Source: Euzebya tangerina
GTDB taxonomy: Bacteria > Actinomycetota > Nitriliruptoria > Euzebyales > Euzebyaceae
Direction of reading: 5' to 3'
Assembly (NCBI RefSeq): GCF_003074135.1
Contig: NZ_PPDK01000001.1
Coordinates: 744,001-808,000, forward strand
Length of the DNA stretch: 64,000 nucleotides
In this document: positions 1-64,000 of the stretch, piece after piece
How positions within the stretch are numbered: position 1 is the first letter of the stretch
Layout: the number at the start of each line of letters is the position of its first letter
The notes under the pieces: model-generated
What the model was told of the DNA's origin: nothing
The model's database searches: none
What the model saw: the letters and a program-made list of their open reading frames with translations, nothing else
Made by a program: the position numbers and the translations under genes

Positions 1-189
1 AAGGCGGAGATCTACCGCACACTTCACCAGCACGCGGCGAGGGGCGGCTGCGTCCTCATCGTCTCCTCCGACATCGAGGAGGTGGCGCGGGTCTCCCACC
101 GGGTCCTGGTCATGCGCGACGGTGGCATCGTCGCGGAGTTGCACGGCGCCGAAGAAGCCGACATCGCGGCGCGGGCGATGGCCGCATGA
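1..189 (+). CDS. Sugar ABC transporter ATP-binding protein, C-terminal end (partial)
   Basis: Only the last 62 residues are inside the window; the frame is open from base 1 to the TGA at 187-189. The segment IVSSDIEEVARVSHRVLVMR followed by a short beta region is typical of the second ATPase domain of RbsA/XylG-type importers (D-loop/H-loop area, with SSDIEE where the switch histidine region lies). It overlaps the start of the permease gene by 4 bases (ATGA), so the two are co-translated. It would energise uptake of a monosaccharide with the following permease; the substrate cannot be told from this fragment. Confidence 0.85.
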   Translation, partial: KAEIYRTLHQHAARGGCVLIVSSDIEEVARVSHRVLVMRDGGIVAELHGAEEADIAARAMAA

Positions 190-1202
190 CGGCGTCCACC
201 CACGCGACGAACGACTCCACCGGGCCGGTCACACCGACTCACGACGCACCAGGGTCCGGCCGCTCCCGCCGGCGACTGCGGGGTGCCCGCAACCAGGGGC
301 TCCTGGTGATGCTGACGCTGCTCGTCGTCACGTTCTCGGTCATCAGCCCCTTCTTCCTGCGCCTCAACAACTTCTTGGACATGGGGGCGGTGGTCGGGAT
401 CCTCGGGCTGATGGCCGTGGCCCAGACGCTGCTCATCGTCTCCGGAGGCATCGACATCTCGCTCGGCTCCAACGCGGCGGTCTGTGCGGTGAGCTTGGTC
501 ATCCTCCATCAGGGCGGCCTGCCGATCTGGGTTGCCGCCGGCCTCGCGCTGTGCATCGGCATCGGCATCGGCCTGTTCAACGGCGTCATCACCGTGTGGG
601 GCGGCATCGACCCGCTGGTGACGACGCTGGGCACCCTGTCGATCTTCCAGGGCCTGGCGTTCACGATCTCGGGAACCCGGACGATGATCATCCGGTCTGA
701 GAGCTTCGCGTTCCTCGGCCGCGGCGACGTGCTCGGCGTGCCCATGCCCCTGCTGCTGTTCGCCCTGGCCATGGGGCTGGGCTTGTTCGTCGAGCGCCGG
801 ACCCGCTTCGGCCGAGCCGTCTACGCCGTCGGGGGGAACCTCGAGGCAGCCCGGAACTCCGGCCTGCACGTCGACCGGATCCGGCTGGTCCTCTACGTCC
901 TGTCCGGTGCCTCAGCCGCGATGGCCGGGATCATCGTGGCCTCCCAGCTGAGCTCCGCGGCCCCGCAGATCGGCGCCTCCTATCTGCTCAGCGTCATCAC
1001 CGCGGTGATCCTCGGCGGCGCCAGCCTGCGGGGCGGCCGCGGCTCGCTGGTCGGCACCCTCATCGCCGTCGCCATCCTCGGCGTGCTGCAGAACGGCTTC
1101 GCGCTGCTCCAGTGGTCAGCGTTCGCCCAGAGCATCGTCCTCGGCATCTTCCTGATCGTCGCGGTCCTCGTGGACCAGCGGCTTCGCACCCGAACCACCT
1201 AG
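186..1202 (+). CDS. RbsC-type sugar ABC transporter permease
   Basis: A 338-residue, strongly hydrophobic protein with about eight to ten membrane segments after a basic 40-residue N-terminal tail. It has the family features VVSGGIDISLG-like (IVSGGIDISLG near residue 80), GIGIGLFNGVI, DPLVTTLGTLSIFQG and the C-terminal VILGGASLRGGRGSL block of the branched-chain/monosaccharide permease family (BPD_transp_2). It follows the ATPase with a 4-base overlap and is followed 10 bases later by the 2-oxoacid dehydrogenase genes, so the imported compound probably feeds that operon. Substrate unknown; ribose-, xylose- or polyol-like compounds are typical of the family. Confidence 0.9.
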   Translation: MTASTHATNDSTGPVTPTHDAPGSGRSRRRLRGARNQGLLVMLTLLVVTFSVISPFFLRLNNFLDMGAVVGILGLMAVAQTLLIVSGGIDISLGSNAAVCAVSLVILHQGGLPIWVAAGLALCIGIGIGLFNGVITVWGGIDPLVTTLGTLSIFQGLAFTISGTRTMIIRSESFAFLGRGDVLGVPMPLLLFALAMGLGLFVERRTRFGRAVYAVGGNLEAARNSGLHVDRIRLVLYVLSGASAAMAGIIVASQLSSAAPQIGASYLLSVITAVILGGASLRGGRGSLVGTLIAVAILGVLQNGFALLQWSAFAQSIVLGIFLIVAVLVDQRLRTRTT

Positions 1203-1212
1203 GGGAACTCCG

Positions 1213-2229
1213 TTGCCACCGTCCACCGCAGACCTTCGCCAGCCACCACAGGTCACCCTGCCGTCGCTCACCGACGTCGGGGAGTCCGAGGCGCTGGCGC
1301 TGTACCGGTCGATGTTCCTGATCCGCCGCTTCGAGGAGACGGGCAACGAGCTGTTCCTCAAGGGCCGGGTGCCCGGCACCATCCACCTCTGCCTGGGTCA
1401 GGAGGCCGTGGTCGTCGGCACCTCTGCAGCACTCGAGCCCGAGGACCGGATCACGTTGACTCATCGCGGCCACGGACAGGCGCTGGCCAAGGGTGTCGCG
1501 CCCGGTCCGCTGTTGGCCGAGATCATGGGCAAGGTCGACGGCGTCTGCCGCGGCATGGGCGGCTCCCTCCACGTCGGGGACTGGAGCGTCGGCGCACTCC
1601 CGGCCATCGCCATCGTCGGTGCCTCCAGCCCCATCGCCACCGGCCTGGCCTTCGCCGCCAAACGACAGGGTACGGGACGAGTGGTCGTCAACTACTTCGG
1701 CGACGGTGCCGCCTCCAAGGGCGAGTTGCACGAGGCCATGAACCTCGCCGCCCTGTGGGAGCTCCCGGTCATCTTCCTGTGCGAGAACAACGTCTACGCC
1801 TCGACGACCCACATCAGCGAGTACCTGCCGAACGACACGATCGCGGAGCGCGCCACGGCCTACCGAATGCCAGGTGTCTCCGTCTACGGCAACGACCCGC
1901 TGACCGTTCGACAGGCCGTGGCAACGGCAGCGGAACGCGCCCGCCGAGGTGGCGGACCGACGCTGGTGGAGTGCCTCACGTATCGCCGTGGCGGACACAA
2001 ACGCGACGACCCCGGCAGCTACCGCAACGACGACGAGGTCGCAGCGTGGATGGCCCGTGACCCCGTTCCGGCCTTCCGCGCTCGGCTGCTGGACGAGACC
2101 GGGCTGACGGCGGCCGACGTGGAAGCCGTGGAGGCGGCAGTCGAGGCCGAACTCGACGACGCCCAACGCTTCGCCCACGAGTCCCCCCACCCCCCGCTGG
2201 AGCAGCGACTGGAGTTCGTCCATGCCTGA
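1213..2229 (+). CDS. TPP-dependent 2-oxoacid/acetoin dehydrogenase E1 alpha subunit
   Basis: 338 residues from a TTG start with an AGGGGAAC ribosome site just upstream. The thiamine diphosphate fold is clear: GDGAASKGELHEAMNLAALW carries the GDG-to-N Mg-TPP motif, and HRGHGQALAKG and GMGGSLHVGD are typical of the E1 alpha subunits of pyruvate/acetoin/branched-chain dehydrogenases. The phosphorylation-loop-like YRRGGHKRDDPGSYR follows. Together with the next two genes it forms an E1alpha/E1beta/E2 module that oxidatively decarboxylates a 2-oxoacid (or cleaves acetoin) to an acyl-CoA. The stop overlaps the E1 beta start. No E3 gene lies in the run, so a shared lipoamide dehydrogenase must serve it. 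Confidence 0.9.
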   Translation: MPPSTADLRQPPQVTLPSLTDVGESEALALYRSMFLIRRFEETGNELFLKGRVPGTIHLCLGQEAVVVGTSAALEPEDRITLTHRGHGQALAKGVAPGPLLAEIMGKVDGVCRGMGGSLHVGDWSVGALPAIAIVGASSPIATGLAFAAKRQGTGRVVVNYFGDGAASKGELHEAMNLAALWELPVIFLCENNVYASTTHISEYLPNDTIAERATAYRMPGVSVYGNDPLTVRQAVATAAERARRGGGPTLVECLTYRRGGHKRDDPGSYRNDDEVAAWMARDPVPAFRARLLDETGLTAADVEAVEAAVEAELDDAQRFAHESPHPPLEQRLEFVHA

Positions 2230-3259
2230 CACCGCAACCGCAAGCCCCGGCCCCCGGTCCGAACGGGGGATGACCATCGTCGAGGCGATGCGCCAGGTCC
2301 TCCGGGAGGAGATGCGGCGCGACACCGACGTGTTCGTGCTCGGTGAGGACATCGTCGTCGGCGGGGCATTCCTGGTCACGCTCGGGCTGGCCGAGGAGAT
2401 GGGCACCGACCGGGTCATCAACACGCCCATCTCCGAGGCTGGATTCCTGGGCCTGTCGATCGGGGCCGCCATCGAGGGCCTGCGTCCGGTGGTCGACTTC
2501 CAGTACGGCGACTTCCTGTACACCGCCGCGGACCAGTTGATCCAACAGGCAGCCAAGTTGCGCTACATGTCCGGCGGGCAGGTCACGATCCCGCTCGTCA
2601 TCCAGTTACCGACCGGCGCGTCGGGGCGGGGGGCCCAACACGCCAACTCGATGGAGAACCTCTTCTTCGGGCTGCCCGGGATCCACATCGTCACCCCCAG
2701 CACGCCAGCCGATGCCCGAGGGCTGCTCTCCGCTGCGATCCGCAGCGACGACGTCGTGCTCTACATCGTGCACAAGCACCTGTACGGCAGCCGCGGACGG
2801 CCGCTCGAACACGCCGACACCAGCACCGGCGACATCGGCGACATCGAAGTGCCCATCGGCGTGGCCGACGTCAAGCGGACCGGGTCGGACCTCACGGTCG
2901 TCGCCAACCACGTGATGGTCCACCACGCACTCCGCGCGGCGGGGACACTGGCCGATGAGGGCATCGACGTGGAGGTGATCGACCCCCGAACGCTCGTGCC
3001 CTTCGACCTCGACACCGTTCTCGCCTCGGTCGAGAAGACCGGCCGTCTGCTGGTCTGCGAGGAGAACCCCGGGCGCGGCGGCTGGGGTCCGTGGCTCATC
3101 AGCCAGGTGGCCGAGCACGCGCTGTTCAGCCTGGACGCTCCGGTGCGGCGGCTGGCCGCCGATGACACGCCCATCCCCTTCTCGCCGCCCCTGGAGAAGG
3201 CCAGCCTGCCCTCGCTCGAGGGCATCACCGCCACGATCCGGGAGATGTGCCATGGCTGA
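2222..3259 (+). CDS. TPP-dependent 2-oxoacid/acetoin dehydrogenase E1 beta subunit
   Basis: 345 residues; start ATG overlaps the E1 alpha stop by 8 bases. Family blocks present include VFVLGEDIVVGGAF, NTPISEAGFLGLSIGAA (conserved E near the TPP aminopyrimidine), EFQYGDF-like VVDFQYGDFLY, RGAQHANSMENLF (usually RGGxxHSQS.E; here AQHANS) and the C-terminal transketolase domain with VIDPRTLVPFDLDTV and GRLLVCEE. It completes the E1 heterotetramer. Length matches the family. The deviation at HSQS may relate to acceptor substrate but that is an inference. Confidence 0.9.
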   Translation: MPDTATASPGPRSERGMTIVEAMRQVLREEMRRDTDVFVLGEDIVVGGAFLVTLGLAEEMGTDRVINTPISEAGFLGLSIGAAIEGLRPVVDFQYGDFLYTAADQLIQQAAKLRYMSGGQVTIPLVIQLPTGASGRGAQHANSMENLFFGLPGIHIVTPSTPADARGLLSAAIRSDDVVLYIVHKHLYGSRGRPLEHADTSTGDIGDIEVPIGVADVKRTGSDLTVVANHVMVHHALRAAGTLADEGIDVEVIDPRTLVPFDLDTVLASVEKTGRLLVCEENPGRGGWGPWLISQVAEHALFSLDAPVRRLAADDTPIPFSPPLEKASLPSLEGITATIREMCHG

Positions 3260-4508
3260 GGACGGTTCTCCTGATGGCCTCGTTCGTGTGGCGGTCGACC
3301 TGCCCCACGTCGGCGAGGCCATCGCCGAGGCCACGCTGGTCGAGTGGCGTGTCGACGTCGGCGACCACGTCACGAAGGGCGAGGTGATGTTCGAGGTCGA
3401 CGTGGACAAGGCCGTCGTGGAGATCGAGTCCTTCGTCGACGGAGTGGTCCTCGAGCTGTTGGTCGAGCGGGACACGTTCGTGATGCCCGGGCAACGCATC
3501 GCCGTAGTCGGGGTCGCGCCCGACGGCGTGCCGCTGGATGCGGAGGTGCTTGCCGAGCCCGACGAGGATGCCGGGCCCGACGAGGATGCCCAGCCCGCGG
3601 CTGTTGGCGCCGGCGCGGGCGGCTCGGCGTCGAGGGCTGACCGCGATGCAGCCCAGACCACGGGGTCCCGGCATGCGGGTGGCGGACGGCCGACGGTCTC
3701 GCCCCGCGCACGGAGACTGGCCGCCGACCGGGACATCGACCTCTCCCAGGTCGCAGGCAGCGGACCAGGCGGCGTGGTGACCGAGGACGATGTGGCACGC
3801 CACGCGTCTGTCGACGGAGCCGTTGCGGCAGCCCTCCCACCCGAGGAGACAGACGGGAGCCCGCTGGGGGATCACCGGCAGCGCGTGGCCGACGCAACAA
3901 CCCGGAGCAAGCAAGAGGTCCCGCACTTCTACCTCGATGTGGAGGTCGACGCGACGCCGCTGGAAGCCCATCGCGCACAGCAGCCGGAGCGGCCCTCGGT
4001 GACTGCGTACGTGGTGGCGGCGTGTGCACAGGCACTCCGGGACGCGCCAGAGCACGACGCACACTACCGACGTGGTCGACTGATCTCGCACGCGACCCCA
4101 CGGATCGGAGTGGCGGTAGCGGCCGAGAGTGGCCTGGCCGTCCCCATCGTCGTCGACCCGCCGGCTGACGTCGGCGCGCTGGCCGGTGCACTGCACGACG
4201 CCACAGCTCGTGCCCGGTCGCAGCGGCTGAACGCCGAGGACTTCGGCGAGCGGTCGCTGGTCGTCTCCAACCTGGGCATGTTCGGCATCGACCGGGTCCT
4301 ACCGATCATCTCCCAGCCCGACCCCTACATCCTCGGCGTCGGCAGGATCACCGACCAGGCCGTCGTGGCTGACGGTCAGGTCGTCCCGGGGCGCCGGCTG
4401 ATCCTGACCCTGTCGGTCGACCACCGAGCGCAGGACGGCGCCGCCGCTTCCGCCTTCCTGGCTGCTGTTGCCCGGCTGCTCGAGACACCCGAGGCGTGGA
4501 CCCGATGA
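3252..4508 (+). CDS. Dihydrolipoamide acyltransferase E2 component
   Basis: 418 residues from ATG 3252, which overlaps the E1 beta stop; an upstream in-frame extension lies inside E1 beta and is rejected. Domain order: one lipoyl domain (residues about 10-85, with VDKAVVEIES, where the Lys of DKA is lipoylated), an Ala/Asp/Gly-rich linker, a peripheral-subunit-binding domain (about 150-185, VSPRARRLAADRDIDLSQV and GSGPGGVVTEDDV), and a catalytic acyltransferase domain ending in the active-site-like DHRAQDGAAASAFL (DHRxxDG family motif). It accepts the acyl group from E1 and passes it to CoA. One lipoyl domain per chain is usual for actinobacterial BCKDH/acetoin-type E2. Confidence 0.92.
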   Translation: MAEDGSPDGLVRVAVDLPHVGEAIAEATLVEWRVDVGDHVTKGEVMFEVDVDKAVVEIESFVDGVVLELLVERDTFVMPGQRIAVVGVAPDGVPLDAEVLAEPDEDAGPDEDAQPAAVGAGAGGSASRADRDAAQTTGSRHAGGGRPTVSPRARRLAADRDIDLSQVAGSGPGGVVTEDDVARHASVDGAVAAALPPEETDGSPLGDHRQRVADATTRSKQEVPHFYLDVEVDATPLEAHRAQQPERPSVTAYVVAACAQALRDAPEHDAHYRRGRLISHATPRIGVAVAAESGLAVPIVVDPPADVGALAGALHDATARARSQRLNAEDFGERSLVVSNLGMFGIDRVLPIISQPDPYILGVGRITDQAVVADGQVVPGRRLILTLSVDHRAQDGAAASAFLAAVARLLETPEAWTR

Positions 4509-4912
4509 GCCGGGGCCCGATGAGTGTCATCACGATCGACACCCGCGCCACCTGGGATGCCCAGGACGTCACCGACCTGGTCGCTGCGGCGATCCCCGAC
4601 GACGCCGGCAACACGCTGCTGCTGTCGACGCCGCACACCACGGTGGCGCTGGTCGTCGCCCCAGCCGATGAGCCGATGCTGCGCGACTTCATCCGGTTGG
4701 CCAAGCGCTGGCCTGCCGACCTGGGCCCCTTCGAGCACTGGCTCGAGGACAACCCGAACGCCGAGGCTCACATCCAGAGCGCGGCCTTCGGAACCCGGTT
4801 GCTGGTGTCGCAGGAGGAGGGCTCGTTGGTGCTGGGAACCTACCAACGGATCGTGCTGCTCGAGTTCGACGGGCCACGCACCCGGACCATCGACGTGCGA
4901 GGTGTGACGTGA
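4505..4912 (+). CDS. YjbQ/UPF0047 family protein
   Basis: 135 residues from ATG 4505 (ATGA overlap with the E2 stop); an ATG nine bases earlier is also possible. The sequence carries the UPF0047 pattern: TPHTTVALVV, the mid-protein EAHIQSAAFG (His in HIQ/HLKA position) and a C-terminal GTYQRIVLLEFDGPRTR. Members are small trimeric metal-binding proteins; E. coli YjbQ has weak thiamine-phosphate synthase activity. Its position beside a TPP-dependent enzyme is suggestive but its true role is unknown. Confidence 0.85.
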   Translation: MSRGPMSVITIDTRATWDAQDVTDLVAAAIPDDAGNTLLLSTPHTTVALVVAPADEPMLRDFIRLAKRWPADLGPFEHWLEDNPNAEAHIQSAAFGTRLLVSQEEGSLVLGTYQRIVLLEFDGPRTRTIDVRGVT

Positions 4913-5388
4913 GAATCCCCATCGGCAGCGACGCCAACGGATACGGACTCAAGGAGCACGTCAAGGCCTGGCTGACCGAGCATGGCCACGAGCCGGTCGA
5001 CCTGGGCTGCACCGGCCCCGACGACGGCGAGGACTACCCCGACGTGGCGCTCAGGCTCGCTCGGAGCGTCGTGGCCGAGGACCACGACCGGGCCATCCTC
5101 ATCTGCGGGACGGGCATCGGCATGGCGATCACGGCGAACAAGGTGCCCGGGGTCAGAGCCGCCTGCGCGCACGACCCCTACTCGGCGGAGCGGGCGCGGA
5201 AGTCCAACAACGCCCAGGTCCTGACCTTGGGTGCACAGATCATCGGGCCGCAGGTCGTCGACGTGCTGCTCGACCACTGGATGCGCTCGGAGTTCGCCGG
5301 TGGCCGTTCGGCGCGCAAGGTCGCCAAGATCAACGCGCTCGATGCTGCTCACCCCCCGACCGAGTCATCCCCCGACGAAAGCTCGTAG
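4909..5388 (+). CDS. RpiB/LacAB family sugar-phosphate isomerase, variant active site
   Basis: 159 residues from GTG 4909 (GTGA overlap with the preceding gene). RpiB fold markers are present: GSDANGYGLKEHVK at the N-terminus, ICGTGIGMAITANKVPGVRA (catalytic Cys loop) and ERARKSNNAQVLTLGAQIIG. Two places differ from ordinary RpiB: the usual SDHAG is SDANG, and the usual HNDANVL is SNNAQVL, so two commonly conserved histidines are missing. Family members with such changes act on other substrates (galactose-6-phosphate, erythrulose/sugar-acid phosphates). It is likely a pathway-specific isomerase rather than the housekeeping ribose-5-phosphate isomerase. Confidence 0.85.
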   Translation: MRIPIGSDANGYGLKEHVKAWLTEHGHEPVDLGCTGPDDGEDYPDVALRLARSVVAEDHDRAILICGTGIGMAITANKVPGVRAACAHDPYSAERARKSNNAQVLTLGAQIIGPQVVDVLLDHWMRSEFAGGRSARKVAKINALDAAHPPTESSPDESS

Positions 5389-5392
5389 GCAC

Positions 5393-6799
5393 ATGGACAC
5401 CTCCTCGATCAGCTCCTCACTTCGATCAGACCAGGTCCTCACCGGGGACGACGAGGTCCAGAAGCGGTCCCGTGATTGGTGGCCGCTGGCGTACGTGCGG
5501 GAATCCCGTGGTGAGCTCGCACCCATGCCAGCGGCGGTGGTCCGACCGGAGAGCACCGATCAGGTGGCCGACATCGTTCGCTGGGCCGCCCGTGAGGGCC
5601 ACTCGGTGGTGGTTCGTGGGGGCGGCTCCGGCGTGTGCGGTGCGGCCACGCCGCCGGGTGGCGCGGTGGTCCTCGAGACCACCGCGCTGGATGAGATCCA
5701 GATCGACGTCGACGCCAAGATCGTGACCGTCGGCGCCGGTGTCTTCGGCGACCGCCTGGAGGCCGCGCTCAACGCCGAAGGGCTGACGCTCGGCCACTCG
5801 CCGCAGTCGGTGGCGGTCTCGACCGTCGGCGGCTGGATCGGGACGTCTTCGGCCGGGCAGATGACCCCCGGGTACGGCTTCATCGAGGACCACGTGATCG
5901 GACTGACCGCCGTCCTGGCCGACGGGACGGTCGTCGACCTCAAACCGACACCGCGCTCGGCAGTCGGGCCGGATCTTCGGCGGCTGCTGATCGGCTCGGA
6001 AGGTCGGTTCGGCGTCGTCACCCAAGTCGTGCTGTCCTGTCATCCGGCCCTGCGAGGGATGGTGTGGCGCGCCCACCAGCTGCCCGATTTCGCCGCGACC
6101 TGGGCGTTGGCCCACACGATCCAGCACAGTGGCGCGGGCCCGACCGTGCTGCGGGGCTGGGATGCCGACGACGCCACCGCGGCGTTCGGTTCGCTGGGCG
6201 CGCAGAGCGGAGCCGTGTCGGTCGTCGGGTTCGATGAGGCACTCCCAGGGCTGCAGGAACGGGCCGCCGTGGTCGAGCGGGCCGCTGCGGACCTGGGCGG
6301 CAGCCGTCTTGACGATGTCGCCTACGGTGAGGCGTGGTGGCAGCACCGGCTGGGTGCCGTCCACACGTTCCGCGACGTCCTCGGGCCCGAGCGCGCCTGG
6401 GGTGAGCTGACCATCCTGGACACGGTGGAGGTGTCGGTGTGCTGGCCCGACGTGGCTCGCACGTACGCCGCGATGACCGCGGCCATCAGTACTCACGCGG
6501 CCTGGGTGCGCTGTCACTACTCCCACGTCTTCGATGCCGGACTGGCGCTGTACTTCACCTTCGTCGTCGAGGGGGAGGACGTGGACGGCATGGAGGCGAC
6601 GTACCACCGCACCTGGGAGGCCGCCATGACCGCGTGCATCTCCTCGGGCGCGTCGGCATCGCACCATCACGGGATGGGTCGGCTCAAGGCCAAGTGGACC
6701 GCACAGGACGTCGGGGACGGTGCCGCCGCGCTCCTCGAGCGCATCACCACGAGCTGTGACCCCGCCGGTGTGCTCAACCCCGGCGCGCTGTTGCCGTGA
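5393..6799 (+). CDS. FAD-linked oxidase, AGPS/2-hydroxyacid oxidase type
   Basis: 468 residues from ATG 5393, four bases after the isomerase stop; an upstream open extension lies inside that gene. A PCMH-type FAD-binding domain fills the N-terminal half (VVRGGGSGVCGAATP and SVGGWIGTSSAGQMTPGYG), followed by FAD-oxidase C-terminal segments including SASHHHGMGRLKAKW, the His-rich motif of alkyldihydroxyacetonephosphate synthase and related D-2-hydroxyacid dehydrogenases, and a final DPAGVLNPGALL. In the operon it could oxidise a hydroxyacid to the 2-oxoacid used by the E1/E2 complex; this link is inference. Confidence 0.87.
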   Translation: MDTSSISSSLRSDQVLTGDDEVQKRSRDWWPLAYVRESRGELAPMPAAVVRPESTDQVADIVRWAAREGHSVVVRGGGSGVCGAATPPGGAVVLETTALDEIQIDVDAKIVTVGAGVFGDRLEAALNAEGLTLGHSPQSVAVSTVGGWIGTSSAGQMTPGYGFIEDHVIGLTAVLADGTVVDLKPTPRSAVGPDLRRLLIGSEGRFGVVTQVVLSCHPALRGMVWRAHQLPDFAATWALAHTIQHSGAGPTVLRGWDADDATAAFGSLGAQSGAVSVVGFDEALPGLQERAAVVERAAADLGGSRLDDVAYGEAWWQHRLGAVHTFRDVLGPERAWGELTILDTVEVSVCWPDVARTYAAMTAAISTHAAWVRCHYSHVFDAGLALYFTFVVEGEDVDGMEATYHRTWEAAMTACISSGASASHHHGMGRLKAKWTAQDVGDGAAALLERITTSCDPAGVLNPGALLP

Positions 6800-6850
6800 T
6801 GGTCGTCTGAGGCGTCGGCGTCGGTGCGCCAGGCCCTCGGGGTGGGTACG

Positions 6851-6856
6851 TAAGGT
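6851..6856 (+). promoter_or_regulatory. Putative -10 element for the GntR gene
   Basis: TAAGGT lies six bases before the ATG at 6863, the spacing expected for a leaderless actinobacterial transcript. The ATG at 6857 directly abuts the box. No convincing -35 hexamer is visible. Confidence 0.35.
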
Positions 6857-7654
6857 ATGGACATGTCTGCACCGCCGACCCTGGGCGATCTCGACCGAGA
6901 GTCACCCGTGCCGCTGTACGTGCAGATCGAACGTCGGTTGCACGGGATGATCGCCGCTGGGCAGCTGGGCACGGGGGCGCGAGTTCCCTCGGAGATCGAC
7001 CTCTCCGAGTCGTTCGGCGTATCCCGGATGACCGCTCGAAAGGCACTGGACCAACTGGTCGCGACCGGGATGCTGTTCCGGAAGCAGGGCAAGGGCACGT
7101 TTGTCTCCACCAGACGGATCGGGCATGGGCTCTCGACCAAGCTCAGCTTCTCCGCTGCGATGGACGCCCTGGGGTTCTCCCACGAGACGACGGTCCTGCG
7201 GGCCGGGATCGTGGATGCCCCGACGCACGTCGCGGCTGTCCTCGACCTGCCGGGCAGCGCAACGGTGGTGGAGGTCAAGCGGGTCCGTCACGTGGAGGGC
7301 GAGGCCGTGGCACTGCACGACACCTACGTGGTCTCGTCATACGCAGCCATCCTGGATCATGACCTGACCGGTTCGTTGACGCAGGCGATGACCGAGGTCG
7401 GCGCAGCGGTCGTCACCGCCAAGGACACCGTCTCAGCCACGCTCGCCGGACATGCCGTCGCTCGACACCTCGGCGTGGCAGAGGGCGCGCCGATCCTGCA
7501 GATCGTCGGTGTCGGTTATGCGGATTCGGCGAAGCCACTGCGCTACACCGAGGCGCAGTACCGAGGTGACCGGTTCACCTTTGATCTCGACGCAGGCCCG
7601 CCCTCGGAGCTCGGCTTCGACATCGCCGTGAAGACGATCGGTGATCTGCGATGA
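6857..7654 (+). CDS. GntR-family regulator with UTRA domain (HutC subfamily)
   Basis: 265 residues from ATG 6857 (263 from ATG 6863, which I favour because the -10-like TAAGGT ends six bases before it). N-terminal winged helix: PLYVQIERRLHGMI, SEIDLSESFGVSRMTARKAL, QGKGTFVS. The C-terminal UTRA ligand domain contains VEVKRVRHVEG, ISATLAGHAVARHLGV-like sequence and PLRYTEAQYRGDRFTF. Such regulators sense a sugar or sugar phosphate and control the adjacent catabolic operon, so it probably controls the upstream genes. Its stop overlaps the next start by 4 bases. Confidence 0.9.
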   Translation: MDMSAPPTLGDLDRESPVPLYVQIERRLHGMIAAGQLGTGARVPSEIDLSESFGVSRMTARKALDQLVATGMLFRKQGKGTFVSTRRIGHGLSTKLSFSAAMDALGFSHETTVLRAGIVDAPTHVAAVLDLPGSATVVEVKRVRHVEGEAVALHDTYVVSSYAAILDHDLTGSLTQAMTEVGAAVVTAKDTVSATLAGHAVARHLGVAEGAPILQIVGVGYADSAKPLRYTEAQYRGDRFTFDLDAGPPSELGFDIAVKTIGDLR

Positions 7655-8543
7655 GCGCGGCCGGGCGGGCAGTGAGGGGAATCCGATCCCTGCTGGGCCT
7701 GGCGCCACAACAGGAGCCTGACGGCTCCTACAAACCCTCCAAGCTGGCGCTTCGTCTGGCAACATCCGCGACCACCAACTTCAGCGATCGGCGGTACACG
7801 CCCTACGACGGACCACGGTCCCGGTCATGGTGCTCGCAACCGAAGCGAAGAACATGACCATGGCCAACGGCGAGCAGTTCTCGACGGGCAATCACCCGGT
7901 TGAGCTGTTCGTCCCCCTGCTCCACCTGCGCAACGCGGGCTTCGACGTCGAGATCGTGACACCCACCGGAGAGCCCGTCGCGCTGGAGATGTGGGCGTTC
8001 CCCACTGAGGACGCCGCGGTGTCGGCCATCCGCAACGAGCTCGAGCCGGACTTCGAGCAACCCCGACGTCTGGTGGACGTCGTGGCGGAGTCCTTCGATG
8101 AGCCAGGGCGGTATGCCGCCGTCTTCGTTCCCGGTGGGCACGGCGCGATGCTCGGCCTTCCCACCGACCCCAACGTCGGCGCCCTCCTTCGATGGGCACA
8201 CGACAACGGTGCCTTCACGATCAGCATCTGCCACGGACCAGCTGCGCTATTGGCCACCGCGCTGGGAGGCAACGAATTCCTCTACGAGGGCTACGACATG
8301 GCTGTCTTTCCGCACGTAGTGGACCGGCAGACACCCCGAATCGGTTACATGCCGGGGCACATGCCATGGCCGCTGAGCGACACGCTCGAGCAGTCCGGCG
8401 CGCGGATCGTCAACACCAAGGCTGACGAGACCGTCCACGTGGATCGCGGACTCATCACCGGAGCGAGTCCCCGTGCCGCCAACGCGCTGGGTGAGTTGGC
8501 AGCCACGACCCTCCTCGACGACGCACGAACCAGCGGTTGGTAG
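7651..8543 (+). pseudogene. hchA: HchA/Hsp31-type DJ-1 family deglycase, frameshifted
   Basis: The first part (7651 to about 7812, ending in RRYTPYDG) is read in one frame and the rest (from about 7812, TTVPVMVLATEAKN) in another; a single missing base near 7812 separates them. Joined, the product has HchA features: FSTGNHPVE (zinc-site His and Glu), FVPGGHGAMLGLP, ISICHGPAA with the nucleophilic Cys, QTPRIGYMPGHMPWPL, and GASPRAANALG at the end. HchA is a glyoxalase III/protein deglycase and chaperone. The start overlaps the GntR stop (ATGA). It is either a recently inactivated gene or a sequencing indel; an internal ATG at 7827 would drop a beta strand of the core. Confidence 0.8.
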
Positions 8544-8575
8544 CCGTGGCTGGAGGGCGCCTCGTGCGGATTACT

Positions 8576-8587
8576 GACTGATCAGTC
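8576..8587. promoter_or_regulatory. TetR operator (12-bp perfect palindrome)
   Basis: GACTGATCAGTC reads the same on both strands. It overlaps the expected -35 region of the TetR gene, whose -10-like TAGGGT is at 8599-8604. A 10/12 match stands before the lipoprotein gene at 9237-9248. Autorepression by the adjacent TetR protein is the simplest reading. Confidence 0.7.
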
Positions 8588-8613
8588 CAAAACGGTGGTA
8601 GGGTGTGGCATCG

Positions 8614-9192
8614 ATGGCTCGTCACAAGGCGTTCGACCCCGAGGCCGCGCTCGACCGTGCCGTCGATGTCTTCCGTGACGGCGGCTTCGCCGGGACCTCG
8701 ATCACGGATCTGTGCGTCGCACTCGGGATCGGCCGGCAGAGCCTCTACGACACGTTCGGCACCAAGGAAGACCTGTGGACCTTGGCGCTGGCGCGGTACC
8801 GAGCCCGACAGACGCAGATCATGCTGGCCTCACTCGAGGCCGACGACGACATCGTCCGGTCGCTGGCAGGCGTGCTCGCCTGGCTGATCGATGACATCCT
8901 GCGCGACCCGCGCGGGTGCCTGGTGGTGACCGCCGCGACGGAACGTGTGCCCGAGGATGAGCGGACCACCGCGCAGGTGGTCGAGCAGTTCCAGGCCATA
9001 GCTCGGACGCTGGCCGACGCCATCCGGCACGGGCAGGCAGTGGGACAGATCAGGGACGATGTGGATCCGGTCGTCCAGGGACGGCTGCTCCTGACGGTGA
9101 TCCAAGGTCTCAGGGTCGTGGGCGCGGCCGAACCGCACCGCAAGACGATGCAGCACACGGTGGACGCCGTCCTCGCTCCGCTGGCCGCCTGA
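8614..9192 (+). CDS. TetR-family transcriptional regulator
   Basis: 192 residues from ATG 8614. An in-frame GTG at 8605 directly abuts the -10-like TAGGGT (8599-8604) and is therefore unlikely. N-terminal helix-turn-helix: LDRAVDVFRDGGFAGTSITD, LCVALGIGRQSLYDTFGTKEDL, typical of the TetR/AcrR family; the C-terminal helical domain binds an unknown ligand. The 12-bp palindrome at 8576-8587 and its near copy at 9237-9248 indicate that it represses itself and the following lipoprotein gene. Confidence 0.9.
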   Translation: MARHKAFDPEAALDRAVDVFRDGGFAGTSITDLCVALGIGRQSLYDTFGTKEDLWTLALARYRARQTQIMLASLEADDDIVRSLAGVLAWLIDDILRDPRGCLVVTAATERVPEDERTTAQVVEQFQAIARTLADAIRHGQAVGQIRDDVDPVVQGRLLLTVIQGLRVVGAAEPHRKTMQHTVDAVLAPLAA

Positions 9193-9236
9193 CGTGATCG
9201 CGGACCACGCTCCGGCGACGGCATGACCACATTCTG

Positions 9237-9248
9237 GACCGATCAATC
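9237..9248. promoter_or_regulatory. Second TetR operator-like site
   Basis: GACCGATCAATC matches 10 of 12 bases of the palindrome before the TetR gene (GACTGATCAGTC). It lies 15 bases before the start of the lipoprotein gene, with the ribosome site GAAAGGA between. Confidence 0.55.
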
Positions 9249-9263
9249 AAGAAAGGACCCTTC

Positions 9264-10208
9264 ATGTCTCCTCAACGGCTCCTCCTTCTGATCCTGTTGA
9301 CCACATCCCTCCTCGCGTGCCAGTCCGGTCAGACCGCGGTGTGGGAGATCCCCGGCGACCGTGTGTTCCCCGAGGGGATCGCCATCGACCCCGGGTCGTC
9401 GTCCTTCTACGTCGGCTCGACCGAGGACGGGACGGTCTACCGCGGGGACGTGGAGGACCCGGGCGGTGGCATGACCCAGTTCCTCCTCGGAGGGCAGGAC
9501 GGACGGACCACGGTCACCGGTCTGGCGGTCGACGAAGCCGGTCGCCTGTTCGTCGCCGGCCGAGACTCGAACCGCTTCTTCGTCTACGACACCGAGGATG
9601 GGGGCCTGCTGGCTGACCTGACCCCGCCGGAGGCCGAGCGGACGCTGCTCAACGACATCGCCGTCACGCCGGAGGCCGCGTATGTCACGGACTCCTTCCG
9701 GGACACGCTCTTCCGCATTTTGCTGGACGGTGAGGAGATCGGCGACATCGAACCCTGGCTGGACCTGTCCGAGACACCGATCGAGTACGAGTCGGGCTTC
9801 AACCTGAACGGCGTCGAGGTGACCACCGATGGGCAGACCCTGCTGACCGTCCAGTACAATACGGGTCAGCTATACCGGATCGAGACGTCGACCGGAGCCA
9901 TCGAGGAGGTCGACCTGGGCGGTGAGGCGCTTCGGACCGGAGACGGCATGGTGCTGGACGGGAGGACGTTGCACGTGGTCCTCGGCGGCCCTGGCGAGAT
10001 CGTCACGGTGGCGCTCTCCGAGGATCTGCGCCGGGGTGAGATCGTGGATCGGACCACGTCGGAGGAGTGGCGCGCCCCGACCACCATCGCAGCAACAGGA
10101 GAGGACCTGCTGGTGGTCAACTCGCAATTGAACATGACCGGCGCGGACGAGCAGCCGACGTTGCCGTTCTCCATCACGTCGGTCGCGCCGTCCACCGGTG
10201 GGGGCTGA
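9264..10208 (+). CDS. SMP-30/gluconolactonase-like beta-propeller lipoprotein
   Basis: 314 residues. A short hydrophobic signal ends in the lipobox LLAC (Cys19 lipidated), so the protein is anchored outside the membrane. The mature part reads as repeated beta-propeller blades: PEGIAIDPGSSSFYVGSTED, VTGLAVDEAGRLFVAGRDSN, LNDIAVTPEAAYVTDSFRDT, LNGVEVTTDGQTLLTVQYNT and GDGMVLDGRTLHVVLGG. This is the NHL/SMP-30 pattern; substrate unknown and enzymatic activity uncertain. It sits 71 bases after the TetR gene and shares its operator sequence, so it is likely the regulated target. Confidence 0.8.
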   Translation: MSPQRLLLLILLTTSLLACQSGQTAVWEIPGDRVFPEGIAIDPGSSSFYVGSTEDGTVYRGDVEDPGGGMTQFLLGGQDGRTTVTGLAVDEAGRLFVAGRDSNRFFVYDTEDGGLLADLTPPEAERTLLNDIAVTPEAAYVTDSFRDTLFRILLDGEEIGDIEPWLDLSETPIEYESGFNLNGVEVTTDGQTLLTVQYNTGQLYRIETSTGAIEEVDLGGEALRTGDGMVLDGRTLHVVLGGPGEIVTVALSEDLRRGEIVDRTTSEEWRAPTTIAATGEDLLVVNSQLNMTGADEQPTLPFSITSVAPSTGGG

Positions 10209-10358
10209 CGGTGCATCCCTGGGCTTGGCATCCCGACGACGTGGTCATGTCCGCACGTCTGTTGCGCGTCGGCGCTGCCCACGACCTCCTCAACGCGTGC
10301 CTCGACCCCGTCGTCCAGGGCGGCGACGCCACCGAAGAGCAGCACCGACCGCGCGTCG

Positions 10359-10712
10359 TCACAGCGCCAGCACGCTGAGCACCGCAGTGATCGCCGCGAG
10401 TGTGCCGAGCACGGCGGCAGGCGCCGCCGCGGCGGGCGGGTCGTTGGCCCGCACGTGGTAGCTGATCGCGCCAAGGGTGAGGAGCACCAGCCCGCTGCTG
10501 GCGGCGACGGCGATGCCGGGGATCCAGTACCCGACCACGAGGCCGACGGCGGCCAGCAGTTCGAGGCTGCCGATCGTGGCCTGCAAGCCTCCGGAGACGC
10601 CGAGGTTCTGCATGTCCTTGGTGGAGGACTCGTCGCGGATCAGCTTCTGCGTGCCGGCGGCGCCGAACGCGAGGGCGAGGAGTGCGCCGAGGGTGATGGT
10701 GTACCAGGCCAT
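10359..10712 (-). CDS. DoxX family membrane protein
   Basis: 117 residues from ATG 10712, preceded by GAAAGGAC; an upstream in-frame start exists but lacks a ribosome site. Four membrane segments are visible (ITLGALLALAFGAAGTQKLI, LQATIGSLELLAAVGLVVGY, a GIAVAASSGLVLLTLGAISY segment and a last one at the C-terminus). The motif AFGAAGTQKL near the N-terminus is typical of DoxX-like proteins. Role not known; relatives link to redox stress or quinone chemistry. A perfect operator-like palindrome lies 40 bases upstream. Confidence 0.8.
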   Translation of the reverse strand: MAWYTITLGALLALAFGAAGTQKLIRDESSTKDMQNLGVSGGLQATIGSLELLAAVGLVVGYWIPGIAVAASSGLVLLTLGAISYHVRANDPPAAAAPAAVLGTLAAITAVLSVLAL

Positions 10713-10751
10713 GATGGCCGTCCTTTCACGGGGGTAGATGATGCACAAGTG

Positions 10752-10768
10752 AACCAAACTGTTTGGTT
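10752..10768. promoter_or_regulatory. Operator-like palindrome before the doxX-like gene
   Basis: AACCAAACTGTTTGGTT is an 8+1+8 perfect inverted repeat, the form seen for many TetR/AcrR operators, and stands where the minus-strand promoter of the DoxX gene should be. No matching regulator gene lies next to it; the nearby TetR gene has a different operator sequence. Confidence 0.65.
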
Positions 10769-10879
10769 TGATATTCCCGTCCGCTCATTTCACCCGCTCT
10801 GGACCCGCTGCGAGGGCGAGACGCTCGGCCGAACGGGACGCCCTGGTGCTCGAGTGACACCACCGGACTGCGGTTCCGT

Positions 10880-10925
10880 GTGGAGCGGGTGAGGGGAATC
10901 GAACCCCCGTATCCAGCTTGGGAAG
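10880..10925 (-). repeat. tRNA-Gly(CCC) 3' fragment / att-like direct repeat, left copy
   Basis: Read on the minus strand this 46-bp stretch is the 3' half of a tRNA-Gly: anticodon loop TTCCCAA (anticodon CCC), an intact T arm GGGGGTTCGATTCCCCT, and the end CACCCGCTCCA including CCA. The 5' half (D arm and acceptor 5' strand) is absent; the sequence beyond 10926 does not fold into one. The same stretch recurs at 16211-16255. Integrases often use the tRNA 3' end as attB, so this is likely an attachment-site scar. Confidence 0.75.
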
Positions 10926-11029
10926 CGGAACCGATGAAACGGCTCAATCAGCGCAAATGACCTCTGAACTGGGGTTTTCCTAGATTTCCGCATCCCGCTG
11001 AATACCGTCTCACACCACTGTTGCCCGCT

Positions 11030-11050
11030 GCTCTGGTCACGCTCTGGTCA
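11030..11050. repeat. Short tandem direct repeat near the left tRNA fragment
   Basis: GCTCTGGTCA occurs twice with an 11-base period (11030-11039 and 11041-11050). It stands in the 320-bp stretch between the tRNA fragment and the exporter gene, which otherwise shows no gene I would support. It could be an integrase arm site or the remnant end of an integrase gene; neither can be shown from sequence alone. Confidence 0.35.
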
Positions 11051-11291
11051 TGAAACCTCGGTTTGAATTTGAACGGGCATCCCTCGGTTTCGTGAACGCG
11101 TCCGGCTCGCAGTGTGGGCCGTGGATCATGGACGACTCGTCATCGAAAGGGGGGCCCGGCCGCTACGGATTTGAGGGATCTGGCCGCCTTCTAGTCGCGT
11201 CGGCCGTTGCCCAGTTCGTCGTTGACGTCGGCAAGCAGTGTGCCGACGGAACGGATGACTACGACGAGACCCATCGATCCTTCGGGATGCG

Positions 11292-14069
11292 ATGAGTGTG
11301 TTAGGTTTCGCGCGTGCAGCGCGTGGAGATCTCGTTGTGATCGACCCGGTGTGGCGGGTGGCGCCTTGCGTGCTGTGGCGTTACCCGCAATTGGTGGTTG
11401 GGTTGGTGGCGGGGGCGTTCGCGCTGGCCCTTGCGGTGCTGTCGGGGCCGGTGTTGGTAGCGGCCTCAGGAACGGCGGCCTTTGGGTCGGTCGTCGAGGC
11501 CGTCCCGGATGCGGCCAATGCCAACGAGCGGCCGGTGGTCCGAGCGGTGTTGGCCGGGGTCACGTCGGGGCCGGTGGAGGATGTGGTGTCTGCCCGGATG
11601 GCCGGGCTGCCGGAGGCCGGCGAGTTGGTGGTGACCCGGCGCCCGATTGGCTACTTGGACTTTGCGGCGCAGCCGGAGGTCGTGGTGTCCAACCCGGCGA
11701 CCGGTGCCACGTCGGTGGCGGTGCCGTTCTCGGCCTCGGGCGCGGTTGACGGCCTCGTGCCGACGACCGAGGGCGTGGGTGGGACGGGGGTGTGGGTTCC
11801 GGATGTGGTGGCATCTGAGCTGGGCGTCGGGCCTGGGGATGAGGTCGCCTACAGCATCAACTATCGGGAGGCGGGGCTCCGCGCGACAGAGGCGGGGCTC
11901 CGCGAGACCGTCGTTGAGGTGGCTGGGGTCTACGCCACAATTGAGGGTGATGCGGTCCCGGTGGACGGGACGGGGGTGTGGGCGGATCTTGCGGACCAGC
12001 TTCCTCCGTGGCCGATTGGGTCAGGTCGGGAGACCCCGCAGGTGCCGCTGTTGGTGGCCGACCGTGCCGTGTTCGAGCAGCTCGTCGCTGAGGTCGGGGA
12101 GGTGGGGTTGACGGTCTGGCAGGTCGGCCTTGCAGCGGTGGCGATCGAGGAGGCTGAGCGGTTGGCCGCGGCCGCCGAACGGCTTGACCGGGAAGCCTTT
12201 GACCCGACCGGCAACCTGCGGACGATGATCGATGATGCGTCCGAGGGGATGGCGTCGTTGGAGGTGTTCACCGGGATCGATCGACTGGTCGAGCAGGGGC
12301 GGCGGGCCCGCGCGGAGACGGCGGACGGGGTGTCCTCAGTCCGCGTGATCGGTGTGGGTGTGTCGGCGTTGGTCGTGGTGCTGGCTGGGCTGGCCTCGGC
12401 CTGGCGCCGTCGTGATGAACGGCAGGCCCTGTTGGATGCCGGACGGTCTCCCGTGCAGTTGGCGGCTTTGGCTGCGGTGGAGTCACTCGTGGTGGTGGGC
12501 GTGGGCACGGCGCTGGCGGTGGTCGCGCTGCCGTGGTTTGTATCCGGAATCGTTGGCGTGGCTGGGCCGGCCCTGTCGGTGGCGGCCATCGGTGGTGTGG
12601 TGGCGGTGAGCGTTGGGCTGTTGGCGGCCACGTCTGGGGTTCAGGCCTGGCGGGTGTCGCGGGCCTACTCGGGTCGTGCGGAGGAGTCGGTGCGACGGCT
12701 GCCGTGGCGGGTGGTGGTCGTGGCGGTCGGAGTGGTGATTGCGGTGCCGGTCTTGCTGGATGACGAGCGGGGCTTCTCCACGGGCGCCGCACTGTTTCCC
12801 GTTGCCGTCCTGGCCGCGGCTGCGGTGGGTGTCGGTGAGCTGTTCCGCACGGCAGCGTCCGCCGTGCGGCGGGTCTGGTCCCCTGGCCGGTTGGTGGCCC
12901 GGCTGCTGGTGGCGCGGTCCAGCCGAGACCGTGCCGTCGCCGCGGCAGTGATGGCCACGACGATGGCGTTTGGGGCGGTGGCCTACACCACCCTGTCGGC
13001 TGAGGCGGTGGCTGAGGCGTCGGAGGACAAGGCCACTGCGCAGGCGGGGTCCAACGCCACGGTGCGGATCCCCACCGCCACGCTGCTGGACGACGGCGCG
13101 GCTGATGCGGCTGGGGTGCCCGAGGCGTCCACGGTGGTGTGGCGACTGCCGCTGATGCAGGTGGATGAGGAGCGGGCCGGGCTGCTGGCGGTCACGCCGG
13201 AGGCGTTCCTGGACGGGGCGCTGTGGAGCCCGCGGTACGGCACCGATGATCCGGTTGCCCTGATGGGCGCGTTGACCGCCGGGACCGGTGGGTTCCTGCC
13301 GGTCGTCACGGAGGCAGCGCGGGCCGTGGTGCCCGACCGTGGTGTCCTGACCCGCAACGGCTTTGAGGACGTGCCGTATGAGGTGGTCGGCCGCGTGGCG
13401 GCGCTGCCGGGCGGGTTCGATGATCGACCGACGTTGCTGGTGGATGCGGCCTCGTTGTTCGAGCGTGGCGGCCCCTCCGCCTCGCCACTGGGGGATGTGT
13501 TTGAGTCCGACGATCCTGACGGCGTGTTCGTTACGGAGGTGTGGTCGACCCGGCCGATCGGCGAGCTCGTCGCAGACCTCCGCGCGGCAGACGTTCCCTT
13601 CGACGAGCCGACGACCCTCGCGGGGGCGTTGGCGCAGCCGACGCTGCTGGCTCGCGGGTGGACGGTGGATTACCTGCTGGCCTTCGCCGCCGTCGCGGCG
13701 GTCCTGGGGTTGGTGATCGTGGTCGGGACCTCGCTACGGGACCGCGCACGCCGGCGGCTGCAGACCCGAGCACTGGTCGACCTGGGGCATCGGGGCCGGA
13801 CGATGGGCTGGGTCAACGTGCTGGAAGTCACACTCATCGGGGTGGCCGGCACGGCAGCCGGGGCGCTGCTGGCCCGCCCCGTCGTCGCGGTGATCGCCGA
13901 CCGGCTGGACCCGCTACCGACCCAGGCCCCCGCGCTGACCGTGGGTGCGGGAACCGCCGTGGTGGCCGCGGCGGCCGTGGCGTTCGTCGTGGCCGCCACC
14001 GCCGCCTCGGCACTGGCCGGTCTGGTCCCGGCCCGAACCTCGATCAACGAGGCGCTCCGCGATGAGTGA
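11292..14069 (+). CDS. FtsX-like ABC transporter permease (large, duplicated)
   Basis: 925 residues. The layout is that of a two-unit FtsX/MacB permease: a first membrane segment (PQLVVGLVAGAFALALAVLS), a long extracellular region to about residue 340, three more segments (residues about 345-460), a second unit with segments near 475-515 and 560-580, a second extracellular region, and three C-terminal segments ending in VPARTSINEALRDE. Such permeases with paired ATPases export lipids or peptides or resist antimicrobial peptides. Followed seven bases later by its first ATPase gene. Codon use is similarly GC-rich to the neighbours. Function beyond this is not recognised. Confidence 0.85.
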   Translation: MSVLGFARAARGDLVVIDPVWRVAPCVLWRYPQLVVGLVAGAFALALAVLSGPVLVAASGTAAFGSVVEAVPDAANANERPVVRAVLAGVTSGPVEDVVSARMAGLPEAGELVVTRRPIGYLDFAAQPEVVVSNPATGATSVAVPFSASGAVDGLVPTTEGVGGTGVWVPDVVASELGVGPGDEVAYSINYREAGLRATEAGLRETVVEVAGVYATIEGDAVPVDGTGVWADLADQLPPWPIGSGRETPQVPLLVADRAVFEQLVAEVGEVGLTVWQVGLAAVAIEEAERLAAAAERLDREAFDPTGNLRTMIDDASEGMASLEVFTGIDRLVEQGRRARAETADGVSSVRVIGVGVSALVVVLAGLASAWRRRDERQALLDAGRSPVQLAALAAVESLVVVGVGTALAVVALPWFVSGIVGVAGPALSVAAIGGVVAVSVGLLAATSGVQAWRVSRAYSGRAEESVRRLPWRVVVVAVGVVIAVPVLLDDERGFSTGAALFPVAVLAAAAVGVGELFRTAASAVRRVWSPGRLVARLLVARSSRDRAVAAAVMATTMAFGAVAYTTLSAEAVAEASEDKATAQAGSNATVRIPTATLLDDGAADAAGVPEASTVVWRLPLMQVDEERAGLLAVTPEAFLDGALWSPRYGTDDPVALMGALTAGTGGFLPVVTEAARAVVPDRGVLTRNGFEDVPYEVVGRVAALPGGFDDRPTLLVDAASLFERGGPSASPLGDVFESDDPDGVFVTEVWSTRPIGELVADLRAADVPFDEPTTLAGALAQPTLLARGWTVDYLLAFAAVAAVLGLVIVVGTSLRDRARRRLQTRALVDLGHRGRTMGWVNVLEVTLIGVAGTAAGALLARPVVAVIADRLDPLPTQAPALTVGAGTAVVAAAAVAFVVAATAASALAGLVPARTSINEALRDE

Positions 14070-14075
14070 GGCGGC

Positions 14076-14921
14076 GTGATGAGTACCGCGACACTGCGCT
14101 GTTCCCAACTGGTCAAGGTCTACCAGGGCGCCGCGGAAGAGGTCCAAGCCGTCCGGGGGCTGGACCTGGATCTGCAGCCAGGCTCGGCAACAGCAGTGCT
14201 GGGCCCCTCGGGCTCGGGCAAGAGCACCCTCATCCGCCTGCTCGCTGGGCTGGACCGGCCCTCGGCGGGCAGCGTCAGCCACGGTGAGGTGGTCGTGACC
14301 GGCTTGACGGGCCGACGTCGACGGGCTTGGCGGCGGCGCTGCACGGCGTTTGTCCATCAGCGGCCCCGGTCAAACCTGATCGAACACCTTGACGCGCTGG
14401 ATCACCTGCGCGTGGCCGCCCGACGTCGAGGAATCACCGCCGCCCGCATCGAACAGCGGCTCGAGGAGGTCGACCTGGCCCGCCACGCCCGCCGTCGACC
14501 CGAGGAGCTCTCCGGCGGCGAGCAGCATCGCCTGGCCCTGGCCGCCGCCACCCTCGGCACGCCGCCATTGCTGATCGTCGACGAACCCTCCGCCCACCTG
14601 GATGACGCCAACACCGAACTGGTCATGGGCCTCCTGCGCCGCACAGCCGAGGCAGGCTCGGTCGTGGTCTACACCACACACGACCCCAGACTGATGGCAC
14701 ACGCGGACCGGGTCGTGCAGCTGCGTCACGGGGTTCTGGCCTCCGACACCCGCCCCGAGACACGAGCCCAGCAGTCGGTCGTTGATGCCTCGGGCAGGGT
14801 CCAGTTGCCGCAGAGCGCCCTCGACCAGCTCAGCGACAAGCTCGTCACGATCGAGGTGACCGACGACGGGATCGTGCTCCGATCAACCGACCCCGACCCG
14901 GACCGGACCGGTGACCCATGA
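14076..14921 (+). CDS. ABC transporter ATP-binding protein (LolD/MacB type)
   Basis: 281 residues. Walker A GPSGSGKSTLIRLLAG, Q-loop region FVHQRPRSNLIEHLDAL, signature LSGGEQHRLALAAA, Walker B LLIVDEPSAHLD and the H-loop TTHDPRL are complete. A C-terminal extension of about 55 residues (from about residue 230) includes SGRVQLPQSALDQLSDKLVTIEV, resembling an AbrB-like swapped-hairpin segment often appended to such ATPases. It lies between the permease and a second ATPase with a 4-base overlap to the latter. Confidence 0.88.
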   Translation: MMSTATLRCSQLVKVYQGAAEEVQAVRGLDLDLQPGSATAVLGPSGSGKSTLIRLLAGLDRPSAGSVSHGEVVVTGLTGRRRRAWRRRCTAFVHQRPRSNLIEHLDALDHLRVAARRRGITAARIEQRLEEVDLARHARRRPEELSGGEQHRLALAAATLGTPPLLIVDEPSAHLDDANTELVMGLLRRTAEAGSVVVYTTHDPRLMAHADRVVQLRHGVLASDTRPETRAQQSVVDASGRVQLPQSALDQLSDKLVTIEVTDDGIVLRSTDPDPDRTGDP

Positions 14922-15499
14922 CCCCGCTACTGTCAGCCGTCTCCGTCGAACGCCAGTTCCGGGTCCACGGCGACCCCGTCACGGCCCTCCGGCCCATCTC
15001 GCTGGAGGTCCAGGCCGGCGACTTCATATCCCTGACCGGGCCGTCAGGCTCGGGTAAGAGCACCCTCTGTGCGCTGCTAGCCGGCTGGGACACCCCCGAC
15101 GGTGGCCGGATCGACCGGGCCGAGGGCACCACCTCGGTGTTCACACCCCAACGAGCCGTGCTCTTCGACACCCTCACCGTGACCGAGAACCTCGGCCTGG
15201 CCGGCCCCGTCGACCCGGCCCTGCTCGACCAGCTCCACATCGCCGAGCTCGCCAACCGCTACCCCGAGGATGCCTCCCTGGGCGAGCGGCAGCGCATCGC
15301 CATCGCCCGAGCCGTCGCCGCAGGAGCCGACATCCTCATCCTGGACGAACCCACCGCCCATCAAGACACCGAAACCACCCAATCCGTCATCGTCACCCTC
15401 ACCAGCGTCGCCACCCGCGGCACAGCGATCGTGGTAGCCACCCACGACCCAGCACTCGCAGAGGCCGCAACCCGAACCACCACCCTCAACGGACCCTGA
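14918..15499 (+). CDS. ABC transporter ATP-binding protein, short second ATPase
   Basis: 193 residues. Walker A TGPSGSGKSTLCALLAG, Walker B ILILDEPTAHQD and H-loop VATHDPA are present; the signature is the variant SLGERQRIAIARA in place of LSGGQ, so this half may be less active. The unit is short, lacking much of the region between Walker A and the signature loop. It overlaps the first ATPase gene by 4 bases (ATGA). A permease with two unequal ATPases suggests an asymmetric ABC complex. Confidence 0.85.
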   Translation: MTPLLSAVSVERQFRVHGDPVTALRPISLEVQAGDFISLTGPSGSGKSTLCALLAGWDTPDGGRIDRAEGTTSVFTPQRAVLFDTLTVTENLGLAGPVDPALLDQLHIAELANRYPEDASLGERQRIAIARAVAAGADILILDEPTAHQDTETTQSVIVTLTSVATRGTAIVVATHDPALAEAATRTTTLNGP

Positions 15500-15509
15500 T
15501 CGGACGTGG

Positions 15510-15524
15510 TGGACCCATGGTCCA
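15510..15524. terminator. Short hairpin after the ABC exporter operon
   Basis: TGGACC-CAT-GGTCCA, a 6-bp perfect stem with a 3-base loop, begins 11 bases after the stop of the second ATPase gene. There is no T-run, so the terminator role is weakly supported. Confidence 0.3.
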
Positions 15525-15744
15525 TCTGGGAGCCGTTGAACACGGGCCGGGGCGCCTCAGGCTGGGTTCACGGGCGGACTCGTCTCTGTGTCCGAACGGG
15601 CCGTCAACGGTTGCTTCGACGCGCCAGGACTGGACGCTGGTCACGACCGGGCGCCGCGCATCCCTGGCAGACGAGCCACGCCCGCCGTCGCGAGTGGTAC
15701 AGCGAGCATGACCACGGCAATCGCCCGTAGGGGACGTGGTCACC

Positions 15745-16116
15745 GTCGAGGCGGCAGTGCTACGTGCCAGGCCCCAGATCGGCAACACACCCATTGGGAT
15801 GGCGACCAACGCGCCGAGACTGGTGAGCAGCCAGGCGCGCCAGGCGGTGATCCTTAACAGCAGCTCGGGGGGCTGAACCGACGTCGCGCAGCACCAGGTG
15901 GTCGCGGCGCGATTCTGCGGCGAGCAGATCGAGGCCGCCCGCAACGATGAGCAGTGCCAGGACACCAGACGCCGCGATGGCCAGCGAAGCGATCTGTGGC
16001 ACGTCTATCTCGGCCGGGCCAACCTCACGACGGGTGGTATGACCGAGCGTGTCGGCGATGGACTCCGCTCGTCGATGGTCGGCATCCGTGACCGGCCGGC
16101 GCAGCGTCACGACCAA
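15745..16116 (-). pseudogene. Decayed FtsX-like permease C-terminal fragment
   Basis: Two minus-strand frames carry successive parts of one FtsX-type permease: first VPQIASLAIAASGVLALLIV and ESRRDHLVLRDVGSAP, then after a frame change near 15870 LLRITAWRAWLLTSLGALVAIPMGVLPIWGL, which is the usual A-rich membrane end of these proteins. No start, no complete domain and a frameshift mark it as a remnant. It points toward the intact exporter operon on the other strand and adjoins the right tRNA-Gly fragment. Bases 15525-15745 show nothing recognisable. Confidence 0.65.
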
Positions 16117-16210
16117 CTGGACACGCTGTCAGTCCAGGGGCACGAACGGGGTACGCGGGACGATATCGGTCAAAGTGCTCCACTCCGAATGACGCTGACC
16201 TGCGCTTTTT

Positions 16211-16255
16211 GTGGAGCGGGTGAGGGGAATCGACCCCCGTATCCAGCTTGGGAAG
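16211..16255 (-). repeat. tRNA-Gly(CCC) 3' fragment / att-like direct repeat, right copy
   Basis: 45 bp identical to 10880-10925 except for one missing base in the T loop (GGTCGATTCC instead of GGTTCGATTCC), which would spoil a tRNA. Beyond the anticodon loop the sequence diverges (GTTGTTCACAACTCC), so the 5' half of the tRNA is again missing. The two copies are in the same orientation, 5.3 kb apart, and bracket the FtsX exporter operon. Confidence 0.75.
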
Positions 16256-16269
16256 TTGTTCACAACTCC

Positions 16270-16473
16270 CTAGCACCTGGAGAGGATGCTGTCAAACACG
16301 CAGTTCAGCGTCATTCCTGCGAGGGCGGACGTGTCCCGGATGGACTCTGGTAGACACTGCTCGTTCGCATTCGTTCGCACCCAGTATCTCGCACCCTGCA
16401 TACTCAGGGTCGCCATACTCAGCGCCATCAAGGCCAAGACGGCTGCGACCAACACACTGCGATCCCTGATCAT
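16270..16473 (-). CDS. Putative small membrane protein
   Basis: A 67-residue reading frame: a basic start MIRDRS, one hydrophobic segment of about 20 residues (VLVAAVLALMALSMATLSM) and a short hydrophilic tail with two cysteines. The profile looks coding but there is no clear ribosome site, no homology I recognise, and it lies beside an integration scar. It could be a chance frame. Bases 16474-16738 contain nothing else supportable. Confidence 0.35.
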   Translation of the reverse strand: MIRDRSVLVAAVLALMALSMATLSMQGARYWVRTNANEQCLPESIRDTSALAGMTLNCVFDSILSRC

Positions 16474-16738
16474 CAGGTGGCATCCAAGGCGCGCCGGTAC
16501 AGCGCGAAGGCGCCAACCCGAGCGCACTCATCGGGGTCGGTGGTGCTGAACGGCCGCCGGGGAAGGACAAGAGCTTGGACTTCATATGGCAGTTGACCAC
16601 TCGAAGGTCGGCGCTGTTGGCCCGGATCGTGACCTTCAGTCCGCCGCGATCCATCCGATCAAGGTCGCCGGCGGCCGGACCCTGGGCGGGTCGTCGCCGA
16701 CCTGGACCGAGACCAACCCCGACGGGAACGGAACGATG

Positions 16739-18439
16739 TCAGCGGCGGTGCAGATCACGCGCGTAGAGAGGAACGCCGCCCTCGCCGGCGAGCCAGCGGG
16801 TCGCGGCTGCCAGTCTCTCTTCGAGTTGCTCGATCGTGGCGTCATCGACGCGGCGGATCCCGGTGGCCCTATTGAGCGTGGCGTTGACGTCGCGGAACTC
16901 GGTCTGGTGGCGGTACGCGATCCTGCGGGCGATGTCGCTGTTGCGCTTCTTCAGCGTCTCGCGGCGCCGGTGCGGCGGCTCCTCGAGAACGTCCCTGCTC
17001 TGGGCGGTGCTGGTGGCCAGGGTAGGCTGGGTAGAAGAGAGGGCCCGCTTTAGCCGGATGACCTCCGCGGCGTTCAGCTTGGCGAACTCTGGGTTGGCGG
17101 CGAGGAATTGCTCGGCCTCGGCGAGTGCGGCGCCGTCGAAGACCTCCCCGGAGGCGATCATTCCCTTCACGGTCGCGCGGGCGGCGATCGGGACGAAAGT
17201 GGTCGGCGGCGGGTCTTCCTCGTCGCGCGGGTCGGTGAGCGCGTCGGGGTCGTCGTCGAGGTCGTGGTCGCGCTCCTCCTCGATCCGGGCGGCGTTGTCG
17301 CGGAGCCGCGGGTCGGCGGGGATGAAGTAGTAGGCATCCTCGTGTTCGGTGTCGGTGTGGCGCACGATCCGGCCGACGGCCTGTCGGAAGAACAGTTCGG
17401 CGGTGGTGTTCGTGGCGTGAACGGCGACGCGGAGTCGCGGGATGTCGACGCCCTCGGAGACCATGCGGACCGCGACGATCCATGGTTCGTCGGACGTCGC
17501 GAACCGGTCGATGTGCTGCTGGGATGTGGGGTCGTCGGACACCGCGACGACGGCGTCGACGGCGTGGTCGTCGCGAATGATCCGCGCGATGGCGTGGGCG
17601 TGGTGCTGGTCGATTGCGAGGATGAGGCCGCCGGCGTCGGGCTGGTCGCTGCGGAGGCGCAGGAGGCAGTCGTGGGCTTCGCTGATGAGACGGCGTAGGT
17701 AGTTGCCGTCGGGCATGAGCGCGGTGCGGAGGCGGCGGCCCTGCTCGTTGTGCCATAGCGGTGTGTCGAAGTCGCACGAGATGGTCTCCCCGGGGCGGGA
17801 GCTCCACTCGAACTCGCCGTCGACGGTGGTGAAGAAGACACGCCGGCACGCCCCGTCGGCCACGGCTTGGCCGTACCCGTACGTGAAGTCGGGGTCTGAG
17901 GATTCGTCGGTGTAGCGGATGAACGGGATCGGGTTGGTGTCGCTGCGGAACGGTGTGCCGGACAGGGCGATGCGGTGCAGGGCGGGCGCGAAGGCGGTCC
18001 GGAGTGCGTCGCCCCAGCTGCGCTGCTCACCGCAGTGGTGGATCTCGTCGAACACCGCGACGGTGTCGGTCCTCGAGCAGTACATGGCGAACAGGCCGGG
18101 GTTGGAGGCCACCTGTGCGTAGGTGACGACGACGCCGCGGAAGTCGTTGGTCCAGGTGCCGTTGTGGTTGGCCCAGGCGGGGTTGAGGGCGATGTGGTGG
18201 GAGGCGTAGAGGCTGTTGGCCCACTGCTCGCGCAGGCGGGTGGAGGGGACGACGACGACGATCTGCTGGGCGGCGCCGTTCGTGAGGAGTGCCTCGAGGA
18301 CCGTGGCCGCCCAGCGTGTCTTGCCGGCGCCGGGCGTGGCGACGGCTAAGAAGTCCGAGGGCGGGGTGGGGTTGCGGTAGAGGTCGAGGGCCTGGCGTTG
18401 CCAGTCCCGCAGTGTCATGGTCGTGGTGCCGTGAGGCAT
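16739..18439 (-). CDS. SF2 DEAD/DEAH-box helicase (C-terminal part of an HNH-helicase gene)
   Basis: 566 residues. Superfamily 2 motifs in order: LRDWQRQALDLY (Q-like), ATPGAGKTRWA (Walker A, near residue 30), VVVTYAQVA, DEIHHCGEQ (DExH), LSGTPFRSD (motif III), MVSEGVDIPRLRVAVHAT (motif V) and FFRQAVGRIVRHTD (motif VI). The C-terminal third after about 420 is charged and helical and ends in GVPLYARDL. It resembles res-subunit-like helicases common in phage and mobile DNA. Immediately upstream, in the same frame without a start codon, the sequence encodes LCPPCNLTKGTT, the second half of an HNH finger, so the gene probably began further upstream (see 18454-18633). Confidence 0.85.
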   Translation of the reverse strand: MPHGTTTMTLRDWQRQALDLYRNPTPPSDFLAVATPGAGKTRWAATVLEALLTNGAAQQIVVVVPSTRLREQWANSLYASHHIALNPAWANHNGTWTNDFRGVVVTYAQVASNPGLFAMYCSRTDTVAVFDEIHHCGEQRSWGDALRTAFAPALHRIALSGTPFRSDTNPIPFIRYTDESSDPDFTYGYGQAVADGACRRVFFTTVDGEFEWSSRPGETISCDFDTPLWHNEQGRRLRTALMPDGNYLRRLISEAHDCLLRLRSDQPDAGGLILAIDQHHAHAIARIIRDDHAVDAVVAVSDDPTSQQHIDRFATSDEPWIVAVRMVSEGVDIPRLRVAVHATNTTAELFFRQAVGRIVRHTDTEHEDAYYFIPADPRLRDNAARIEEERDHDLDDDPDALTDPRDEEDPPPTTFVPIAARATVKGMIASGEVFDGAALAEAEQFLAANPEFAKLNAAEVIRLKRALSSTQPTLATSTAQSRDVLEEPPHRRRETLKKRNSDIARRIAYRHQTEFRDVNATLNRATGIRRVDDATIEQLEERLAAATRWLAGEGGVPLYARDLHRR

Positions 18440-18453
18440 CGTTGTCCCTTTCG

Positions 18454-18633
18454 TCAGGTTGCATGGCGGGCAGAGCGGGTCACCTTTGAGGGCTGACGTG
18501 AGTCCGCCGGCGGCGTGCGGGTGCGGTGGTCGGCGTGCCAGCCGTCCGGGAGGTCAGCGCAGCACCGGGCGCACTCGCCGGCGCTGAACAGGGCGAGCGT
18601 CTGCTTGTCGGTGGCGGTCATGTGACGACGCAT
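18454..18633 (-). pseudogene. HNH zinc-finger N-terminus of the helicase gene, split by a frameshift
   Basis: A 59-codon frame starts at ATG 18633 with a strong AGGAGG site and gives CARCCADLPDGWHADHRT, the first half of an HNH finger (CxxC and HxxH). Near 18519-18522, at a run of three C on the minus strand, the frame of the downstream helicase continues it as PHAAGGLTSALKGDPLCPPC followed by NLTKG. One missing C therefore separates an HNH nuclease domain from the helicase. As written the protein ends in unrelated sequence. It is either a genuine inactivating deletion or a sequencing error in a homopolymer. Confidence 0.7.
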
Positions 18634-18651
18634 CGAACCTCCTCGTGTACG

Positions 18652-18680
18652 TTGCGCTGCCTTAAAGCATCACGCATACT
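18652..18680 (+). promoter_or_regulatory. Leaderless promoter of the first zinc-finger paralogue
   Basis: TTGCGC (18652-18657), a 17-base spacer and CATACT (18675-18680), then exactly six bases to the GTG start at 18687. The 9-mer TGTACGTTG overlaps the -35 and recurs at the same distance in the promoter of the paralogue at 20068-20096. Confidence 0.6.
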
Positions 18681-18686
18681 GTTGGC

Positions 18687-20027
18687 GTGGCAACATACGA
18701 ACCATCACGCTTTCGTATTACGGTCAGCGCTGGAGAGGTCGACGAGCAGGTCGCGGTCCGGCCCTTGGTCGCCGTGACACGCAGCCATGCGTGGGACGCT
18801 GATGGCGGCTTCTTCGCTCCGCCCCTCGCTGGCTTTCACGCGCTCCCCAGCGACGAGGACTACGTCTGGTACGTGAGCGGTGAGCATCTGCGACCAGGCG
18901 CCGACACCGACGCACTGCTCGACCACTACCCCCCGGACTCTGACCTCGCGGCGATCGTGGCCGAGCGACCGGAGGTCGTGGTCCTGCCTCCGGAGTTCTT
19001 CCTGCACTGGGCAGACCGCTTCCCTAACGAGGCCTCCTGCGCCGACGAGGCGGTCTTTGAGTTCGTGGAGGAGTGGGGGCCGGTTGGCGGTGAATGGACA
19101 TCGACAGCCGAGGTCGACTACCAGCCGCGTGGATGGGGTGACTTCACCAACCCCGATGCGTTGTCGCCGGAGGAGCTTGAGGCCCTCTACGACGAAGGTG
19201 ACCCGGAGGTATACCTCGCCCTGCTCCCCTCGGACCAGCGCCTCGAATACGAGTTCCGCAACCGCGATCTGCCAGAAGACGAAGACCGGGCACGAGCAGA
19301 GATGCAGCGGCACTACGCCGAGGTCGAGAACGTCAGACGGACCTACCGAGGCGAGGCAGTCCGGCGCTGGTCGCGCAACGTCCGTACTCCCGAGCTCGCC
19401 GGCCCCTACGACGAGGAGCTCACGTGGTCTGAGGACCAACTCGCGCTGTACCACGGACTCTTGCCGCCCGACCGTGGGGACGACCCGCGGCACCTGCTGC
19501 CCACGCAGATGACGATCACACGTGGATACGCCTACGATGTCGACGGCATCAGGTCGACGCTCCTCGGGTTCGCCGCGCTGTTCGAGGCCTTCGCGCTTCT
19601 CGCTCCCAGCCACCTGACGGAGGCCGCGCTCGCACAGCCGCCTCCCGCCGAACTGGCCGACGCCTTCACCCGCCGAGGGCTGAGGCCGCCGGCCAGCACC
19701 TTCGAGCTGGTCTCGAAGATGCTGAGCGCGTTCAACGCCGGCGCCCGTGCAACCAGCCGCCTGGTGCTGACCAATGGTGAGGTCACCTACGGCCGAAGCC
19801 TCCCGGACACCCTTCACGGGACGCTCGCGCAGCTCCTTAGGTTCGCCAGCCATGGCACCCCGGCCCGACGCTGCCAGAACGAGACGTGTGGGCGGTTCTT
19901 CGGGCATCAGCAGGGCCGCGCCGAGAAGGGCCACAACCGCTCCGTCGGGGTCAAGTACTGCACGCCGCGATGCGCTCGGGCCCAAGCGTCGCGGGAGTGG
20001 CGTCGACGCCAACGTGACACCACCTGA
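18687..20027 (+). CDS. Zinc-finger protein with CGNR/DUF6076-like C-terminus, paralogue 1
   Basis: 446 residues; GTG start set by the leaderless promoter. The first 250 residues are acidic and not recognised. The C-terminal part after about 260 is helical, and the last 50 residues form a treble-clef-like zinc finger: CQNETCGRFF (C-x4-C) ... VKYCTPRCARAQASREWRRR (C-x3-C), the arrangement of CGNR-type and DUF6076 fingers that end in a basic helix. It is homologous to the next gene in that finger and in the opening FRIT motif. Probably a nucleic-acid-binding protein; function unknown. The divergent HNH-helicase gene starts 53 bases away. Confidence 0.75.
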   Translation: MATYEPSRFRITVSAGEVDEQVAVRPLVAVTRSHAWDADGGFFAPPLAGFHALPSDEDYVWYVSGEHLRPGADTDALLDHYPPDSDLAAIVAERPEVVVLPPEFFLHWADRFPNEASCADEAVFEFVEEWGPVGGEWTSTAEVDYQPRGWGDFTNPDALSPEELEALYDEGDPEVYLALLPSDQRLEYEFRNRDLPEDEDRARAEMQRHYAEVENVRRTYRGEAVRRWSRNVRTPELAGPYDEELTWSEDQLALYHGLLPPDRGDDPRHLLPTQMTITRGYAYDVDGIRSTLLGFAALFEAFALLAPSHLTEAALAQPPPAELADAFTRRGLRPPASTFELVSKMLSAFNAGARATSRLVLTNGEVTYGRSLPDTLHGTLAQLLRFASHGTPARRCQNETCGRFFGHQQGRAEKGHNRSVGVKYCTPRCARAQASREWRRRQRDTT

Positions 20028-20067
20028 ACTGTTTGGACCGATCACCGCTGCTCCTCCGCGTTGTACG

Positions 20068-20096
20068 TTGACGGGCGACACCGTGCCACGAATACT
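20068..20096 (+). promoter_or_regulatory. Leaderless promoter of the second zinc-finger paralogue
   Basis: TTGACG (20068-20073), 17 bases, AATACT (20091-20096), six bases, ATG 20103. The layout including the upstream TGTACGTTG (20062-20070) is position-for-position that of 18646-18680. Confidence 0.6.
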
Positions 20097-20102
20097 TGCT
20101 CC

Positions 20103-21278
20103 ATGTCGAGGGACGAACAGTCACATTTCCGTATCACTACGTGGCCGGACGCCGTTGAGGTTCCCCCGCTTGTCGGTGTTCCGCGGCTCCTTGCTGTCGT
20201 CGACAGCCAGTGGCCGGAGGAGCCCGACAACAAGGACTGGTGGATCGAGCTTGACGACGAGACCGGCGACTTCCAGCGACTTGAGATCGTCCCGGGCGCC
20301 CACGGCAGCCTTGACCTCGCCTATGTCGCCCGGCCGCTGTACGAGGGCTACCCCGATGTCGCTGACGGGCTCCGCAGGATCGGTGCTTCGGTCGACTGGC
20401 CGCCCGTGGCGGTCTTCTCCTCCTCAGAGGTCGAGCTCGTCGAGCTGCCTCACGAGCTCGTGTTCCGCGACTTCCTCGACGTCGACGTCGAGGACCTGAA
20501 CAGCGTGCTGAAGTGGTGCAGTCGGTACGGCCCTCTCGTTCCCCAGCGGCTCTACCTGCAGGCGGAGGAGTTCCGGCCCGTGATCGAGCCGCGCGCGAGC
20601 ACTGAGGACCCACTGGAGCTGCAGCTGTACGCCGGTGACGAACCGGACCTTACCGAGCACGAGATCGAGCTCGACGAGATGCCGGACCGACTCGGCGACT
20701 CTCCGGAGTCGTACGAGGGGACCTACCAAGCCTCCGCAGGGCCCGAGTTCCGGGCGGCCTACGGGACGGCGCTCGGCCAGCAGCAGGCGCACTTCCGGCT
20801 ATACCAGGCGGTCGTCAAGTCCTGGCTGGAGCTGCGTCCCGACACAGACCTCACACCCGCGGCGCTCCTCATCGCTCCTCGAGAGGAGTTGGCAGCACTC
20901 TGGGAATGCCGCGGGCTCCCTGTCCCGTCCACGGCCATCGAACTGATCCGGAGTATCCAGCGTTTGACGAACGTCGAGACCGTCCTGTCGCCCCGGATCG
21001 AGGTTGCGCCGCCGGGGGCAGAGCGCAGCGGCCTCGCGTTCGGTCGGCCGATCGCCCGGATCCTGCAGGCAATGATGCTGCAGGTCGTCGACTGGGTCGC
21101 CGCTGGCGTTCCAGCCAAGCAGTGCGCGAACGAGACGTGCGCGATGTGGTTCGCTCGGCAGTCAGGCCGGGCGGAGTACGGACAGTACCGCACCAAGGGG
21201 GTGCTGTATTGCTCAAGGGCCTGCGCCCGGGCGCAGGCACAGCGCGAGTACCGACGACGTCGCAAGCGCGACCAGTGA
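20103..21278 (+). CDS. Zinc-finger protein with CGNR/DUF6076-like C-terminus, paralogue 2
   Basis: 391 residues from ATG 20103; a TTG at 20061 lies upstream of the promoter and is rejected. Like its neighbour it opens with SHFRIT, has an acidic, poorly characterised middle, and ends in the finger CANETCAMWF ... VLYCSRACARAQAQREYRRRR. The finger is about as similar as expected of old paralogues, while the remaining sequence has diverged. Tandem paralogues with copied promoters suggest duplication followed by different specificity. Followed by a convergent CHAT-type gene pair with 122 bases between. Confidence 0.75.
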   Translation: MSRDEQSHFRITTWPDAVEVPPLVGVPRLLAVVDSQWPEEPDNKDWWIELDDETGDFQRLEIVPGAHGSLDLAYVARPLYEGYPDVADGLRRIGASVDWPPVAVFSSSEVELVELPHELVFRDFLDVDVEDLNSVLKWCSRYGPLVPQRLYLQAEEFRPVIEPRASTEDPLELQLYAGDEPDLTEHEIELDEMPDRLGDSPESYEGTYQASAGPEFRAAYGTALGQQQAHFRLYQAVVKSWLELRPDTDLTPAALLIAPREELAALWECRGLPVPSTAIELIRSIQRLTNVETVLSPRIEVAPPGAERSGLAFGRPIARILQAMMLQVVDWVAAGVPAKQCANETCAMWFARQSGRAEYGQYRTKGVLYCSRACARAQAQREYRRRRKRDQ

Positions 21279-21400
21279 CCATCCACGCGGCAGCGACGAC
21301 CGCATGAGAACCCCGGTCTGCCTCGGATTCAGACATCCCGTCGCAGTTCGCTGTCCCGACCGCTACGCGTAGTCGCTGCGGAGGCACAAAGACCGACGGT

Positions 21401-22039
21401 CTAGATCATCATAATGGGTGAGGCGAGATCGAGGAAGGTGCGTGTGTCCTCGTATGCCGCGTACTCGGCCACCCTGTTGAGCCCTTCCTCCTCCAGGGTG
21501 TCGACGACGTCGGGCTGGGACCGGTGTGCCGTCGCGAAGAGGAACGCGTCATCGAAGCGGTCATGCGCAACCAGTCCGATAGCGAGCAGCGCACCGAACA
21601 CCGTCGCCGGGCGGAAGTGGACGGGCCACAGGTGGCCGGCGACCGCTTGCCGCCGCCCCGCGGCGGTGGCGGCGACACCGACTGTGGACGGGCCGCCGAG
21701 CGCTGTTACCGAAGCGCTGTCGCAGGTGTTGAGAACAAGGAGTCGGCGGCCGTTGTCGGGCGGTTGCATCGTTGCGAACTGAGACAGCGAAATGGTGAGT
21801 GCCTCCGTCAGGGCGACGGCGGTCTTGTCCGGTCTCCAGTGACCGAAGTGGGCATGCGACGACACCCACAGCACGTCCAGGTCCGAGGCGGTGTAGGCGT
21901 TGACGAAGTCCGCTCTTGTCCTCTGCGTCCCGTCGACGACGTCGACGTCGATGCCGGCACGGGTGAAGTTGTCAGAGACGGCCTCGACCTCGGCCTGACC
22001 CGTCAGCAGGTCGCCATGCCACAACTGCACGCGCCTCAC
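21401..22039 (-). CDS. CHAT-domain (caspase-like) protein, catalytic half
   Basis: 212 residues from GTG 22039, overlapping the upstream stop by 4 bases (GTGA). The caspase-like dyad is visible: VLWVSSHAHFGHW (His62 or His64) and LLVLNTCDSASV (Cys106), with the usual AVAGHLWPVHFRPATVFGALL stretch near the end. CHAT proteases are activated by partner sensors in several immune systems. The N-terminal strand normally preceding this region is encoded at the end of the upstream gene, so the CHAT fold is shared between two chains or is read through. Confidence 0.75.
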   Translation of the reverse strand: MRRVQLWHGDLLTGQAEVEAVSDNFTRAGIDVDVVDGTQRTRADFVNAYTASDLDVLWVSSHAHFGHWRPDKTAVALTEALTISLSQFATMQPPDNGRRLLVLNTCDSASVTALGGPSTVGVAATAAGRRQAVAGHLWPVHFRPATVFGALLAIGLVAHDRFDDAFLFATAHRSQPDVVDTLEEEGLNRVAEYAAYEDTRTFLDLASPIMMI

Positions 22040-23502
22040 AGGCCGGGCAGTGGAACCTCGTGGCTGACCACGAGAGGGACTGGGGCACTGGTCAACTCCT
22101 GGAGAACGGGACAGATCGGAAGGCGGTCATGCCCGATATGGACGAGCTCGGTACGGGGATCGGCACCCGCCAGGAGGGGTACCAAGAGATCGCGGTCGAC
22201 TGCGGCGCGGGTGACGGCTTCCAGGGTGGCCGCGTGTTCAGGGACCGGTCTGCCGACGTCCCTGTCGTCGGGTAGGGCCTCGAGAGCCGGTCCGTTGCCG
22301 GCGTCGATCTCCGACAGGCCCAGTGTCGTGTTCATTATCGTGGTCAGGTCGGCGGGTAGCGGGGTCGTAGCGGTGCCGGCAACGCTGCACCACAGCATCT
22401 GATGCGCGTCAATCCTGAAGGCCAGCAGCGGCGTCTCCAGCGGCTCTTCTTCGACGCCCGCCCGGGTGCGCAAGAGCGAGGCGACGAGGGCGGCGTCGCC
22501 CGCTTCTGCCAGGACTCTGGCCGCGGGGGCGAGGATCGGGAACAAACGGCCCCGCATGTGTGCCGCATCCTCAGACCCATTGGAGACGTTGCTGATGTGC
22601 GCGCTGGCGGCACGCGTCGCGGTGAGGAGTTCCTCCGCGCGACCGCAGGCCTCGTCTGCGTCCCCAGCAACGCCGTTGACCAAGAGCTGGAGCCGCTGAG
22701 GCGGCGTGATGTGAGCGTGCAGTTGGTTGAGGGCTTGATTCGCCAGGACCTTCACTGGCCGGTCGAGGTGCCTGCTGACCTTGCCGGTCAACTGAATAGC
22801 GAGTGCCACTCGTACCTCAGGGTCGAGGCCTTCATCGTCGGACAACCCGTCGAGGTGCGCTGTGATCGCGGGCACCGCGGGATGTCTCACCTGGTCCAGC
22901 ACCGTGGCTATGTCGCACGCCGGGATGAGCAGCGGCCCTGCCTCTAGCCGCAGCAAAGCGTCCGGGAGCCGGACGGCAACCTCCCTGGCCACGTCCTTCA
23001 TGTAGCCACCGGACCAGGCCAGATGGCAGACAGCCCCGGCCCAGAACCAGAACGGCTCTCTTGCGACCGTGTTGTGTACGGCGAGGACGTGGAGCGGACG
23101 GCCTACGTCGACATTGGCTGCGAACTCCTCGGGCATACCATCGATCATCGGCGCCACTGCCCAATGCCATGCGACGTCGAATCGTCCCGCCGACAAGGCC
23201 ATCATGAGCGGCGTACGGGAGGTGACCAGCCTCAACAGGTCCACTCCGGCCCTGACCACCGGGTCCTGGGGAAGCGGTGAGAGGTCACGGAGAAGGTCTG
23301 TAGCGACGCCTTCTAGGTGGTCGAGACCATCGTCCAGGTTCGTGCCCAACCATCCATCGATCGCAGCCGTCACAATCCTCAGCGATTGCGTGTCTGATAG
23401 GTCGACGGGCATGTCGGAGAGGCTCTGGAGGTGAGCCGTCAGGCTCGGTAGGAGCTCGTGGAGTGCTGCCATGCCCGCCAGTCTGACGGAGAGTCGCGGC
23501 AA
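22036..23502 (-). CDS. Helical protein ending in the first segment of a CHAT domain
   Basis: 488 residues (an internal ATG at residue 11 is also possible). The main part is alpha-helical, with no motif I recognise, perhaps a repeat-like sensor or scaffold. The last 50 residues, RTELVHIGHDRLPICPVLQ and PVPLVVSHEVPLPGL, have the look of the beginning of a CHAT domain (the lvhiphgplh-lP block before the catalytic half). The next gene supplies the catalytic residues and overlaps by 4 bases. Whether this is a natural split or an old frameshift cannot be decided here. Confidence 0.6.
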   Translation of the reverse strand: MPRLSVRLAGMAALHELLPSLTAHLQSLSDMPVDLSDTQSLRIVTAAIDGWLGTNLDDGLDHLEGVATDLLRDLSPLPQDPVVRAGVDLLRLVTSRTPLMMALSAGRFDVAWHWAVAPMIDGMPEEFAANVDVGRPLHVLAVHNTVAREPFWFWAGAVCHLAWSGGYMKDVAREVAVRLPDALLRLEAGPLLIPACDIATVLDQVRHPAVPAITAHLDGLSDDEGLDPEVRVALAIQLTGKVSRHLDRPVKVLANQALNQLHAHITPPQRLQLLVNGVAGDADEACGRAEELLTATRAASAHISNVSNGSEDAAHMRGRLFPILAPAARVLAEAGDAALVASLLRTRAGVEEEPLETPLLAFRIDAHQMLWCSVAGTATTPLPADLTTIMNTTLGLSEIDAGNGPALEALPDDRDVGRPVPEHAATLEAVTRAAVDRDLLVPLLAGADPRTELVHIGHDRLPICPVLQELTSAPVPLVVSHEVPLPGL

Positions 23503-24420
23503 GGCTCGTCCAGGGCGTCGCTCCTCACAGAGGTGGTCGCCTCGTAGCCCCTTGCGGTCCCAGCACCCCGTTGGTTGTCAGGGAGCGACCGTCCCGCCCG
23601 CAGTGGGCCGTTGCAGACGATCCGGTCCTCCCGGCGACCGCAGCGATTCGCGGCCAGACTCCCCAGTCAATTAGCCTTCGGTTCGGGGCGGCCGCGGCGA
23701 CCGCCACGAGGTCAACCGGAGGCACACCCGAGCCACTGGATCGGTCGGCATCAAGAGGCATCAGCCGTGGGATAGCCCCGGCTACCCGAATGGTTCGCAT
23801 CAACCGCGTCGTGGGCCCAAACGGTCGCTGCTTGAGACCGGAGAAGGAGCCGGCTTGTACCAGCGCGCCGAGAGCGACCGGGAAGCCGCTAGGACTCCCA
23901 ACTACTGTCCGTTGGCTGTCGGTGCGGCAGACCGGTCCGGGTGCGACTCGGAGGCGCCAGTAGTGGGGGCACGCTCGTTTCCGCCGATCCACGGGGCTGG
24001 GGGAGGCTGGGATACCGGTCTGTTCGATCACAGGGGACGACGCGCCGGCGGTGTCATCCTCGGTGGTGGAGCGCCGGTAGAGCACCAGCCCGGCTGGAAG
24101 GATCAACAGGGTCGCCAGGAGGCTGAGCAGCATCGCGTAGACCGTCACCAGCCCGAGTCGTTGGAACAAGACGATGGAGGCGAAGGCCGCTGTCGTTGCT
24201 TCGCCAGAAGCGGGCGCATCCGACCTCGTCGTCGGCCGCGTCGGGACCGCCCGTGTGCGTGTGGGACTGACCGGCGGTCGAGGCAGGCCCGAGGCGCCCG
24301 GTGCCCACGGGCCACACCGCCGCGTGGTCGCGGGTCCAAGTCGGGCGCCGCTGCGCTGACCGGTCCGCGCTGCACCCCGCCCGCGCGGCGGCACACTGGC
24401 GCCGCGGGCGTGGGGGTCGT
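23503..24420. other. Gene-poor stretch
   Basis: About 920 bases with no frame that looks coding over its length. The only recognisable part is an MMPL-like fragment on the minus strand at 24064-24205. The remainder gives long but compositionally random frames (Pro/Arg/Ala/Gly-rich) expected of noncoding GC-rich DNA. Confidence 0.55.
24064..24205 (-). pseudogene. MMPL/RND transporter C-terminal fragment
   Basis: On the minus strand 45 codons read EATTAAFASIVLFQRLG, VTVYAMLLSLLATLLILPAG and LVLYRR, the last two membrane segments of an MMPL/RND exporter (the fGlltalamllAllldLlllPall pattern). Neither side continues as a transporter, so it is a relic. Confidence 0.5.
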
Positions 24421-26352
24421 TCAGGAAGGTTGGATCCCGGGCCGGTCGCGCCAACGGTTTCGCATACGGCGGAGGCGTTCGTTGTCGCGGTCGGTGTGGA
24501 CCTTGGAGAACTCCGGCCCGGTGGGGCAGTGGTACTTCCGGGCCGAGGCGGGGTCCTCGACGATGTCTCCGTCGAGTTGCTGCAGTACCAGTTGGGCGAT
24601 GCGTTGCCCGGGTGTCAACGACATCGGGACCTCGCTCAGGTTCACCAGCTCGAGGGTCAGCGATCCTTTGTAGTTGGGTTCAATGAACGTGGCGGTCGCC
24701 GTGACCAGCCCGAGTCTTCCGTAGGAGGATCGGGTGAGGACCTGCGCCGAAAGGTCGCCGGGCATCTTCAGGTACTCGAGGACGTGCGCCAGGACGAGCT
24801 CGTTGGGGTGCAGTACGAACGGCTGTCCCCACCGCTTCTGGGTATACGCCTGGATCGCGCGTGCTTCGGGTACCTTCTCCAAGGGGTTGAAGGCCTCGAT
24901 GCGGTTGGAGCGGAACAGGACGAACTTGTTGCCCAGCCGCAGGTCGACGCTCGCCGCCCCGATGCTCAGGTCCATCAGCGGAGTGATGACGAGACCCCTG
25001 TCAGGTCCTTGCTCGAGGCGCCGCCGAATTCCGGTGGAGCTCAGGGCGGCGCCCGCGATGTCGGTCAGGGGCGGGTCCGGATGCAGTTCCGGTTCCGTGC
25101 GGACGTCCGCCGGGTCGGTCGCTGCTTCCCACTGGCTGAGAAACTCGGTGACGTTGAGGGAGTAATTGACGAGATCGCTGACGGGGTATCGGGTCCCACG
25201 GTGGATGGCGACCCAGCCGCCGTTGAGGATGTCGGCGTCGTCGAGTACCTCCGCCTGCTCGGACCGGGTGGTCGGGAGGCCGTGCTCGACCCTGGCGGCG
25301 ACGCGCGCGACGTTGGCTGCTGCGGCGGCGGGGTCCCACCCCTTCACGTCCCAGTCCTTCACCGCGGCCATGATCTCCGTGGTCTGGCCTGAGACGTCCT
25401 GTGTGAGCAGTCGTGCCCATTCGTCGGGGAGTTCGTCGATCCGGCCCTCGAGGTCACGCCAAGGGGTGATCAATGGCTCCATGACGGCGGGCACGTCGGT
25501 GTCCTCCAGCCAGCTCACCATCGCCTGCAGGCGCAGCCAGGAGGGTGGATGGGTCTGGGTGTGGCCGTGCGCGGAGGCCGCATGCAGGAAGGATCCGAAG
25601 GCAGCGAGCGCCGCCGGCCCGAACCGGTGGATGCTGTAGGCGTCGCAGATCAGCTCCTCGATCCACGCCGTTCGCCATTCACTCAGGGTGCTGACCTTGA
25701 CGTCTCCGTCGACCCCCTCGGGGAGGGCCACCGTGTCGGCCTCCTCCTCGAAGGCCTCGGGGGTCGTGAATCGTTCGAGCGTCGGGCGTTCCCGTGTGGC
25801 GAGGTGGGCGACTTCGTGGCCCAGGAGGACCGGCCGCCAGGTCGAGGAGGCACCGGTGAGCCGGGGGACCTGGAGCAGCGCCATCGACGGTGTGCGCTGT
25901 ACGTCGGCTCCTTCGGCGGTCAGGTTGCTGAAGAGGATGTCCTCTAGTGAGCCGATGACGGTGCCGAAGTGGTCGGGGCGTCCGACCGTGACGACCGCGA
26001 TGCGGGTTCCCGACAGGAGTTCGTCGCAAGCCCGTTCCGCGGCAGCGGTCAGTGCGGGCGGCACCTCGGCCTCGACGGCGCGCAGAACGAAGTCGTCGAC
26101 CTTCTCCACTACGCGGTTGACGTGCTTGAGGAATCGCTCCGTCTGCAGCCGGCGGACGGTTGGCTGGCTCTCCCAGGTCTTGTGGAACGCGTCGCGGACC
26201 GCATCCGGGTAGGTGGCCACGAGCCCGAGCGCTGATCTTAGCCCCGCACGTGACTCATCGAGCCCGCCGAGGATGTCAGTGATGAGCCGCTCGTAGCCGT
26301 CCAGCCGGGACAGCAAGATGCGTCGGAGCTCGTCGGTGAGGGCATCGGCCAC
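24421..26352 (-). CDS. Metalloprotease - dCTP deaminase-like fusion protein
   Basis: 643 residues. The N-terminal 420 residues contain a zinc-protease signature, LLGHEVAHLA (H179-E180-x-x-H183) and, about 50 residues on, EELICDAYSIHRFGP, the usual EExxxDxxxxxxxGP third-ligand region. The C-terminal 210 residues form a dCTP deaminase/dUTPase-like domain: SVDLRLGNKFV, PFVLHPNELVLAHVLEYLKM, LTRSSYGRLGL, TATATFIEPNYKGSLTLEL with the catalytic-position Glu568, and LTPGQRIAQLVL. All visible deaminase key residues are kept. dCTP deaminases deplete dCTP as an antiphage defence. It lies 10 bases after a small partner gene, downstream of a perfect SOS box. Confidence 0.8.
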   Translation of the reverse strand: MADALTDELRRILLSRLDGYERLITDILGGLDESRAGLRSALGLVATYPDAVRDAFHKTWESQPTVRRLQTERFLKHVNRVVEKVDDFVLRAVEAEVPPALTAAAERACDELLSGTRIAVVTVGRPDHFGTVIGSLEDILFSNLTAEGADVQRTPSMALLQVPRLTGASSTWRPVLLGHEVAHLATRERPTLERFTTPEAFEEEADTVALPEGVDGDVKVSTLSEWRTAWIEELICDAYSIHRFGPAALAAFGSFLHAASAHGHTQTHPPSWLRLQAMVSWLEDTDVPAVMEPLITPWRDLEGRIDELPDEWARLLTQDVSGQTTEIMAAVKDWDVKGWDPAAAAANVARVAARVEHGLPTTRSEQAEVLDDADILNGGWVAIHRGTRYPVSDLVNYSLNVTEFLSQWEAATDPADVRTEPELHPDPPLTDIAGAALSSTGIRRRLEQGPDRGLVITPLMDLSIGAASVDLRLGNKFVLFRSNRIEAFNPLEKVPEARAIQAYTQKRWGQPFVLHPNELVLAHVLEYLKMPGDLSAQVLTRSSYGRLGLVTATATFIEPNYKGSLTLELVNLSEVPMSLTPGQRIAQLVLQQLDGDIVEDPASARKYHCPTGPEFSKVHTDRDNERLRRMRNRWRDRPGIQPS

Positions 26353-26362
26353 CGGCGACGAC

Positions 26363-26848
26363 CTACATGTCGGAGGTGATGAGGACCTCGCCGGTGGACC
26401 GCGAGGCCATCGCAGCGCGGGCGAGCGATTCGAAATAGTCCCTCAGCTGGGCTGCGTTGTCCGAACGGCCGTCCATGACCTCTGTCAGCCGGTCCAGCAG
26501 CTGCGCCAGACGGGGGCCGATGGATGCATCCTTAGGGGTTTCGGTCCCCGACGGGGTCGTGCGCAAGGCCGCGATCACGACCCGTGCGTCGCTGACCGGA
26601 CGTCTGGCCCTGCTGTTACTGGACCGCTCGTGTCCCGGGAGGTCCACGCGTGCGGTCGCGGCGACACCGACGATGGCGTCACCGGCAGCCTTGAGGGTGC
26701 GGCGTCCCGCGTCATCGATTCTCTCGCCGGCTTCGAGGGCATGCAGGGTGGCGACCGCATTGATCGCGGTCGCGGCGAGGCCAAGGGTGCGATCCCGGCC
26801 CGTCGCACGCGTGTCGTGGGCCGTCGGCTGGGTGCTGGTGGCGTTCAT
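26363..26848 (-). CDS. Small unknown protein co-transcribed with the protease-deaminase
   Basis: 161 residues from ATG 26848, which has GGAG six bases upstream; an ATG at 26875 would add nine residues without a good site. Predicted mostly helical, with an Ala-rich first half (AINAVATLHALEAGERIDDA) and a C-terminal RLAQLLDRLTEVMDGR. No motif recognised. It precedes the protease-deaminase gene by 10 bases and shares its promoter region, so it may be a partner, inhibitor or sensor. Confidence 0.7.
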   Translation of the reverse strand: MNATSTQPTAHDTRATGRDRTLGLAATAINAVATLHALEAGERIDDAGRRTLKAAGDAIVGVAATARVDLPGHERSSNSRARRPVSDARVVIAALRTTPSGTETPKDASIGPRLAQLLDRLTEVMDGRSDNAAQLRDYFESLARAAMASRSTGEVLITSDM

Positions 26849-26908
26849 GGCATCTCCATTGTCCGTGTCGATCATCCTCGCACGTCGCCGGCATCGGATG
26901 TCGGCCGG

Positions 26909-26927
26909 ATGCGGGGATTCCCCACAT
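26909..26927. promoter_or_regulatory. Second palindrome in the divergent control region
   Basis: ATGCGGGGATTCCCCACAT has GGGGATTCCCC as a core 11-bp inverted repeat extended by ATG/CAT arms. It lies four bases from the SOS box, on the side of the protease-deaminase operon. It may be an operator for the divergently encoded helix-turn-helix-like protein, or an mRNA hairpin. Confidence 0.45.
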
Positions 26928-26931
26928 CGTA

Positions 26932-26947
26932 TCGAACATGTGTTCGA
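26932..26947. promoter_or_regulatory. LexA SOS box
   Basis: TCGAACATGTGTTCGA is a perfect palindrome and an exact match to the actinobacterial LexA consensus TCGAAC-N4-GTTCGA. It lies 83 bases before ATG 26848 of the minus-strand operon and 88 bases before GTG 27036 of the plus-strand gene. On the minus strand a TACGAT -10-like hexamer follows directly, so LexA would block that promoter. Confidence 0.85.
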
Positions 26948-27035
26948 CAGTCTGCCGCGGTAATGGTCACAGGACCAGCATATTCGGGTATTCCTCTCTC
27001 ACCGTGGAGGCTCCACGATGAAGTAGGATCAAGGG

Positions 27036-28007
27036 GTGCAGCCAGAGGATTTCCTGCGGGACCGGAAGGGGTGGGGCGATGAGGAGGCTGTCTGGGAGGC
27101 CGGCCCGGTCCCGGATCTGGCCGCCGCGTGGGGACAGCACCGGGTCGCATCCGCGGTCCAGGCTGCGCTGACGGAGGCGGGGTGGTCACACGAACGCCTG
27201 TCTTCGGCCCAGGGTGCACCTGGACAGGGCGAAGGGGTTAGACGACGGCTTCGGGGTATGACGTGGATGTCCCTCTCGGACCTAATGGCCTGGACGATGC
27301 TGTTCGGCACTCGCATCGTGGAGGGCGTCTTCGAGGCGCCCTACACCCCGCCGGGCCTGCTGGTCGCTCCGAGTTGGCGGGAGGGCACCATGTCCCTTCC
27401 GGAGCTGCAGCAGCGCGGCGTGGACACGATTGACTGGGACGACGCGTGTGGCTGGTTGGCGTCGACGTTGTCGGGGGCGGAGTCCGGACCGAGCCGGCTC
27501 TACGATGCGTCGGCGCTGCGGTTAGTCCTCGGGCTGCGCCTCGTGGAGCGCGGATTCCCCGCCGAGGGCGTCTGGCCGTCGGAGAGGGAGGACGGTGAGG
27601 TGGCGGCGACGCTCATGCTCGGCTCACCGCCGGTGCGACCGGTCACCGTGATCCGGCTCGCGCGGCGTGATGAGGCCGCCGGGTTGGCCCGCGATGCCCG
27701 TGCGGCTGCCAGGGTGTTACTGGGCGGCGTTGCCGACCCGGAGTCCACCGGGGGCCGGACGATCGTGGTGGCCGCGTCGGGCCGGGCTGCGACCTCGACG
27801 GTGGAAGGGATGTTCGACCACGACCCCTGGAACCATGCCGGGGCGAGCAGCACACCGGTCGGGTTGTTCCGCGATCTGATCGAACAGGAGGCTGACGCCA
27901 CGATCATGCGGTCGGCGACGGTCGAGGTCGATATCGTGTCGGCCGCCCTCGAAGAACGGCACGGCGTCGTCGTGCTGGAGGTCACCAAGAGGCAGTTCGT
28001 CGACTGA
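27036..28007 (+). CDS. Putative XRE-like regulator or sensor, divergent from the protease-deaminase operon
   Basis: 323 residues from GTG 27036; a TAGGAT -10-like hexamer ends six bases upstream (27024-27029), suggesting a leaderless transcript. Residues about 35-90 (RVASAVQAALTEAGWSHERL and WMSLSDLMAWTMLFGTRI) resemble a degenerate Cro/C1 helix-turn-helix. Residues 95-320 are of unknown alpha/beta type, with VIRLARRDEAAGLARDARAA and VEVDIVSAALEERHGVVVLE. Sharing the control region with an SOS box suggests it controls or monitors the neighbouring operon. Function not known. Confidence 0.55.
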   Translation: MQPEDFLRDRKGWGDEEAVWEAGPVPDLAAAWGQHRVASAVQAALTEAGWSHERLSSAQGAPGQGEGVRRRLRGMTWMSLSDLMAWTMLFGTRIVEGVFEAPYTPPGLLVAPSWREGTMSLPELQQRGVDTIDWDDACGWLASTLSGAESGPSRLYDASALRLVLGLRLVERGFPAEGVWPSEREDGEVAATLMLGSPPVRPVTVIRLARRDEAAGLARDARAAARVLLGGVADPESTGGRTIVVAASGRAATSTVEGMFDHDPWNHAGASSTPVGLFRDLIEQEADATIMRSATVEVDIVSAALEERHGVVVLEVTKRQFVD

Positions 28008-28034
28008 CGGCCCGATCGCGTACAGATCGCGGGT

Positions 28035-28664
28035 TCAGGGGCAGGTGAGAACCGGTTCCATCTTGATGATGTCGGGAAACCCGATCACGTGAACAGTGTC
28101 GCCGCCCACGGCGATGGAGCCGGCCTCGGCGCGCTGGAGGGGCCCGCAGTGGTGGTCCCTGTCTGTCGTCACCAGCACCAGTCTCTCCTCCGGGGGCCCT
28201 GGCCACGGATCGGTCCAGCCGATGAGGACGGCAGCGCCCAGAAGCACGACCCCGGTGACGACGAGGCCACGGCCGAGTCGGATCTGATCCCGGGCGGTGT
28301 CGCCCGCCTTCCTTCGCGCGGCGGCCAGTGCGATGAGGCTCGAGGGGCGCGGCGTGGACTTAAGCGAGCCATGTGCCGCGGACATGGCCGCGAGCAACCC
28401 GCCGGTCGCCGTGGCGGCCGAGAGCACGAGGAGCACACCGGCGACACTGCGTGTTGTGCCACTCAGCCTCTCCGCGCCCAAGGGGCCGCCGACCAACCCG
28501 ATCGCGGTCGCTAGGCCGACGATGAGACGGGCTCCTTCAACCCATCCCTTCGCGATCGTGCGGAGCGTCGCCAGGTAGGCGGCGTCGTGTTGGTGCAGAC
28601 GCGCCGCCAGCGCGATCTGCTCCGCGGTTGCCTGCCCGTGGAACTCAACCGCCAACGGCACCAC
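28035..28664 (-). CDS. Membrane protein paired with a zinc-ribbon protein
   Basis: 209 residues if translation starts at GTG 28664, inside the end of the preceding gene. It has a short helical N-terminus (EQIALAARLHQHDAAYLATL), then at least three hydrophobic segments (ARLIVGLATAIGLVGGPLG, VAGVLLVLSAATATGGLLA and LVVTGVVLLGAAVLIGW), and an external-looking tail. The fit with the upstream gene, which lacks a proper end, suggests one original zinc-ribbon/membrane protein broken by an indel near 28660. Role unknown; such fusions occur in conflict islands. Confidence 0.6.
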   Translation of the reverse strand: MVPLAVEFHGQATAEQIALAARLHQHDAAYLATLRTIAKGWVEGARLIVGLATAIGLVGGPLGAERLSGTTRSVAGVLLVLSAATATGGLLAAMSAAHGSLKSTPRPSSLIALAAARRKAGDTARDQIRLGRGLVVTGVVLLGAAVLIGWTDPWPGPPEERLVLVTTDRDHHCGPLQRAEAGSIAVGGDTVHVIGFPDIIKMEPVLTCP

Positions 28665-29010
28665 CGTCCCGCATGATCGCTGCGGCCCCACAGCCACCTT
28701 TGGTGCCGGAAGGGCGTCCAGGGTGCTCGACCCTGCACAGGCATGCGACGGTGAACCGCATCGGTCCCCGCCACTTGTCACGCGGCCGGGAGTTGTCAGC
28801 AGTGGCCCCGGCGGCGACCGCTTCGATGGTGATGTCGTCGTTGCGGATCTCCTGCTCGAAGACGTCATCGCACCGCGGGCAGGTGCCGGCGACCACCACG
28901 ACGCGGTTCTCGCGATCCACCTGAACCGATCCCACAAGCGCCCTCGCCCACTCTTCGCTGTCGTTCATGTTGGCGAAGGTCTGGTACTGGACGGGGTCGT
29001 TCGCGGGCAA
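28645..29010 (-). CDS. Zinc-ribbon protein with CxC-HPGRP-GCGA motif
   Basis: 121 residues from ATG 29010. An N-terminal ribbon CPRCDDVF is followed by ACLCRVEHPGRPSGTKGGCG, a Cys/His motif that I associate with effector-associated conflict proteins and that normally continues into membrane segments. Here the frame ends 12 residues later, while the neighbouring frame supplies those segments, overlapping by 20 bases. Either two overlapping genes or a single frameshifted gene. Metal binding is inferred from the cysteines only. Confidence 0.6.
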   Translation of the reverse strand: MPANDPVQYQTFANMNDSEEWARALVGSVQVDRENRVVVVAGTCPRCDDVFEQEIRNDDITIEAVAAGATADNSRPRDKWRGPMRFTVACLCRVEHPGRPSGTKGGCGAAAIMRDGGAVGG

Positions 29011-29384
29011 GCGGGTACTCCTTTGCGGGGGCTGTCGGGAGACGGACCGATGACGGCATCAAGGCGGTCAACGTAGTCGACCTGTCGGCCCTCGAGCCGC
29101 AACCGGTGCATCTACGGCGGGTCCACTAGGGTCCACCACAGGACCGGTGATGTGCGCGCCGTCACCTCAACCGAGCGCTCAGGTCTTACACCGCCGACGG
29201 GGACTCATGCCTACGAGGGCTGACGTCCCATGCACGGTGCGTTGTGGCGTCCAGGGGGTCGTGGCGTATTTGCAGTGATACTGAACACGACCGCGTTGTG
29301 CATGAGCCTGCCCAAGATCGCTAACGTGAGCTTTCCTGAAGGGGCCTTCCTCAGAACCGTCGATCAGCCCAAGGAGGACTCCGG
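29011..29384. other. Intergenic stretch
   Basis: About 370 bases between a minus-strand and a plus-strand gene. I see no coding frame, only a short direct repeat GGGTCCAC-TA-GGGTCCAC near 29118-29135. Promoters for both genes would be expected here. Confidence 0.4.
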
Positions 29385-30077
29385 TTGCCGACGATGCTCC
29401 AACCGGCATGCGGCTCCGAGGATCCTGGTCGGGACGGTGTGGAGTTCGGAACTTATCTCGATCGCGAACTCCCCTCGACGCAACAGATCTCGCACCAGCT
29501 GGTCGTCACCGCTGACAGCGACCACGCCGATCATGAGAAGTACGGGAAGGCACCGGAGACCCGGCGGGAGCTTGAGGACAGAATGGCTGCACTCGTTGGT
29601 GCCAAGCCCGGCCAGGTGCTTCTGCATCTTCCGCAAGCGAAGATGATGACGAAGGAGGCAGACGTTCGGGTTCGGGTCAACGACCATACTGTCCTCCAGC
29701 TCCGCGAGTGGGATGACATTCACACTGGCCGTATCAAGGCGCTCAACGAGGCGCATCAGTCGTTGTGGCGCCTTGCCGTCTACGTTCATCCTGATGTCCA
29801 CGCGGACAAGGAGATGGTGGCCCGCGTCAACGCGTACGCCGCCGACGAGTTCAAGGTGAAGACGCGCGTCAACGCTCGGGTTGGCAGCGAGTTCACCGCC
29901 GTCGTCTTCGACCAGTTCGCACACACTAAGAGCTGGCAGTCGACCGACCGCCCCGCCACGGTAGTCGCCGCACACGACGAAGCTGCAACGCTGCAGCAGA
30001 CTCTGCAGACAATGGACGACAAGATCCACGCTGCTCGAGAGGGCACAGACGAAAATGGCGAGAGCTCAGAAGACTGA
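29385..30077 (+). CDS. Uncharacterised protein at the edge of the conjugative element
   Basis: Up to 230 residues; start uncertain (TTG 29385 or the in-frame ATG 29394). The middle contains LLHLPQAKMMTKEADVRVRV, EWDDIHTGRIKALNEAHQSL and WRLAVYVHPDVHADKEMVAR, which recalls the C-terminal region of HD-type phosphohydrolase-like proteins; the N-terminal HD part is absent, so it may be a truncated remnant. The C-terminus is acidic (DENGESSED). I do not recognise it with confidence. Confidence 0.45.
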   Translation: MPTMLQPACGSEDPGRDGVEFGTYLDRELPSTQQISHQLVVTADSDHADHEKYGKAPETRRELEDRMAALVGAKPGQVLLHLPQAKMMTKEADVRVRVNDHTVLQLREWDDIHTGRIKALNEAHQSLWRLAVYVHPDVHADKEMVARVNAYAADEFKVKTRVNARVGSEFTAVVFDQFAHTKSWQSTDRPATVVAAHDEAATLQQTLQTMDDKIHAAREGTDENGESSED

Positions 30078-30099
30078 GTTCTATTGGTGCCCACCGCTG

Positions 30100-32868
30100 C
30101 TAGCAGACGCGCCCGACACTCCTGGAGGCGGCTCGGCGGGTTGACAGCTCTGCTTGGAGTTGCGCGTGGTGGGTCCATCGGTGCTGTTCGGCTTGTGCCT
30201 GGTGGTGGGCGGTCTGTTGCGCACCGGAGTTGGACAGGATCCCGGACAGCTGATCGTTGGACGCCGGGGGTGTGGTCGGGTAGTGGTGTTGTTCGTGGTC
30301 GGGGTCGGTTGGGTTCGTGAGGTGGATGGTGTTGGTGTCTCTGCCGCGCGTGGTGCCGACGTACAGGCTTTCGCGGGTCATGCTAGGGGTGGCGAGGAGG
30401 TGGGCGGTGTCGTGGGTGGCGCCTTGGGCGCGGTGGACGGTGACGGCGTAGCCAAGCTGCACATGTGCGGTGGCGTACTCGGCGGGCAGAGTGAGGGTGT
30501 TGCCGCGGGGGCTTGTGCAGGTGATGGTGCCGTCGGGGTGGATGGCGGTGAGTTGCCAGTGGTCGCCGTTGCGGACCCACTGTCCGGTGCTGGTGGTGAG
30601 CCGGCGGTTGTTGCGTCGGGTGATGATGGCGTCGCCGACCATCGCCAGGGTGCCGTCGGCCAGACGCACCGCCGTCGAGGTGTCGACCAGACCGGTGGCG
30701 ATGCGGAGGGTTTGGGCGTGGCTGTTGAGTTGGGTGACGGTGTCGTGAGTGGCAGCGATCATCAAGCTGGACCGGCCCTGGTCGAGGTCGGCCTGCCACG
30801 CATCAACTAGGGTCGCGACAGCCTGGTCGGGGTCGGGGGTGTGGCGGATGCGGTCGTGCTGCTGGTAGGTGCGGATGGCGGCGGGGTTGCCGTCACGAAG
30901 TTGGAGCGAGGCCTGCTTCTCCCAGTCGTTGGTGAACCGGTGGATGCCGGTCAGCTCTGGCACGTCCTCACGCTCGTGCACGAGCAGGCTGAACGCGCCG
31001 CCGGCCTGGACCGAGCCGAGCTGGGCCCAGTCACCCAACAGCAACACCTTCGCGCCCTGCTGACGGGCATGGGCGACTATCCGGTCGAGGGCGTGGGTGC
31101 CCGCCAGGGACGCCTCATCAAGGATGACCAGCTGCCCCGGATGCAACCCGGTTCGGCCGGTCTGGTGGGTGTGGAGCCACTTGGCGGTGTTCTCCGTCCC
31201 GACGCCCAGGTCCTCGGCGAGGACGGCGGCGGCCGCCGCAGACGGTGCCAGGCCGATCACCGATCCGGTGCCGTAGGTGCTCTCCCAGGCGGCCCGCATC
31301 GCCCGCATGGTGGTGGTTTTGCCGGCACCGGCCGGGCCGACCAGGAGATCCAACCGACGACCAGAGGTGCCGATCGCGATCAGCGCCGCCGACTGGTCGT
31401 GCGACAGCGGCCGGTCAGGATCGGCCGTGGCGGCCTGCGCGAGATGCCGGACGGGCACGGTCGGCCCGCCGGTCTCCTGTGCGGTGGCCAGCAGTCGGGC
31501 TTCGGCGTCCAGCAGGGTCTGGGCGGTGAACACCGCACTGTGGGCGGGTCGGAACACACTGGTGCCATCGGGTCGTTGCAGCTCCGGGCCGACCGGCGTC
31601 AACTCGGGTGGGGTCAGCCGCACCGACAGGCCCTCCGCCGCCGCAACGATCTGGTGGATAGCTTCCTCTCGTGCTGTCGGGTTGGGGATGCGGATGCTGA
31701 TGGTGTGGCGGGATGCTTCGGCGTGCAGGTTCCAGTACCGCCATGTCGACCGACGCTCGCCCACCACCCCCACCACCCGCAACGCGATCCGGCTGACCTG
31801 CTCCTCAGAAAGCACCGTGAGGTTGTCGATGTCCCGGCCGACGACCTGACCCAGCAACCCCGCTGGGTCCTGGTCGAGCACGTTCTGGGCTTGCCGTTGC
31901 CACTCATCAGTCAGCTCAGTGAGGGATCGGACGGTCTTGTCGGGTCGGGTAGCGATGGTGGCCTGCTGCCGCAACCGGATGATCGTCTCCGCCGACGGGC
32001 CGTGCCCATGCTCGGCCCGGTACTGGCCGATCAGGTCGTCCTTGACCGCGGCGATGTCGGCTGATCGGGAGGAGAACAGCTCAAGCAGCTCCTCTGGGAT
32101 GCCGGTGATCTCCCAGCCGGCGTTGCGGTCGGCCCCACGATCCCGGGGTGCCCAGGTCACGCCGAGGGTGTGGGTGAGCCGGTCGGCCAGCAGGGCGTTG
32201 TAGTGCTCTGACAGCGCTACGACCGCGGCGTGTAGCGGTCGGCCGTCAAGGCTGCGCCAGCGGCCATCGAACACCGCCCGGGCTTTGTTGGCGATCACCA
32301 CATGGGTGTGCAGCTGCGGATCGCCGGCGCGGGAGTCCCAGTGATCAAACCCGGTCGCGATGATCCCGTGGACGGGGGCCTGGGCGACCGGCCCATCCGG
32401 CCCGGTCGCACCCGCCCTGGTGGCGGCAACCTCCCGTTCGACCAGCCCGATCACATCACCGATCGCGCCGTGATGCGCCGCCACCACTGCCGCACGAACC
32501 TCGGGTGTTGCGAGTGCCCAGAGGACCGACACCGACTTGGGCACACTGAATGTGTAGTCAAACCCCGCCACTGCGCGACGCCCCGACTCCGGCTTGTACA
32601 CCGGGAAGCCCCGCCCCAACGGCTGGCCGGTGATCGGGTCGCGGCCCTCCCCGAGCAGCCGCCGCAGCTGGTCTTCGGTGACGACATCGCCGGGGGCGAT
32701 CCAGCCGTCCCCGAGGCTAGCGACGCCTGTGCCGAGCCACCGGCCGGGCGGGGTCCCGTCGGCGGTGTAGTAGCCCACCAGCGGATCTGACAGTGATCGG
32801 TCACCATCACCGACGGCGACCGAGGCGAGCAGGTAGCGGTAGCCGGCGCCGGCCGACATCACCCGCAT
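30100..32868 (-). CDS. MobF-type conjugative relaxase-helicase (TrwC/TraI-like)
   Basis: About 922 residues if ATG 32868 is used; a GTG at 32892 is equally possible. The TrwC relaxase domain (first 300 residues) has a tyrosine pair near the start (AGYRYLL), FSVPKSVSVLWAL, and the metal triad H-x10-H-x-H in FDHWDSRAGDPQLHTHVV. A RecD-like SF1 helicase follows, with Walker A LLVGPAGAGKTTTMRAM, VILDEASLAG, LLGDWAQLGSV and the C-terminal motif VTVHRAQGATHDTAHL. It nicks oriT and unwinds the transferred strand during conjugation. The presumed oriT is the region just beyond its start. Confidence 0.92.
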   Translation of the reverse strand: MRVMSAGAGYRYLLASVAVGDGDRSLSDPLVGYYTADGTPPGRWLGTGVASLGDGWIAPGDVVTEDQLRRLLGEGRDPITGQPLGRGFPVYKPESGRRAVAGFDYTFSVPKSVSVLWALATPEVRAAVVAAHHGAIGDVIGLVEREVAATRAGATGPDGPVAQAPVHGIIATGFDHWDSRAGDPQLHTHVVIANKARAVFDGRWRSLDGRPLHAAVVALSEHYNALLADRLTHTLGVTWAPRDRGADRNAGWEITGIPEELLELFSSRSADIAAVKDDLIGQYRAEHGHGPSAETIIRLRQQATIATRPDKTVRSLTELTDEWQRQAQNVLDQDPAGLLGQVVGRDIDNLTVLSEEQVSRIALRVVGVVGERRSTWRYWNLHAEASRHTISIRIPNPTAREEAIHQIVAAAEGLSVRLTPPELTPVGPELQRPDGTSVFRPAHSAVFTAQTLLDAEARLLATAQETGGPTVPVRHLAQAATADPDRPLSHDQSAALIAIGTSGRRLDLLVGPAGAGKTTTMRAMRAAWESTYGTGSVIGLAPSAAAAAVLAEDLGVGTENTAKWLHTHQTGRTGLHPGQLVILDEASLAGTHALDRIVAHARQQGAKVLLLGDWAQLGSVQAGGAFSLLVHEREDVPELTGIHRFTNDWEKQASLQLRDGNPAAIRTYQQHDRIRHTPDPDQAVATLVDAWQADLDQGRSSLMIAATHDTVTQLNSHAQTLRIATGLVDTSTAVRLADGTLAMVGDAIITRRNNRRLTTSTGQWVRNGDHWQLTAIHPDGTITCTSPRGNTLTLPAEYATAHVQLGYAVTVHRAQGATHDTAHLLATPSMTRESLYVGTTRGRDTNTIHLTNPTDPDHEQHHYPTTPPASNDQLSGILSNSGAQQTAHHQAQAEQHRWTHHAQLQAELSTRRAASRSVGRVC

Positions 32869-32938
32869 CGACACCGTCACTAGCCACACCACCCGTCACA
32901 GAGGTCCACATTCGACAGGTGCGCTCGCGGTCCCCAGA

Positions 32939-32957
32939 CCGGCCGTCACACGGCCGG
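32939..32957. other. oriT candidate hairpin
   Basis: CCGGCCGT-CAC-ACGGCCGG, an 8-bp perfect inverted repeat with a 3-base loop, in the 300-bp stretch between the relaxase start and the Prim-Pol gene. MobF oriT sites are usually next to the relaxase gene and carry such a hairpin near nic. The nick site itself cannot be identified. A transcription terminator is unlikely because both flanking genes start here. Confidence 0.4.
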
Positions 32958-33164
32958 CATCTGCAAGACGTGTGAACGAATGGGGGTTGGCAGTTGGATG
33001 ATGGGGTGGAACGGGGCTGCTGGTTCGGGGATGGGCGGGGTCGGTGGGGCGACGGGTGTACCTGGCTGATGGGTTCGGCTCGCGATGGAGTCGGTTGGCG
33101 GAGAGGTCTGGGTGCTGGTGTGACGACGATGATGGTGGCGGATCTTTTAGGCGAGGTTGTGAGG

Positions 33165-33995
33165 ATGACCAGGCGCGATGCCGCCTTGCGCTTTGCTGCG
33201 GCAGGACTCCCGGTGTTTGTGTGTGTGCCAGGCGGGAAGCGTCCGTTGACCCGACACGGGTTTCACGACGCGACCATCGAGGCGTCGCAGATCCAGGGGT
33301 GGTTCGACCGATGGCCCGAGGCCAACCTGGCCATCCCGACGGGCGGCGCCAGGTTCGATGTGGTCGATGTCGATGTCCGGCCGTCCGGGTCTGGCATGCC
33401 GACGCTGCGACGAGCTGACGCGGCCGGGCTCTTGGATGGTTGGGCGTGCAGGGTCACCACACCATCGGGTGGACAGCATCTGTACTTCAACACAGAACCA
33501 TCGCGCCAGCAGCGGTCGTGGACGTCGGCCGGCACGCACATCGACTTTCGCGGCGACGGCGGCTACGTCCTGGTCCCACCCTCGGCCGTGGACACTCCGG
33601 CTGGGCCGGACAGCTACCGACTGTGCGCTACCGGGACCGGGTCTGGCCGGGTTGACGCGGGTCGACTGCGCCGGTTCCTGACTCCCCCCGCGGGCCCATC
33701 TCCGCCGCCGTCGGGGCCGGCACGGTCGAGTCGGGCACGCTGGGAAGGATTGGCGACGTGGGTGGCCACCCGGCCAGAAGGCACCCGCAACGCATCGTTG
33801 TTCTGGGCAGCTTGCCGCGTCGCCGAGGCGGGAGCCGCGGAGACACCTGTGATGCTTCTGCTGCGTGACGCGGCGCTGCGCTCGGGACTGGGCGAGCGGG
33901 AAGTCACTGCGACGATCCGCTCAGCCAGCCACACCATCGGGAGCGCCAGCCCGCAACCGGTAGTGCGTCGTCCCCAGCACGGCCTATCGCGCTGA
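33165..33995 (+). CDS. Bifunctional primase/polymerase (Prim-Pol, AEP superfamily)
   Basis: 276 residues from ATG 33165, chosen because family members begin with a similar RxDAALxxAAxGxPVFP; earlier in-frame starts (33129, 32994) add low-complexity sequence. Prim-Pol features: PVFVCVPGGKRPLTRHGF, LAIPTGGARFDVVDVDV (catalytic DVD), VTTPSGGQHLYF (SxH) and IDFRGDGGYVLVPPS. The C-terminal 80 residues (EGTRNASLFWAACRVAEAG) are the usual helical extension. It probably primes replication of the mobile element or its transferred strand. Confidence 0.87.
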   Translation: MTRRDAALRFAAAGLPVFVCVPGGKRPLTRHGFHDATIEASQIQGWFDRWPEANLAIPTGGARFDVVDVDVRPSGSGMPTLRRADAAGLLDGWACRVTTPSGGQHLYFNTEPSRQQRSWTSAGTHIDFRGDGGYVLVPPSAVDTPAGPDSYRLCATGTGSGRVDAGRLRRFLTPPAGPSPPPSGPARSSRARWEGLATWVATRPEGTRNASLFWAACRVAEAGAAETPVMLLLRDAALRSGLGEREVTATIRSASHTIGSASPQPVVRRPQHGLSR

Positions 33996-34003
33996 ACCAA
34001 CTG

Positions 34004-34024
34004 TCGGGCTCCCGCACAGCCCGA
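34004..34024 (+). terminator. Hairpin after the Prim-Pol gene
   Basis: TCGGGCT-CCCGCAC-AGCCCGA, a 7-bp stem with a 7-base loop, starting nine bases after the Prim-Pol stop. No T-run follows. Confidence 0.4.
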
Positions 34025-34083
34025 GTCGCCGGCTGGCCGATGCCGTGACACATCTGGCGTGGCCGGCACGTCATAGACGGGTG

Positions 34084-34800
34084 ATGATGCCGACAACCAG
34101 CCGAGTGCCAGACACCGACCCCAGCCATGGCGGCCCACCGGCCTTGCCAGGTAAGGACGGCTCAGCCCGGGCATCGTCGCCGTCGGCGAGACCCGGTCCG
34201 GTGCTAGCCTCTGCCCCGAAGGTCGGGCGGATACGGGATCGCGGGTTGAGCGCAGGACAGCGAGCAGGCGAGGGCGGCGAGGATCTGAACGACCTGGCTG
34301 TCCGGGCACGATCGGGCGACACCCAGGCGCTGGACCGGCTACTTGAACGCATCGATGCTGACGGGCTGGTCCGGGTTCCCGTCCGGCGAATCATCACCGA
34401 CCGCACCACCGTCGAGGACGTCTGCCAAGACCTGCTCATCATCGTCGCCGAACGCATCGATCGGTGGGACGGCCGCAGCCGGTTCACGACCTGGCTGTAT
34501 GCGGTGGCCAGAAACCGGGCCATCGACACGATCCGTCGAAACCGACCGACCGAACAACTACCCGCCGAGCTGCCACGCGAACAGCAGCGGGTCAGCTCGC
34601 TGATCGCGGACCGGCTCCGAGTCGACGAAGCACTAGCGGACCTGCCCGACAACTACCGCCAACCCGTGGTGCTGCGAGACGTTGACCAGCATGACTATGA
34701 CGAAATCGCAGCCATGCTCGACCTGCATCCGGCAACCGTCCGGACCCGGGTGTCACGAGGACGGGCCATGGTGGCAGCACGATGGAGGCGTGAGGGATGA
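34084..34800 (+). CDS. RNA polymerase sigma factor (sigma-70 family, ECF-like)
   Basis: 238 residues from ATG 34084; the true start may be later, because the first 80 residues are a Pro/Ser/Arg-rich tail with no family match. Region 2: LNDLAVRARSGDTQALDRLL, TTVEDVCQDLLIIVAERIDR, TTWLYAVARNRAIDTIRR. Region 4: VDEALADLPDNYRQPVVLRD, YDEIAAMLDLHPATVRTRVS and RGRAMV. The ATGA overlap with the following kinase gene means the two are co-translated, so the kinase may act on this factor or its regulators. No anti-sigma gene is beside it. Confidence 0.87.
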   Translation: MMPTTSRVPDTDPSHGGPPALPGKDGSARASSPSARPGPVLASAPKVGRIRDRGLSAGQRAGEGGEDLNDLAVRARSGDTQALDRLLERIDADGLVRVPVRRIITDRTTVEDVCQDLLIIVAERIDRWDGRSRFTTWLYAVARNRAIDTIRRNRPTEQLPAELPREQQRVSSLIADRLRVDEALADLPDNYRQPVVLRDVDQHDYDEIAAMLDLHPATVRTRVSRGRAMVAARWRREG

Positions 34801-36542
34801 CCGAGAGACTCCAAGGCCGGTACCGCATCACCGAGCTGTTGGGCAGCGGCGCCTTCGCCACCGTCCACAAAGCCCACGACGAGCAACTCGATGACTGGGT
34901 TGCCATCAAGATCCTGGCGCACAATCACAGCGTCAACCCCGAGATGCGCGGCCGGTTCATCGCCGAAGGACAGATCCTGCGCCGACTGCAGTCCCCCCAC
35001 ATCCTGCAGGTCCACGACCTTGCCGAGACCGACGACGGCCGCCCCTACCTGGTCACCCAACTTGCCGACCGTGGCACCCTACGAGCCCGTGTACAGCAGG
35101 CACGCGCCGACGGGTGGACGGTGGATGACCAGTCGCTGCTCCCCGTCGCTCAAGCCCTGGCCTTCGGCATCGACACCCTGGCCGCAGCCCAAGTTGTCCA
35201 CCGCGATCTCTCCCCCTCCAACCTTCTGCTGACCACAGCCCCCGCCGACCCCAACGGCTCATCCGACCAGCTGGTCGGAGCAGACGAACGCCTCATCATC
35301 GCTGACCTTGGGTTCTGCAAAGACCTGGCACTCAGCAGCGGCATCTCCGCCACCGGCGGCACCGACGGGTTCGCCCCACCCGAACAACACACCCTGGGCG
35401 CAGCAGTGGACGTCCGATCCGACCTCTGGGCCGCCTCAGCCGTGCTGCACTGGATCGCAACAGGCCACACCCCCAAGCGAGCACCCATCGCAGAGCGGGC
35501 CATGATCACCGCAGGCCTGACACCCGCGTTCGCCCACGCCGTCGCCGAGGGCCTCCACGACCACCCGGCCGAGCGACCCACCTCTGCCGACGCATGGATT
35601 GGCGCCATCACCTCTGCCGCAAGACCCGCCGGAGCCGGCACAACCACAACCGGCACGGACGATCGAACAGCAGCAGTACGCACCCGGCCGCACCTCATGA
35701 TCGCCGCCGTTGCAGCGATCTTGCTGCTCGGCTTGGCCACCCAAGTCCTCGGCAACGATGAACTCCCGCCCGCATCGGTGACCATCCCCGGCACCGCCGC
35801 CGAGGCTGCACAGAACGAGGCACCACCCGTGCCCATCGACGAAGACGTCGAGAACGACACCCAACCCACAGGGTCGACACCAACCATCCAACCCTCGGCC
35901 GCACCAACCGGGGAAGAGTCCACCGAGCAGGAGCCAACAGCGCCGCCGCTACCCATCGATGTCGGCACCCCAGTAGGCGGCACCTGGTCCTTCCACATCG
36001 TCAACCGCAACGATTGGGAGTACGACGTCGAGGTGACCATCAGCGCCGCCTACGGGTTTGACAAAACCACCAGTGACTCCGGCCCCGGCGATGCCCGAAC
36101 GGTCACGGCAGTCGATGGCGGCTACGAGTTCACAGCCATCCCAACCATCACCGACCGCGACTCACCAGAAGTAGACCAGGCATCCGCAACCGCGCGCTTC
36201 GGCAACGACATCCTCACCGGCGCTCTCGGTGCCGACCCCTGCCCATCAGAAATTTGGAACCAAACGGGCGGCACCGACTACGGCATCTACTGCCTCCTCG
36301 ATGAGGGGCATGACAGCCAAAGCAGCGGCGAATCCTGGACCACCCGCCCCGAAACCGACATCGACAACATGCTCGCCACCATGCAAGACCGCGACCCCAT
36401 CGCCTACTCCTTCGACATCAGCACCTGCGAGATCTGGCTACTGCCCAACGGCGACGTCATGCCCGCCACACGCGGCAACAACTGCGACATCACCGGCCGC
36501 ACCGTCATCCCCGAAGGCACACCCGGAGGACTCGACCGCTAG
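34797..36542 (+). CDS. Receptor-type Ser/Thr protein kinase
   Basis: 581 residues. Kinase domain (about 7-270): LLGSGAFATV glycine loop, VAIK (Lys38), VVHRDLSPSNLLL (catalytic Asp137), IADLGF (Mg-binding Asp170, in the bacterial DLG-like form) and GFAPPEQ. A Thr-rich juxtamembrane stretch, one membrane segment (about 300-318), then an external domain of about 260 residues with a Pro/Glu/Thr-rich stalk and a C-terminal beta-rich part carrying two or three cysteine pairs. HRDLSPSN replaces the usual HRDLKPxN, a change also seen in active kinases. Coupled to the sigma factor by a 4-base overlap. Confidence 0.88.
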   Translation: MTERLQGRYRITELLGSGAFATVHKAHDEQLDDWVAIKILAHNHSVNPEMRGRFIAEGQILRRLQSPHILQVHDLAETDDGRPYLVTQLADRGTLRARVQQARADGWTVDDQSLLPVAQALAFGIDTLAAAQVVHRDLSPSNLLLTTAPADPNGSSDQLVGADERLIIADLGFCKDLALSSGISATGGTDGFAPPEQHTLGAAVDVRSDLWAASAVLHWIATGHTPKRAPIAERAMITAGLTPAFAHAVAEGLHDHPAERPTSADAWIGAITSAARPAGAGTTTTGTDDRTAAVRTRPHLMIAAVAAILLLGLATQVLGNDELPPASVTIPGTAAEAAQNEAPPVPIDEDVENDTQPTGSTPTIQPSAAPTGEESTEQEPTAPPLPIDVGTPVGGTWSFHIVNRNDWEYDVEVTISAAYGFDKTTSDSGPGDARTVTAVDGGYEFTAIPTITDRDSPEVDQASATARFGNDILTGALGADPCPSEIWNQTGGTDYGIYCLLDEGHDSQSSGESWTTRPETDIDNMLATMQDRDPIAYSFDISTCEIWLLPNGDVMPATRGNNCDITGRTVIPEGTPGGLDR

Positions 36543-36689
36543 AACCCGTGCTGACAACAATCGGTGCCAGACCGATCCGCTCGGCTGGACACTGACCAAA
36601 CCACGCCACGGGTGGAATAGTTGCGCCCACCCTGAGACCGGCGAGATGTCACCCGGGTTCAACCGCGGAATATACGCGCTCAAGGCCTG

Positions 36690-36940
36690 GTCAATTCTCG
36701 TTGGGAACGACCAACACGGGCTCGGGCTGGCTTGTAGCAGCTGTCCGACGACGGCCGAGTGGGATGAACCCAAGATGCCGCGCCGATGGAGTTTGACGAC
36801 GATCAGATCAGCCCCCTCACGTTCGGCGACGCAGATGAGGGCCTTGGCCGGATTGAAGTGTTCGATCCTGTGGCGGTACGCCACGCCCCTCGCAGCGGAG
36901 CACACATCGCCTCTGCCCCCACGTGGCGCCGATGCCACTC
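36690..36940 (-). pseudogene. Universal stress protein C-terminal remnant
   Basis: A minus-strand frame holds AKALICVAEREGADLIVVKL and a following LLQASPSPCWSFP, the C-terminal half of a Usp domain (the eeegADLIVvG ... llghapcPVLVV pattern) with the ATP-binding GxxGS loop altered to GILGSSHS. There is no proper N-terminus; the neighbouring frame is damaged. It lies downstream of a decayed CDF transporter on the same strand. Confidence 0.6.
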
Positions 36941-36954
36941 ATCGCAATCGGCAG

Positions 36955-37450
36955 GACGACAACGGATGGGCCGTCCTCGAGCAACACCACGATCACTTCA
37001 GGGTTCGAGTACGCCGCACAATCGCCCCCAGTTCCGCCCAGGGAGTCCAAGCTTGGTTGGCCTCGCGGTTGCCTGTTCGTAGTGACAGCCCCTCGATGAT
37101 CAGTGCCAGCAGAGTAGGCCCGATCGCCAGTCCAGGATTGGTGATCTCTTCTGAGTTGCCGATGATCTTGTGGACCCGTTGAGGACCGAGAAGACACCCC
37201 CGAGCCAGAACAACACCAGCCCGACCACGAGGCCCAAAAGTACCGCTCACGCCCTCGACCAAAAGGATGGATGGCGGAGGGTTGCTGTCGGGCACGGCGA
37301 GCGCCAAGCAGCAACAGAACCTCGTTGCCGGAGTCTGCAACGGAGTGCAGAGTCTCGGCCAAGAGATGTGGACCCCGTGAGGAGGATGCCAACCAGCTTC
37401 GCTACGGCCAACTCCAATACTGGCGGGGAGTGCGGCAACACGTTCAAGCA
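36955..37450 (-). pseudogene. Cation diffusion facilitator (CDF) transporter remnant
   Basis: Three minus-strand frames in order carry ELAVAKLVGILLTGST, then LLAETLHSVADSGNEVLLLL, then HPFGRGRERYFWASW, then VHKIIGNSEEITNPGL, IIEGLSLRTGNREA and NPEVIVVLLED. These are consecutive landmarks of a CDF metal exporter (membrane helix 1, the HSxxD metal site in helix 2, the HPFGxGRERYFW loop, EGxSL helix and the LLED that follows). At least three frame changes separate them. Confidence 0.7.
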
Positions 37451-37459
37451 ACGGAAAGC

Positions 37460-37843
37460 TCACCCGTGGCTCTGGCCGTTCTCGATCAGCTCCCGCAGCC
37501 GCCGGATCTCGTCTTCCATGACACGGATCTCTTTGATGTCGGCCAAGGCCTCTCGGTTCGTTTCATAGTCGTGCATTGCAAGCTTCGCCGAGATTTGGTC
37601 TGACCGTTTCGCTGCGATCAACAGGATCGCTCTTCGCAACGCCGCCAGGCAGGAAAGCGCCAAGTTCAAGAGGATGAATGGGTAGGGGTCAAAGCGACTG
37701 CCAAAACACTGTTGACGAGCATCCCGATGGCAAGGAAGAGCAGCGCACCGAAACACGAACGCCCACGAACCCATTCCGTTGCGCAGGGTGTCTGCCGCCC
37801 ACTCTCCCCGAGTCAGATCGCTCTCGTCCCGATGGAGATCCAT
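37460..37843 (-). pseudogene. DUF1003 membrane protein, frameshifted
   Basis: The frame ending at 37460 gives GMGSWAFVF near its start and RFDPYPFILLNLALSCLAAL, then ALADIKEIRVMEDEIRRLRELI, the typical DUF1003 pattern. The second membrane helix, GALLFLAIGMLVNSVLAV, is in another frame between them, so two indels (near 37750 and 37700) interrupt the gene. The start overlaps the divergent PRC-barrel-like gene by a few bases. Confidence 0.65.
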
Positions 37844-38250
37844 GACGCGGTGGTGGCCGACCCCGGGTGGGCCGTCGGCATACGACGTGTGCTGGCCCGG
37901 CCCTACTACCAGTTTGCCCATGGCGATCCCGCCGAAGACGAGTATGGGGCCGTCTCGTGGGATCGTATTCCCGCGGGAGAGGTGGAGCTGCGCCGCGAGA
38001 GTCGGGTGGCATCGTCTGAGCCTACGACCTCGGTCACGTCCACGGGTTTGTGTTGGACGGCCCCGACGCCACCCACATCGTGTTGGAAAACGGCCCGACG
38101 TGGCTACGGCACGATGTCGTCGTTCCCCTGGGCGCCGTCGCAGACGTCACCACCGATCATGTCATCCTGAGGTTGACCAAAGACCAGGTGATGGACTTGC
38201 CGCAGATCCGGGTCCATCGGTGGGACCACGGGCAGAGCGACCTAGCTTGA
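37832..38250 (+). pseudogene. PRC-barrel-like/DUF2171-type protein, frameshifted
   Basis: From ATG 37832 one frame runs to about 38020 (WDRIPAGEVELRRESRVASS) and a second continues AYDLGHVHGFVLDGPDATHI, VLENGPTWLRHDVVVPLGAV, DVTTDHVILRLTKDQV to the stop at 38250. The junction GAG|CC lacks one G. The joined 139-residue product has the beta-barrel pattern of PRC-barrel proteins. One single-base deletion explains the break. Confidence 0.6.
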
Positions 38251-38254
38251 ACGG

Positions 38255-39274
38255 TTACTGCGCTTCAACGGTGACCGAGGCATCCGGGCCGAGCACGGTG
38301 CCGACTACCGACTGCACTGCCTCCTCATCAAGATCCCCTGGTGATGAGGTCGGCACGGTCACGGAGTTGCCATCGATCTGGATAGGTCCGAGGGTCGGAC
38401 CCGTCGACCCGACGGAGTCGGCGACTGCAGCCGTGACGGTCGTGGCGGTCTGGGCTTGACTGACAGCTGCGGCGTAACTTCGGCCAAGTGGAACACACAG
38501 CAGGCCTGCGGCCAGCACCATACCCGCAAGCCCAGCCAGAACGCCGGGCGCGCGCGACCGCAAGCTCGGCAACGGGGCCCAACGAGTCACCAGCATCACC
38601 ACGGCCGCGGCCAGCGCGATGCCCACCAGATTGGTCAGGAACAACGTCAACGCTCCCTGCGCCAACAGCGTATGGCCCTGTTCCAGCATCAGACCGACCA
38701 CGGCCAGCGGGGGGACCAACGCCACAGCAATGGCCACGCCCGGCAGCACGCCGGAGAGTTCGTCCCGAGTGTACGCGAACGCCCCGGCCGCCCCGGCGAA
38801 CAGCGCGACGCCGAGGTCGCGAAGGTCTGGGGCTGTCCGAGCCAGCATCTGCGCGTTCGGCGTCGCGTCGGGCAGCAGAACGCCCAAGCTGTAGGCAATG
38901 GCGATCACACCGGTTGCCCCCGCGAGGATGATTCCGCTGAGATTCCCGATCTGCCTGGGCCAGGTTAAGGCCAGTGCGGCGCCCAGCGCCACGATCGGCT
39001 GTCCGAGTGGTGCGATGATCATGGAGCCGATGACGGTTGCCGCGCTGTCCTGTGAGAGTCCGAGGGCCGCGACACCGGCTGCCAGCGCCAGCATGCCACC
39101 GAAGGCAGACCGCCACCCTGGTTGGCCGTTGAAGAACACCGCCTGCAACGAAGCCCGTCGGGCGTCTGGGCTGAGCCGACGCCGCAACAGCCAGCCATCA
39201 CGCGCTTCGTCCTCGACACGCTCGTTGATCTCGTCTCTGAGGCTCGGATTGGACTGAGTCAGCTGTGCTGCCAT
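38255..39274 (-). CDS. DUF389 (TIGR00341-like) membrane protein
   Basis: 339 residues. After a hydrophilic 60-residue start come about seven membrane segments, including GLSQDSAATVIGSMIIAPLG (the SxSxAxxIGAMIIAPLMxP-like DUF389 hallmark), AIAVALVPPLAVVGLML and FLTNLVGIALAAAVVMLV. The C-terminal 80 residues are an external domain. Function unknown; the family has been linked to ion or osmotic homeostasis. Adjacent genes on both sides are membrane proteins. Confidence 0.85.
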   Translation of the reverse strand: MAAQLTQSNPSLRDEINERVEDEARDGWLLRRRLSPDARRASLQAVFFNGQPGWRSAFGGMLALAAGVAALGLSQDSAATVIGSMIIAPLGQPIVALGAALALTWPRQIGNLSGIILAGATGVIAIAYSLGVLLPDATPNAQMLARTAPDLRDLGVALFAGAAGAFAYTRDELSGVLPGVAIAVALVPPLAVVGLMLEQGHTLLAQGALTLFLTNLVGIALAAAVVMLVTRWAPLPSLRSRAPGVLAGLAGMVLAAGLLCVPLGRSYAAAVSQAQTATTVTAAVADSVGSTGPTLGPIQIDGNSVTVPTSSPGDLDEEAVQSVVGTVLGPDASVTVEAQ

Positions 39275-39550
39275 CGGGTGGGGCCTTTCCTGGGTGTCAC
39301 GGCGACGAGGCGAGGTGGTGCGTGCGGTGTTGACATCGTGATGTCTCGCGAGCCGCTACACACGCTTCAGCTCGGAGGTTGACGCGAGCGAACGTCTGGT
39401 CGTCGGCCGGTCGTCGGCATCGCGGGGAAGAAGGCTCTCAGTCAGGTGGTGGTCAGGCGTTGTCAGCCGACATTCAGGTCGCGGCGGCACCTTGTGGGAC
39501 GTCCCATTCGGGACTGATCCCCGTTCGCTGCGCCCAAGGAGGCCGTTGTC

Positions 39551-39802
39551 ATGGCTGCCATCATCATCGTCGTTCTGCAGATCTTCGCGTGGGTCCTGAT
39601 TGCCAGGGCTGTGCTCAGTTGGTTCAGCGCTGCGCCAGGGTCCACCCTTTCGGGTGTGCAGCGGTCCGTGGGACGAGTCACTGAGCCAGTGCTCGCACCC
39701 GTCCGCCGTCGACTCCCGCGCGTCGGCAGCCTGGACTTGTCCGTGCTTGTCGTGCTGCTGGCGATCAACCTGTTGGTCATACCGGTTGTGGCCCTGCTGT
39801 AG
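39551..39802 (+). CDS. YggT family membrane protein
   Basis: 83 residues with two membrane segments; the YggT pattern IIIVVLQIFAWVLIARAVLSWF ending at residue 25, then RVTEPVLAPVRRRLPRVGSLDLS, then LVVLLAINLLVIPVV. These are small membrane proteins, in other bacteria near cell-division genes, with poorly understood roles. Good start context with AAGGAGG ten bases upstream. Confidence 0.85.
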   Translation: MAAIIIVVLQIFAWVLIARAVLSWFSAAPGSTLSGVQRSVGRVTEPVLAPVRRRLPRVGSLDLSVLVVLLAINLLVIPVVALL

Positions 39803-39815
39803 CGCGTCCCGTCCG

Positions 39816-41174
39816 TTACTCAAACCAGGGCAGCGCGATCTCCACGCGCGCACCGCCGAGGGGGCTGGAGCCAATGGTGATCTCGCCGCCGTGGGCGGTG
39901 ATGATTTCTTGGACGATGGCCAGGCCCAGGCCCGATCCACCTTCATCGCGTGATCGGGCCGCGTCGAGTCGGACGAATCGTTCAAAGACGCGGTGCCGGT
40001 CTGCTTCGGGGATGCCCTGGCCGTCGTCGTCGACGCGGAGAATGGAGACATCGTGGTGCTCGGCGAACGTTGCAATCGCGACAGTTGTTGCCGCGTGGTT
40101 GGCGGCGTTGTCGACGATGTTGCGGATTGCACGGTCGAGCTGGTCGCTGCTGCCGCGGGTGCGCGCGGTCCCGATCCCGGTGCCGTCCACGCGCAGTGAT
40201 GTGGTCCCGCGGAGGCGGTGGATCTGGGCGAGCGCGAGATCATCTAGGTCGACTGTGTCCAATCGAGCAGGGGCGGGACGTGCGCTGCCGCGGGCGAGGA
40301 GGAGGAGGTCATCGACGAGGTGCTGCATGCGGAGCGACTCGGCCTGGACATCGGCCAGAAAAGCGTCGTCGTTCTTCTCGGGGTGTGCAATGGCGACCTC
40401 GGTGAGCTGCCGGATCGAGGCGATCGGGCTGCGAAGCTCATGGCTGGCGTCGGACACGAACTGTCGTTGGCGTGTCTGGAACGTTTCGACTCGGTCGAGC
40501 ATCTCGTTCATGGTGGATGCGAGGCGGGCGACCTCGTCTCCGGTGCCCGGAACGGGGACACGCTGGCTTGGGTCAGCTGCCTGCACCTCATCCACACGGC
40601 GGCGAATCCCATCAACCGGTGCCAACGCCGCACCGGTCATCTGCCAGGTCGTGTAGAGGACGAGCAGTACCAGGACGGGGATCCCGACCAAGAGGCTCCC
40701 GGCGAGCAGTCCCGTCACCTCCTGTACCGACTCCAGTGACTGGCCCGACACGACGCTGATGGTCCCGTCGGTGCTCTCGGTCTGGGCCCGAACGACCATG
40801 AACGGATGCTCGCCAACCGGGACACGGACCACCTCGGTGCCGCTGGAGAGGCCATCAAGCAGTGATGCCTCTCCATCGATGTTCTCGCTGGCTGCGATCA
40901 CCTGACCGTTCTGGTCGATGACTTGGACCAGCGAGTCGTCCTCATCGTTGGTGGCCACGGAGTTGGGAAGAGCGCCCCCTTCGATCAAGCCCTCGATGTC
41001 CGCCGCCCTGACCTCCGCGGCTTCGACGACACCGTCGATCAACTGGTTCCGGACGACGAGTACCAACGCGATGGCGGCGAGCGTCAGAGCCACGCCCACC
41101 ACGAGTGTGGTCACGGCGGTCGTGCGGCTCCGTACCGACCACCGGTCGGGTGGCCATCGTGCCCAGTCACGCAT
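39816..41174 (-). CDS. Two-component sensor histidine kinase
   Basis: 452 residues from ATG 41174, which overlaps the response-regulator stop by eight bases (an ATG at 41183 is possible); upstream open frame lies inside that gene. Two membrane segments (about 23-45 and 160-185) flank an external sensor of about 110 residues, followed by HAMP, HisKA (FVSDASHELRSPIASIRQL, phosphorylated His) and HATPase_c with NIVDNAANHA (N box), DDDGQGIP (G1) and GGSGLGLAIVQEI (G2). It pairs with the preceding response regulator. Confidence 0.92.
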   Translation of the reverse strand: MRDWARWPPDRWSVRSRTTAVTTLVVGVALTLAAIALVLVVRNQLIDGVVEAAEVRAADIEGLIEGGALPNSVATNDEDDSLVQVIDQNGQVIAASENIDGEASLLDGLSSGTEVVRVPVGEHPFMVVRAQTESTDGTISVVSGQSLESVQEVTGLLAGSLLVGIPVLVLLVLYTTWQMTGAALAPVDGIRRRVDEVQAADPSQRVPVPGTGDEVARLASTMNEMLDRVETFQTRQRQFVSDASHELRSPIASIRQLTEVAIAHPEKNDDAFLADVQAESLRMQHLVDDLLLLARGSARPAPARLDTVDLDDLALAQIHRLRGTTSLRVDGTGIGTARTRGSSDQLDRAIRNIVDNAANHAATTVAIATFAEHHDVSILRVDDDGQGIPEADRHRVFERFVRLDAARSRDEGGSGLGLAIVQEIITAHGGEITIGSSPLGGARVEIALPWFE

Positions 41175-41844
41175 GGCGCCCATCCAGTCGGTAGCCGACG
41201 CCACGCACGGTGTGGATCGATTGACGCTCGAAGGGACGGTCGATCTTGTTTCGCAGACGTCCGACGTAGACCTCCACGATGTTCGGGTCTCCTTCGAAGG
41301 CGTAGTCCCACACATGGTCGAGCAGGTCCTGCTTGGACAGGGTTATCCCGGCGTTGCGTGCCATGTACTCGGCCAGAGAGAACTCACGTGAGGCGAGGTC
41401 GACCTCGACCCCACCGACCCAGCACTGTCGGGCGGCAGGATCTATTCGGAGTTCGCCGACCTCGATGACCGCCGGTCTCTCGGCAACGGCACGGCGGGTG
41501 ATCGCACGGAGACGGGCGAGAAGGACCACGTAGGAGAACGGCTTGGCGAGGAAGTCATCGGCGCCGGTGTCAAGCGCCTCGGCCTCGTCCCACTCCCCGT
41601 CCTTGGCCGTCAGCATCAGGATCGGCGTCCAGTTGCCCTCCTCGCGGAGGGTATTGCAGATGACGTAGCCGTTGACGCCGGGAAGCATGATGTCGAGCAC
41701 GATCGCGTCGTACCCGTTAGCCCTGGCTTGGCGCAGTCCGTCGTGACCGTCCAGGGCGACGTCGACGGCGTACCCCTCGGCCTCGAGCCCCCGTCGCAGG
41801 CCGGACGCCAGGCGCTTCTCGTCTTCAACAACCAGAACCCTCAC
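41167..41844 (-). CDS. OmpR/PhoB-family response regulator
   Basis: 225 residues. Receiver domain with acidic pocket (VVEDEKR), phosphoacceptor in YDAIVLDIMLPGVNG, conserved Lys in DDFLAKPFSYVVLLARLRA; C-terminal winged helix with EFSLAEYMARNAGITLSKQD, LLDHVWDYAF, VEVYVGRLRNKID and VRGVGYRLDG. Followed by the sensor kinase. Together they probably control the surrounding membrane-protein genes, among them the PepSY gene; PepSY proteins often modulate such sensors. Confidence 0.93.
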   Translation of the reverse strand: MRVLVVEDEKRLASGLRRGLEAEGYAVDVALDGHDGLRQARANGYDAIVLDIMLPGVNGYVICNTLREEGNWTPILMLTAKDGEWDEAEALDTGADDFLAKPFSYVVLLARLRAITRRAVAERPAVIEVGELRIDPAARQCWVGGVEVDLASREFSLAEYMARNAGITLSKQDLLDHVWDYAFEGDPNIVEVYVGRLRNKIDRPFERQSIHTVRGVGYRLDGRHA

Positions 41845-41890
41845 GTTGTCTCCTTGTTGCTGGGGCCGTGTCCACTGGCTGTTGGCATCA

Positions 41891-42802
41891 TCAGGATCGT
41901 AGGGTCAGGCGGTCGAAGACTTGGCCGTCCTGGTCCACGGCCCGAACCTGCATCCTGTCCTCAAAGACTGCGATGTCCAGGAAGTGCCGGGTCGAGGTTG
42001 CGGCGACGGAGAAATCAGCCAGGGCGGTCGGGCGGAGCTTGGCGCCGGCACCCGACACGATGTAGGTGGTGCCACTGATCGGGCGAAAGCGCTGATAGTC
42101 GTGGTCGTGACCCGACAGGACCAGATCGACGCCGAACCGGTCGAACAGCGGCGTGAAGGCAGCTCGGACGTCGATGCTGGAGCCGTGATGTCCGCCTGAG
42201 AACGGCGGATGATGCATCGTGGCGATGATCCAGGTGGCGTCTGACTCAGACAACGTCTGTTCAAGCCAGTCGAGCTGGTCAGCCGCGTATGGCCGGTTGG
42301 AGTCAAGTGAGATGACATCCACGACGCCGACTCGCGTCACGTACCAGCGGCCCGGCATGCCCAGCGCAGCTGCCTGCTCCTCACCGCGCGCGTCATCGTG
42401 GTTGCCAAGGACCGGCAGCAGCTGGGTGCCGCCGTCGAGGACGCCCGCAAAGGGGTCAAGGACCGCTTCCTCAACTTGGGACGGATCGCCCGATGGGTAG
42501 ACGTTGTCGCCCAGAAGCAGCAAGGCATCGAAGGGACGATCCGATTCGAGGGCATCCATGGCCGAAGCCGTTCGTCGCTCGTGGTGATCAGCGGTGCCGA
42601 CATCGCCTGCCGCTGCAAGTCGGACCAGTGGGCGTGCGTCTGCCGCAAACGGCTCCACCGGCTCTACTGCTGTAGGCGTCCACACGGCCGGTGGCCCACT
42701 AGAGAGTGCCGTTGACCAAACCGCGCCGGTGAGGAGCCCGAGTGCAGACAGCAGCACGATTCCCACACGCCAACGGCGGAACCGCGATCGGGGCGCCGTC
42801 AT
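41891..42802 (-). CDS. Secreted or membrane-anchored metallophosphoesterase
   Basis: 303 residues from ATG 42802, overlapping the DedA stop (ATGA). A hydrophobic segment near residues 15-35 anchors or exports it. The calcineurin-like metal motifs are complete: AAAGDVGTAD, LLLGDNVYPSG, LPVLGNHDDA, ATMHHPPFSG and VLSGHDHDYQRF, in the spacing of purple-acid-phosphatase-like enzymes (about 300 residues). It hydrolyses an unknown phosphoester outside the membrane. Confidence 0.87.
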   Translation of the reverse strand: MTAPRSRFRRWRVGIVLLSALGLLTGAVWSTALSSGPPAVWTPTAVEPVEPFAADARPLVRLAAAGDVGTADHHERRTASAMDALESDRPFDALLLLGDNVYPSGDPSQVEEAVLDPFAGVLDGGTQLLPVLGNHDDARGEEQAAALGMPGRWYVTRVGVVDVISLDSNRPYAADQLDWLEQTLSESDATWIIATMHHPPFSGGHHGSSIDVRAAFTPLFDRFGVDLVLSGHDHDYQRFRPISGTTYIVSGAGAKLRPTALADFSVAATSTRHFLDIAVFEDRMQVRAVDQDGQVFDRLTLRS

Positions 42803-43437
42803 GCCGATCTGCGAACTCGAGCACGAATCCGAGAGCCCACAAACCACACGACCATGCCGCCAAGACCGACGTAGACCACAGTGTTCAGCCAGGTACTGAC
42901 GGTCTCGGTTGCGCCGTAGGTCTCACCAAGCCAGAAGCCAGCGCCGATGAGCAGGGCATTCCACAGCAGCGATCCGAGCCCGGTCAAGACCACGAACGAT
43001 GCCAACGGCATTCTCTCTACCCCCGCGGGGATGGACACCAGGCTGCGCACGCCAGGAATCAACCGGCCGAAGAAGACGGCCGTGCGTTGCCACCTGCCAA
43101 AGACCCTGGTCGCAGTGTCGATGTCGGTTGCCGACATCAACGGCATCTTCTCGGCAGCCTCCCGTAGTCGGCCGACACCGATCCAGGCACCCAATCCGTA
43201 CAGCAACAGGGCACCGAGGACGCTGCCCACGGTTGCCCAGAGGAGTGTTGCGACCAGATTCAGACTGCCCGTGCCGCTGAGATAGCCGGCCGCGGGCAGC
43301 ACCACCTCACTGGGAATGGGCGGCACCACCGTTTCGGCGAAGATCACGACACCGACGCCAGCCGCGCCGAGCGAATCGATGAGCGAGGTCATCCAACCGG
43401 CCACGCCGGTCAGCTGTTGTGCGGCAAGTGGGATCAT
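42799..43437 (-). CDS. DedA family membrane protein (VTT domain)
   Basis: 212 residues from ATG 43437; an in-frame ATG 45 bases earlier is less likely. SNARE-associated/VTT fold: VVIFAETVVPPIPSEVVLPA (the E..PP.PSE motif with the membrane-embedded Glu), LYGLGAWIGVGRL, and FFGRLIPGVRSLVSIPAGV. DedA proteins take part in undecaprenyl-phosphate or phosphatidylethanolamine recycling. The stop overlaps the phosphoesterase start, suggesting a joint role in lipid-linked phosphate handling. Confidence 0.88.
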   Translation of the reverse strand: MIPLAAQQLTGVAGWMTSLIDSLGAAGVGVVIFAETVVPPIPSEVVLPAAGYLSGTGSLNLVATLLWATVGSVLGALLLYGLGAWIGVGRLREAAEKMPLMSATDIDTATRVFGRWQRTAVFFGRLIPGVRSLVSIPAGVERMPLASFVVLTGLGSLLWNALLIGAGFWLGETYGATETVSTWLNTVVYVGLGGMVVWFVGSRIRARVRRSA

Positions 43438-43484
43438 CGACGGACAGTCTCCTTGGGTCACCTGACAGTTCCCTGACATCACGC

Positions 43485-43517
43485 CAACCGCCCCGGTCGT
43501 GGTGACCGGGGCGGTTG
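43485..43517 (-). terminator. Strong hairpin terminator after the PepSY gene
   Basis: CAACCGCCCCGGTC-GTGGT-GACCGGGGCGGTTG, a 14-bp perfect stem with a 5-base loop, 17 bases beyond the stop of the minus-strand PepSY gene and about 48 bases before the DedA start. No long T-run, as is usual in actinobacteria. It separates the PepSY gene from the DedA operon. Confidence 0.7.
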
Positions 43518-43533
43518 CAACGCGAGGACTCGG

Positions 43534-44301
43534 CTAGTTGCCTGCGGCTTCACCAGCGGGCATGTCGGCTGGTTCGCCAGCGCTCTCAGTGCCCTCACGA
43601 CCGTCATCGTCATCGTCATCGTCGTCGTCGTCGACCTCCTGTGCGAGAACGTCGCCGGTGTTGGCGTCGATGATGACCTCGTGGACGGTGCCGGCTTCAT
43701 CGGTGACCTCGACCTCGTACACCACGGTGCCGTCCTCGTCTTCGAGCTCGGCCGGGGCGGCGGTGCCGGGGACCGCTGCGGTCGCGGCAGCCTCGGCGTC
43801 AGCAGCGCTCAGGCTGGCCTGTTCGGCAAGCGCAGCGTTCTCCGCTGCCTCATCGGCCTCGCTCTCCTCGCCCTCGTCATCGTCGGCGCCGTCGTCATCG
43901 TCGTCGACCTCCTGTGCGAGGACGTCGCCGGTGTTGGCGTCGATGATGACCTCGTGGACGGTGCCGGCGTCATCGGTGACCTCGACCTCGTAGGCCACGG
44001 TGCCGTCCTCGTCTTCGAGCTCGGCCGGGGCGGCGGTACCGGGGACCGCTGCGGTCGCGGCAGCCTCGGCGTCAGCAGCGCTCAGGCTGGCCTGTTCGGC
44101 AAGCGCAGCGTTCTCCGCTGCCTCATCGGCCTCGTTCTCGGGACTCTCGATCGCCTCAGCGGGAACCGACTCAGCTTGGATGGTTGTGTCAGCGGAGGCG
44201 TCGGGGCTCTGGGCCCCGGCGAATGCGGCCAGTCCGGTGACGGCGGCGAGTGAGGTCACCGCGCCGACACTGACGGCTGCGACCTTGTTCTTGATCTCCA
44301 T
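43534..44301 (-). CDS. Exported tandem PepSY-domain protein
   Basis: 255 residues from ATG 44301 (GGAG just upstream). A signal-peptide-like start KVAAVSVGAVTSLAAVTGLA with AFAGA cleavage region, an acidic linker, then two nearly identical units: ALAEQASLSAADAEAAATAA, GTAAPAELEDEDGTV, EVEVTD, TVHEVIIDANTGDVLAQEV and an Asp run. Each is a PepSY domain ending in the DAxTGxVL motif. The units repeat with a 91-residue (273-bp) period and differ by few residues, so the duplication is recent. PepSY proteins inhibit proteases or modulate sensors; the neighbouring kinase is a candidate target. Confidence 0.85.
   Translation of the reverse strand: MEIKNKVAAVSVGAVTSLAAVTGLAAFAGAQSPDASADTTIQAESVPAEAIESPENEADEAAENAALAEQASLSAADAEAAATAAVPGTAAPAELEDEDGTVAYEVEVTDDAGTVHEVIIDANTGDVLAQEVDDDDDGADDDEGEESEADEAAENAALAEQASLSAADAEAAATAAVPGTAAPAELEDEDGTVVYEVEVTDEAGTVHEVIIDANTGDVLAQEVDDDDDDDDDDGREGTESAGEPADMPAGEAAGN
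43631..44140. repeat. Two-copy internal tandem repeat, 273-bp period
   Basis: The DNA from about 43631 to 43860 recurs at about 43904 to 44140 almost unchanged (for example TCGACCTCCTGTGCGAG at 43631 and at 43904). It encodes the duplicated PepSY unit. Confidence 0.8.
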
Positions 44302-44415
44302 GGGAGGATCTCCTTGTCCGTTATGCCGGCCACGGTGGCCGGGTGATGGATCAAAGAGTGGGATCACAGGCTGACGGCCTCCTGACCGATCCTGACAAGG
44401 CTGTCAGGTAGCCGA

Positions 44416-45438
44416 TCACAACGGTGACTTGCGGAGTGCTTCGGGCATGAGCGCAAGACCGATCGGGATGGGTAGCCAGTGACTGACCAGCCGCCACCCC
44501 AGGACCGTTGCGGTGGCAGCGGCTGCGGGTGCCCCGGATGCGACGAACGCCCCCACCATGGCCGTCTCGACAACTCCCACACCGCCCGGTGTCAGCGGCA
44601 AGGCAGCGACGATCTGGGCGACGATGTAGGCCAGCAGCACCGCAGTCAGCGGCGTGCCCGTGCCGACCGTGAGCGCCAGGACCGCGACGACGGCGGCGTC
44701 GAGCAGCCAGTTCGCCGCCGCCCAGCAGGCCACGCGACTCAGGGTCCGGCGGTCCCGGATCAGTTCGAGGATGTTGCGCGCGCCTCTGGTGGCACCGTCG
44801 GCCAGCGAGTCAGGATCCAACCGGTTGCGCAGCGGCCCTCTCGCCACGGCTGTGACCAGTCGGCGGACCCGCCTGCCCAAGGCCTCGGGATCCTGCAGAC
44901 CTATCGGGACGACGACAGCGATCGCGATCACGCCGACGGCTGCCACGACCGCTGAGACACCGATGCTGCCAAGGTGGCCGCTGAACAGCCCGAGCAGCGC
45001 GGCTATTGGCAGCATCAAGGCCAACACGACCGAGGAGAGCAGCCCTGTCGCCCACATCGCCGTTCCGGTGACCACCGGGTCCAAGCCCCGGTTGCGGAAG
45101 CTGGCCACCACGAGGGCGAAGGCGGCACCTGTGCCTCCGGGCAGTGCTCGGCCGATGGCGTACCCCATGACCGTGGATCGCTGGACGACCGATTCTGGAA
45201 CGGCCTGGCCACCAGTAGTGATGAGAATGTGCAGCATGTGGCCATAGGCGAACAGAGCTAAGCCCTCCAAACCGCCCAGCAGCGGCGCCAGCCACCATGA
45301 GGCCTGGGCGATGGCGATGCCGGTCTCGCGGAGGCCCGCCAGTTGTGGCAACACCAGGTAGACGGCCAATCCCATGCTGCTCATGATGAGCAGGGACCGT
45401 CCCAGTCTGCGTGCGACCGACCGTTCGGGCTGGGCCAT
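44416..45438 (-). CDS. Flippase-like LPG-synthase TM-domain protein (UPF0104/YbhN)
   Basis: 340 residues, about eight membrane segments. The conserved blocks of the lysylphosphatidylglycerol synthase transmembrane family are present: GYAIGRALPGGTGAAFALV near residue 95 and LPLTPGGVGVVETAMVGAFV near residue 275. The catalytic LPG-synthase half is absent, so this is the flippase-only type found in prenylglycan pathways. Start overlaps the DedA-PAP2 stop by one base. Confidence 0.85.
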   Translation of the reverse strand: MAQPERSVARRLGRSLLIMSSMGLAVYLVLPQLAGLRETGIAIAQASWWLAPLLGGLEGLALFAYGHMLHILITTGGQAVPESVVQRSTVMGYAIGRALPGGTGAAFALVVASFRNRGLDPVVTGTAMWATGLLSSVVLALMLPIAALLGLFSGHLGSIGVSAVVAAVGVIAIAVVVPIGLQDPEALGRRVRRLVTAVARGPLRNRLDPDSLADGATRGARNILELIRDRRTLSRVACWAAANWLLDAAVVAVLALTVGTGTPLTAVLLAYIVAQIVAALPLTPGGVGVVETAMVGAFVASGAPAAAATATVLGWRLVSHWLPIPIGLALMPEALRKSPL

Positions 45439-46784
45439 CAGGGCGGCGCGGGATCCGGCACGACGCCTGGCGAGGGGGCGATGCTTCGGGCAGTGAACTC
45501 GACACCCGCTGCGATCAGCGTGCCGACCCCGAATCCCGCAACGACACCCGACAGCGACACGTCAGCTGAAACCAGATCGGCCAGCGCGACCGCCAACGAC
45601 GTGGCCGTACCGGCTCCGGCCAGGCGAATGGAGAGACGGAGGTCTGCCTGCCCGACCGCGGCAACCGTGGCGACGACAGCCGCCATCACCCAGGCAACAC
45701 TCAGGGACGGAAAGCTCGTACCCGACAGCGTCGTGGGCAGGGCAGTACTGAGCAGCGTCGCGACCAGGCCGGCCAGGGCCGCGGCAACCGCGGGACGAAT
45801 CGCGGCGCCGCGGCCTACCCGCCACCAGGTGATCCCGACAACACTGGCAACGAACCAGATGCCGATCGGCGGACCGAACAGATCGGTGACCATCTCTGCG
45901 TACCTTGTTGCGGCTGCCGTGGTGTGATCCGCCACCCACGATGCAACTGGCCGGTCCAACAAGACCAACTCCTCCCTGGCCAACACGTCCTGGATCACAA
46001 ATCCCACGACCCAGCCACTCGCACCGACCAAGACTGCTGACATCGTCCAGCCAAGCCCTCGCGAGGCACCGGGGGTCACGCGGTTCGCAGCGATGGCCAT
46101 CGGGCGACTGAACGTCGACCTGACCCACCGAACCGCCGGGGTACCGGCCAGCGCATCCAGCCGCTGCCGGACCCGGTCGGTCCTGGCCAACAGACGTCGT
46201 GTCACCGCACGGACCAGGAAGAACACCACGATGAGCACCAGCAACAACAGCGAGGCCCGTCCCGCAACCCGCTCCACCACACGCCATGACGCCCCGGCCA
46301 GATACCCCACCAACACAAAGGTCGTCGCCCACGCCACCCCACCAACCACATTGAACACCAGGAACCGGCCGTAGGGCATCTTGCTCATCCCAGCAAGACC
46401 CGGCACCAACGCGCGCAGCAGCGACGTCCAGCGACCAACGAAGACCGCCCGGCCACCACGCTCCCTCAGGTAGGCGCTCGCCGCGATGACCTTCTCGCCA
46501 TACCGGCGCTGGAACGGCTCCCAAGCCACGATCCGCGGCCCGAAGTGGCGCCCCATCTCATAGCCCACCGAGTCCCCCGCAATGGCCGCGACAGATGCCA
46601 CAGCGATCATCACCGGCAAGGACGCGTTCCCCTGCGCAACGACGACACCGCCGAGGATTACGGCCAGCTCGCCAGGCAGGACCAGACCGATGAAGGCAGC
46701 CGCCTCCCCAAAGGCCAGCAATCCGACGGCCACGTAGGCAGCCGTCCCCGACATCCCCAGAATGGCATCAACGATTCCGGACAT
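45438..46784 (-). CDS. DedA - PAP2-like fusion membrane protein
   Basis: 448 residues from ATG 46784; upstream in-frame extension lacks coding character. Residues 1-210 are a DedA/VTT domain (AAAFIGLVLPGELAVILGGV, GYEMGRHFGPRI, VFVGRWTSLLRALVPGLAGM). After a basic linker (about 215-245), residues 250-440 form a PAP2-like set of helices with DRPVASWVADHTT and SGTSFPSLSVAWV, where the catalytic PSGH has become PSLS; the phosphatase is therefore probably inactive. Such fusions occur in lipid carrier recycling. Operon with the flippase-like gene. Confidence 0.82.
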   Translation of the reverse strand: MSGIVDAILGMSGTAAYVAVGLLAFGEAAAFIGLVLPGELAVILGGVVVAQGNASLPVMIAVASVAAIAGDSVGYEMGRHFGPRIVAWEPFQRRYGEKVIAASAYLRERGGRAVFVGRWTSLLRALVPGLAGMSKMPYGRFLVFNVVGGVAWATTFVLVGYLAGASWRVVERVAGRASLLLLVLIVVFFLVRAVTRRLLARTDRVRQRLDALAGTPAVRWVRSTFSRPMAIAANRVTPGASRGLGWTMSAVLVGASGWVVGFVIQDVLAREELVLLDRPVASWVADHTTAAATRYAEMVTDLFGPPIGIWFVASVVGITWWRVGRGAAIRPAVAAALAGLVATLLSTALPTTLSGTSFPSLSVAWVMAAVVATVAAVGQADLRLSIRLAGAGTATSLAVALADLVSADVSLSGVVAGFGVGTLIAAGVEFTARSIAPSPGVVPDPAPP

Positions 46785-46947
46785 GGGCCTTCTGGCACTC
46801 CATACAGGGCTGTTGATGCATGCGTGAACTCTCGCCAGAGGACCTGACAGGACGCTGACATCGCGCCCCAACGCACTCGTGTCGGTGCCCGTACAGTTCT
46901 GCACCTGGTGAGACTGATGTGACAGTCCGACCGAAGGGAGATCCCAG

Positions 46948-47910
46948 ATGAGCGGCCAAGGTGTGACAGCTGTTGTGGCCGCCTACAACGAGGCATCCCG
47001 CATCGGGACGGTCCTGGACGTCCTCACCGGATACGACGGCTTCACCGAGGTCGTCGTGGTCGACGACGGATCGACTGACGACACCGCCAGCGTCGCGGCA
47101 GCGCACGGTGCAACCTGCCTGACCGTGACCCCAAACCGTGGCAAAGGGCATGCCATGGACGTTGGCGTCCAGCACGCCCCGACCGACGTCATCTTCTTCG
47201 CCGACGCCGACATCATCGGCTTGACACACGAGATGATCACCGCCACCACGCAGCCGGTCATGGATGGAACCTGCGACATGTTCATCCTCATGCGCAACCA
47301 CAAGATCTTCCTTCTCCGGGCCGTTCTCAGCTTCATCCCACTCCTGGGCGGCGAACGCGCCGTAACCAAACGCCTGTGGAACGACGTTCCAGAACGCTTC
47401 AAAGACCGGTTCCGCATCGAAGCAGGCCTCAACTTCTACGCCATCCACTACGGGCACGGATTGCAGTACCGCGTGTTCCCCGGGGTCACCCAGACCGTCA
47501 AAGAGCTCAAATTCGGGATCCGCGAAGGCCTGCGACGTCGCCTGGCCATGTCCACCGAGGTCGCAGCGGCCGTCTGGGACCTCCAACACAACGAGCTACC
47601 ACCAACACGGATCTCCCACCGACGTGCCGCCATGCAGATCGTGCTTTCCACCGTGGGCATGCTCATCGGTGTTCTCGTTGTTTCAAGCGCGATAGCGGAA
47701 CCCGTGCCGTTCTTCCAAACCGTGTTCGCGGGCGAACTGCAGGAAGATCCGGGCGCTGCACTTCCCAGCGCCATCCTGGGCATCGCCGCAACGCTTGGCG
47801 GCGGAGCCCTGCTGAGCATCGGCGTCGCCATCGCCACGCTCAACCTCGCCGTGTTCGTTGCAGGACTGGTCCGCATCGTCGCCGCAGGCCAAGCACGTCT
47901 CAGGGGTTGA
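46948..47910 (+). CDS. Family 2 glycosyltransferase with C-terminal membrane segments
   Basis: 320 residues. GT-A fold: VTAVVAAYNEASRIGTVLDV, VVVVDDGSTDDTASVAA, NRGKGHAMDVGV and FFADADIIG (metal-binding DAD in place of DxD). Two hydrophobic segments (about 228-250 and 285-315) anchor the C-terminus, as in dolichol/undecaprenyl-phosphate sugar transferases. Divergent from the DedA-PAP2 gene, so the group may build or modify an envelope glycan. Confidence 0.85.
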   Translation: MSGQGVTAVVAAYNEASRIGTVLDVLTGYDGFTEVVVVDDGSTDDTASVAAAHGATCLTVTPNRGKGHAMDVGVQHAPTDVIFFADADIIGLTHEMITATTQPVMDGTCDMFILMRNHKIFLLRAVLSFIPLLGGERAVTKRLWNDVPERFKDRFRIEAGLNFYAIHYGHGLQYRVFPGVTQTVKELKFGIREGLRRRLAMSTEVAAAVWDLQHNELPPTRISHRRAAMQIVLSTVGMLIGVLVVSSAIAEPVPFFQTVFAGELQEDPGAALPSAILGIAATLGGGALLSIGVAIATLNLAVFVAGLVRIVAAGQARLRG

Positions 47911-47942
47911 CGCCTGCTCACTCAACCTATCTTGGAGCCAAC

Positions 47943-48359
47943 TTGACGACGCCCGCATCGATGGTTGTGATCGGTGCTCTCGTCATCGTGATGACGTGGG
48001 TGGCGCTGATGGTGCTTGCTGCCCGCCTCCCCGAGGGTGCCCTGCGGGAGTTGGCAGGATTTCTGCCCGACTGTGTGACCACGGTTCGGCGCCTTCGGAA
48101 GAATCCTCTCGTGCCTCGCCGTGCCAAGGTTGCGCTCGCACTTGCCGGCCTCTGGGTGATCTCCCCCGTCGACCTGATCCCCGAGTTCCTGCCGATCATC
48201 GGACCGCTGGATGACATCGTGATAATTGCGCTTTCGTTTCGCTACGCCGCCAAACAGGTCCCACGGGACACCGTCCTCCAGGCATGGCCAGGCAATCCAG
48301 ACACGATCAACCGGCTTCTCGGTCAAGCAGCCACCCCCGATCCGCCCTCTGCCAACTGA
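47943..48359 (+). CDS. DUF1232 (YkvA-like) membrane protein
   Basis: 138 residues from TTG 47943, with GGAG seven bases upstream; an ATG at 47961 is a second choice. One membrane segment near the N-terminus (VVIGALVIVMTWVALMVLA), then DCVTTVRRLRKNPLVPRRAK and the DUF1232 core LWVISPVDLIPEFLPIIGPL, DDIVIIALSFRYA. Function not known. Confidence 0.82.
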   Translation: MTTPASMVVIGALVIVMTWVALMVLAARLPEGALRELAGFLPDCVTTVRRLRKNPLVPRRAKVALALAGLWVISPVDLIPEFLPIIGPLDDIVIIALSFRYAAKQVPRDTVLQAWPGNPDTINRLLGQAATPDPPSAN

Positions 48360-48383
48360 GCCCGCCAGATACGCTTCGCGGCC

Positions 48384-48760
48384 ATGACAACCAGTGGCCG
48401 TCCTCCGGCCAAGACCGCGCTGACTCTGGGCCCCCTCGGGGTCGTGTACGGCGATATCGGCACCAGTCCTCTCTATGCCTTCCGGGAGTCCTTGGAGGCC
48501 CGACCGAACGTGGTCCCGACGTCGGAGAACATCCGGGGTGCTGTCCCTGATCACGTGGTCGTTGATCATCGTGATATCGTTCAAGTACCTGGCCCTGGTG
48601 ATGCGTGCGAACGCCAATGGTGAGGGCAGCATTCTGGCCCTCACCTCGCTGCTCCCCAGGTCTGGGGACTATCACGGCACGGGCCGTCGCCGAGTGTTGA
48701 TCCTCATCGGCGTCTTCGGGACTGCCCTTGTTGTACGGCGACGGCATGATCCCACCGGCC
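48384..48760 (+). pseudogene. kup: Kup potassium transporter N-terminal remnant
   Basis: From ATG 48384: [20 protein letters not shown] and TSENIRG in one frame, [50 protein letters not shown] in a second, and LYGDGMIPPAGVS in a third: consecutive parts of a Kup K+ transporter. The first break (about 48540) equals one missing G in a G run; the second (about 48728) one extra base. The rest of kup, some 500 residues, is absent: the sequence passes into an unrelated gene at about 48760. Confidence 0.8.
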
Positions 48761-48761
48761 G

Positions 48762-49379
48762 GTGTGTCGAACCGCCCTTCGAGACACCTACGACTCGTGC
48801 TACCACTGCGCCGGCAAGTCCTCCTACAGCGTCCTCCCCATCACGATGTCGATCGAGCGGGGGATGGTTCACGATCACCTCAGCAGATACATGGACGGTT
48901 CATCCGACACAGTTCGCAACACAATGTCGATGCGTCTTGCGGCTCTCGTTCGGCTCTTCTTCAACCATCACGCTGACTGCGTCGGCGACTTTGACCGCGT
49001 GGTCGCAGTCCGATCGACTCGGCGGGCTGCACCTGCATCCTTGCTGCAGACGCTGCCAGAGTTTCGAGACTTCGACCTCGATGCCCTTCGAGCGACCGAG
49101 GAAGGCTTCGTCGCAGACTCACGCCTGGCGGGAAACCGAGTTCTTCTCATCGATGACACCTTCACGCGCGGAACATCGATGTTCACCGCGGCAGCAGCAA
49201 TCAAGCGCGCGGGTAGTGAAGTTTTCGGACGGGTTGCCATCGGCCGCCGCGTGAACCCTTCATTCGAGAACAGCAAGCCGATGTGCGAACGGCTGTCGTC
49301 CGTTCCGTTCGACATGTCTCGATGCTGTCGATGCGATGGCGTCGTCACCGAACCACCCCTCCGGGACTCGATGTTTTGA
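48762..49379 (+). CDS. ComF-like phosphoribosyltransferase with N- and C-terminal cysteine knots
   Basis: 205 residues from GTG 48762 (start uncertain because the join with the kup remnant lies here). N-terminal CYHC pair (residues about 14-17), a helical middle, PRTase substrate loop VLLIDDTFTRGTSMFTAAAA (PRPP-binding DDTxTRGT), and a C-terminal CERL...CCRC cysteine cluster. This layout resembles ComF/amidophosphoribosyltransferase-like proteins of mobile DNA rather than the biosynthetic enzymes. It may be 5'-truncated. Function not known. Confidence 0.65.
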   Translation: MCRTALRDTYDSCYHCAGKSSYSVLPITMSIERGMVHDHLSRYMDGSSDTVRNTMSMRLAALVRLFFNHHADCVGDFDRVVAVRSTRRAAPASLLQTLPEFRDFDLDALRATEEGFVADSRLAGNRVLLIDDTFTRGTSMFTAAAAIKRAGSEVFGRVAIGRRVNPSFENSKPMCERLSSVPFDMSRCCRCDGVVTEPPLRDSMF

Positions 49380-49506
49380 CGCTCCCAGCGCGACAGCGAT
49401 GAACGTGGCAGCGAGGCCGGCTGCCAGGCGCCCTTCGCGTTCCTAGAGCCGATTAACTTGGCGGTGCGTGGTCGCGCGGTCCGCCGGGTAGACGTCGTCG
49501 TACCCA

Positions 49507-49760
49507 GTGCGGATCGATTGGCCGAACGTCGAGGCCCTACGCCGTCGGTTGGAACTGACCACCGAAGACAGGGCGAAGGTGTCGCCCGCCATGGCCCTAC
49601 GGATAGAGGGTGCCAGCAAACTCGTTGACACAGCCAGGCCGCTCGCCTCGTCCAACCCAGCAGATCTGCCAATTCGAGGAGCGGAGACTTGTTGTGCCGT
49701 GGATGCATCTATGACTGCCGGACGCGGGTGTGCTGGAGCCTGTACGAGGATTCCTTCTGA
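49507..49760 (+). pseudogene. Small cysteine-rich protein, frameshifted
   Basis: One frame from GTG 49507 reads DWPNVEALRRRLELTTEDRA, KVSPAMALRIEGASKLVDTA and NPADLPIR. After a one-base shift near 49677 another frame continues SGDLLCRGCIYDCRTRVCWS to a stop at 49760. The four-cysteine C-terminus and helical N-terminus fit together as one small zinc-binding-type protein of about 84 residues. It stands before the M48 gene at the border of the conjugation locus. Confidence 0.45.
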
Positions 49761-49794
49761 AGGCGGGGACAGACCGGTCTCGCCCCCAGCGTCG

Positions 49795-50586
49795 ATGGTG
49801 CGCCACTGGGCCGAGGTGCCGCTGCTGTGGCTGTGCAGCTTGGTCACGATGGCCGGTGCGGTGACGGCGGGCTACTTCATTTGGCAGGACCGGTCGGTTC
49901 CGGAGTGGGCGCTGGGCTCCACGGTAGGGCTGCTTGCTCCGGTGGTGGCGGCTGTTGCGATCCGCTGGTTGTTCTGGTCGCAGATCATCAACGCGGTGCC
50001 GGTATCGCCGAATCAGTTGCCTGATCTGTTTGGACTCTACGAGTCGTTGGTGGAGCGGATGGGATTGGGCTACCGGCCACGTCTGTTCGTAGTCAATGGC
50101 AACGGGAGGGTGAATGGGTTTGCGGCGAAGTGTCGCGTGCGTCGTGGCTATGTGGTGTTGTCCAGTGATCTGGTCGACGTCGGCTATGAGCTGGATGAGT
50201 GGGACACTGTCCGTTTCGTTCTGGCGCACGAGTTGGCGCATATCAGGTGTGGGCATGTGGCGCTATGGCGCACAGCGATCCGGTTCCTTCCCGGCCTTGT
50301 ACGGCTCGATCGGAGTCTGACGCGGGCGCAGGAGTACACCGCGGACCGGACCGCGGCGTTCTTTGTCCCCGAAGGTGCGGCCGGCCTGATGCTGTTGTTT
50401 GGGGGAAAACGGGTTCATCGGCACGTAGACGTCGGGGCATACCGGGAGTCCGTGGCTGAGCTGGGCGAGAGCATCTGGTTGCGGCTAGCCAATGCGTTGT
50501 CAGATCATCCGGTCGGGTTCCGGCGCATGGAACCGCTGTTGCAGGTTGACGAGCGGGGGTGGGACGTCCATGGACGCATGTTCTGA
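49795..50586 (+). CDS. M48-family membrane metallopeptidase
   Basis: 263 residues from ATG 49795; the open frame extends upstream but that part belongs to another broken gene. Two membrane segments (about 7-30 and 40-62), then the protease domain with FVLAHELAHIRCGH (HExxH zinc site) and AQEYTADRTAAFF (third ligand Glu, ExxxD). Relatives act in membrane protein quality control; conjugative elements carry similar genes. It overlaps the start of the next gene by 17 bases. Confidence 0.85.
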   Translation: MVRHWAEVPLLWLCSLVTMAGAVTAGYFIWQDRSVPEWALGSTVGLLAPVVAAVAIRWLFWSQIINAVPVSPNQLPDLFGLYESLVERMGLGYRPRLFVVNGNGRVNGFAAKCRVRRGYVVLSSDLVDVGYELDEWDTVRFVLAHELAHIRCGHVALWRTAIRFLPGLVRLDRSLTRAQEYTADRTAAFFVPEGAAGLMLLFGGKRVHRHVDVGAYRESVAELGESIWLRLANALSDHPVGFRRMEPLLQVDERGWDVHGRMF

Positions 50587-51388
50587 CGTGGAAGCTCTCA
50601 GCCAACCGGGGTTCCTCACGTCGAAGGGACTTCGTACGACGTTGGATCGGCTTCATGCCGGTGGGCAGGGGGCGTGGCGGACCGACGGGGAGGCGGCCGC
50701 GCTGCTGCGCTACGCGGGGGAGCGGTATGCCGGGTTGGCCCGCAAGTTCGGGCAGTCTGCGGAGGATGCTGCTGCGGCTGCGTTTGAGGCGATGCTGTAC
50801 CCGTCGACTCGGACCGCGGCGGATCCGTGGGCGGTGGTGACGGTGGCGGTGCGGGCGACGTTGATTGCGGAGCACCGGGCGGCAGGGCTGTTGACGTCAG
50901 TCAACCGGGCGAGGCGTGCCAGCTACTCGGTGTTTCATGACGCGGAGCGGTTCAGCGACCGCGATCAGGAACTCATCGAGTTTCACCCAGCCCTGCAGAC
51001 TGCCGATCAGCCGAACGATCCAGAGCCTCCGTTCGCCGTGGCCTACCAGGTTGCTGACGTGCTGGTCGGTCTGGGGTGGCCGCGGGTGCAGGTGGAGATG
51101 GCCGTTGAGTACGTGTGTGGGCAAGTGGCCGACATTGGGGCGCGTCGTGCGGCGTATGAGTCGTTGCGTCGGGACAAGGCGATCCGTGTCCGACTGGATC
51201 TGTCTCACGAGTGTTGGATCGTGCTGTTGCGTCTGACCTTGGGACACCCGTCCGGGACGGGCGTTCTGCGGGATGGACTGATTGCGCGGCTGCTGCTGGG
51301 GGACAGCGTCGCCACGCTGGCTGCCAGTCCTGAGGTGCTGTCTGCGCCTCCTCTCCGTGGCGGCGGTGTGGTGGTTGATGGTGGGTAG
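50570..51388 (+). CDS. Sigma-70-region-2-like helical protein of the conjugation locus
   Basis: 272 residues from ATG 50570, which overlaps the M48 stop; longer in-frame start rejected. Residues about 50-120 (YAGLARKFGQSAEDAAAAAF, DPWAVVTVAVRATLIAEHRA) resemble the helices of a degenerate sigma region 2; the C-terminal half (IVLLRLTLGHPSG, LIARLLLGDSVATLA) could be a divergent region 4 or simply a helical domain. No certain function. Confidence 0.5.
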   Translation: MDACSDVEALSQPGFLTSKGLRTTLDRLHAGGQGAWRTDGEAAALLRYAGERYAGLARKFGQSAEDAAAAAFEAMLYPSTRTAADPWAVVTVAVRATLIAEHRAAGLLTSVNRARRASYSVFHDAERFSDRDQELIEFHPALQTADQPNDPEPPFAVAYQVADVLVGLGWPRVQVEMAVEYVCGQVADIGARRAAYESLRRDKAIRVRLDLSHECWIVLLRLTLGHPSGTGVLRDGLIARLLLGDSVATLAASPEVLSAPPLRGGGVVVDGG

Positions 51389-52358
51389 CCGTGCGGGATT
51401 TGTGGAGGTGGATCGGCCACTGGGATCAATCACGGTTGGTCGGCGTCATCGTCGGGATCTGGGTGATCTTGATGATCTGGTGGACTCAATTCGGCGGCTG
51501 GGGTTGTTGCAGCCGATCACGATCACCCCGGAGGGGCTGTTGTTGTGTGGCGCACGCCGGTTGGAGGCGGCACGGCGGCTGGGGATGCGAGAGATCTCGG
51601 TGTGGGTCCGGGCTGGCATCTCCGGCCGGTTGGAGCAGTTGCTGGCGGAGCAGCATGACAACGCGCAACGCAAGGAGCTGACGCCGATCGAGGCTGCCGG
51701 GCTGTATCGGGAGATGAAGGCGCTGATCTCAGAAGACAATGCCCGACGGCAGCAGCGCAGCCGTTTCCAGTCCGAGGCCGCTGCGACGGATCGGTCGGGT
51801 CGTGACGGTCCTGTCGATTCGACAGCACCGGATGATCGGACGTCGAGGTCCCGTGCCGCACAGTTCGTGACCGGCCGGAACGGCTACACCCGGCTGGAAC
51901 AGGTTGGCCGACTCCAACGCATCGCAGAGGACCCCACCATCGCCGAGACGGTTCGCGAACGGGCCGAGTCGGCGTTGGCGGCCATCGAGCGGGACGGCAC
52001 CGTCAACGGCCACTACCAGAGCTTCCTCAACTCGACCGCAGACCCCAGCGAACCAAGGACGCCAGGACCTGGACCACGAGCGCCCTTTGAACAGCAGCAA
52101 GCCGGTGAGGCTGCGGGTGGGCGGCCGGTCCGGCCGCCGGTGGAGGAGGATCGTGGGCTAAAGGCGCGGCGTCGGGCGGTCAGGGCGTTCTGGCTGGTGT
52201 GGGGCGAGTTGGGTGGGTGGGACAGGCGGTTTGATCCGGTCGAGATCGGCAGGGGTCTCAACGCCGAGCAGTGGGCCGAGTTCGAGGCCATCGTGACCGC
52301 CACGACAACCTTCCTGGACGCGGCACGACAGGCCCGGGACACAATCCAAGCAGCCTGA
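51378..52358 (+). CDS. ParB-like N-terminal domain protein
   Basis: 326 residues from ATG 51378, overlapping the previous stop by 11 bases; upstream extension in frame is not typical. ParB/Srx core: VEVDRPLGSITVGRRHRRDL, LDDLVDSIRRLGLLQPITIT, LLLCGARRLEAARRLGM (GxRRxxA nucleotide-binding box), EQHDNAQRKELTPIEAAGLY. A middle helix-turn-helix-like RLEQVGRLQRIAEDPTI and a basic C-terminal helix follow. Likely segregation or regulation of the element. Confidence 0.85.
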   Translation: MVGSRAGFVEVDRPLGSITVGRRHRRDLGDLDDLVDSIRRLGLLQPITITPEGLLLCGARRLEAARRLGMREISVWVRAGISGRLEQLLAEQHDNAQRKELTPIEAAGLYREMKALISEDNARRQQRSRFQSEAAATDRSGRDGPVDSTAPDDRTSRSRAAQFVTGRNGYTRLEQVGRLQRIAEDPTIAETVRERAESALAAIERDGTVNGHYQSFLNSTADPSEPRTPGPGPRAPFEQQQAGEAAGGRPVRPPVEEDRGLKARRRAVRAFWLVWGELGGWDRRFDPVEIGRGLNAEQWAEFEAIVTATTTFLDAARQARDTIQAA

Positions 52359-52435
52359 CCCCGTATGCCCCTGGCAGGAGGGCCCGGTGCACCTCTGGGA
52401 TGAACCGGTGTCGAATCTGAATCAGGGAGCTGCGT

Positions 52436-53104
52436 GTGCGGGCACAGGAATTCGATCGAGCACCGCTGGTCGCGATGAGTGTCGCGGTCAGCCTGGTGGT
52501 TGCCGTTGTTGGAAGCTGGGGCTTGCTCCGACAGGCGTCCCATGTGGACGCCGGTAGCCCTGTTGTTGAGCAGAGCTCGACGGAGCAGGGCGGCGCCGCC
52601 ACCTCGTCGGTCAATCTGGCTGGGCCGACTGATGCCGTGGCGGATCGACCCGACGTGCGGCTTGTGCGGCAGGTGGCGTCGGCGTTGTTTGTGTGGGACA
52701 CCGTCGACGGGCCTGACCGTGCGGCGGTCCAGGCCATGGTGGTCGGTCTGGGGGATCCGTCGGGGTGGGAGACCGCCGGGCTGCTCGCCGATCTTGAGTC
52801 TTACCTGCCAACGGTTCAGGCGTGGGAGCAGCTCGCCGCCCATGACGTGTCCCAGACGCTGACCATCACCGACGTGTCAGTCCCGGATTCCTGGGCTGGC
52901 ATTGCCGAAACTGAGGCCGAGCGGCTGCCTGTTGGTGCGGAGGCGTTGACGGTTCGAGGGGAGCGGGTCCGGGACGGCGTGGTCCGTGGGCAGGCGGTGC
53001 GCCGGGTCGAGCTGGTTGTGTTCACCGTGCTGATCGCCTGCCCTGATCAGACCGGTGATTGTCATGTGTTGCGGCTCTCTGGTCTGAACGACCCGCTCGA
53101 CTAG
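52436..53104 (+). CDS. VirB8-like type IV secretion protein
   Basis: 222 residues from GTG 52436 (GGGAG upstream). One membrane segment near the N-terminus (VAMSVAVSLVVAVVGSWGLL) and an external domain of about 170 residues with alternating beta/alpha pattern and a C-terminal RRVELVVFTVLIACPDQTGD. The topology fits the NTF2-like VirB8/TcpC subunits at this place of actinobacterial conjugation operons. Sequence similarity is not obvious by eye, so the call rests on layout and context. Confidence 0.5.
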   Translation: MRAQEFDRAPLVAMSVAVSLVVAVVGSWGLLRQASHVDAGSPVVEQSSTEQGGAATSSVNLAGPTDAVADRPDVRLVRQVASALFVWDTVDGPDRAAVQAMVVGLGDPSGWETAGLLADLESYLPTVQAWEQLAAHDVSQTLTITDVSVPDSWAGIAETEAERLPVGAEALTVRGERVRDGVVRGQAVRRVELVVFTVLIACPDQTGDCHVLRLSGLNDPLD

Positions 53105-53119
53105 CCACGGAGAGTCGCT

Positions 53120-54697
53120 GTGAAGCATCTGCTCGTTGTGCTGGCTTTGGTTGGCGCGCTGCTGGTCCCGCCCACGATGCTGACCGGTGTGGCGGTGCTG
53201 TCTGGCATGTCGGCCGGATCCACGTGTGCACGATCGCAAGCCGGGCGGCTGCCCGGTGAGACCCTTGATCAGGTGGTCGCAGAGACTGCGGACGGCAGCA
53301 GGGTGGTGGTGCGCGGGTCGCAGCTTGAGCATGCGGCCACGATCATCACAGTCGGGTTGGGGACGCCCGGGGTTGGCGCGCGGGGCGTCGTGGTGGCGGT
53401 GACGGCGGCGTTGACCGAGTCCAGTCTGCGGATGCTGGCCAACACCGCGGCCCATCCGTCCTCGGGGGCGTTGCCCAACGATGGGGACGGCGGGGACCAT
53501 GACTCGTTGGGGCTGTTTCAGATGCGCCCATCGATGGGCTGGGGGACGGTCGCGGAGCTGATGGACCCCACCTTCCAGGCCAGGGCGTTCTTCGGCGGTC
53601 CGACCGGACCAAATGGCGGGTCGCCGCCCGGTCTGCTGGACATCCCCGACTGGACCGTCGTGCCGGTCGCGGTGGCCGCCCAGCGCGTGGAGGTCTCCGC
53701 GCATCCGGACCGCTACGCCACCTGGGAGCCAGTCGCCCGAACCCTTGTGGCGGAACTCACCAGCGCTGCTGGGCCGCCGTCGGTGGGAGGTGTGGTGCTG
53801 CCCGTTCCCGACGGGTCGTATCGGATCTCCTCGGGCTTTGGGGTTCGGGCGGACCCGATCGATCCGTCGGTGCAGCGGCTGCACGCGGGGCTGGACTTCG
53901 CCGCCCCCGATGGCACCCCGATCGCCTCGGTGGCTGATGGGATCGTGGTGGCTGCCGGACCCTCCAGCAGTGGCGGCAACCGGATCATCGTGGAACACCA
54001 GGTCGGCGGGGTGGTGGTGACGTCGGTGTACCGGCACATGTGGGATCACGGCATCGGCGTGGCCATCGGCGATCCAGTGGTGGCGGGGCAACAGATCGGC
54101 CAGGTTGGCTCGCAGGGCCGCTCGACTGGACCCCACCTGCATCTGGAGATCCGTCCCGGCGGCCCCTCCCACCCCGCTATGGACCCCGAGGTCTGGCTCA
54201 CCACCCACCACGCCACCCCACTTGACGGCCCCACCCAGCCCGCATGCCAGCAGGGAGGCCCGCCTTTTCCGTTCCAGGGGCCCGATGGTGGGTTGGTTGC
54301 CGACCCGACCGGCACGGGCGGCCAGGTCACTCCCCGGCTGGCCCACCTCGTTGCTCAGGCCCGCCCTGCGTTCCCAGCCAGCGAGTGGGTGTGCTGGTCG
54401 GAGCGACCGGGCAGCCGGTCGGAGCATCCGCTTGGCCGGGCGTGCGATGTCACGTTCGGCAACCCCATCGGTGCGTTCCCCGACGCCGACGCGGTCGCTG
54501 CGGGCTGGGCGATGACGCAGTGGCTACAGACCCACGACGAGGCGCTCGGGGTGACCTACCTGATCTGGCAGGGGCAGATATGGAGCCGGGCCCGGGCGGT
54601 AGAGGGCTGGCGTCCCTACAACGGCGGCGGGATGCATGACCCACGCGACCCGACGGGCGGCCACTTCGACCACCTCCACATCACCGTCGATGCTTGA
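53120..54697 (+). CDS. Cell-wall hydrolase of the conjugation apparatus (transglycosylase-like, M23, DUF-type hydrolase)
   Basis: 525 residues. Signal-like N-terminus LLVVLALVGALLVPPTML. Region about 80-200 looks like a lysozyme-like lytic domain (VAVTAALTESSLRMLANT with catalytic-type Glu, DSLGLFQMRPSMGWGT). Region about 235-370 is an M23/LytM peptidase with RLHAGLDFAAPDGTPI (HxxxD) and STGPHLHLEI (HxH). The C-terminus (about 405-525: WSERPGSRSEHPLGRACDVT, GGHFDHLHITVD) matches a third hydrolase-like domain (ARB_07466-type). It opens the wall for the VirB machine. Confidence 0.85.
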   Translation: MKHLLVVLALVGALLVPPTMLTGVAVLSGMSAGSTCARSQAGRLPGETLDQVVAETADGSRVVVRGSQLEHAATIITVGLGTPGVGARGVVVAVTAALTESSLRMLANTAAHPSSGALPNDGDGGDHDSLGLFQMRPSMGWGTVAELMDPTFQARAFFGGPTGPNGGSPPGLLDIPDWTVVPVAVAAQRVEVSAHPDRYATWEPVARTLVAELTSAAGPPSVGGVVLPVPDGSYRISSGFGVRADPIDPSVQRLHAGLDFAAPDGTPIASVADGIVVAAGPSSSGGNRIIVEHQVGGVVVTSVYRHMWDHGIGVAIGDPVVAGQQIGQVGSQGRSTGPHLHLEIRPGGPSHPAMDPEVWLTTHHATPLDGPTQPACQQGGPPFPFQGPDGGLVADPTGTGGQVTPRLAHLVAQARPAFPASEWVCWSERPGSRSEHPLGRACDVTFGNPIGAFPDADAVAAGWAMTQWLQTHDEALGVTYLIWQGQIWSRARAVEGWRPYNGGGMHDPRDPTGGHFDHLHITVDA

Positions 54698-54874
54698 TTG
54701 ACCATCCTGACCGTCAGCGACAAGAATCGGCCGCAGAGACGTCAGAACCGAGCGAGTCGGGAGTTTGTTGACACACGGGTGATGGTTGGGCCGTCAGACC
54801 TGCTGATGGCCCGTCGGGCCAGCCAGATGTCGAACTGGGTCACAGTGACCCGTGTTGGAAGACGGGAGATGGAT

Positions 54875-55525
54875 ATGGCAGTGATGGATGTGTTGCGGGA
54901 CCGGCCCTGGGTCGGGGTTGCCTTGGCGGCCGGGATGACGGTCATCGCCCTGGTGATGACGGTGGGTGGCGGATCGGGGTTGGAGGGCTGGGCGGTTGGC
55001 ACTTGGGCGTGTCAGGGCACCCAGGCCGGGGAGGGCAGCTTTGCCAACGAGCGGCATGACGGGCCGCCGGCGGCCTTTGAGGAGGTGGCCGAAGGGTTGG
55101 ACGACTACCGGGAGTTCGAGGCCGCGCCCCCGGAGGATCAGACCCGGTACAGCAGCGGCGGGATGTTGACGGCCAGCGGCCGGATCTCGGTGTGGGAGAA
55201 CGGCGCGTTCATGACTCAGGGCATGGGCGTCCGTCGCGAGGATGTCTCCACCGGACGGTGGTCGGTCGTGGATGGTGTCCCGCTGGTGGAGTTCGCAGAT
55301 GACGGGGTGATCCCGGAGCGCATCGAGCAGAACTACGCGGTCGACGGCGACTTCGGCAACGACAGCGCCCGAATCCTGTCATGGGACAGCCTCTCGTCCT
55401 CCAGGCTGTTCAACGCCCAGGTCAACTGGGCGGATGAGTCGGTCTCCTTCACCCTCAACAGCAACCGTGTGATCTATGACGGGACCTGCACCCGCATCTC
55501 TGACACCCCGACCAGGCTGTCCTGA
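54875..55525 (+). CDS. Membrane-anchored external protein of the conjugation locus
   Basis: 216 residues from ATG 54875 (GGGAG six bases before; three further in-frame ATG nearby, and a long upstream extension that lacks coding signs). One membrane segment (WVGVALAAGMTVIALVMTVG) and an external domain with a single Cys pair candidate (TWACQGTQAGE and DGTCTRIS). Not recognised. Position in the T4SS operon suggests a surface or assembly factor. Confidence 0.6.
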   Translation: MAVMDVLRDRPWVGVALAAGMTVIALVMTVGGGSGLEGWAVGTWACQGTQAGEGSFANERHDGPPAAFEEVAEGLDDYREFEAAPPEDQTRYSSGGMLTASGRISVWENGAFMTQGMGVRREDVSTGRWSVVDGVPLVEFADDGVIPERIEQNYAVDGDFGNDSARILSWDSLSSSRLFNAQVNWADESVSFTLNSNRVIYDGTCTRISDTPTRLS

Positions 55526-55531
55526 CCGGCT

Positions 55532-55816
55532 GTGGCCACAGCACTGGAACCGCGTGTGTTCCCTGACCTTGACGCCATCGCCCGGATTGACGGCTTGGGC
55601 GACACCGCAGGAGCACTGGCCACCATCGTCCTGGTCGTAGCCGTTGCGGTGCTGATCGGCTCTGGCGTCGCGTGGGCCCTGGCAACAGCGGTCGGGAACC
55701 CCCGTGTAGCCCAGCGAGCCCGGACGGGACTGGGCGTAGCGATCGCCGCAACCGTCCTGGTTGGCTCAGCCACGGTGCTGATCAGCTTCCTGATCCGCAT
55801 CGGCAGCCGCCTCTAG
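55532..55816 (+). CDS. Small two-helix membrane protein (DUF6112/VirB2-like), paralogue 1
   Basis: 94 residues from GTG 55532, seven bases after the previous stop. Two membrane segments (ATIVLVVAVAVLIGSGVAWA, VAIAATVLVGSATVLISFLI) joined by a basic loop with GNPRVAQRARTG. This is the form of TrbC/VirB2-type pilin-like subunits of Gram-positive conjugation systems. Similar layout to the next gene. Confidence 0.65.
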   Translation: MATALEPRVFPDLDAIARIDGLGDTAGALATIVLVVAVAVLIGSGVAWALATAVGNPRVAQRARTGLGVAIAATVLVGSATVLISFLIRIGSRL

Positions 55817-55942
55817 CCCCACCCACGCGCGCACACGACCGCTACCAACCAAAGGCCCAGCGGTGGGGGCTGGTGTGTACCTGTGTGATGAGGGACCGCC
55901 CCCTGGTTGACCAGTCCGATCCTGTGCGAGGGAGAAGTGTCT

Positions 55943-56257
55943 ATGTCTGCTCTGTCCGTTGTTGCCACATCGTTGGTGGTGGCCCAGATCTCGATCACGC
56001 CGAACGAGACAGGGCTGCCTGGCATTGCAAGCCTCCGTCAGATCGTGGGGGCGGCGATGACCATGGGTCTGGTCTTGTCGGTCCTGGCGTTGATCATCTC
56101 CGCTGTGGTGTGGGGGTTTGGGGCCAACAGCGCTAACCCGCACCTGGCCGGCCGCGGCAAGCTCGGGGTGCTGGTGTCCTGTGGCGCGGCGGTGATCTGT
56201 GGCGCGTCGGTCAGCCTGATCAACTTCTTCTGGGGCGTCGGCCAAGGCGTCGCCTGA
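55943..56257 (+). CDS. Small two-helix membrane protein (DUF6112), paralogue 2
   Basis: 104 residues from ATG 55943, with GGGAGA upstream. Contains ITPNETGLPGIASLRQIVGA, then AAMTMGLVLSVLALIISAVV and a second segment VLVSCGAAVICGASVSLINF separated by GANSANPHLAGRGKLG. This matches the DUF6112 family that accompanies SCO6880-type loci. A pilin-like or channel role is inferred from size and context. Confidence 0.75.
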   Translation: MSALSVVATSLVVAQISITPNETGLPGIASLRQIVGAAMTMGLVLSVLALIISAVVWGFGANSANPHLAGRGKLGVLVSCGAAVICGASVSLINFFWGVGQGVA

Positions 56258-56303
56258 TGCCACCCACACGCATCCCACACCAGATATGTGAAGCCGGGGT
56301 GGT

Positions 56304-57623
56304 GTGATGGGCATCTGTGATGTCCCGGCCATCGCGGCGGTGTGTGCCAGCGCCGGCGAGGGCGCGGCGACGCTGGTCGCGGCCCCGTTTGCGTGGCTGG
56401 CCGAGGCGATGGGCGGCGCTGCAGCGTGGATGATCGAGTCGCTGTGGCAGCTCTTTGACACCACCACCTCGGTGGATCTGACCAGCCCCGCCTACATCGG
56501 CGTGTACAACCTGGTCTTCGGCCTGGCGGTCTGGTTAATGGCCATCCTGTTCCTGCTCCAGCTGATCGGCGGGCTGCTCCGCCGCGACCCCCGCGCCCTG
56601 TCCGGTGCGCTGCTCGGTATCGCCAAAGGGCTGCTCGGCTCCTTCCTTGCGGTCGGGATGGTTGGGCTGGGCTTGGAGATCACCGACCAACTCGTGGTGG
56701 TGATCGTTCAGGCTGCCGGGACCAGCATGACCCAGCTGGGCGAGGAGCTCGCTGTCGCCGCCGTGGCCTTGGGTGGTGTCACCGTCAACGCGGCCGGTGC
56801 CGGGGCGATCGTGACCATCTTCCTCGCCGGGCTGATGATCACGGCGGCAGCGCTGGTGTGGTCCAGCCTGTTCATCCGCAAAGCCCTGCTGCTGGTGGCA
56901 GTGGTGTTGGCGCCGATTGCGCTGGCGGGGTACTCCTGGGACGCCACCCGAGGGTGGTTTGCCAAGTGGGCATCGTTCGTGCTCGCGCTGATCGTCGCCA
57001 AGGTGGTGATGGTCATCATCTTCCTGGTCGCCACCGCCCAGATCGCCTCGCCCATCGAGGCCGACCTTGCTTCGGTCTCTGATGCCGTTGCGGGCATCGT
57101 GCTGCTGCTCGTCGCCGCGTTCGCGCCGTACATGGCCTACAAGTTCCTCTCCTTCGCCGGCATCGACAGCTACCAGCTCACCAGCGCCGAGCAGGACACA
57201 AAAGGGGCGCTGGCCAGAAGCATCCCCAGACCCAACATGCCCCGACGCGACCCTGCACGCGTCATCAACCCCACCGGCAGCCCCACAGGTCAGACACCCG
57301 GCCCTGTGGGCGGGGCGGCCGGGCAGCCCGGGGCTGCTGGCCCAACCGGCGCCGCGGGAGCCTCCGGGGCCGGCGCTGGCCAGGCCGGAGCCGCGGGCGG
57401 GGCCGCCGGTGCTGCAGGGGGTGTTGGTGTGGCGGCTGGTGTGGTCTCCGCCGCCGCATCGGCTGGCCCGAAGCTCGGCAAGGCCGTCGCAGCCCAGACC
57501 AGCCAGCAGACCCAAGCGGCCATCCACCAGCCGCCCGTGTCCCAACCCGATCGTGCGGCCGGGCGCCCTGCGCCACCCAACCCCCACCCCGGTCCAGCCG
57601 GCCCGCCGAGTGATGCGACATGA
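56304..57623 (+). CDS. VirB6/TrbL-like polytopic conjugation protein
   Basis: 439 residues (GTG 56304 or ATG 56307). Six or more membrane segments between residues 20 and 290, including IESLWQLFDTTTSVDLTSPA and the block VLAPIALAGYSWDATRGWFA that is characteristic of TrbL/VirB6-like channel proteins. The C-terminal 130 residues are Gly/Ala/Pro-rich and cytoplasmic (AGAAGGAAGAAGGVGVAAG). Overlaps the next start by 4 bases (ATGA). Confidence 0.82.
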   Translation: MMGICDVPAIAAVCASAGEGAATLVAAPFAWLAEAMGGAAAWMIESLWQLFDTTTSVDLTSPAYIGVYNLVFGLAVWLMAILFLLQLIGGLLRRDPRALSGALLGIAKGLLGSFLAVGMVGLGLEITDQLVVVIVQAAGTSMTQLGEELAVAAVALGGVTVNAAGAGAIVTIFLAGLMITAAALVWSSLFIRKALLLVAVVLAPIALAGYSWDATRGWFAKWASFVLALIVAKVVMVIIFLVATAQIASPIEADLASVSDAVAGIVLLLVAAFAPYMAYKFLSFAGIDSYQLTSAEQDTKGALARSIPRPNMPRRDPARVINPTGSPTGQTPGPVGGAAGQPGAAGPTGAAGASGAGAGQAGAAGGAAGAAGGVGVAAGVVSAAASAGPKLGKAVAAQTSQQTQAAIHQPPVSQPDRAAGRPAPPNPHPGPAGPPSDAT

Positions 57624-59074
57624 CGGGCCCGACGACACAGCCGCAGCTCGATCCCGTTCGGCTGGCCCGGCTCCCCGCACGAGGCATCCTGCTGGGCCTC
57701 ACCCTGGGTCAGCTGGTCGCGGGCAGCGTGGCTCTCGTGGCGCTCCTTGCCGGCCTGTACATCGCCGGAACCTCCGGGGTGCTGGTCGCCGCTCCCGTCT
57801 GGGTGCCGGCACTGCTTCTGACGGTGGCGCGTGTCGGGGGCCGCCCGGTTGTGGCCTGGCTGCCGACGGTGGCTGCCTGGCTGCTTCGTCGCCACCGCGG
57901 TCAGACCCGACTGCGGCGGCGAGACCTCATGCCGCGGCCGACCGGGGTGGTGGACCTGCCCGGCGACACCGGCTCCCTGGTCCAGTACACCGACAGCCAG
58001 ACCGGCACGGTCATGCTGCATGACCCGACCCGACGTTGGCTGATCACCATCGCCGAAGTCTCCCACCGCACCTTCGCGCTGCAAGATGGCGCCGACCAGC
58101 AACGCCGCGTCCACGGGTGGGGACGGCTGCTGGCCACCATCTGCCGCTCCGGCCAAATCGCCCGAGTCCAAGTGCTGGAGGAGGCAGTGCCGGACTCCGG
58201 CAACGCCCTGAACGAGTGGTGGGAGCAGCACGGCAGCGATGACGGCTCCTGGGTGGCCCAGACCTACGCGGCCCTCATCAAGGCCGCCGGGCCCACCGCC
58301 CAGCGGCACCAGACCAGCATCGCCATCGCCCTGGATATTGCCGGCGCAGCCCGACAGATCCGGGCGGCCGGTGGCGGGCTGACCGGTGCCGCAGCCGTGC
58401 TCCGGCAGGAGATGACCACCATCGCCTCCGCAGCCCAAGCCGCAGACCTCACCACGCCGACCTGGATCACCCCCCACCGGCTCGCCACGCGCATCCGGAC
58501 GACCTATGACCCGTCAATGGCCGCGGGCCTGGAACGGCTGGGGGAGCATCTCGACATCGCCGAGGTCGGCCCGGTTGCACTGGATGAGCGGTGGGACGGG
58601 CTGCGGACTGACTCCGCCCACCACGCCGTGCTGTGGATCTCGGCCTGGCCGCGGTCCCAGGTCTATCCCGGGTTCATCGCCCCCATTGTCCTGGCCTCCG
58701 GTGTCAGACGGACCATCACCCTCATCGCCGAGCCGGTCCCGGCGGAGACTGCCGCCCGGTCGATCCGGCGGTCCAAGACCGAGTACCAGGCCGACGCTGC
58801 CCAACGCGTACGGATCGGCCAGACCGAACACGTTGACCGCACTGCGGAGTACCACGACGTTCTCCAACAGGAGGCCGACCTCACCGCAGGGCACGGCCTG
58901 TTGCGCTACGCCGCTCTGATCGCGATCTCCGCTCCCACTCTCGATCAGCTCCAGGCTGCGACCGCCCAGATCCAACAGGCCGCCATCCAAGCGTCCTGCG
59001 ACACCCGTCTCCTCGTCGGCCAGCAACCCCAAGCGCTCATCGCCGCCGCCCTGCCGCTGTGCCGCGGCCTCTAG
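57620..59074 (+). CDS. SCO6880-family conjugation protein (VirB3/VirB4 N-terminal-like)
   Basis: 484 residues. Two membrane segments near the N-terminus (ILLGLTLGQLVAGSVALVAL and VLVAAPVWVPALLLTVARVG), then a soluble alpha/beta part without P-loop: MLHDPTRRWLITIAEVSHRT, WGRLLATICRSGQIARVQVL, WDGLRTDSAHHAVLWISAWP and VRRTITLIAEPVPAETAARS. This is the SCO6880 family, equivalent to the N-terminal half of VirB4 and VirB3. The ATPase half is encoded by a separate gene one frame further on. Confidence 0.85.
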   Translation: MTGPTTQPQLDPVRLARLPARGILLGLTLGQLVAGSVALVALLAGLYIAGTSGVLVAAPVWVPALLLTVARVGGRPVVAWLPTVAAWLLRRHRGQTRLRRRDLMPRPTGVVDLPGDTGSLVQYTDSQTGTVMLHDPTRRWLITIAEVSHRTFALQDGADQQRRVHGWGRLLATICRSGQIARVQVLEEAVPDSGNALNEWWEQHGSDDGSWVAQTYAALIKAAGPTAQRHQTSIAIALDIAGAARQIRAAGGGLTGAAAVLRQEMTTIASAAQAADLTTPTWITPHRLATRIRTTYDPSMAAGLERLGEHLDIAEVGPVALDERWDGLRTDSAHHAVLWISAWPRSQVYPGFIAPIVLASGVRRTITLIAEPVPAETAARSIRRSKTEYQADAAQRVRIGQTEHVDRTAEYHDVLQQEADLTAGHGLLRYAALIAISAPTLDQLQAATAQIQQAAIQASCDTRLLVGQQPQALIAAALPLCRGL

Positions 59075-59159
59075 CCGGCCAGACCAAGAACACCCTCGCC
59101 AGCGTCTGATCCGGCCGCAATCGAGCCAGACCGCAACCACCCTGAAAGGTGATGCAGCC

Positions 59160-59597
59160 ATGCCCACGCCCCCTGACCCCACCACGGCCATCGCGGCCGA
59201 CTCGGCCCGTGTCGCACTGCAGCGGCTGGCAGACGCCAGCCGCGGGTCGATGGAGCCGGCGGAGGCCTACCAGCTGCTTGGCGCTGTGCATGCCGGCATG
59301 GCGTCACTCGACGCGGTCCTCCGTGCGGTCGCGCATTGGCACGACGAGGAGGCCCCGTACGCCCACACCCGGGGCAGCCAGGCGACCGGCCACGCCGACG
59401 CATCCGCCGCCGCCACCCACCTCCGCGATGCCGCGGCCCTCATCTCCCAGGCTGGCGCGATCGTCGATGCCGCCTGGGCCCGCAACGGCCGCATCAGCTG
59501 GCCACCGCCCACCCGCCAGACAGCCACCCCGGTTCGCCCACCACAGCCGCAATCGCCGACCCGGCGGGGCGGCCGAGACGACGGACTCCACCGGTGA
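59160..59597 (+). CDS. Small helical protein between the two VirB4 halves
   Basis: 145 residues from ATG 59160; CTGAAAGGTG precedes it. Ala-rich helical N-terminal 100 residues (TTAIAADSARVALQRLADAS), Pro/Arg-rich tail. No motif recognised. It overlaps the VirB4-type ATPase start by 4 bases (GTGA) and is probably translated with it. Confidence 0.6.
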   Translation: MPTPPDPTTAIAADSARVALQRLADASRGSMEPAEAYQLLGAVHAGMASLDAVLRAVAHWHDEEAPYAHTRGSQATGHADASAAATHLRDAAALISQAGAIVDAAWARNGRISWPPPTRQTATPVRPPQPQSPTRRGGRDDGLHR

Positions 59598-60910
59598 GAC
59601 CGGCCGCCACCCGACGTCGCCGTCGGCGCGGCGGGCAGGACCGGCACGCCTCCGGATTGGGTCGGCCGCTTCGCGTCCCGGCCCACCGGGACACCTCCGC
59701 TGCACTCGCCGGGATCTACCCGTTCCTGGCGGAGAGCGGCCTTGGCCCGGCCGGCATGTTCGTCGGCCAGGACCTGCACAGCGGCGGCAGCTTCACCTAC
59801 GACCCGTGGGTCCTTTACCAGCAGGGCCGCATCACGGCCCCCAACATTGTCATCGCCGGGATCGTCGGCGCCGGCAAGTCTGCCCTCGCCAAGTCCCTGT
59901 ACACCCGCTCCATCCCCTTCGGCTACCAGGTCTACGTGCCCGGCGACCCCAAAGGCGAACACACCCCCATCGCCAAGGCGGTCGGCGGTCAGGCCATCAC
60001 CCTCGGCCACGGCCTGCCCCACCGACTCAACCCCCTGGACGCCGGCACCCGACCCGACAACACCCAACCGCACACCTGGCAACTCCAGGTGGCTGCGCGA
60101 CGACGCGACCTCATCGGCGCGCTCGCCGAGACCATCCTTGCCCGGCCACTGGCCCCCACCGAACACACCGCCATCGACACCGCCCTCCACAACACCGTCA
60201 CGACCTGCACCACCCCAACCCTCCCCGGAGTGGTCGACCACCTCCTCGCCCCCGCCCCCAATGTCGACCCGAGGCTGATCGAGGACGGCAGAGACCTCGC
60301 CCACGCCCTCCGGCGGCTCGTCGCCGGCGATCTCGCCGGGCTCTTCGACGGCCCCTCCACCGTCGCCCTGGATCCCTCACTGCCGATGCTGTCCCTCGAC
60401 CTCTCCCAAGTCGCCAGCAACACCACGCTCACCTCGGTGCTGATGACCTGCGCGTCAGCGTGGATGGAACCCGCTCTTCTGGACCCGGCCGGCGGCCGGC
60501 GGTGGGTGATCTATGACGAGGCATGGCGGCTGATGTCCCACCCGCCACTCCTGCGGCGCATGGACGCCCAGTGGCGACTCGCCCGCCACTACGGCATCGC
60601 CAACATGCTGATCTTCCACAAACTCTCCGACCTCGACACCGTCGGCAACCACGGCACCGCCGAGCACGCCCTGGCCGCATCACTCCTCGCCAACGCCGAG
60701 ACCCGCATCATCTACCGGCAAGAGTCCGACCAACTCGGCCCCACCGCCGACCAGCTGGGCCTGACCGGCACCGAACGCCGGCTGCTTCCGACCCTGGGAA
60801 CCGGCCAAGGCCTGTGGCGAATCAAAGACCGCTCCCTCCTCATCCAACACCAACTTCACCCCGACGAAGCCGCCCTGTTCGACACCACCCAACGGATGGC
60901 CACCCCATGA
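59594..60910 (+). CDS. VirB4-type conjugation ATPase
   Basis: 438 residues from GTG 59594. Walker A VIAGIVGAGKSALAKSLY, followed by QVYVPGDPKGEHTPIAKAVG (the VirB4 DPKGE-like block), Walker B RRWVIYDEAWRLM, and LHQHQLHP-like LIQHQLHPDEAALF near the end. A basic 35-residue N-terminus precedes. It powers assembly of the transfer channel, together with the SCO6880 protein that supplies the other half of a standard VirB4. Overlaps the next start by 4 bases. Confidence 0.9.
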   Translation: MRPAATRRRRRRGGQDRHASGLGRPLRVPAHRDTSAALAGIYPFLAESGLGPAGMFVGQDLHSGGSFTYDPWVLYQQGRITAPNIVIAGIVGAGKSALAKSLYTRSIPFGYQVYVPGDPKGEHTPIAKAVGGQAITLGHGLPHRLNPLDAGTRPDNTQPHTWQLQVAARRRDLIGALAETILARPLAPTEHTAIDTALHNTVTTCTTPTLPGVVDHLLAPAPNVDPRLIEDGRDLAHALRRLVAGDLAGLFDGPSTVALDPSLPMLSLDLSQVASNTTLTSVLMTCASAWMEPALLDPAGGRRWVIYDEAWRLMSHPPLLRRMDAQWRLARHYGIANMLIFHKLSDLDTVGNHGTAEHALAASLLANAETRIIYRQESDQLGPTADQLGLTGTERRLLPTLGTGQGLWRIKDRSLLIQHQLHPDEAALFDTTQRMATP

Positions 60911-61362
60911 GACACGCCACCCAGCCGGCAGCCATCCACCTCACCCCCATCGACACCGACACCCTGTCGATGACGATCAATGGTCGGCCGGTCCCCCGAC
61001 CGATCAGGCGGCGGGAGCTTGGCCGACTGCTCAGCCACATGTCTGACAGCCACGGACGCCCCGTCACCGTCCACTACCACGACGGCGACACCGTCCACCT
61101 CGACCTCCTCACCCCACCTCCCTCCCTCACAGACCCGCCGACCAGCTTGAAAGACCCACGACAGACCCGCCAGGCAGCACCGGCCGCGCTCGCCGGGTTC
61201 TGGCCGGGGGAGCGCGTGCACCTTGCGCCGGTCCACTGCACACCTACTGCCGATCAGGACGGGTGTGTCCACCCGCCCCGGCTGCGACGACGGGACCGGC
61301 ACCGCCCCCTACTTGCCGTCGGGGTCACCTCCGGCCACCACCACCTCCACACCCCGACGTGA
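60907..61362 (+). CDS. Small unknown protein of the conjugation locus
   Basis: 151 residues from ATG 60907 (ATGA overlap with the ATPase gene stop). Begins AAIHLTPIDTDTLSMTINGR, a compact beta-rich domain of about 70 residues (RELGRLLSHMSDSHGRPVTV, HYHDGDTVHLDLL), then a Pro/Arg/His-rich tail. No known motif. It overlaps the coupling-protein start by 4 bases (GTGA). Confidence 0.65.
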   Translation: MRHATQPAAIHLTPIDTDTLSMTINGRPVPRPIRRRELGRLLSHMSDSHGRPVTVHYHDGDTVHLDLLTPPPSLTDPPTSLKDPRQTRQAAPAALAGFWPGERVHLAPVHCTPTADQDGCVHPPRLRRRDRHRPLLAVGVTSGHHHLHTPT

Positions 61363-63206
61363 TGACCCCGCCCCGCGATCATGCCGGGCCAGGCGTCACC
61401 ATCGGCCTATTCTTGTTGTTCGGTGTTGTCACGGTCGAGCTCGTCCTCCGAGCCGCGGGGCACATCGCCGCGACCCTCCAACAACTCCCCACAACGTCCA
61501 CGCCAGGACACGGCGGGCTGGCCATCCTCCGCGACCCCGCCAACCCTGCAACGGCGCTGGGACAGCCAGACCTGCAACCGTGGCTGTTCTGGACCACCGC
61601 CACCCTGCTCCTCATCGCAGTCCTCGGACTGCTCATCCTGACCCGACAAGTCGCCAAGCCAATACCGACCCACGGGACTGACCCGCTCCGGCTGCCTGGC
61701 ACGGCCAGCCGGGCCCAGATCACACGCGCCGCAGGGACCCGAACAACCCGGCGCAAGGGCCGCACCCTGCGGCCATCACTGGACCGGCCGGCCGCCTCCG
61801 ATGTTGGCTACTTCCTCGGTACCGCCCGAGGCCGCAAGGTCTGGGCCACCGTCGAGGACTCCATCCTGCTCATCGGCCCGCCCCGGTCCGGCAAAGGCCT
61901 GCACATCGTCATCAACAGCATCCTGGACGCCCCCGGCGCCGTCATCACCACCAGCACCCGCCCCGACAACCTCACCGCCACACTCACCGCCCGCGCCGCG
62001 CGCGGTCCGGTCGCCATCTTTGACCCCCAACAGCTCGCACCCGGCCTGCACCCAGGGCCCCGATGGTCCCTCCTCCGCGGCTGCAACCAACCACTCACCG
62101 CCATGATCCGCGCCGCCGGGCTGTCCGCCTCAACCGGCATGAACAGCGGCAGCGTCGACAACAGCAGCTTCTGGGAAGGCAAGACCAGAACCGCCATCCA
62201 AGCACTCCTCCACGCCGCCGCCCTCGACCACCAGCCACCATCAACCATCTACCGCTGGGCACTCAACCCCGCCAGCGCCGCCGACGCCGTCGCCACCCTC
62301 CACACCCACCCCGACGCCGCCACCGGCTGGGCCGACAGCCTCGACGCCACTGTCAACGCCGACCCCCGCACCCGCGACTCCATCTGGCAAGGCGTCTCCC
62401 TCGCCTTCGCACCACTCGCCGACCCCCGCGTCCTCGACGCCATCACACCACGCGCAGAAGACAACCACCTCGACCCCGAAACCTTCCTCCAAGAAGGCGG
62501 CACCCTCTACCTGCTCGCCACCGGCACCGGCGCCAGCAACGCAGCACCACTCGTCGCCGCCCTCATCGAAGACATCGTCGAGACCGCCCGCACCCTCGGC
62601 GCCACCGCCCCCGGCGCACGACTCGACCCACCACTCCTCCTCGCCCTGGACGAGATCGGCAACCTCGCACCCCTCCCATCACTGCCAACCCTCATGGCCG
62701 AAGGCGGCGGCACCGGCATCACCACCATGCCCGTCCTCCAATCACTCGCCCAAGCCAGAACCCGCTGGGGCAACCACGCCGCCACCGCCATCTGGGACGC
62801 CGCCATCACCAAAATCATCCTCGGCGGCGCCTCCAACAGCCGCGACCTCCAGGACCTCACCACCCTCATCGGCGACCACGACCACACCGTCCACACCACC
62901 ACCATCGACACCCGAGGCGGGCGATCCACCCAAACCGCCACACGCCGCCAGCCCGTCATGCCCCCAGACACCCTCCGCACCCTCCCCTTCGGCACCGCCA
63001 TCACCATGCTCCGCACCACACCCCCCATCATCACCCGACTCCGCCCCTGGACAGACCGCCGCGACGCCAAACACCTCACACGACAGCAATCAGCCACCCA
63101 AGCAGCCCTTCGCCAAACAGCTGGCCAGACCCACAACCATCGCGCGGACCCAACTCCCAGACCTTCAGGACAGAGTCAGGGCAGTCCCAGGGGAGACGAA
63201 CCATGA
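61359..63206 (+). CDS. VirD4/TraG-type coupling protein
   Basis: 615 residues from GTG 61359. Two N-terminal membrane segments (GVTIGLFLLFGVVTVELVLR, LFWTTATLLLIAVLGLLIL), then Walker A LIGPPRSGKGLHIVINSILD, an internal DNFDPQQLAPGLHPG-like region, WEGKTRTAIQALLHAAALD, and Walker B PLLLALDEIGNLAPLP, with TTMPVLQSLAQARTRWG later. It recruits the relaxase-DNA complex to the channel. Stop overlaps the next start (ATGA). Confidence 0.92.
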   Translation: MMTPPRDHAGPGVTIGLFLLFGVVTVELVLRAAGHIAATLQQLPTTSTPGHGGLAILRDPANPATALGQPDLQPWLFWTTATLLLIAVLGLLILTRQVAKPIPTHGTDPLRLPGTASRAQITRAAGTRTTRRKGRTLRPSLDRPAASDVGYFLGTARGRKVWATVEDSILLIGPPRSGKGLHIVINSILDAPGAVITTSTRPDNLTATLTARAARGPVAIFDPQQLAPGLHPGPRWSLLRGCNQPLTAMIRAAGLSASTGMNSGSVDNSSFWEGKTRTAIQALLHAAALDHQPPSTIYRWALNPASAADAVATLHTHPDAATGWADSLDATVNADPRTRDSIWQGVSLAFAPLADPRVLDAITPRAEDNHLDPETFLQEGGTLYLLATGTGASNAAPLVAALIEDIVETARTLGATAPGARLDPPLLLALDEIGNLAPLPSLPTLMAEGGGTGITTMPVLQSLAQARTRWGNHAATAIWDAAITKIILGGASNSRDLQDLTTLIGDHDHTVHTTTIDTRGGRSTQTATRRQPVMPPDTLRTLPFGTAITMLRTTPPIITRLRPWTDRRDAKHLTRQQSATQAALRQTAGQTHNHRADPTPRPSGQSQGSPRGDEP

Positions 63207-63859
63207 GGCCAGAGCAGGAAACGACACCCGGGGGAACTGCCGCGATGGATGGCGATAGCACCTGGCTGGCGACCGATCTCAACGGGTCACCGTTGTCTGC
63301 GTTGGGACTGCCTGAGCCCGCCACGCTCAACGCGCCGGCGTCGTCATTTCCAGACTTCACTCCCGGCCCTGCAGTGACGCCGACCAACTGGCGAACCCTC
63401 TCCCCCGAAGAGCTCGAAGCCGCATGGTACGAACTCAACGCATGGGTGAACTGGCTCCGACGAACCTACGGCCTCCCCGCCAGCATCCTGCCGCCCTTCT
63501 GGCACCGCCACCCCGAACTGGTCTGGGAACTATCCGCCCTCCACACCCACTGGAAAGCCGCCTACGCACCAAACGCACACGGATCAGCCCCCATCAACTG
63601 GCACCGAGACTTTGCCGACTGTCGCGACCGACTCCGAGAATGGACCGCCACCTCCGGAACACGAGCCGACCACGACCAACCAACCCGACAGGCCTGCTGG
63701 CCCGGAGAACCTGACATCGACAACTCAACCAACGAAAGGCCCACATTGGCGGACCGAGCCGCGGATTTTACCAAGCACGTCACCAGAGCGGTCGCCACCC
63801 GGAGACACGACCCCGAACGACGTCTCCGATCAAATGGAAGTCGCACTGAGATCTGGTAG
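63203..63859 (+). CDS. Unknown cytoplasmic protein, last gene of the conjugation operon in the window
   Basis: 218 residues from ATG 63203 (ATGA overlap with the coupling gene). Contains LSPEELEAAWYELNAWVNWL, PASILPPFWHRHPELVWEL and HTHWKAAYAPNAHGSAPINW, HRDFADCRDRLREW, the DUF4913-like tryptophan-rich pattern seen in such loci (inferred). Helical, acidic N-terminus. Likely auxiliary to transfer. Confidence 0.7.
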   Translation: MRPEQETTPGGTAAMDGDSTWLATDLNGSPLSALGLPEPATLNAPASSFPDFTPGPAVTPTNWRTLSPEELEAAWYELNAWVNWLRRTYGLPASILPPFWHRHPELVWELSALHTHWKAAYAPNAHGSAPINWHRDFADCRDRLREWTATSGTRADHDQPTRQACWPGEPDIDNSTNERPTLADRAADFTKHVTRAVATRRHDPERRLRSNGSRTEIW

Positions 63860-63883
63860 CAATCCACGCAAGACGACCCTCTC

Positions 63884-63902
63884 GTGCCTCAGGAAGAGGC
63901 AC
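63884..63902 (+). terminator. Hairpin after the conjugation operon
   Basis: GTGCCTC-AGGAA-GAGGCAC, a 7-bp perfect stem with a 5-base loop, 24 bases after the last stop. A second inverted repeat, CGCGGAAGC with GCTTCCGCG (63961-63969 and 63985-63993), follows near the window end. Confidence 0.5.
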
Positions 63903-64000
63903 CCAGTACCCGCCGCATCGCGGATCCCGGCAAGGAGTCGCGTCGCTGACGCCGCCAGCGCGCGGAAGCAAGCTGTGTGCTCGAGCTTCCGCGTCTCCCG

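Follow-up and report, generated by a model that had tools for sequence, protein, structure and literature searches.

Does a CHAT protease that is divided over two overlapping reading frames still work, as two chains, or is it a single-chain gene that has been broken? The question is raised by a locus in a 64,000-nucleotide stretch of the Euzebya tangerina genome (contig NZ_PPDK01000001.1, positions 744,001 to 808,000), referred to below as the window, whose own numbering is used throughout. The first-pass annotation of this DNA had seen one CHAT gene distributed over two ORFs and had offered two accounts, namely two chains forming one active site and a frameshifted single gene, with a suggested link to immunity.

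Identity of the two overlapping ORFs

Both ORFs are on the minus strand and lie, together with their GTGA overlap, exactly where the first-pass annotation had placed them. The first (22036-23502) encodes 488 amino acids when read from a TTG at 23502; an ATG at 23472 fits the start of the relatives better and gives a first half of 478 amino acids (22036-23472), predicted to comprise a helical arm and the subdomain preceding the catalytic unit. The second (21401-22039) has a GTG start and encodes 212 amino acids, predicted to form a complete caspase-like CHAT protease unit. The stop of the first ORF overlaps the start of the second at 22036-22039. The proposed catalytic residues, His62 (codon 21854-21856) and Cys106 (codon 21722-21724), are both encoded by the second ORF, and the pair was invariant in alignments of three sequences, of 11 sequences and of 17 rows.

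The two ORFs match a single PADLOC profile, BovA of the Borvo anti-phage system, the first at positions 74-488 of 711 (E-value 3.8e-14) and the second at positions 494-679 of 711 (E-value 4e-56). Coverage is consecutive over positions 74-679, a match along the length of the profile as in Borvo, and another Borvo feature, a CHAT domain at the C-terminus that bears the His and the Cys, is present. The second ORF also matches positions 105-241 of 289 in the Pfam CHAT profile (PF12770; E-value 1.7e-9). Pfam had no match for the first ORF, and NCBIfam had none for the BovA proteins. Because both ORFs match one PADLOC profile, and do so consecutively, they are by sequence the two halves of a single BovA (Borvo) gene. 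Borvo is one gene and one chain, whereas the halves in the window are in different frames. The suspected division of one CHAT gene over two ORFs is thereby borne out, and the link to immunity takes the concrete form of a PADLOC match to a defence system.

Sixteen further complete BovA genes were aligned together with the window (17 rows). They are from Streptomyces (L004 and L005 in our numbering of loci), other members of the same order (L035, L036), Bacteroidota (L006, L007, L009, L012, L064), Proteobacteria (L008, L010, L011, L013), a phage contig (L021) and Priestia plasmids (L032, L033). The L005 protein was also found on plasmid NZ_CP108854; the L002 protein is the same (100%), and the two entered the count as one. 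For L064, the protein used was the longest stretch between two stops at that locus. All six relatives scanned with PADLOC (L032, L033, L005, L007, L011 and L021) matched BovA, and the others were assigned by alignment.

In one sample, 32 of 391 genomes had a match at E ≤ 0.001, and only the four below 1e-15 (G423, G710, G761, G529) were accepted as BovA. Two further searches at E ≤ 1e-15 gave matches in 2 of 395 and 1 of 398 genomes, with one new gene (L064). Among genomes of the class and phylum around the window's own, 6 of 66 and 7 of 396 matched, the window's own being the only strong match and the others weak CHAT matches in longer ORFs. The phage and E. coli collections contained no BovA match, and none of seven stretches was confirmed in a first scan of viral contigs with the window protein.

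Position of the cut in the modelled fold

A single-chain Streptomyces relative, modelled with 11 sequences (pLDDT 81, pTM 0.76), has helices over residues 1-341 followed by a mixed region, and the loop equivalent to the window's cut directly precedes a strand at 485-490. The best match of the whole model was TPR-CHAT of type III-E CRISPR (7y84_C, Z 20.2, 542 aligned residues, rmsd 8.1, 9% identity). The part matched by separase (ctSPD) and gingipain begins at about residue 277-330, and that matched by SAVED-CHAT and the listed caspases at 482-484, except that the alignment of one caspase-6 row begins at 347. When modelled alone, the second chain of the window formed a complete caspase-like unit (pLDDT 75, pTM 0.78), to which caspases align from residue 1 onward and SAVED-CHAT from residue 2 onward; the best match of this chain was SAVED-CHAT (8tl0_C, Z 15.3, 165 residues, rmsd 2.5).

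In these models, the cut separates the helical arm and the preceding subdomain from the entire catalytic unit. The first ORF would thus contain the helical arm and a region whose counterpart in separase and gingipain immediately precedes the catalytic unit; we take this counterpart to be the pseudo-protease domain in the former and the A/B subdomains in the latter. Whether the gene is broken or working, the models put the border of an independent caspase-like unit at the cut.

The proposal that two chains form one active site fails at this point, because His62, Cys106 and the whole unit that superposes on caspases are on the second chain; a shared active site was ruled out. Contacts between the two chains may matter for control.

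Broken gene or working split

With moderate confidence, we consider a recently disrupted single-chain BovA gene the most likely reading, and a working two-chain Borvo its main rival. The first-pass annotation had named alignment with fused CHAT homologues as a check, with single-chain homologues counting against two chains. In this alignment, all 16 complete relatives were single chains (677-760 residues as cut here) that align straight through the window's cut; a frameshifted single gene had rightly been offered. The loop at the junction, first seen to be ungapped in 10 relatives, is ungapped and of the same length in 16 of 16, and the window alone has a one-residue gap and a frame change there, which makes it net four bases short (one codon plus the frame). 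This argues for a small deletion as the origin of the split, and since the shortfall is net four bases, a real deletion is favored over the one-base error usual for reads.

Other features also point to disruption. The residue after the catalytic His is Gly in all 16 complete relatives and Ala63 in the window (codon 21851-21853), a change from HG to HA that is unique among the 17 rows. Inspection of the sequence upstream of the GTG start found no ribosome-binding-like motif at the normal distance, the nearest GAGG ending 16 bases upstream. Broken BovA copies recur, moreover, in other loci: L003 (plasmid pRSB223, 8622-10654) shifts frame near residue 155, L014 is a remnant, and L037 is without its N-terminal half and has one TAG and a frame change. 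None of the 19 other BovA loci (16 complete and 3 broken) is divided at the window's position. The record of pRSB223 annotates its BovA as two hypothetical proteins and does not recognize it as BovA.

Some observations are harder to reconcile with a broken gene. Apart from the junction, the pair is intact over 2.1 kb. The window breaks 2 of 27 columns that are invariant in other lineages, which is the usual rate (each of the seven other lineages tested breaks 0-4 of 25-29). The divergence ratio of chain 2 to chain 1 is 0.58 and lies within the range of the eight of 16 relatives for which it is given (0.56-0.67), so chain 2 has no extra decay. The cut coincides exactly with the beginning of the caspase-like unit, and it comes with a start-stop overlap.

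The weight of this overlap depends on its chance level, for which we made our own counts. After a shift by one or four lost bases, a TGA of the new frame corresponds to an NTG codon and the next A in the old one, and start-stop overlaps therefore arise easily. Of all shifts simulated in nine gene sequences, 44% ended in ATGA, GTGA or TTGA, and 7% stopped within two codons. Both properties together were found for 88 of 2451 shifts (3.6%) simulated in four intact actinobacterial relatives. The GTGA overlap is thus mild, not strong, evidence for selected coupling. A programmed frameshift was also considered and set aside, as nothing pointed to one.

A working two-chain Borvo, in which sensor arm and caspase-like protease would be made from one mRNA by stop and restart at the GTGA and would then reassemble, with control by assembly, is a serious possibility that falls short of being likely. 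In its favor, the cut lies exactly between two structural units, without loss of a conserved residue, the model of the second chain by itself has a complete caspase-like fold, and conservation is normal in both halves. A possible two-gene precedent in Streptococcus thermophilus has moreover been described (PMC12322248). These points have to be set against the lack of the arrangement in any of the 19 other BovA loci, the ease with which such shifts produce a start-stop overlap anyway, the change from HG to HA at the active site, and the GTG without a well-placed ribosome-binding motif. We put forward only tentatively that the pair functions as a free catalytic chain with a separate sensor chain, coupled through the GTGA, so that the alarm would be armed by assembly and not by release within one chain. 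The present sequence and model data do not separate recent loss from a working split.

An error of sequencing or assembly, with an uninterrupted gene in the living cell, is a rather unlikely origin of the split. That the gene is conserved elsewhere and has just one lesion would fit such an error, but the four-base shortfall in a loop whose length is fixed in all 16 relatives speaks against it. So does a weak test of the assembly, in which 30 kb of this genome, set against two others of its genus, had no clear frameshift: over about 18.6 kb of homologous sequence, near a ribosomal protein operon, 51 of 55 relative ORFs were matched in one frame, and the other four were unresolved, at places prone to shadow ORFs. 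That two unrelated genes adjoin by chance is extremely improbable, since the separateness of the ORFs and the missing Pfam match of the first are outweighed by one profile over both ORFs and by fused relatives that align across the junction.

Mechanism, surroundings and comparison with known systems

Published accounts call the mechanism of Borvo unknown or poorly understood and name abortive infection as a potential one (PMC10482375, PMC11201134). Phage DNA polymerase mutations are reported to allow escape from Borvo (PMC11348598), and CHAT in type III-E CRISPR to cleave Csx30 and induce abortive infection (PMC10952713). From the polymerase escape mutations and the behavior of the type III-E CHAT, that is, from papers on other members, we infer that intact BovA would be a one-protein alarm, whose helical N-terminal arm would sense infection by a replication-linked cue, and that sensing would free the C-terminal caspase-like CHAT protease. 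The freed protease would stop the infection, probably through death or arrest of the cell.

If the gene is disrupted, the deletion in the loop leading into the protease unit would end the sensing arm at a stop codon, and the protease would be made only as a separate chain, through restart at the overlapping GTG. With the covalent link lost and the Gly beside the catalytic His replaced, it would most likely be inactive or poorly controlled. Together with the three broken copies among the 19 other loci, a broken gene in the window would mean that small lesions are a frequent cause of loss of Borvo genes, as may be expected of a costly suicide defense. A working two-chain gene would instead be a natural way to separate the sensing step of Borvo from its protease.

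The neighbors of BovA in the window include a helicase, a dCTP deaminase fusion, a TrwC relaxase and a protein kinase resembling PD-T4-6, and they suit a mobile or defense region. The neighborhood is not conserved, and this candidate feature was rejected: the only match between neighbors in the window and in the relatives' loci is that of two upstream ABC-type ORFs to one ORF of L008. BovA therefore stands alone here as elsewhere, and the neighbors do not support a multi-gene system.

Several of the surrounding genes merit a description of their own. For the supposed HNH-helicase (16739-18439), the helicase part held (Pfam ResIII/DEAD/helicase-C) and the HNH part did not, with no HNH family at E ≤ 1. 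The dCTP deaminase assignment at 24421-26352 (minus strand) was confirmed by Pfam and by NCBIfam (132 bits, cut-off 92.8). In this protein of 643 amino acids, the deaminase domain is C-terminal (residues 437-617), behind some 430 residues in which a HEVAH motif occurs; without a PADLOC match, it is possibly a defense-type deaminase fused to a metalloprotease-like part. Two adjacent plus-strand genes (18687-20027 and 20061-21278) have products whose Cys-rich tails resemble one another, and the two look like copies that have diverged; neither product matched Pfam or PADLOC, and that of 18687-20027 did not match NCBIfam either. The Ser/Thr protein kinase (34797-36542, plus strand) matched many PADLOC PD-T4-6 models (best E-value 1.8e-42), and could be an ordinary kinase. 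At 28035-29010 (minus strand), two overlapping ORFs of 300 and 121 amino acids may represent another frame-split gene. In the phage contig (L021:733-10682), portal- and terminase-like genes (P2-like by sequence) adjoin a cluster of SIR2-TPR, BovA and PDC-S06 ATPase genes, a putative defense cargo spot.

Among known systems, SAVED-CHAT, a CBASS effector, is the best match of the second chain alone. SAVED-CHAT is activated by a cyclic nucleotide via its fused SAVED domain, and Pfam found no SAVED domain in the window proteins. TPR-CHAT (Csx29) of type III-E CRISPR (Craspase) is the best structural match of the whole model; unlike the window's pair, Csx29 is a single chain and works bound to Cas7-11, and no Cas7-11 partner gene was found by Pfam or PADLOC among the main neighbors scanned, a part of the window's ORFs.

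A two-gene Borvo-like arrangement is already in print. The system is annotated as two BovA subunits and is reported to protect S. thermophilus against Vansinderenvirus phages (PMC12322248). The likeness to the window is in the two genes annotated as BovA, and a difference is that activity was shown for the S. thermophilus system. In the accessible portions of the literature on Borvo and BovA, we came across no BovA divided at the window's junction.

The closest known system is Borvo itself (BovA, PADLOC PDLC03832). The window differs from it by two ORFs in place of one, by Ala for Gly after the catalytic His, and by a loop that is one residue shorter; it shares with Borvo the sequence over nearly the whole length, the domain order, the His/Cys pair, and the occurrence as a stand-alone gene in mobile or defense settings.

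What the first reader, a model, noticed from the sequence alone, without database searches (positions are those of the whole stretch)
24421..28007. SOS-controlled metalloprotease-dCTP-deaminase operon with a divergent regulator: candidate new defence system
The sequence shows an HEVAH metalloprotease region and a complete dCTP-deaminase-like domain in one protein, a 10-base gap to a small partner gene, a perfect actinobacterial LexA box upstream, and a divergent XRE-like gene. dCTP deaminases that remove dCTP are established antiphage effectors, and SOS induction signals phage attack or DNA damage. A protease joined to the deaminase suggests a cleavage-activated or self-processing effector. 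I know of no described system with this combination; novelty is inference.
Basis: partly seen in the sequence, partly recalled or inferred. Interest (0 to 1): 0.88.

Follow-up and report, generated by a model that had tools for sequence, protein, structure and literature searches.

The report
DNA-damage-switched protease–deaminase gene module
A gene pair in a Euzebya-like actinobacterium joins a zinc-protease-like domain to a dCTP-deaminase domain under the cell's DNA-damage switch, and it turns out to be the fused form of an undescribed three-gene set that sits on plasmids, on a phage-plasmid and next to antiviral genes in many bacteria, so it is probably a new nucleotide-attacking conflict system.

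Summary
ORF 24421-26352 (-) encodes a HEVAH gluzincin-like domain fused to a full DCD-family deaminase; a 161-aa gene lies 10 bases upstream. The box at 26932-26947 is one of only three perfect LexA palindromes in the 4.78-Mb genome; the other two precede recA and a dnaE-type polymerase gene. The "XRE-like" label of the divergent gene is not supported.

The fusion is the rare form of a recurrent, apparently undescribed module: small protein (~100 aa), HExxH protein, DCD. A search with the HExxH protein alone returned 57 species loci; all 57 have this DCD directly downstream. Neighbours include CapH-CapP (7 of 32 genomes, 0.07 expected), multiubiquitin/E1/E2, type I R-M, SIR2, PtuA and TIR. In E. 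coli (8 of 5426 genomes) it is always on a plasmid; in the one compared base by base it replaces simB of a phage D6-like backbone.

Module deaminases keep Ser111/Arg115/Glu138 (62/62) but lose the superfamily Asp128 (62/62) and shorten the dTTP-switch loop.

Best reading: a DNA-damage-controlled conflict (probably antiphage) module that attacks dCTP. No activity was tested; which half senses and which kills is open. The window's link to the family is remote.

The parts
24421..26352 (-). Fusion protein P0001, 643 aa: HExxH domain plus DCD domain
25063..26352 (-). N-terminal gluzincin-like metallopeptidase domain (residues 1-430), remote homologue of the split HExxH proteins
   Evidence: hmmsearch E 1.5e-5 against 3,000+ decoys with a profile that includes two intermediate homologues; E 0.73 without them
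25804..25818 (-). HEVAH motif (residues 179-183)
25642..25656 (-). EELICD region: presumed third zinc ligand Glu233 and Asp237
   Evidence: invariant in alignment A1
24502..25044 (-). DCD-family deaminase domain (residues 437-617)
   Evidence: TIGR02274 132 bits; well predicted (most blocks pLDDT 80-94), Foldseek E 7e-15 to M. tuberculosis Dcd-Dut
24649..24651 (-). Glu568, equivalent of catalytic Glu138 of E. coli Dcd
24679..24681 (-). Glu558 in place of the superfamily-conserved Asp128
   Evidence: role of the Asp from PMC3360063
26363..26848 (-). Small partner gene P0002, 161 aa (170 aa if started at 26875); positional equivalent of the ~100-aa first gene of the split module, homology not shown
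26932..26947 (.). Perfect actinobacterial LexA box TCGAACATGTGTTCGA
27036..28007 (+). Divergent gene P0003, 323 aa, no family match, no relative in 30 related genomes or in the plasmid collection; possible regulator, unproven

Best explanation
The locus is a fused member of an accessory conflict (probably antiphage, abortive-type) module: small helical protein, gluzincin-like metallopeptidase, DCD-fold deaminase. Shown here: the domains; the near-invariable linkage of the genes in homologues; intact zinc-site and deaminase residues; a LexA box of the same kind as that of recA; frequent defence and DNA-damage-regulator neighbours; carriage on plasmids and a phage-plasmid. Inferred: replication stress or infection creates ssDNA, RecA triggers LexA cleavage and the operon is made; the peptidase acts as sensor or processing switch, possibly by removing the small partner; the deaminase converts dCTP to dUTP. 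As it lacks the Asp needed for dUTP hydrolysis and has an altered dTTP-switch loop, it would accumulate dUTP without normal feedback, starving or uracil-loading replicating DNA.
For: Domains. SOS box: three perfect sites genome-wide, recA, dnaE-type and this operon. 57 of 57 species loci found through the HExxH protein alone carry the DCD gene directly downstream (56 within -112 to +5 bases; the exception is a locus with a broken HExxH gene). HExxH and E...D invariant in 28 of 28. Ser111/Arg115/Glu138 kept 62/62, Asp128 lost 62/62. CapP-like genes beside 7 modules, 0.07 expected, with CapH confirmed in 3. SIR2 and PtuA in the same slot of sister islands; type I R-M; TIR; multiubiquitin/E1/E2. 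Carried by E. coli plasmids, one shown to have a phage D6-like backbone in which it replaces simB. Patchy: 1 of 199 order genomes, 1 of 396 actinobacterial genomes.
Against: No activity, toxicity or phage protection was tested. The window's HExxH half is only remotely similar to the split family and was poorly predicted; its DCD groups with type-B sequences nearer housekeeping Dcd than the main clade. P0002 shows no detectable similarity to the other small proteins. The altered active site could mean a dead or re-purposed enzyme. In some Bacteroidota the neighbours are not defence genes.
Confidence: 0.5

Rival explanations
1. Inverted roles: the DCD domain is a catalytically altered nucleotide sensor (for dUTP, dTTP, dCTP or modified phage nucleotides) and the metallopeptidase is the effector that cleaves host or phage proteins when the sensor binds.
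For: All 62 module DCDs lose Asp128 and shorten the 121-124 loop while keeping the nucleotide pocket. The HExxH protein also occurs with other partners: two halobacterial plasmids without dcd and a Sinorhizobium plasmid beside a 1.6-kaa ATP-binding protein, as an exchangeable protease would.
Against: Ser111, Arg115 and Glu138, needed for deamination and not for mere binding, are kept 62/62.
Confidence: 0.22
2. A DNA-damage response module that is not defence: SOS-induced adjustment of dNTP pools (dCTP to dUTP/dTTP) for repair or mutagenesis alongside the dnaE-type polymerase.
For: The only three perfect LexA boxes serve recA, a dnaE-type polymerase and this operon. Bub operons, also controlled by CapH-CapP, have not been shown to protect against phage (PMC13373217).
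Against: Sparse plasmid- and phage-borne distribution, exchange at the simB slot and R-M/SIR2/PtuA/TIR neighbours are not typical of repair metabolism.
Confidence: 0.2
3. Ordinary nucleotide metabolism: a redundant Dcd that happens to be fused to an unrelated upstream gene.
For: TIGR02274 equivalog match above cut-off.
Against: The genome has its own complete dcd and a dut-like gene; the HExxH protein is next to DCD in 57 of 57 loci; Asp128 is lost in all.
Confidence: 0.05

Closest known systems
Antiphage dCTP deaminase / AvcID systems (CDA-fold, small-RNA restrained)
   Same: Proposed outcome: dCTP removal during infection (review PMC12409349)
   Different: By my knowledge those are zinc-dependent CDA-fold enzymes held by an RNA; here the enzyme is a DCD/dUTPase-fold protein with a protein partner and a metallopeptidase; no PADLOC model matches
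Housekeeping Dcd and bifunctional Dcd-Dut (TIGR02274; E. coli, M. tuberculosis)
   Same: Fold and Ser111/Arg115/Glu138
   Different: Asp128 lost, switch loop shortened, linked to HExxH and small genes, accessory distribution
CapH-CapP, PprI-DdrO and other protease-repressor DNA-damage regulators of immune operons
   Same: HExxH protease and DNA-damage-controlled expression; CapP-like genes lie next to 7 modules
   Different: The module's own HExxH protein matches no M78/CapP model; its fold leans to M48-type gluzincins
Multiubiquitin-E2-ThiF operons and Bub/6A-type systems
   Same: Directly upstream of the module in many alphaproteobacteria
   Different: Not seen at the window, E. coli or Bacteroidota loci examined, so a neighbour and not a defining part

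Membership tests
Split small/HExxH/DCD module defined here | DCD-family deaminase linked to an HExxH protein | tested here: met
   Fused in one frame
Split small/HExxH/DCD module defined here | HExxH half homologous to the split HExxH family | tested here: met
   E 1.5e-5 with a profile including two intermediate homologues, E 0.73 without them: remote; motifs HExxH, E...D, HP..R align
Split small/HExxH/DCD module defined here | Small first gene homologous to the ~100-aa family | tested here: inconclusive
   Same position, no detectable similarity
Split small/HExxH/DCD module defined here | Loss of Asp128 with Ser111/Arg115/Glu138 kept | tested here: met
   Glu558 for Asp; Ser542, Arg546, Glu568 kept
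Housekeeping dCTP deaminase (TIGR02274) | Equivalog score over cut-off | tested here: met
   132 against 92.8 bits
Housekeeping dCTP deaminase (TIGR02274) | Superfamily-conserved Asp of the third motif | tested here: not met
   Glu558
Housekeeping dCTP deaminase (TIGR02274) | dCTP deamination with dTTP feedback | not testable with these tools
   needs enzymology
Published antiphage dCTP deaminase (PADLOC models) | Match to a PADLOC model | tested here: not met
   no match up to E 1
M48-type gluzincin metallopeptidase | HExxH plus downstream E...D | tested here: met
   invariant in 28 split homologues and present in the window
M48-type gluzincin metallopeptidase | M48 fold | tested here: inconclusive
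   split-homologue model: ZMPSTE24/Ste24/BepA rows at Z 5.5-7.3, under the level that separates helical folds; Pfam M48 below cut-off
LexA/SOS regulon | Operator matching that of recA in the same genome | tested here: met
LexA/SOS regulon | LexA binding and damage induction | not testable with these tools
   needs EMSA and induction assay
Antiphage defence system | Protection against phage | not testable with these tools
   needs plaque assays

The most novel reading that the evidence does not exclude
A widespread, undescribed immune system in which a gluzincin protease and a DCD-fold deaminase that has lost its hydrolysis Asp and shortened its feedback loop form a DNA-damage-triggered dCTP-to-dUTP weapon, carried on plasmids and phage-plasmids and sometimes fused into one protein.
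Probability: 0.4. Interest if true: 0.85.

Novelty: new variant of a known kind. Interest (0 to 1): 0.72.

Why it matters
If true, the housekeeping DCD/dUTPase fold, and not only the CDA fold, has been turned into a nucleotide-pool weapon paired with a protease. Two separate DNA-damage switches (LexA here, CapH-CapP elsewhere) would serve one effector, and an E. coli/Salmonella version on phage D6-like plasmids makes it directly testable in laboratory strains.

Tried and rejected
Pfam, NCBIfam, PHROGs and PADLOC gave no family for the HExxH half, the small gene or the divergent gene. Scans with the window protein itself found no relative in genome or viral contigs; the broad alignment had no conserved stretch; four closer homologues worked. 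An actinobacterial scan found no second fusion. LexA-type boxes upstream of the other modules were not found; the one CTG-N10-CAG match upstream of the E. coli module is too weak to count. Three 'housekeeping' sequences in the alignment were read on the wrong strand and are ignored. AlphaFold of the fusion was poor in the N-terminal half; the split homologue was used. Anthrax lethal factor appeared as a weak Foldseek match (E 0.27, TM 0.19) and as sub-threshold family matches; this is no evidence of relation beyond an HExxH region. Phage records hold no homologue of the HExxH protein tried. Full-text literature searches found no description.

Full report
What is in the window. ORF 24421-26352 (-) encodes 643 residues. 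Residues 437-617 are a DCD-family dCTP deaminase, over the curated cut-offs of TIGR02274 and Pfam DCD, and that part of the AlphaFold model matches the M. tuberculosis and E. coli enzymes (Foldseek E 7e-15). Residues 1-430 hold HEVAH (179-183) and E233/D237 but match no Pfam, NCBIfam or PADLOC family. A 161-aa gene ends 10 bases upstream. The genome's own complete dcd and a dut-like gene are elsewhere. A same-genus genome has hits that coincide in size and place with the Euzebya pacifica plasmid pEDY32-46I, so the host is, by inference, a Euzebya.

SOS control. The box TCGAACATGTGTTCGA (26932-26947) is perfect. The whole 4.78-Mb genome has three perfect sites and none of the reversed control pattern. 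One precedes recA (RecA equivalog, 566 bits) and one precedes a DNA polymerase III alpha / error-prone polymerase gene. This is strong evidence that the operon belongs to the LexA regulon; binding was not tested. The divergent gene P0003 has no family match and no relative in 30 related genomes; 'XRE-like' is not supported.

The module elsewhere. A tblastn on plasmids found dcd genes preceded by HExxH proteins. A scan of 84,980 species genomes with an alignment of four split HExxH proteins, without any deaminase in the query, returned 57 loci in Proteobacteria and Bacteroidota. All 57 carry a module-type DCD gene directly downstream, usually overlapping, and most a ~100-aa gene directly upstream. 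All of these are split; the window is the only fusion seen. The HExxH and E...D residues are invariant in 28 aligned homologues. A split homologue folds confidently (pLDDT 92.9); its structural neighbours include the M48-type gluzincins ZMPSTE24, Ste24 and BepA at Z 5.5-7.3, which is suggestive only.

How firmly the window belongs. The HExxH half scores E 0.73 against a profile of the main clade and E 1.5e-5 once two intermediate plasmid homologues (Bradyrhizobium, Rhizobium phaseoli) are included, above thousands of decoys. Its DCD groups with these two near housekeeping enzymes, apart from the main 59-member clade. The small protein has no detectable similarity to the others. Membership rests on architecture, motifs and remote similarity.

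The deaminase. Across 62 module DCDs, Ser111, Arg115 and Glu138 (E. coli numbering) are invariant, while Asp128 is Gln (57), Glu (3) or His (2), and the 121-124 loop is three residues shorter in 59 and one shorter in the window and its two nearest relatives. The Asp is conserved across the superfamily and is needed for dUTP hydrolysis and 3'-OH contact (PMC3360063). From the titles of E. coli H121A and M. tuberculosis A115V structures (the latter with dTTP) and of the 2007 regulation paper, and established knowledge, the loop takes part in the dTTP switch. Prediction (inference): dUTP is the product, with altered feedback. An inactive or re-purposed enzyme is not excluded.

Company it keeps. 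CapP-like genes lie beside 7 modules; 23 such genes in about 160 Mb of the same 32 genomes would give 0.07 expected in the loci examined (Poisson P about 2e-12, which treats loci as independent). CapH was confirmed beside three. CapH-CapP controls adjacent immune operons in response to ssDNA/DNA damage (PMC13373217). In rhizobial islands the module follows a multiubiquitin-E2-ThiF operon, and the next slot holds SIR2 or PtuA. Others sit in or by type I R-M loci or near TIR. I ran no matched random-neighbour control for these other genes.

Phage-plasmid carriage. E. coli and Salmonella plasmids of about 90-98 kb carry the split module; in complete E. coli genomes it is in 8 of 5426, always on a plasmid of 90-109 kb. 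The backbone of the two compared is phage D6-like; the module and two small genes replace the 1.45-kb segment with simB between pmgF and mat, with G+C 37% against 46%. The module is rare elsewhere: 1 of 199 genomes of one Bacteroidota order.

Conclusion. The larger finding is a recurrent small/HExxH/DCD module that none of the libraries or papers available here describes. A DNA-damage-controlled conflict function is the best reading (0.5), with inverted sensor/effector roles (0.22) and a non-defence damage response (0.2) as live rivals.

Noticed in passing
window 30100-32892 (-): MobF/TrwC relaxase-helicase with many relatives in Euzebya genomes (24 matching pieces in one), suggesting the module lies near a mobile element.
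   Followed up: partly
window 34797-36542 (+): Ser/Thr protein kinase with partial similarity to MAD6 and PglW defence kinases, well below their cut-offs.
   Followed up: no
window 32994-33995 (+): Primase/polymerase-like protein (phrog_5852).
   Followed up: no
window 49507-50586 (+): A separate Peptidase_M48 protein, over Pfam's cut-off.
   Followed up: no
L027:3250-4801; L028:2968-4462: Halobacterial plasmids encode a small protein plus a related HExxH protein without dcd, next to a convergent ~730-aa gene.
   Followed up: partly
L115:1-6552: Sinorhizobium terangae plasmid: related HExxH protein in an apparent operon with a ~1.6-kaa ATP-binding protein and beside a C25 cysteine peptidase.
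   Followed up: no
L046-L054, L026, L034, L038: Multiubiquitin, E2/ThiF and often DUF6527 genes directly upstream of the module in alphaproteobacteria; a joint system is possible.
   Followed up: partly
L102:7851-8926; L035:4441-5674: Broken or degenerate copies of the module's HExxH gene.
   Followed up: no
L041:3182-4456: A different plasmid dcd of Acidiphilium, beside an RNase HII gene, also has a shortened loop and Glu at the Asp128 position.
   Followed up: no
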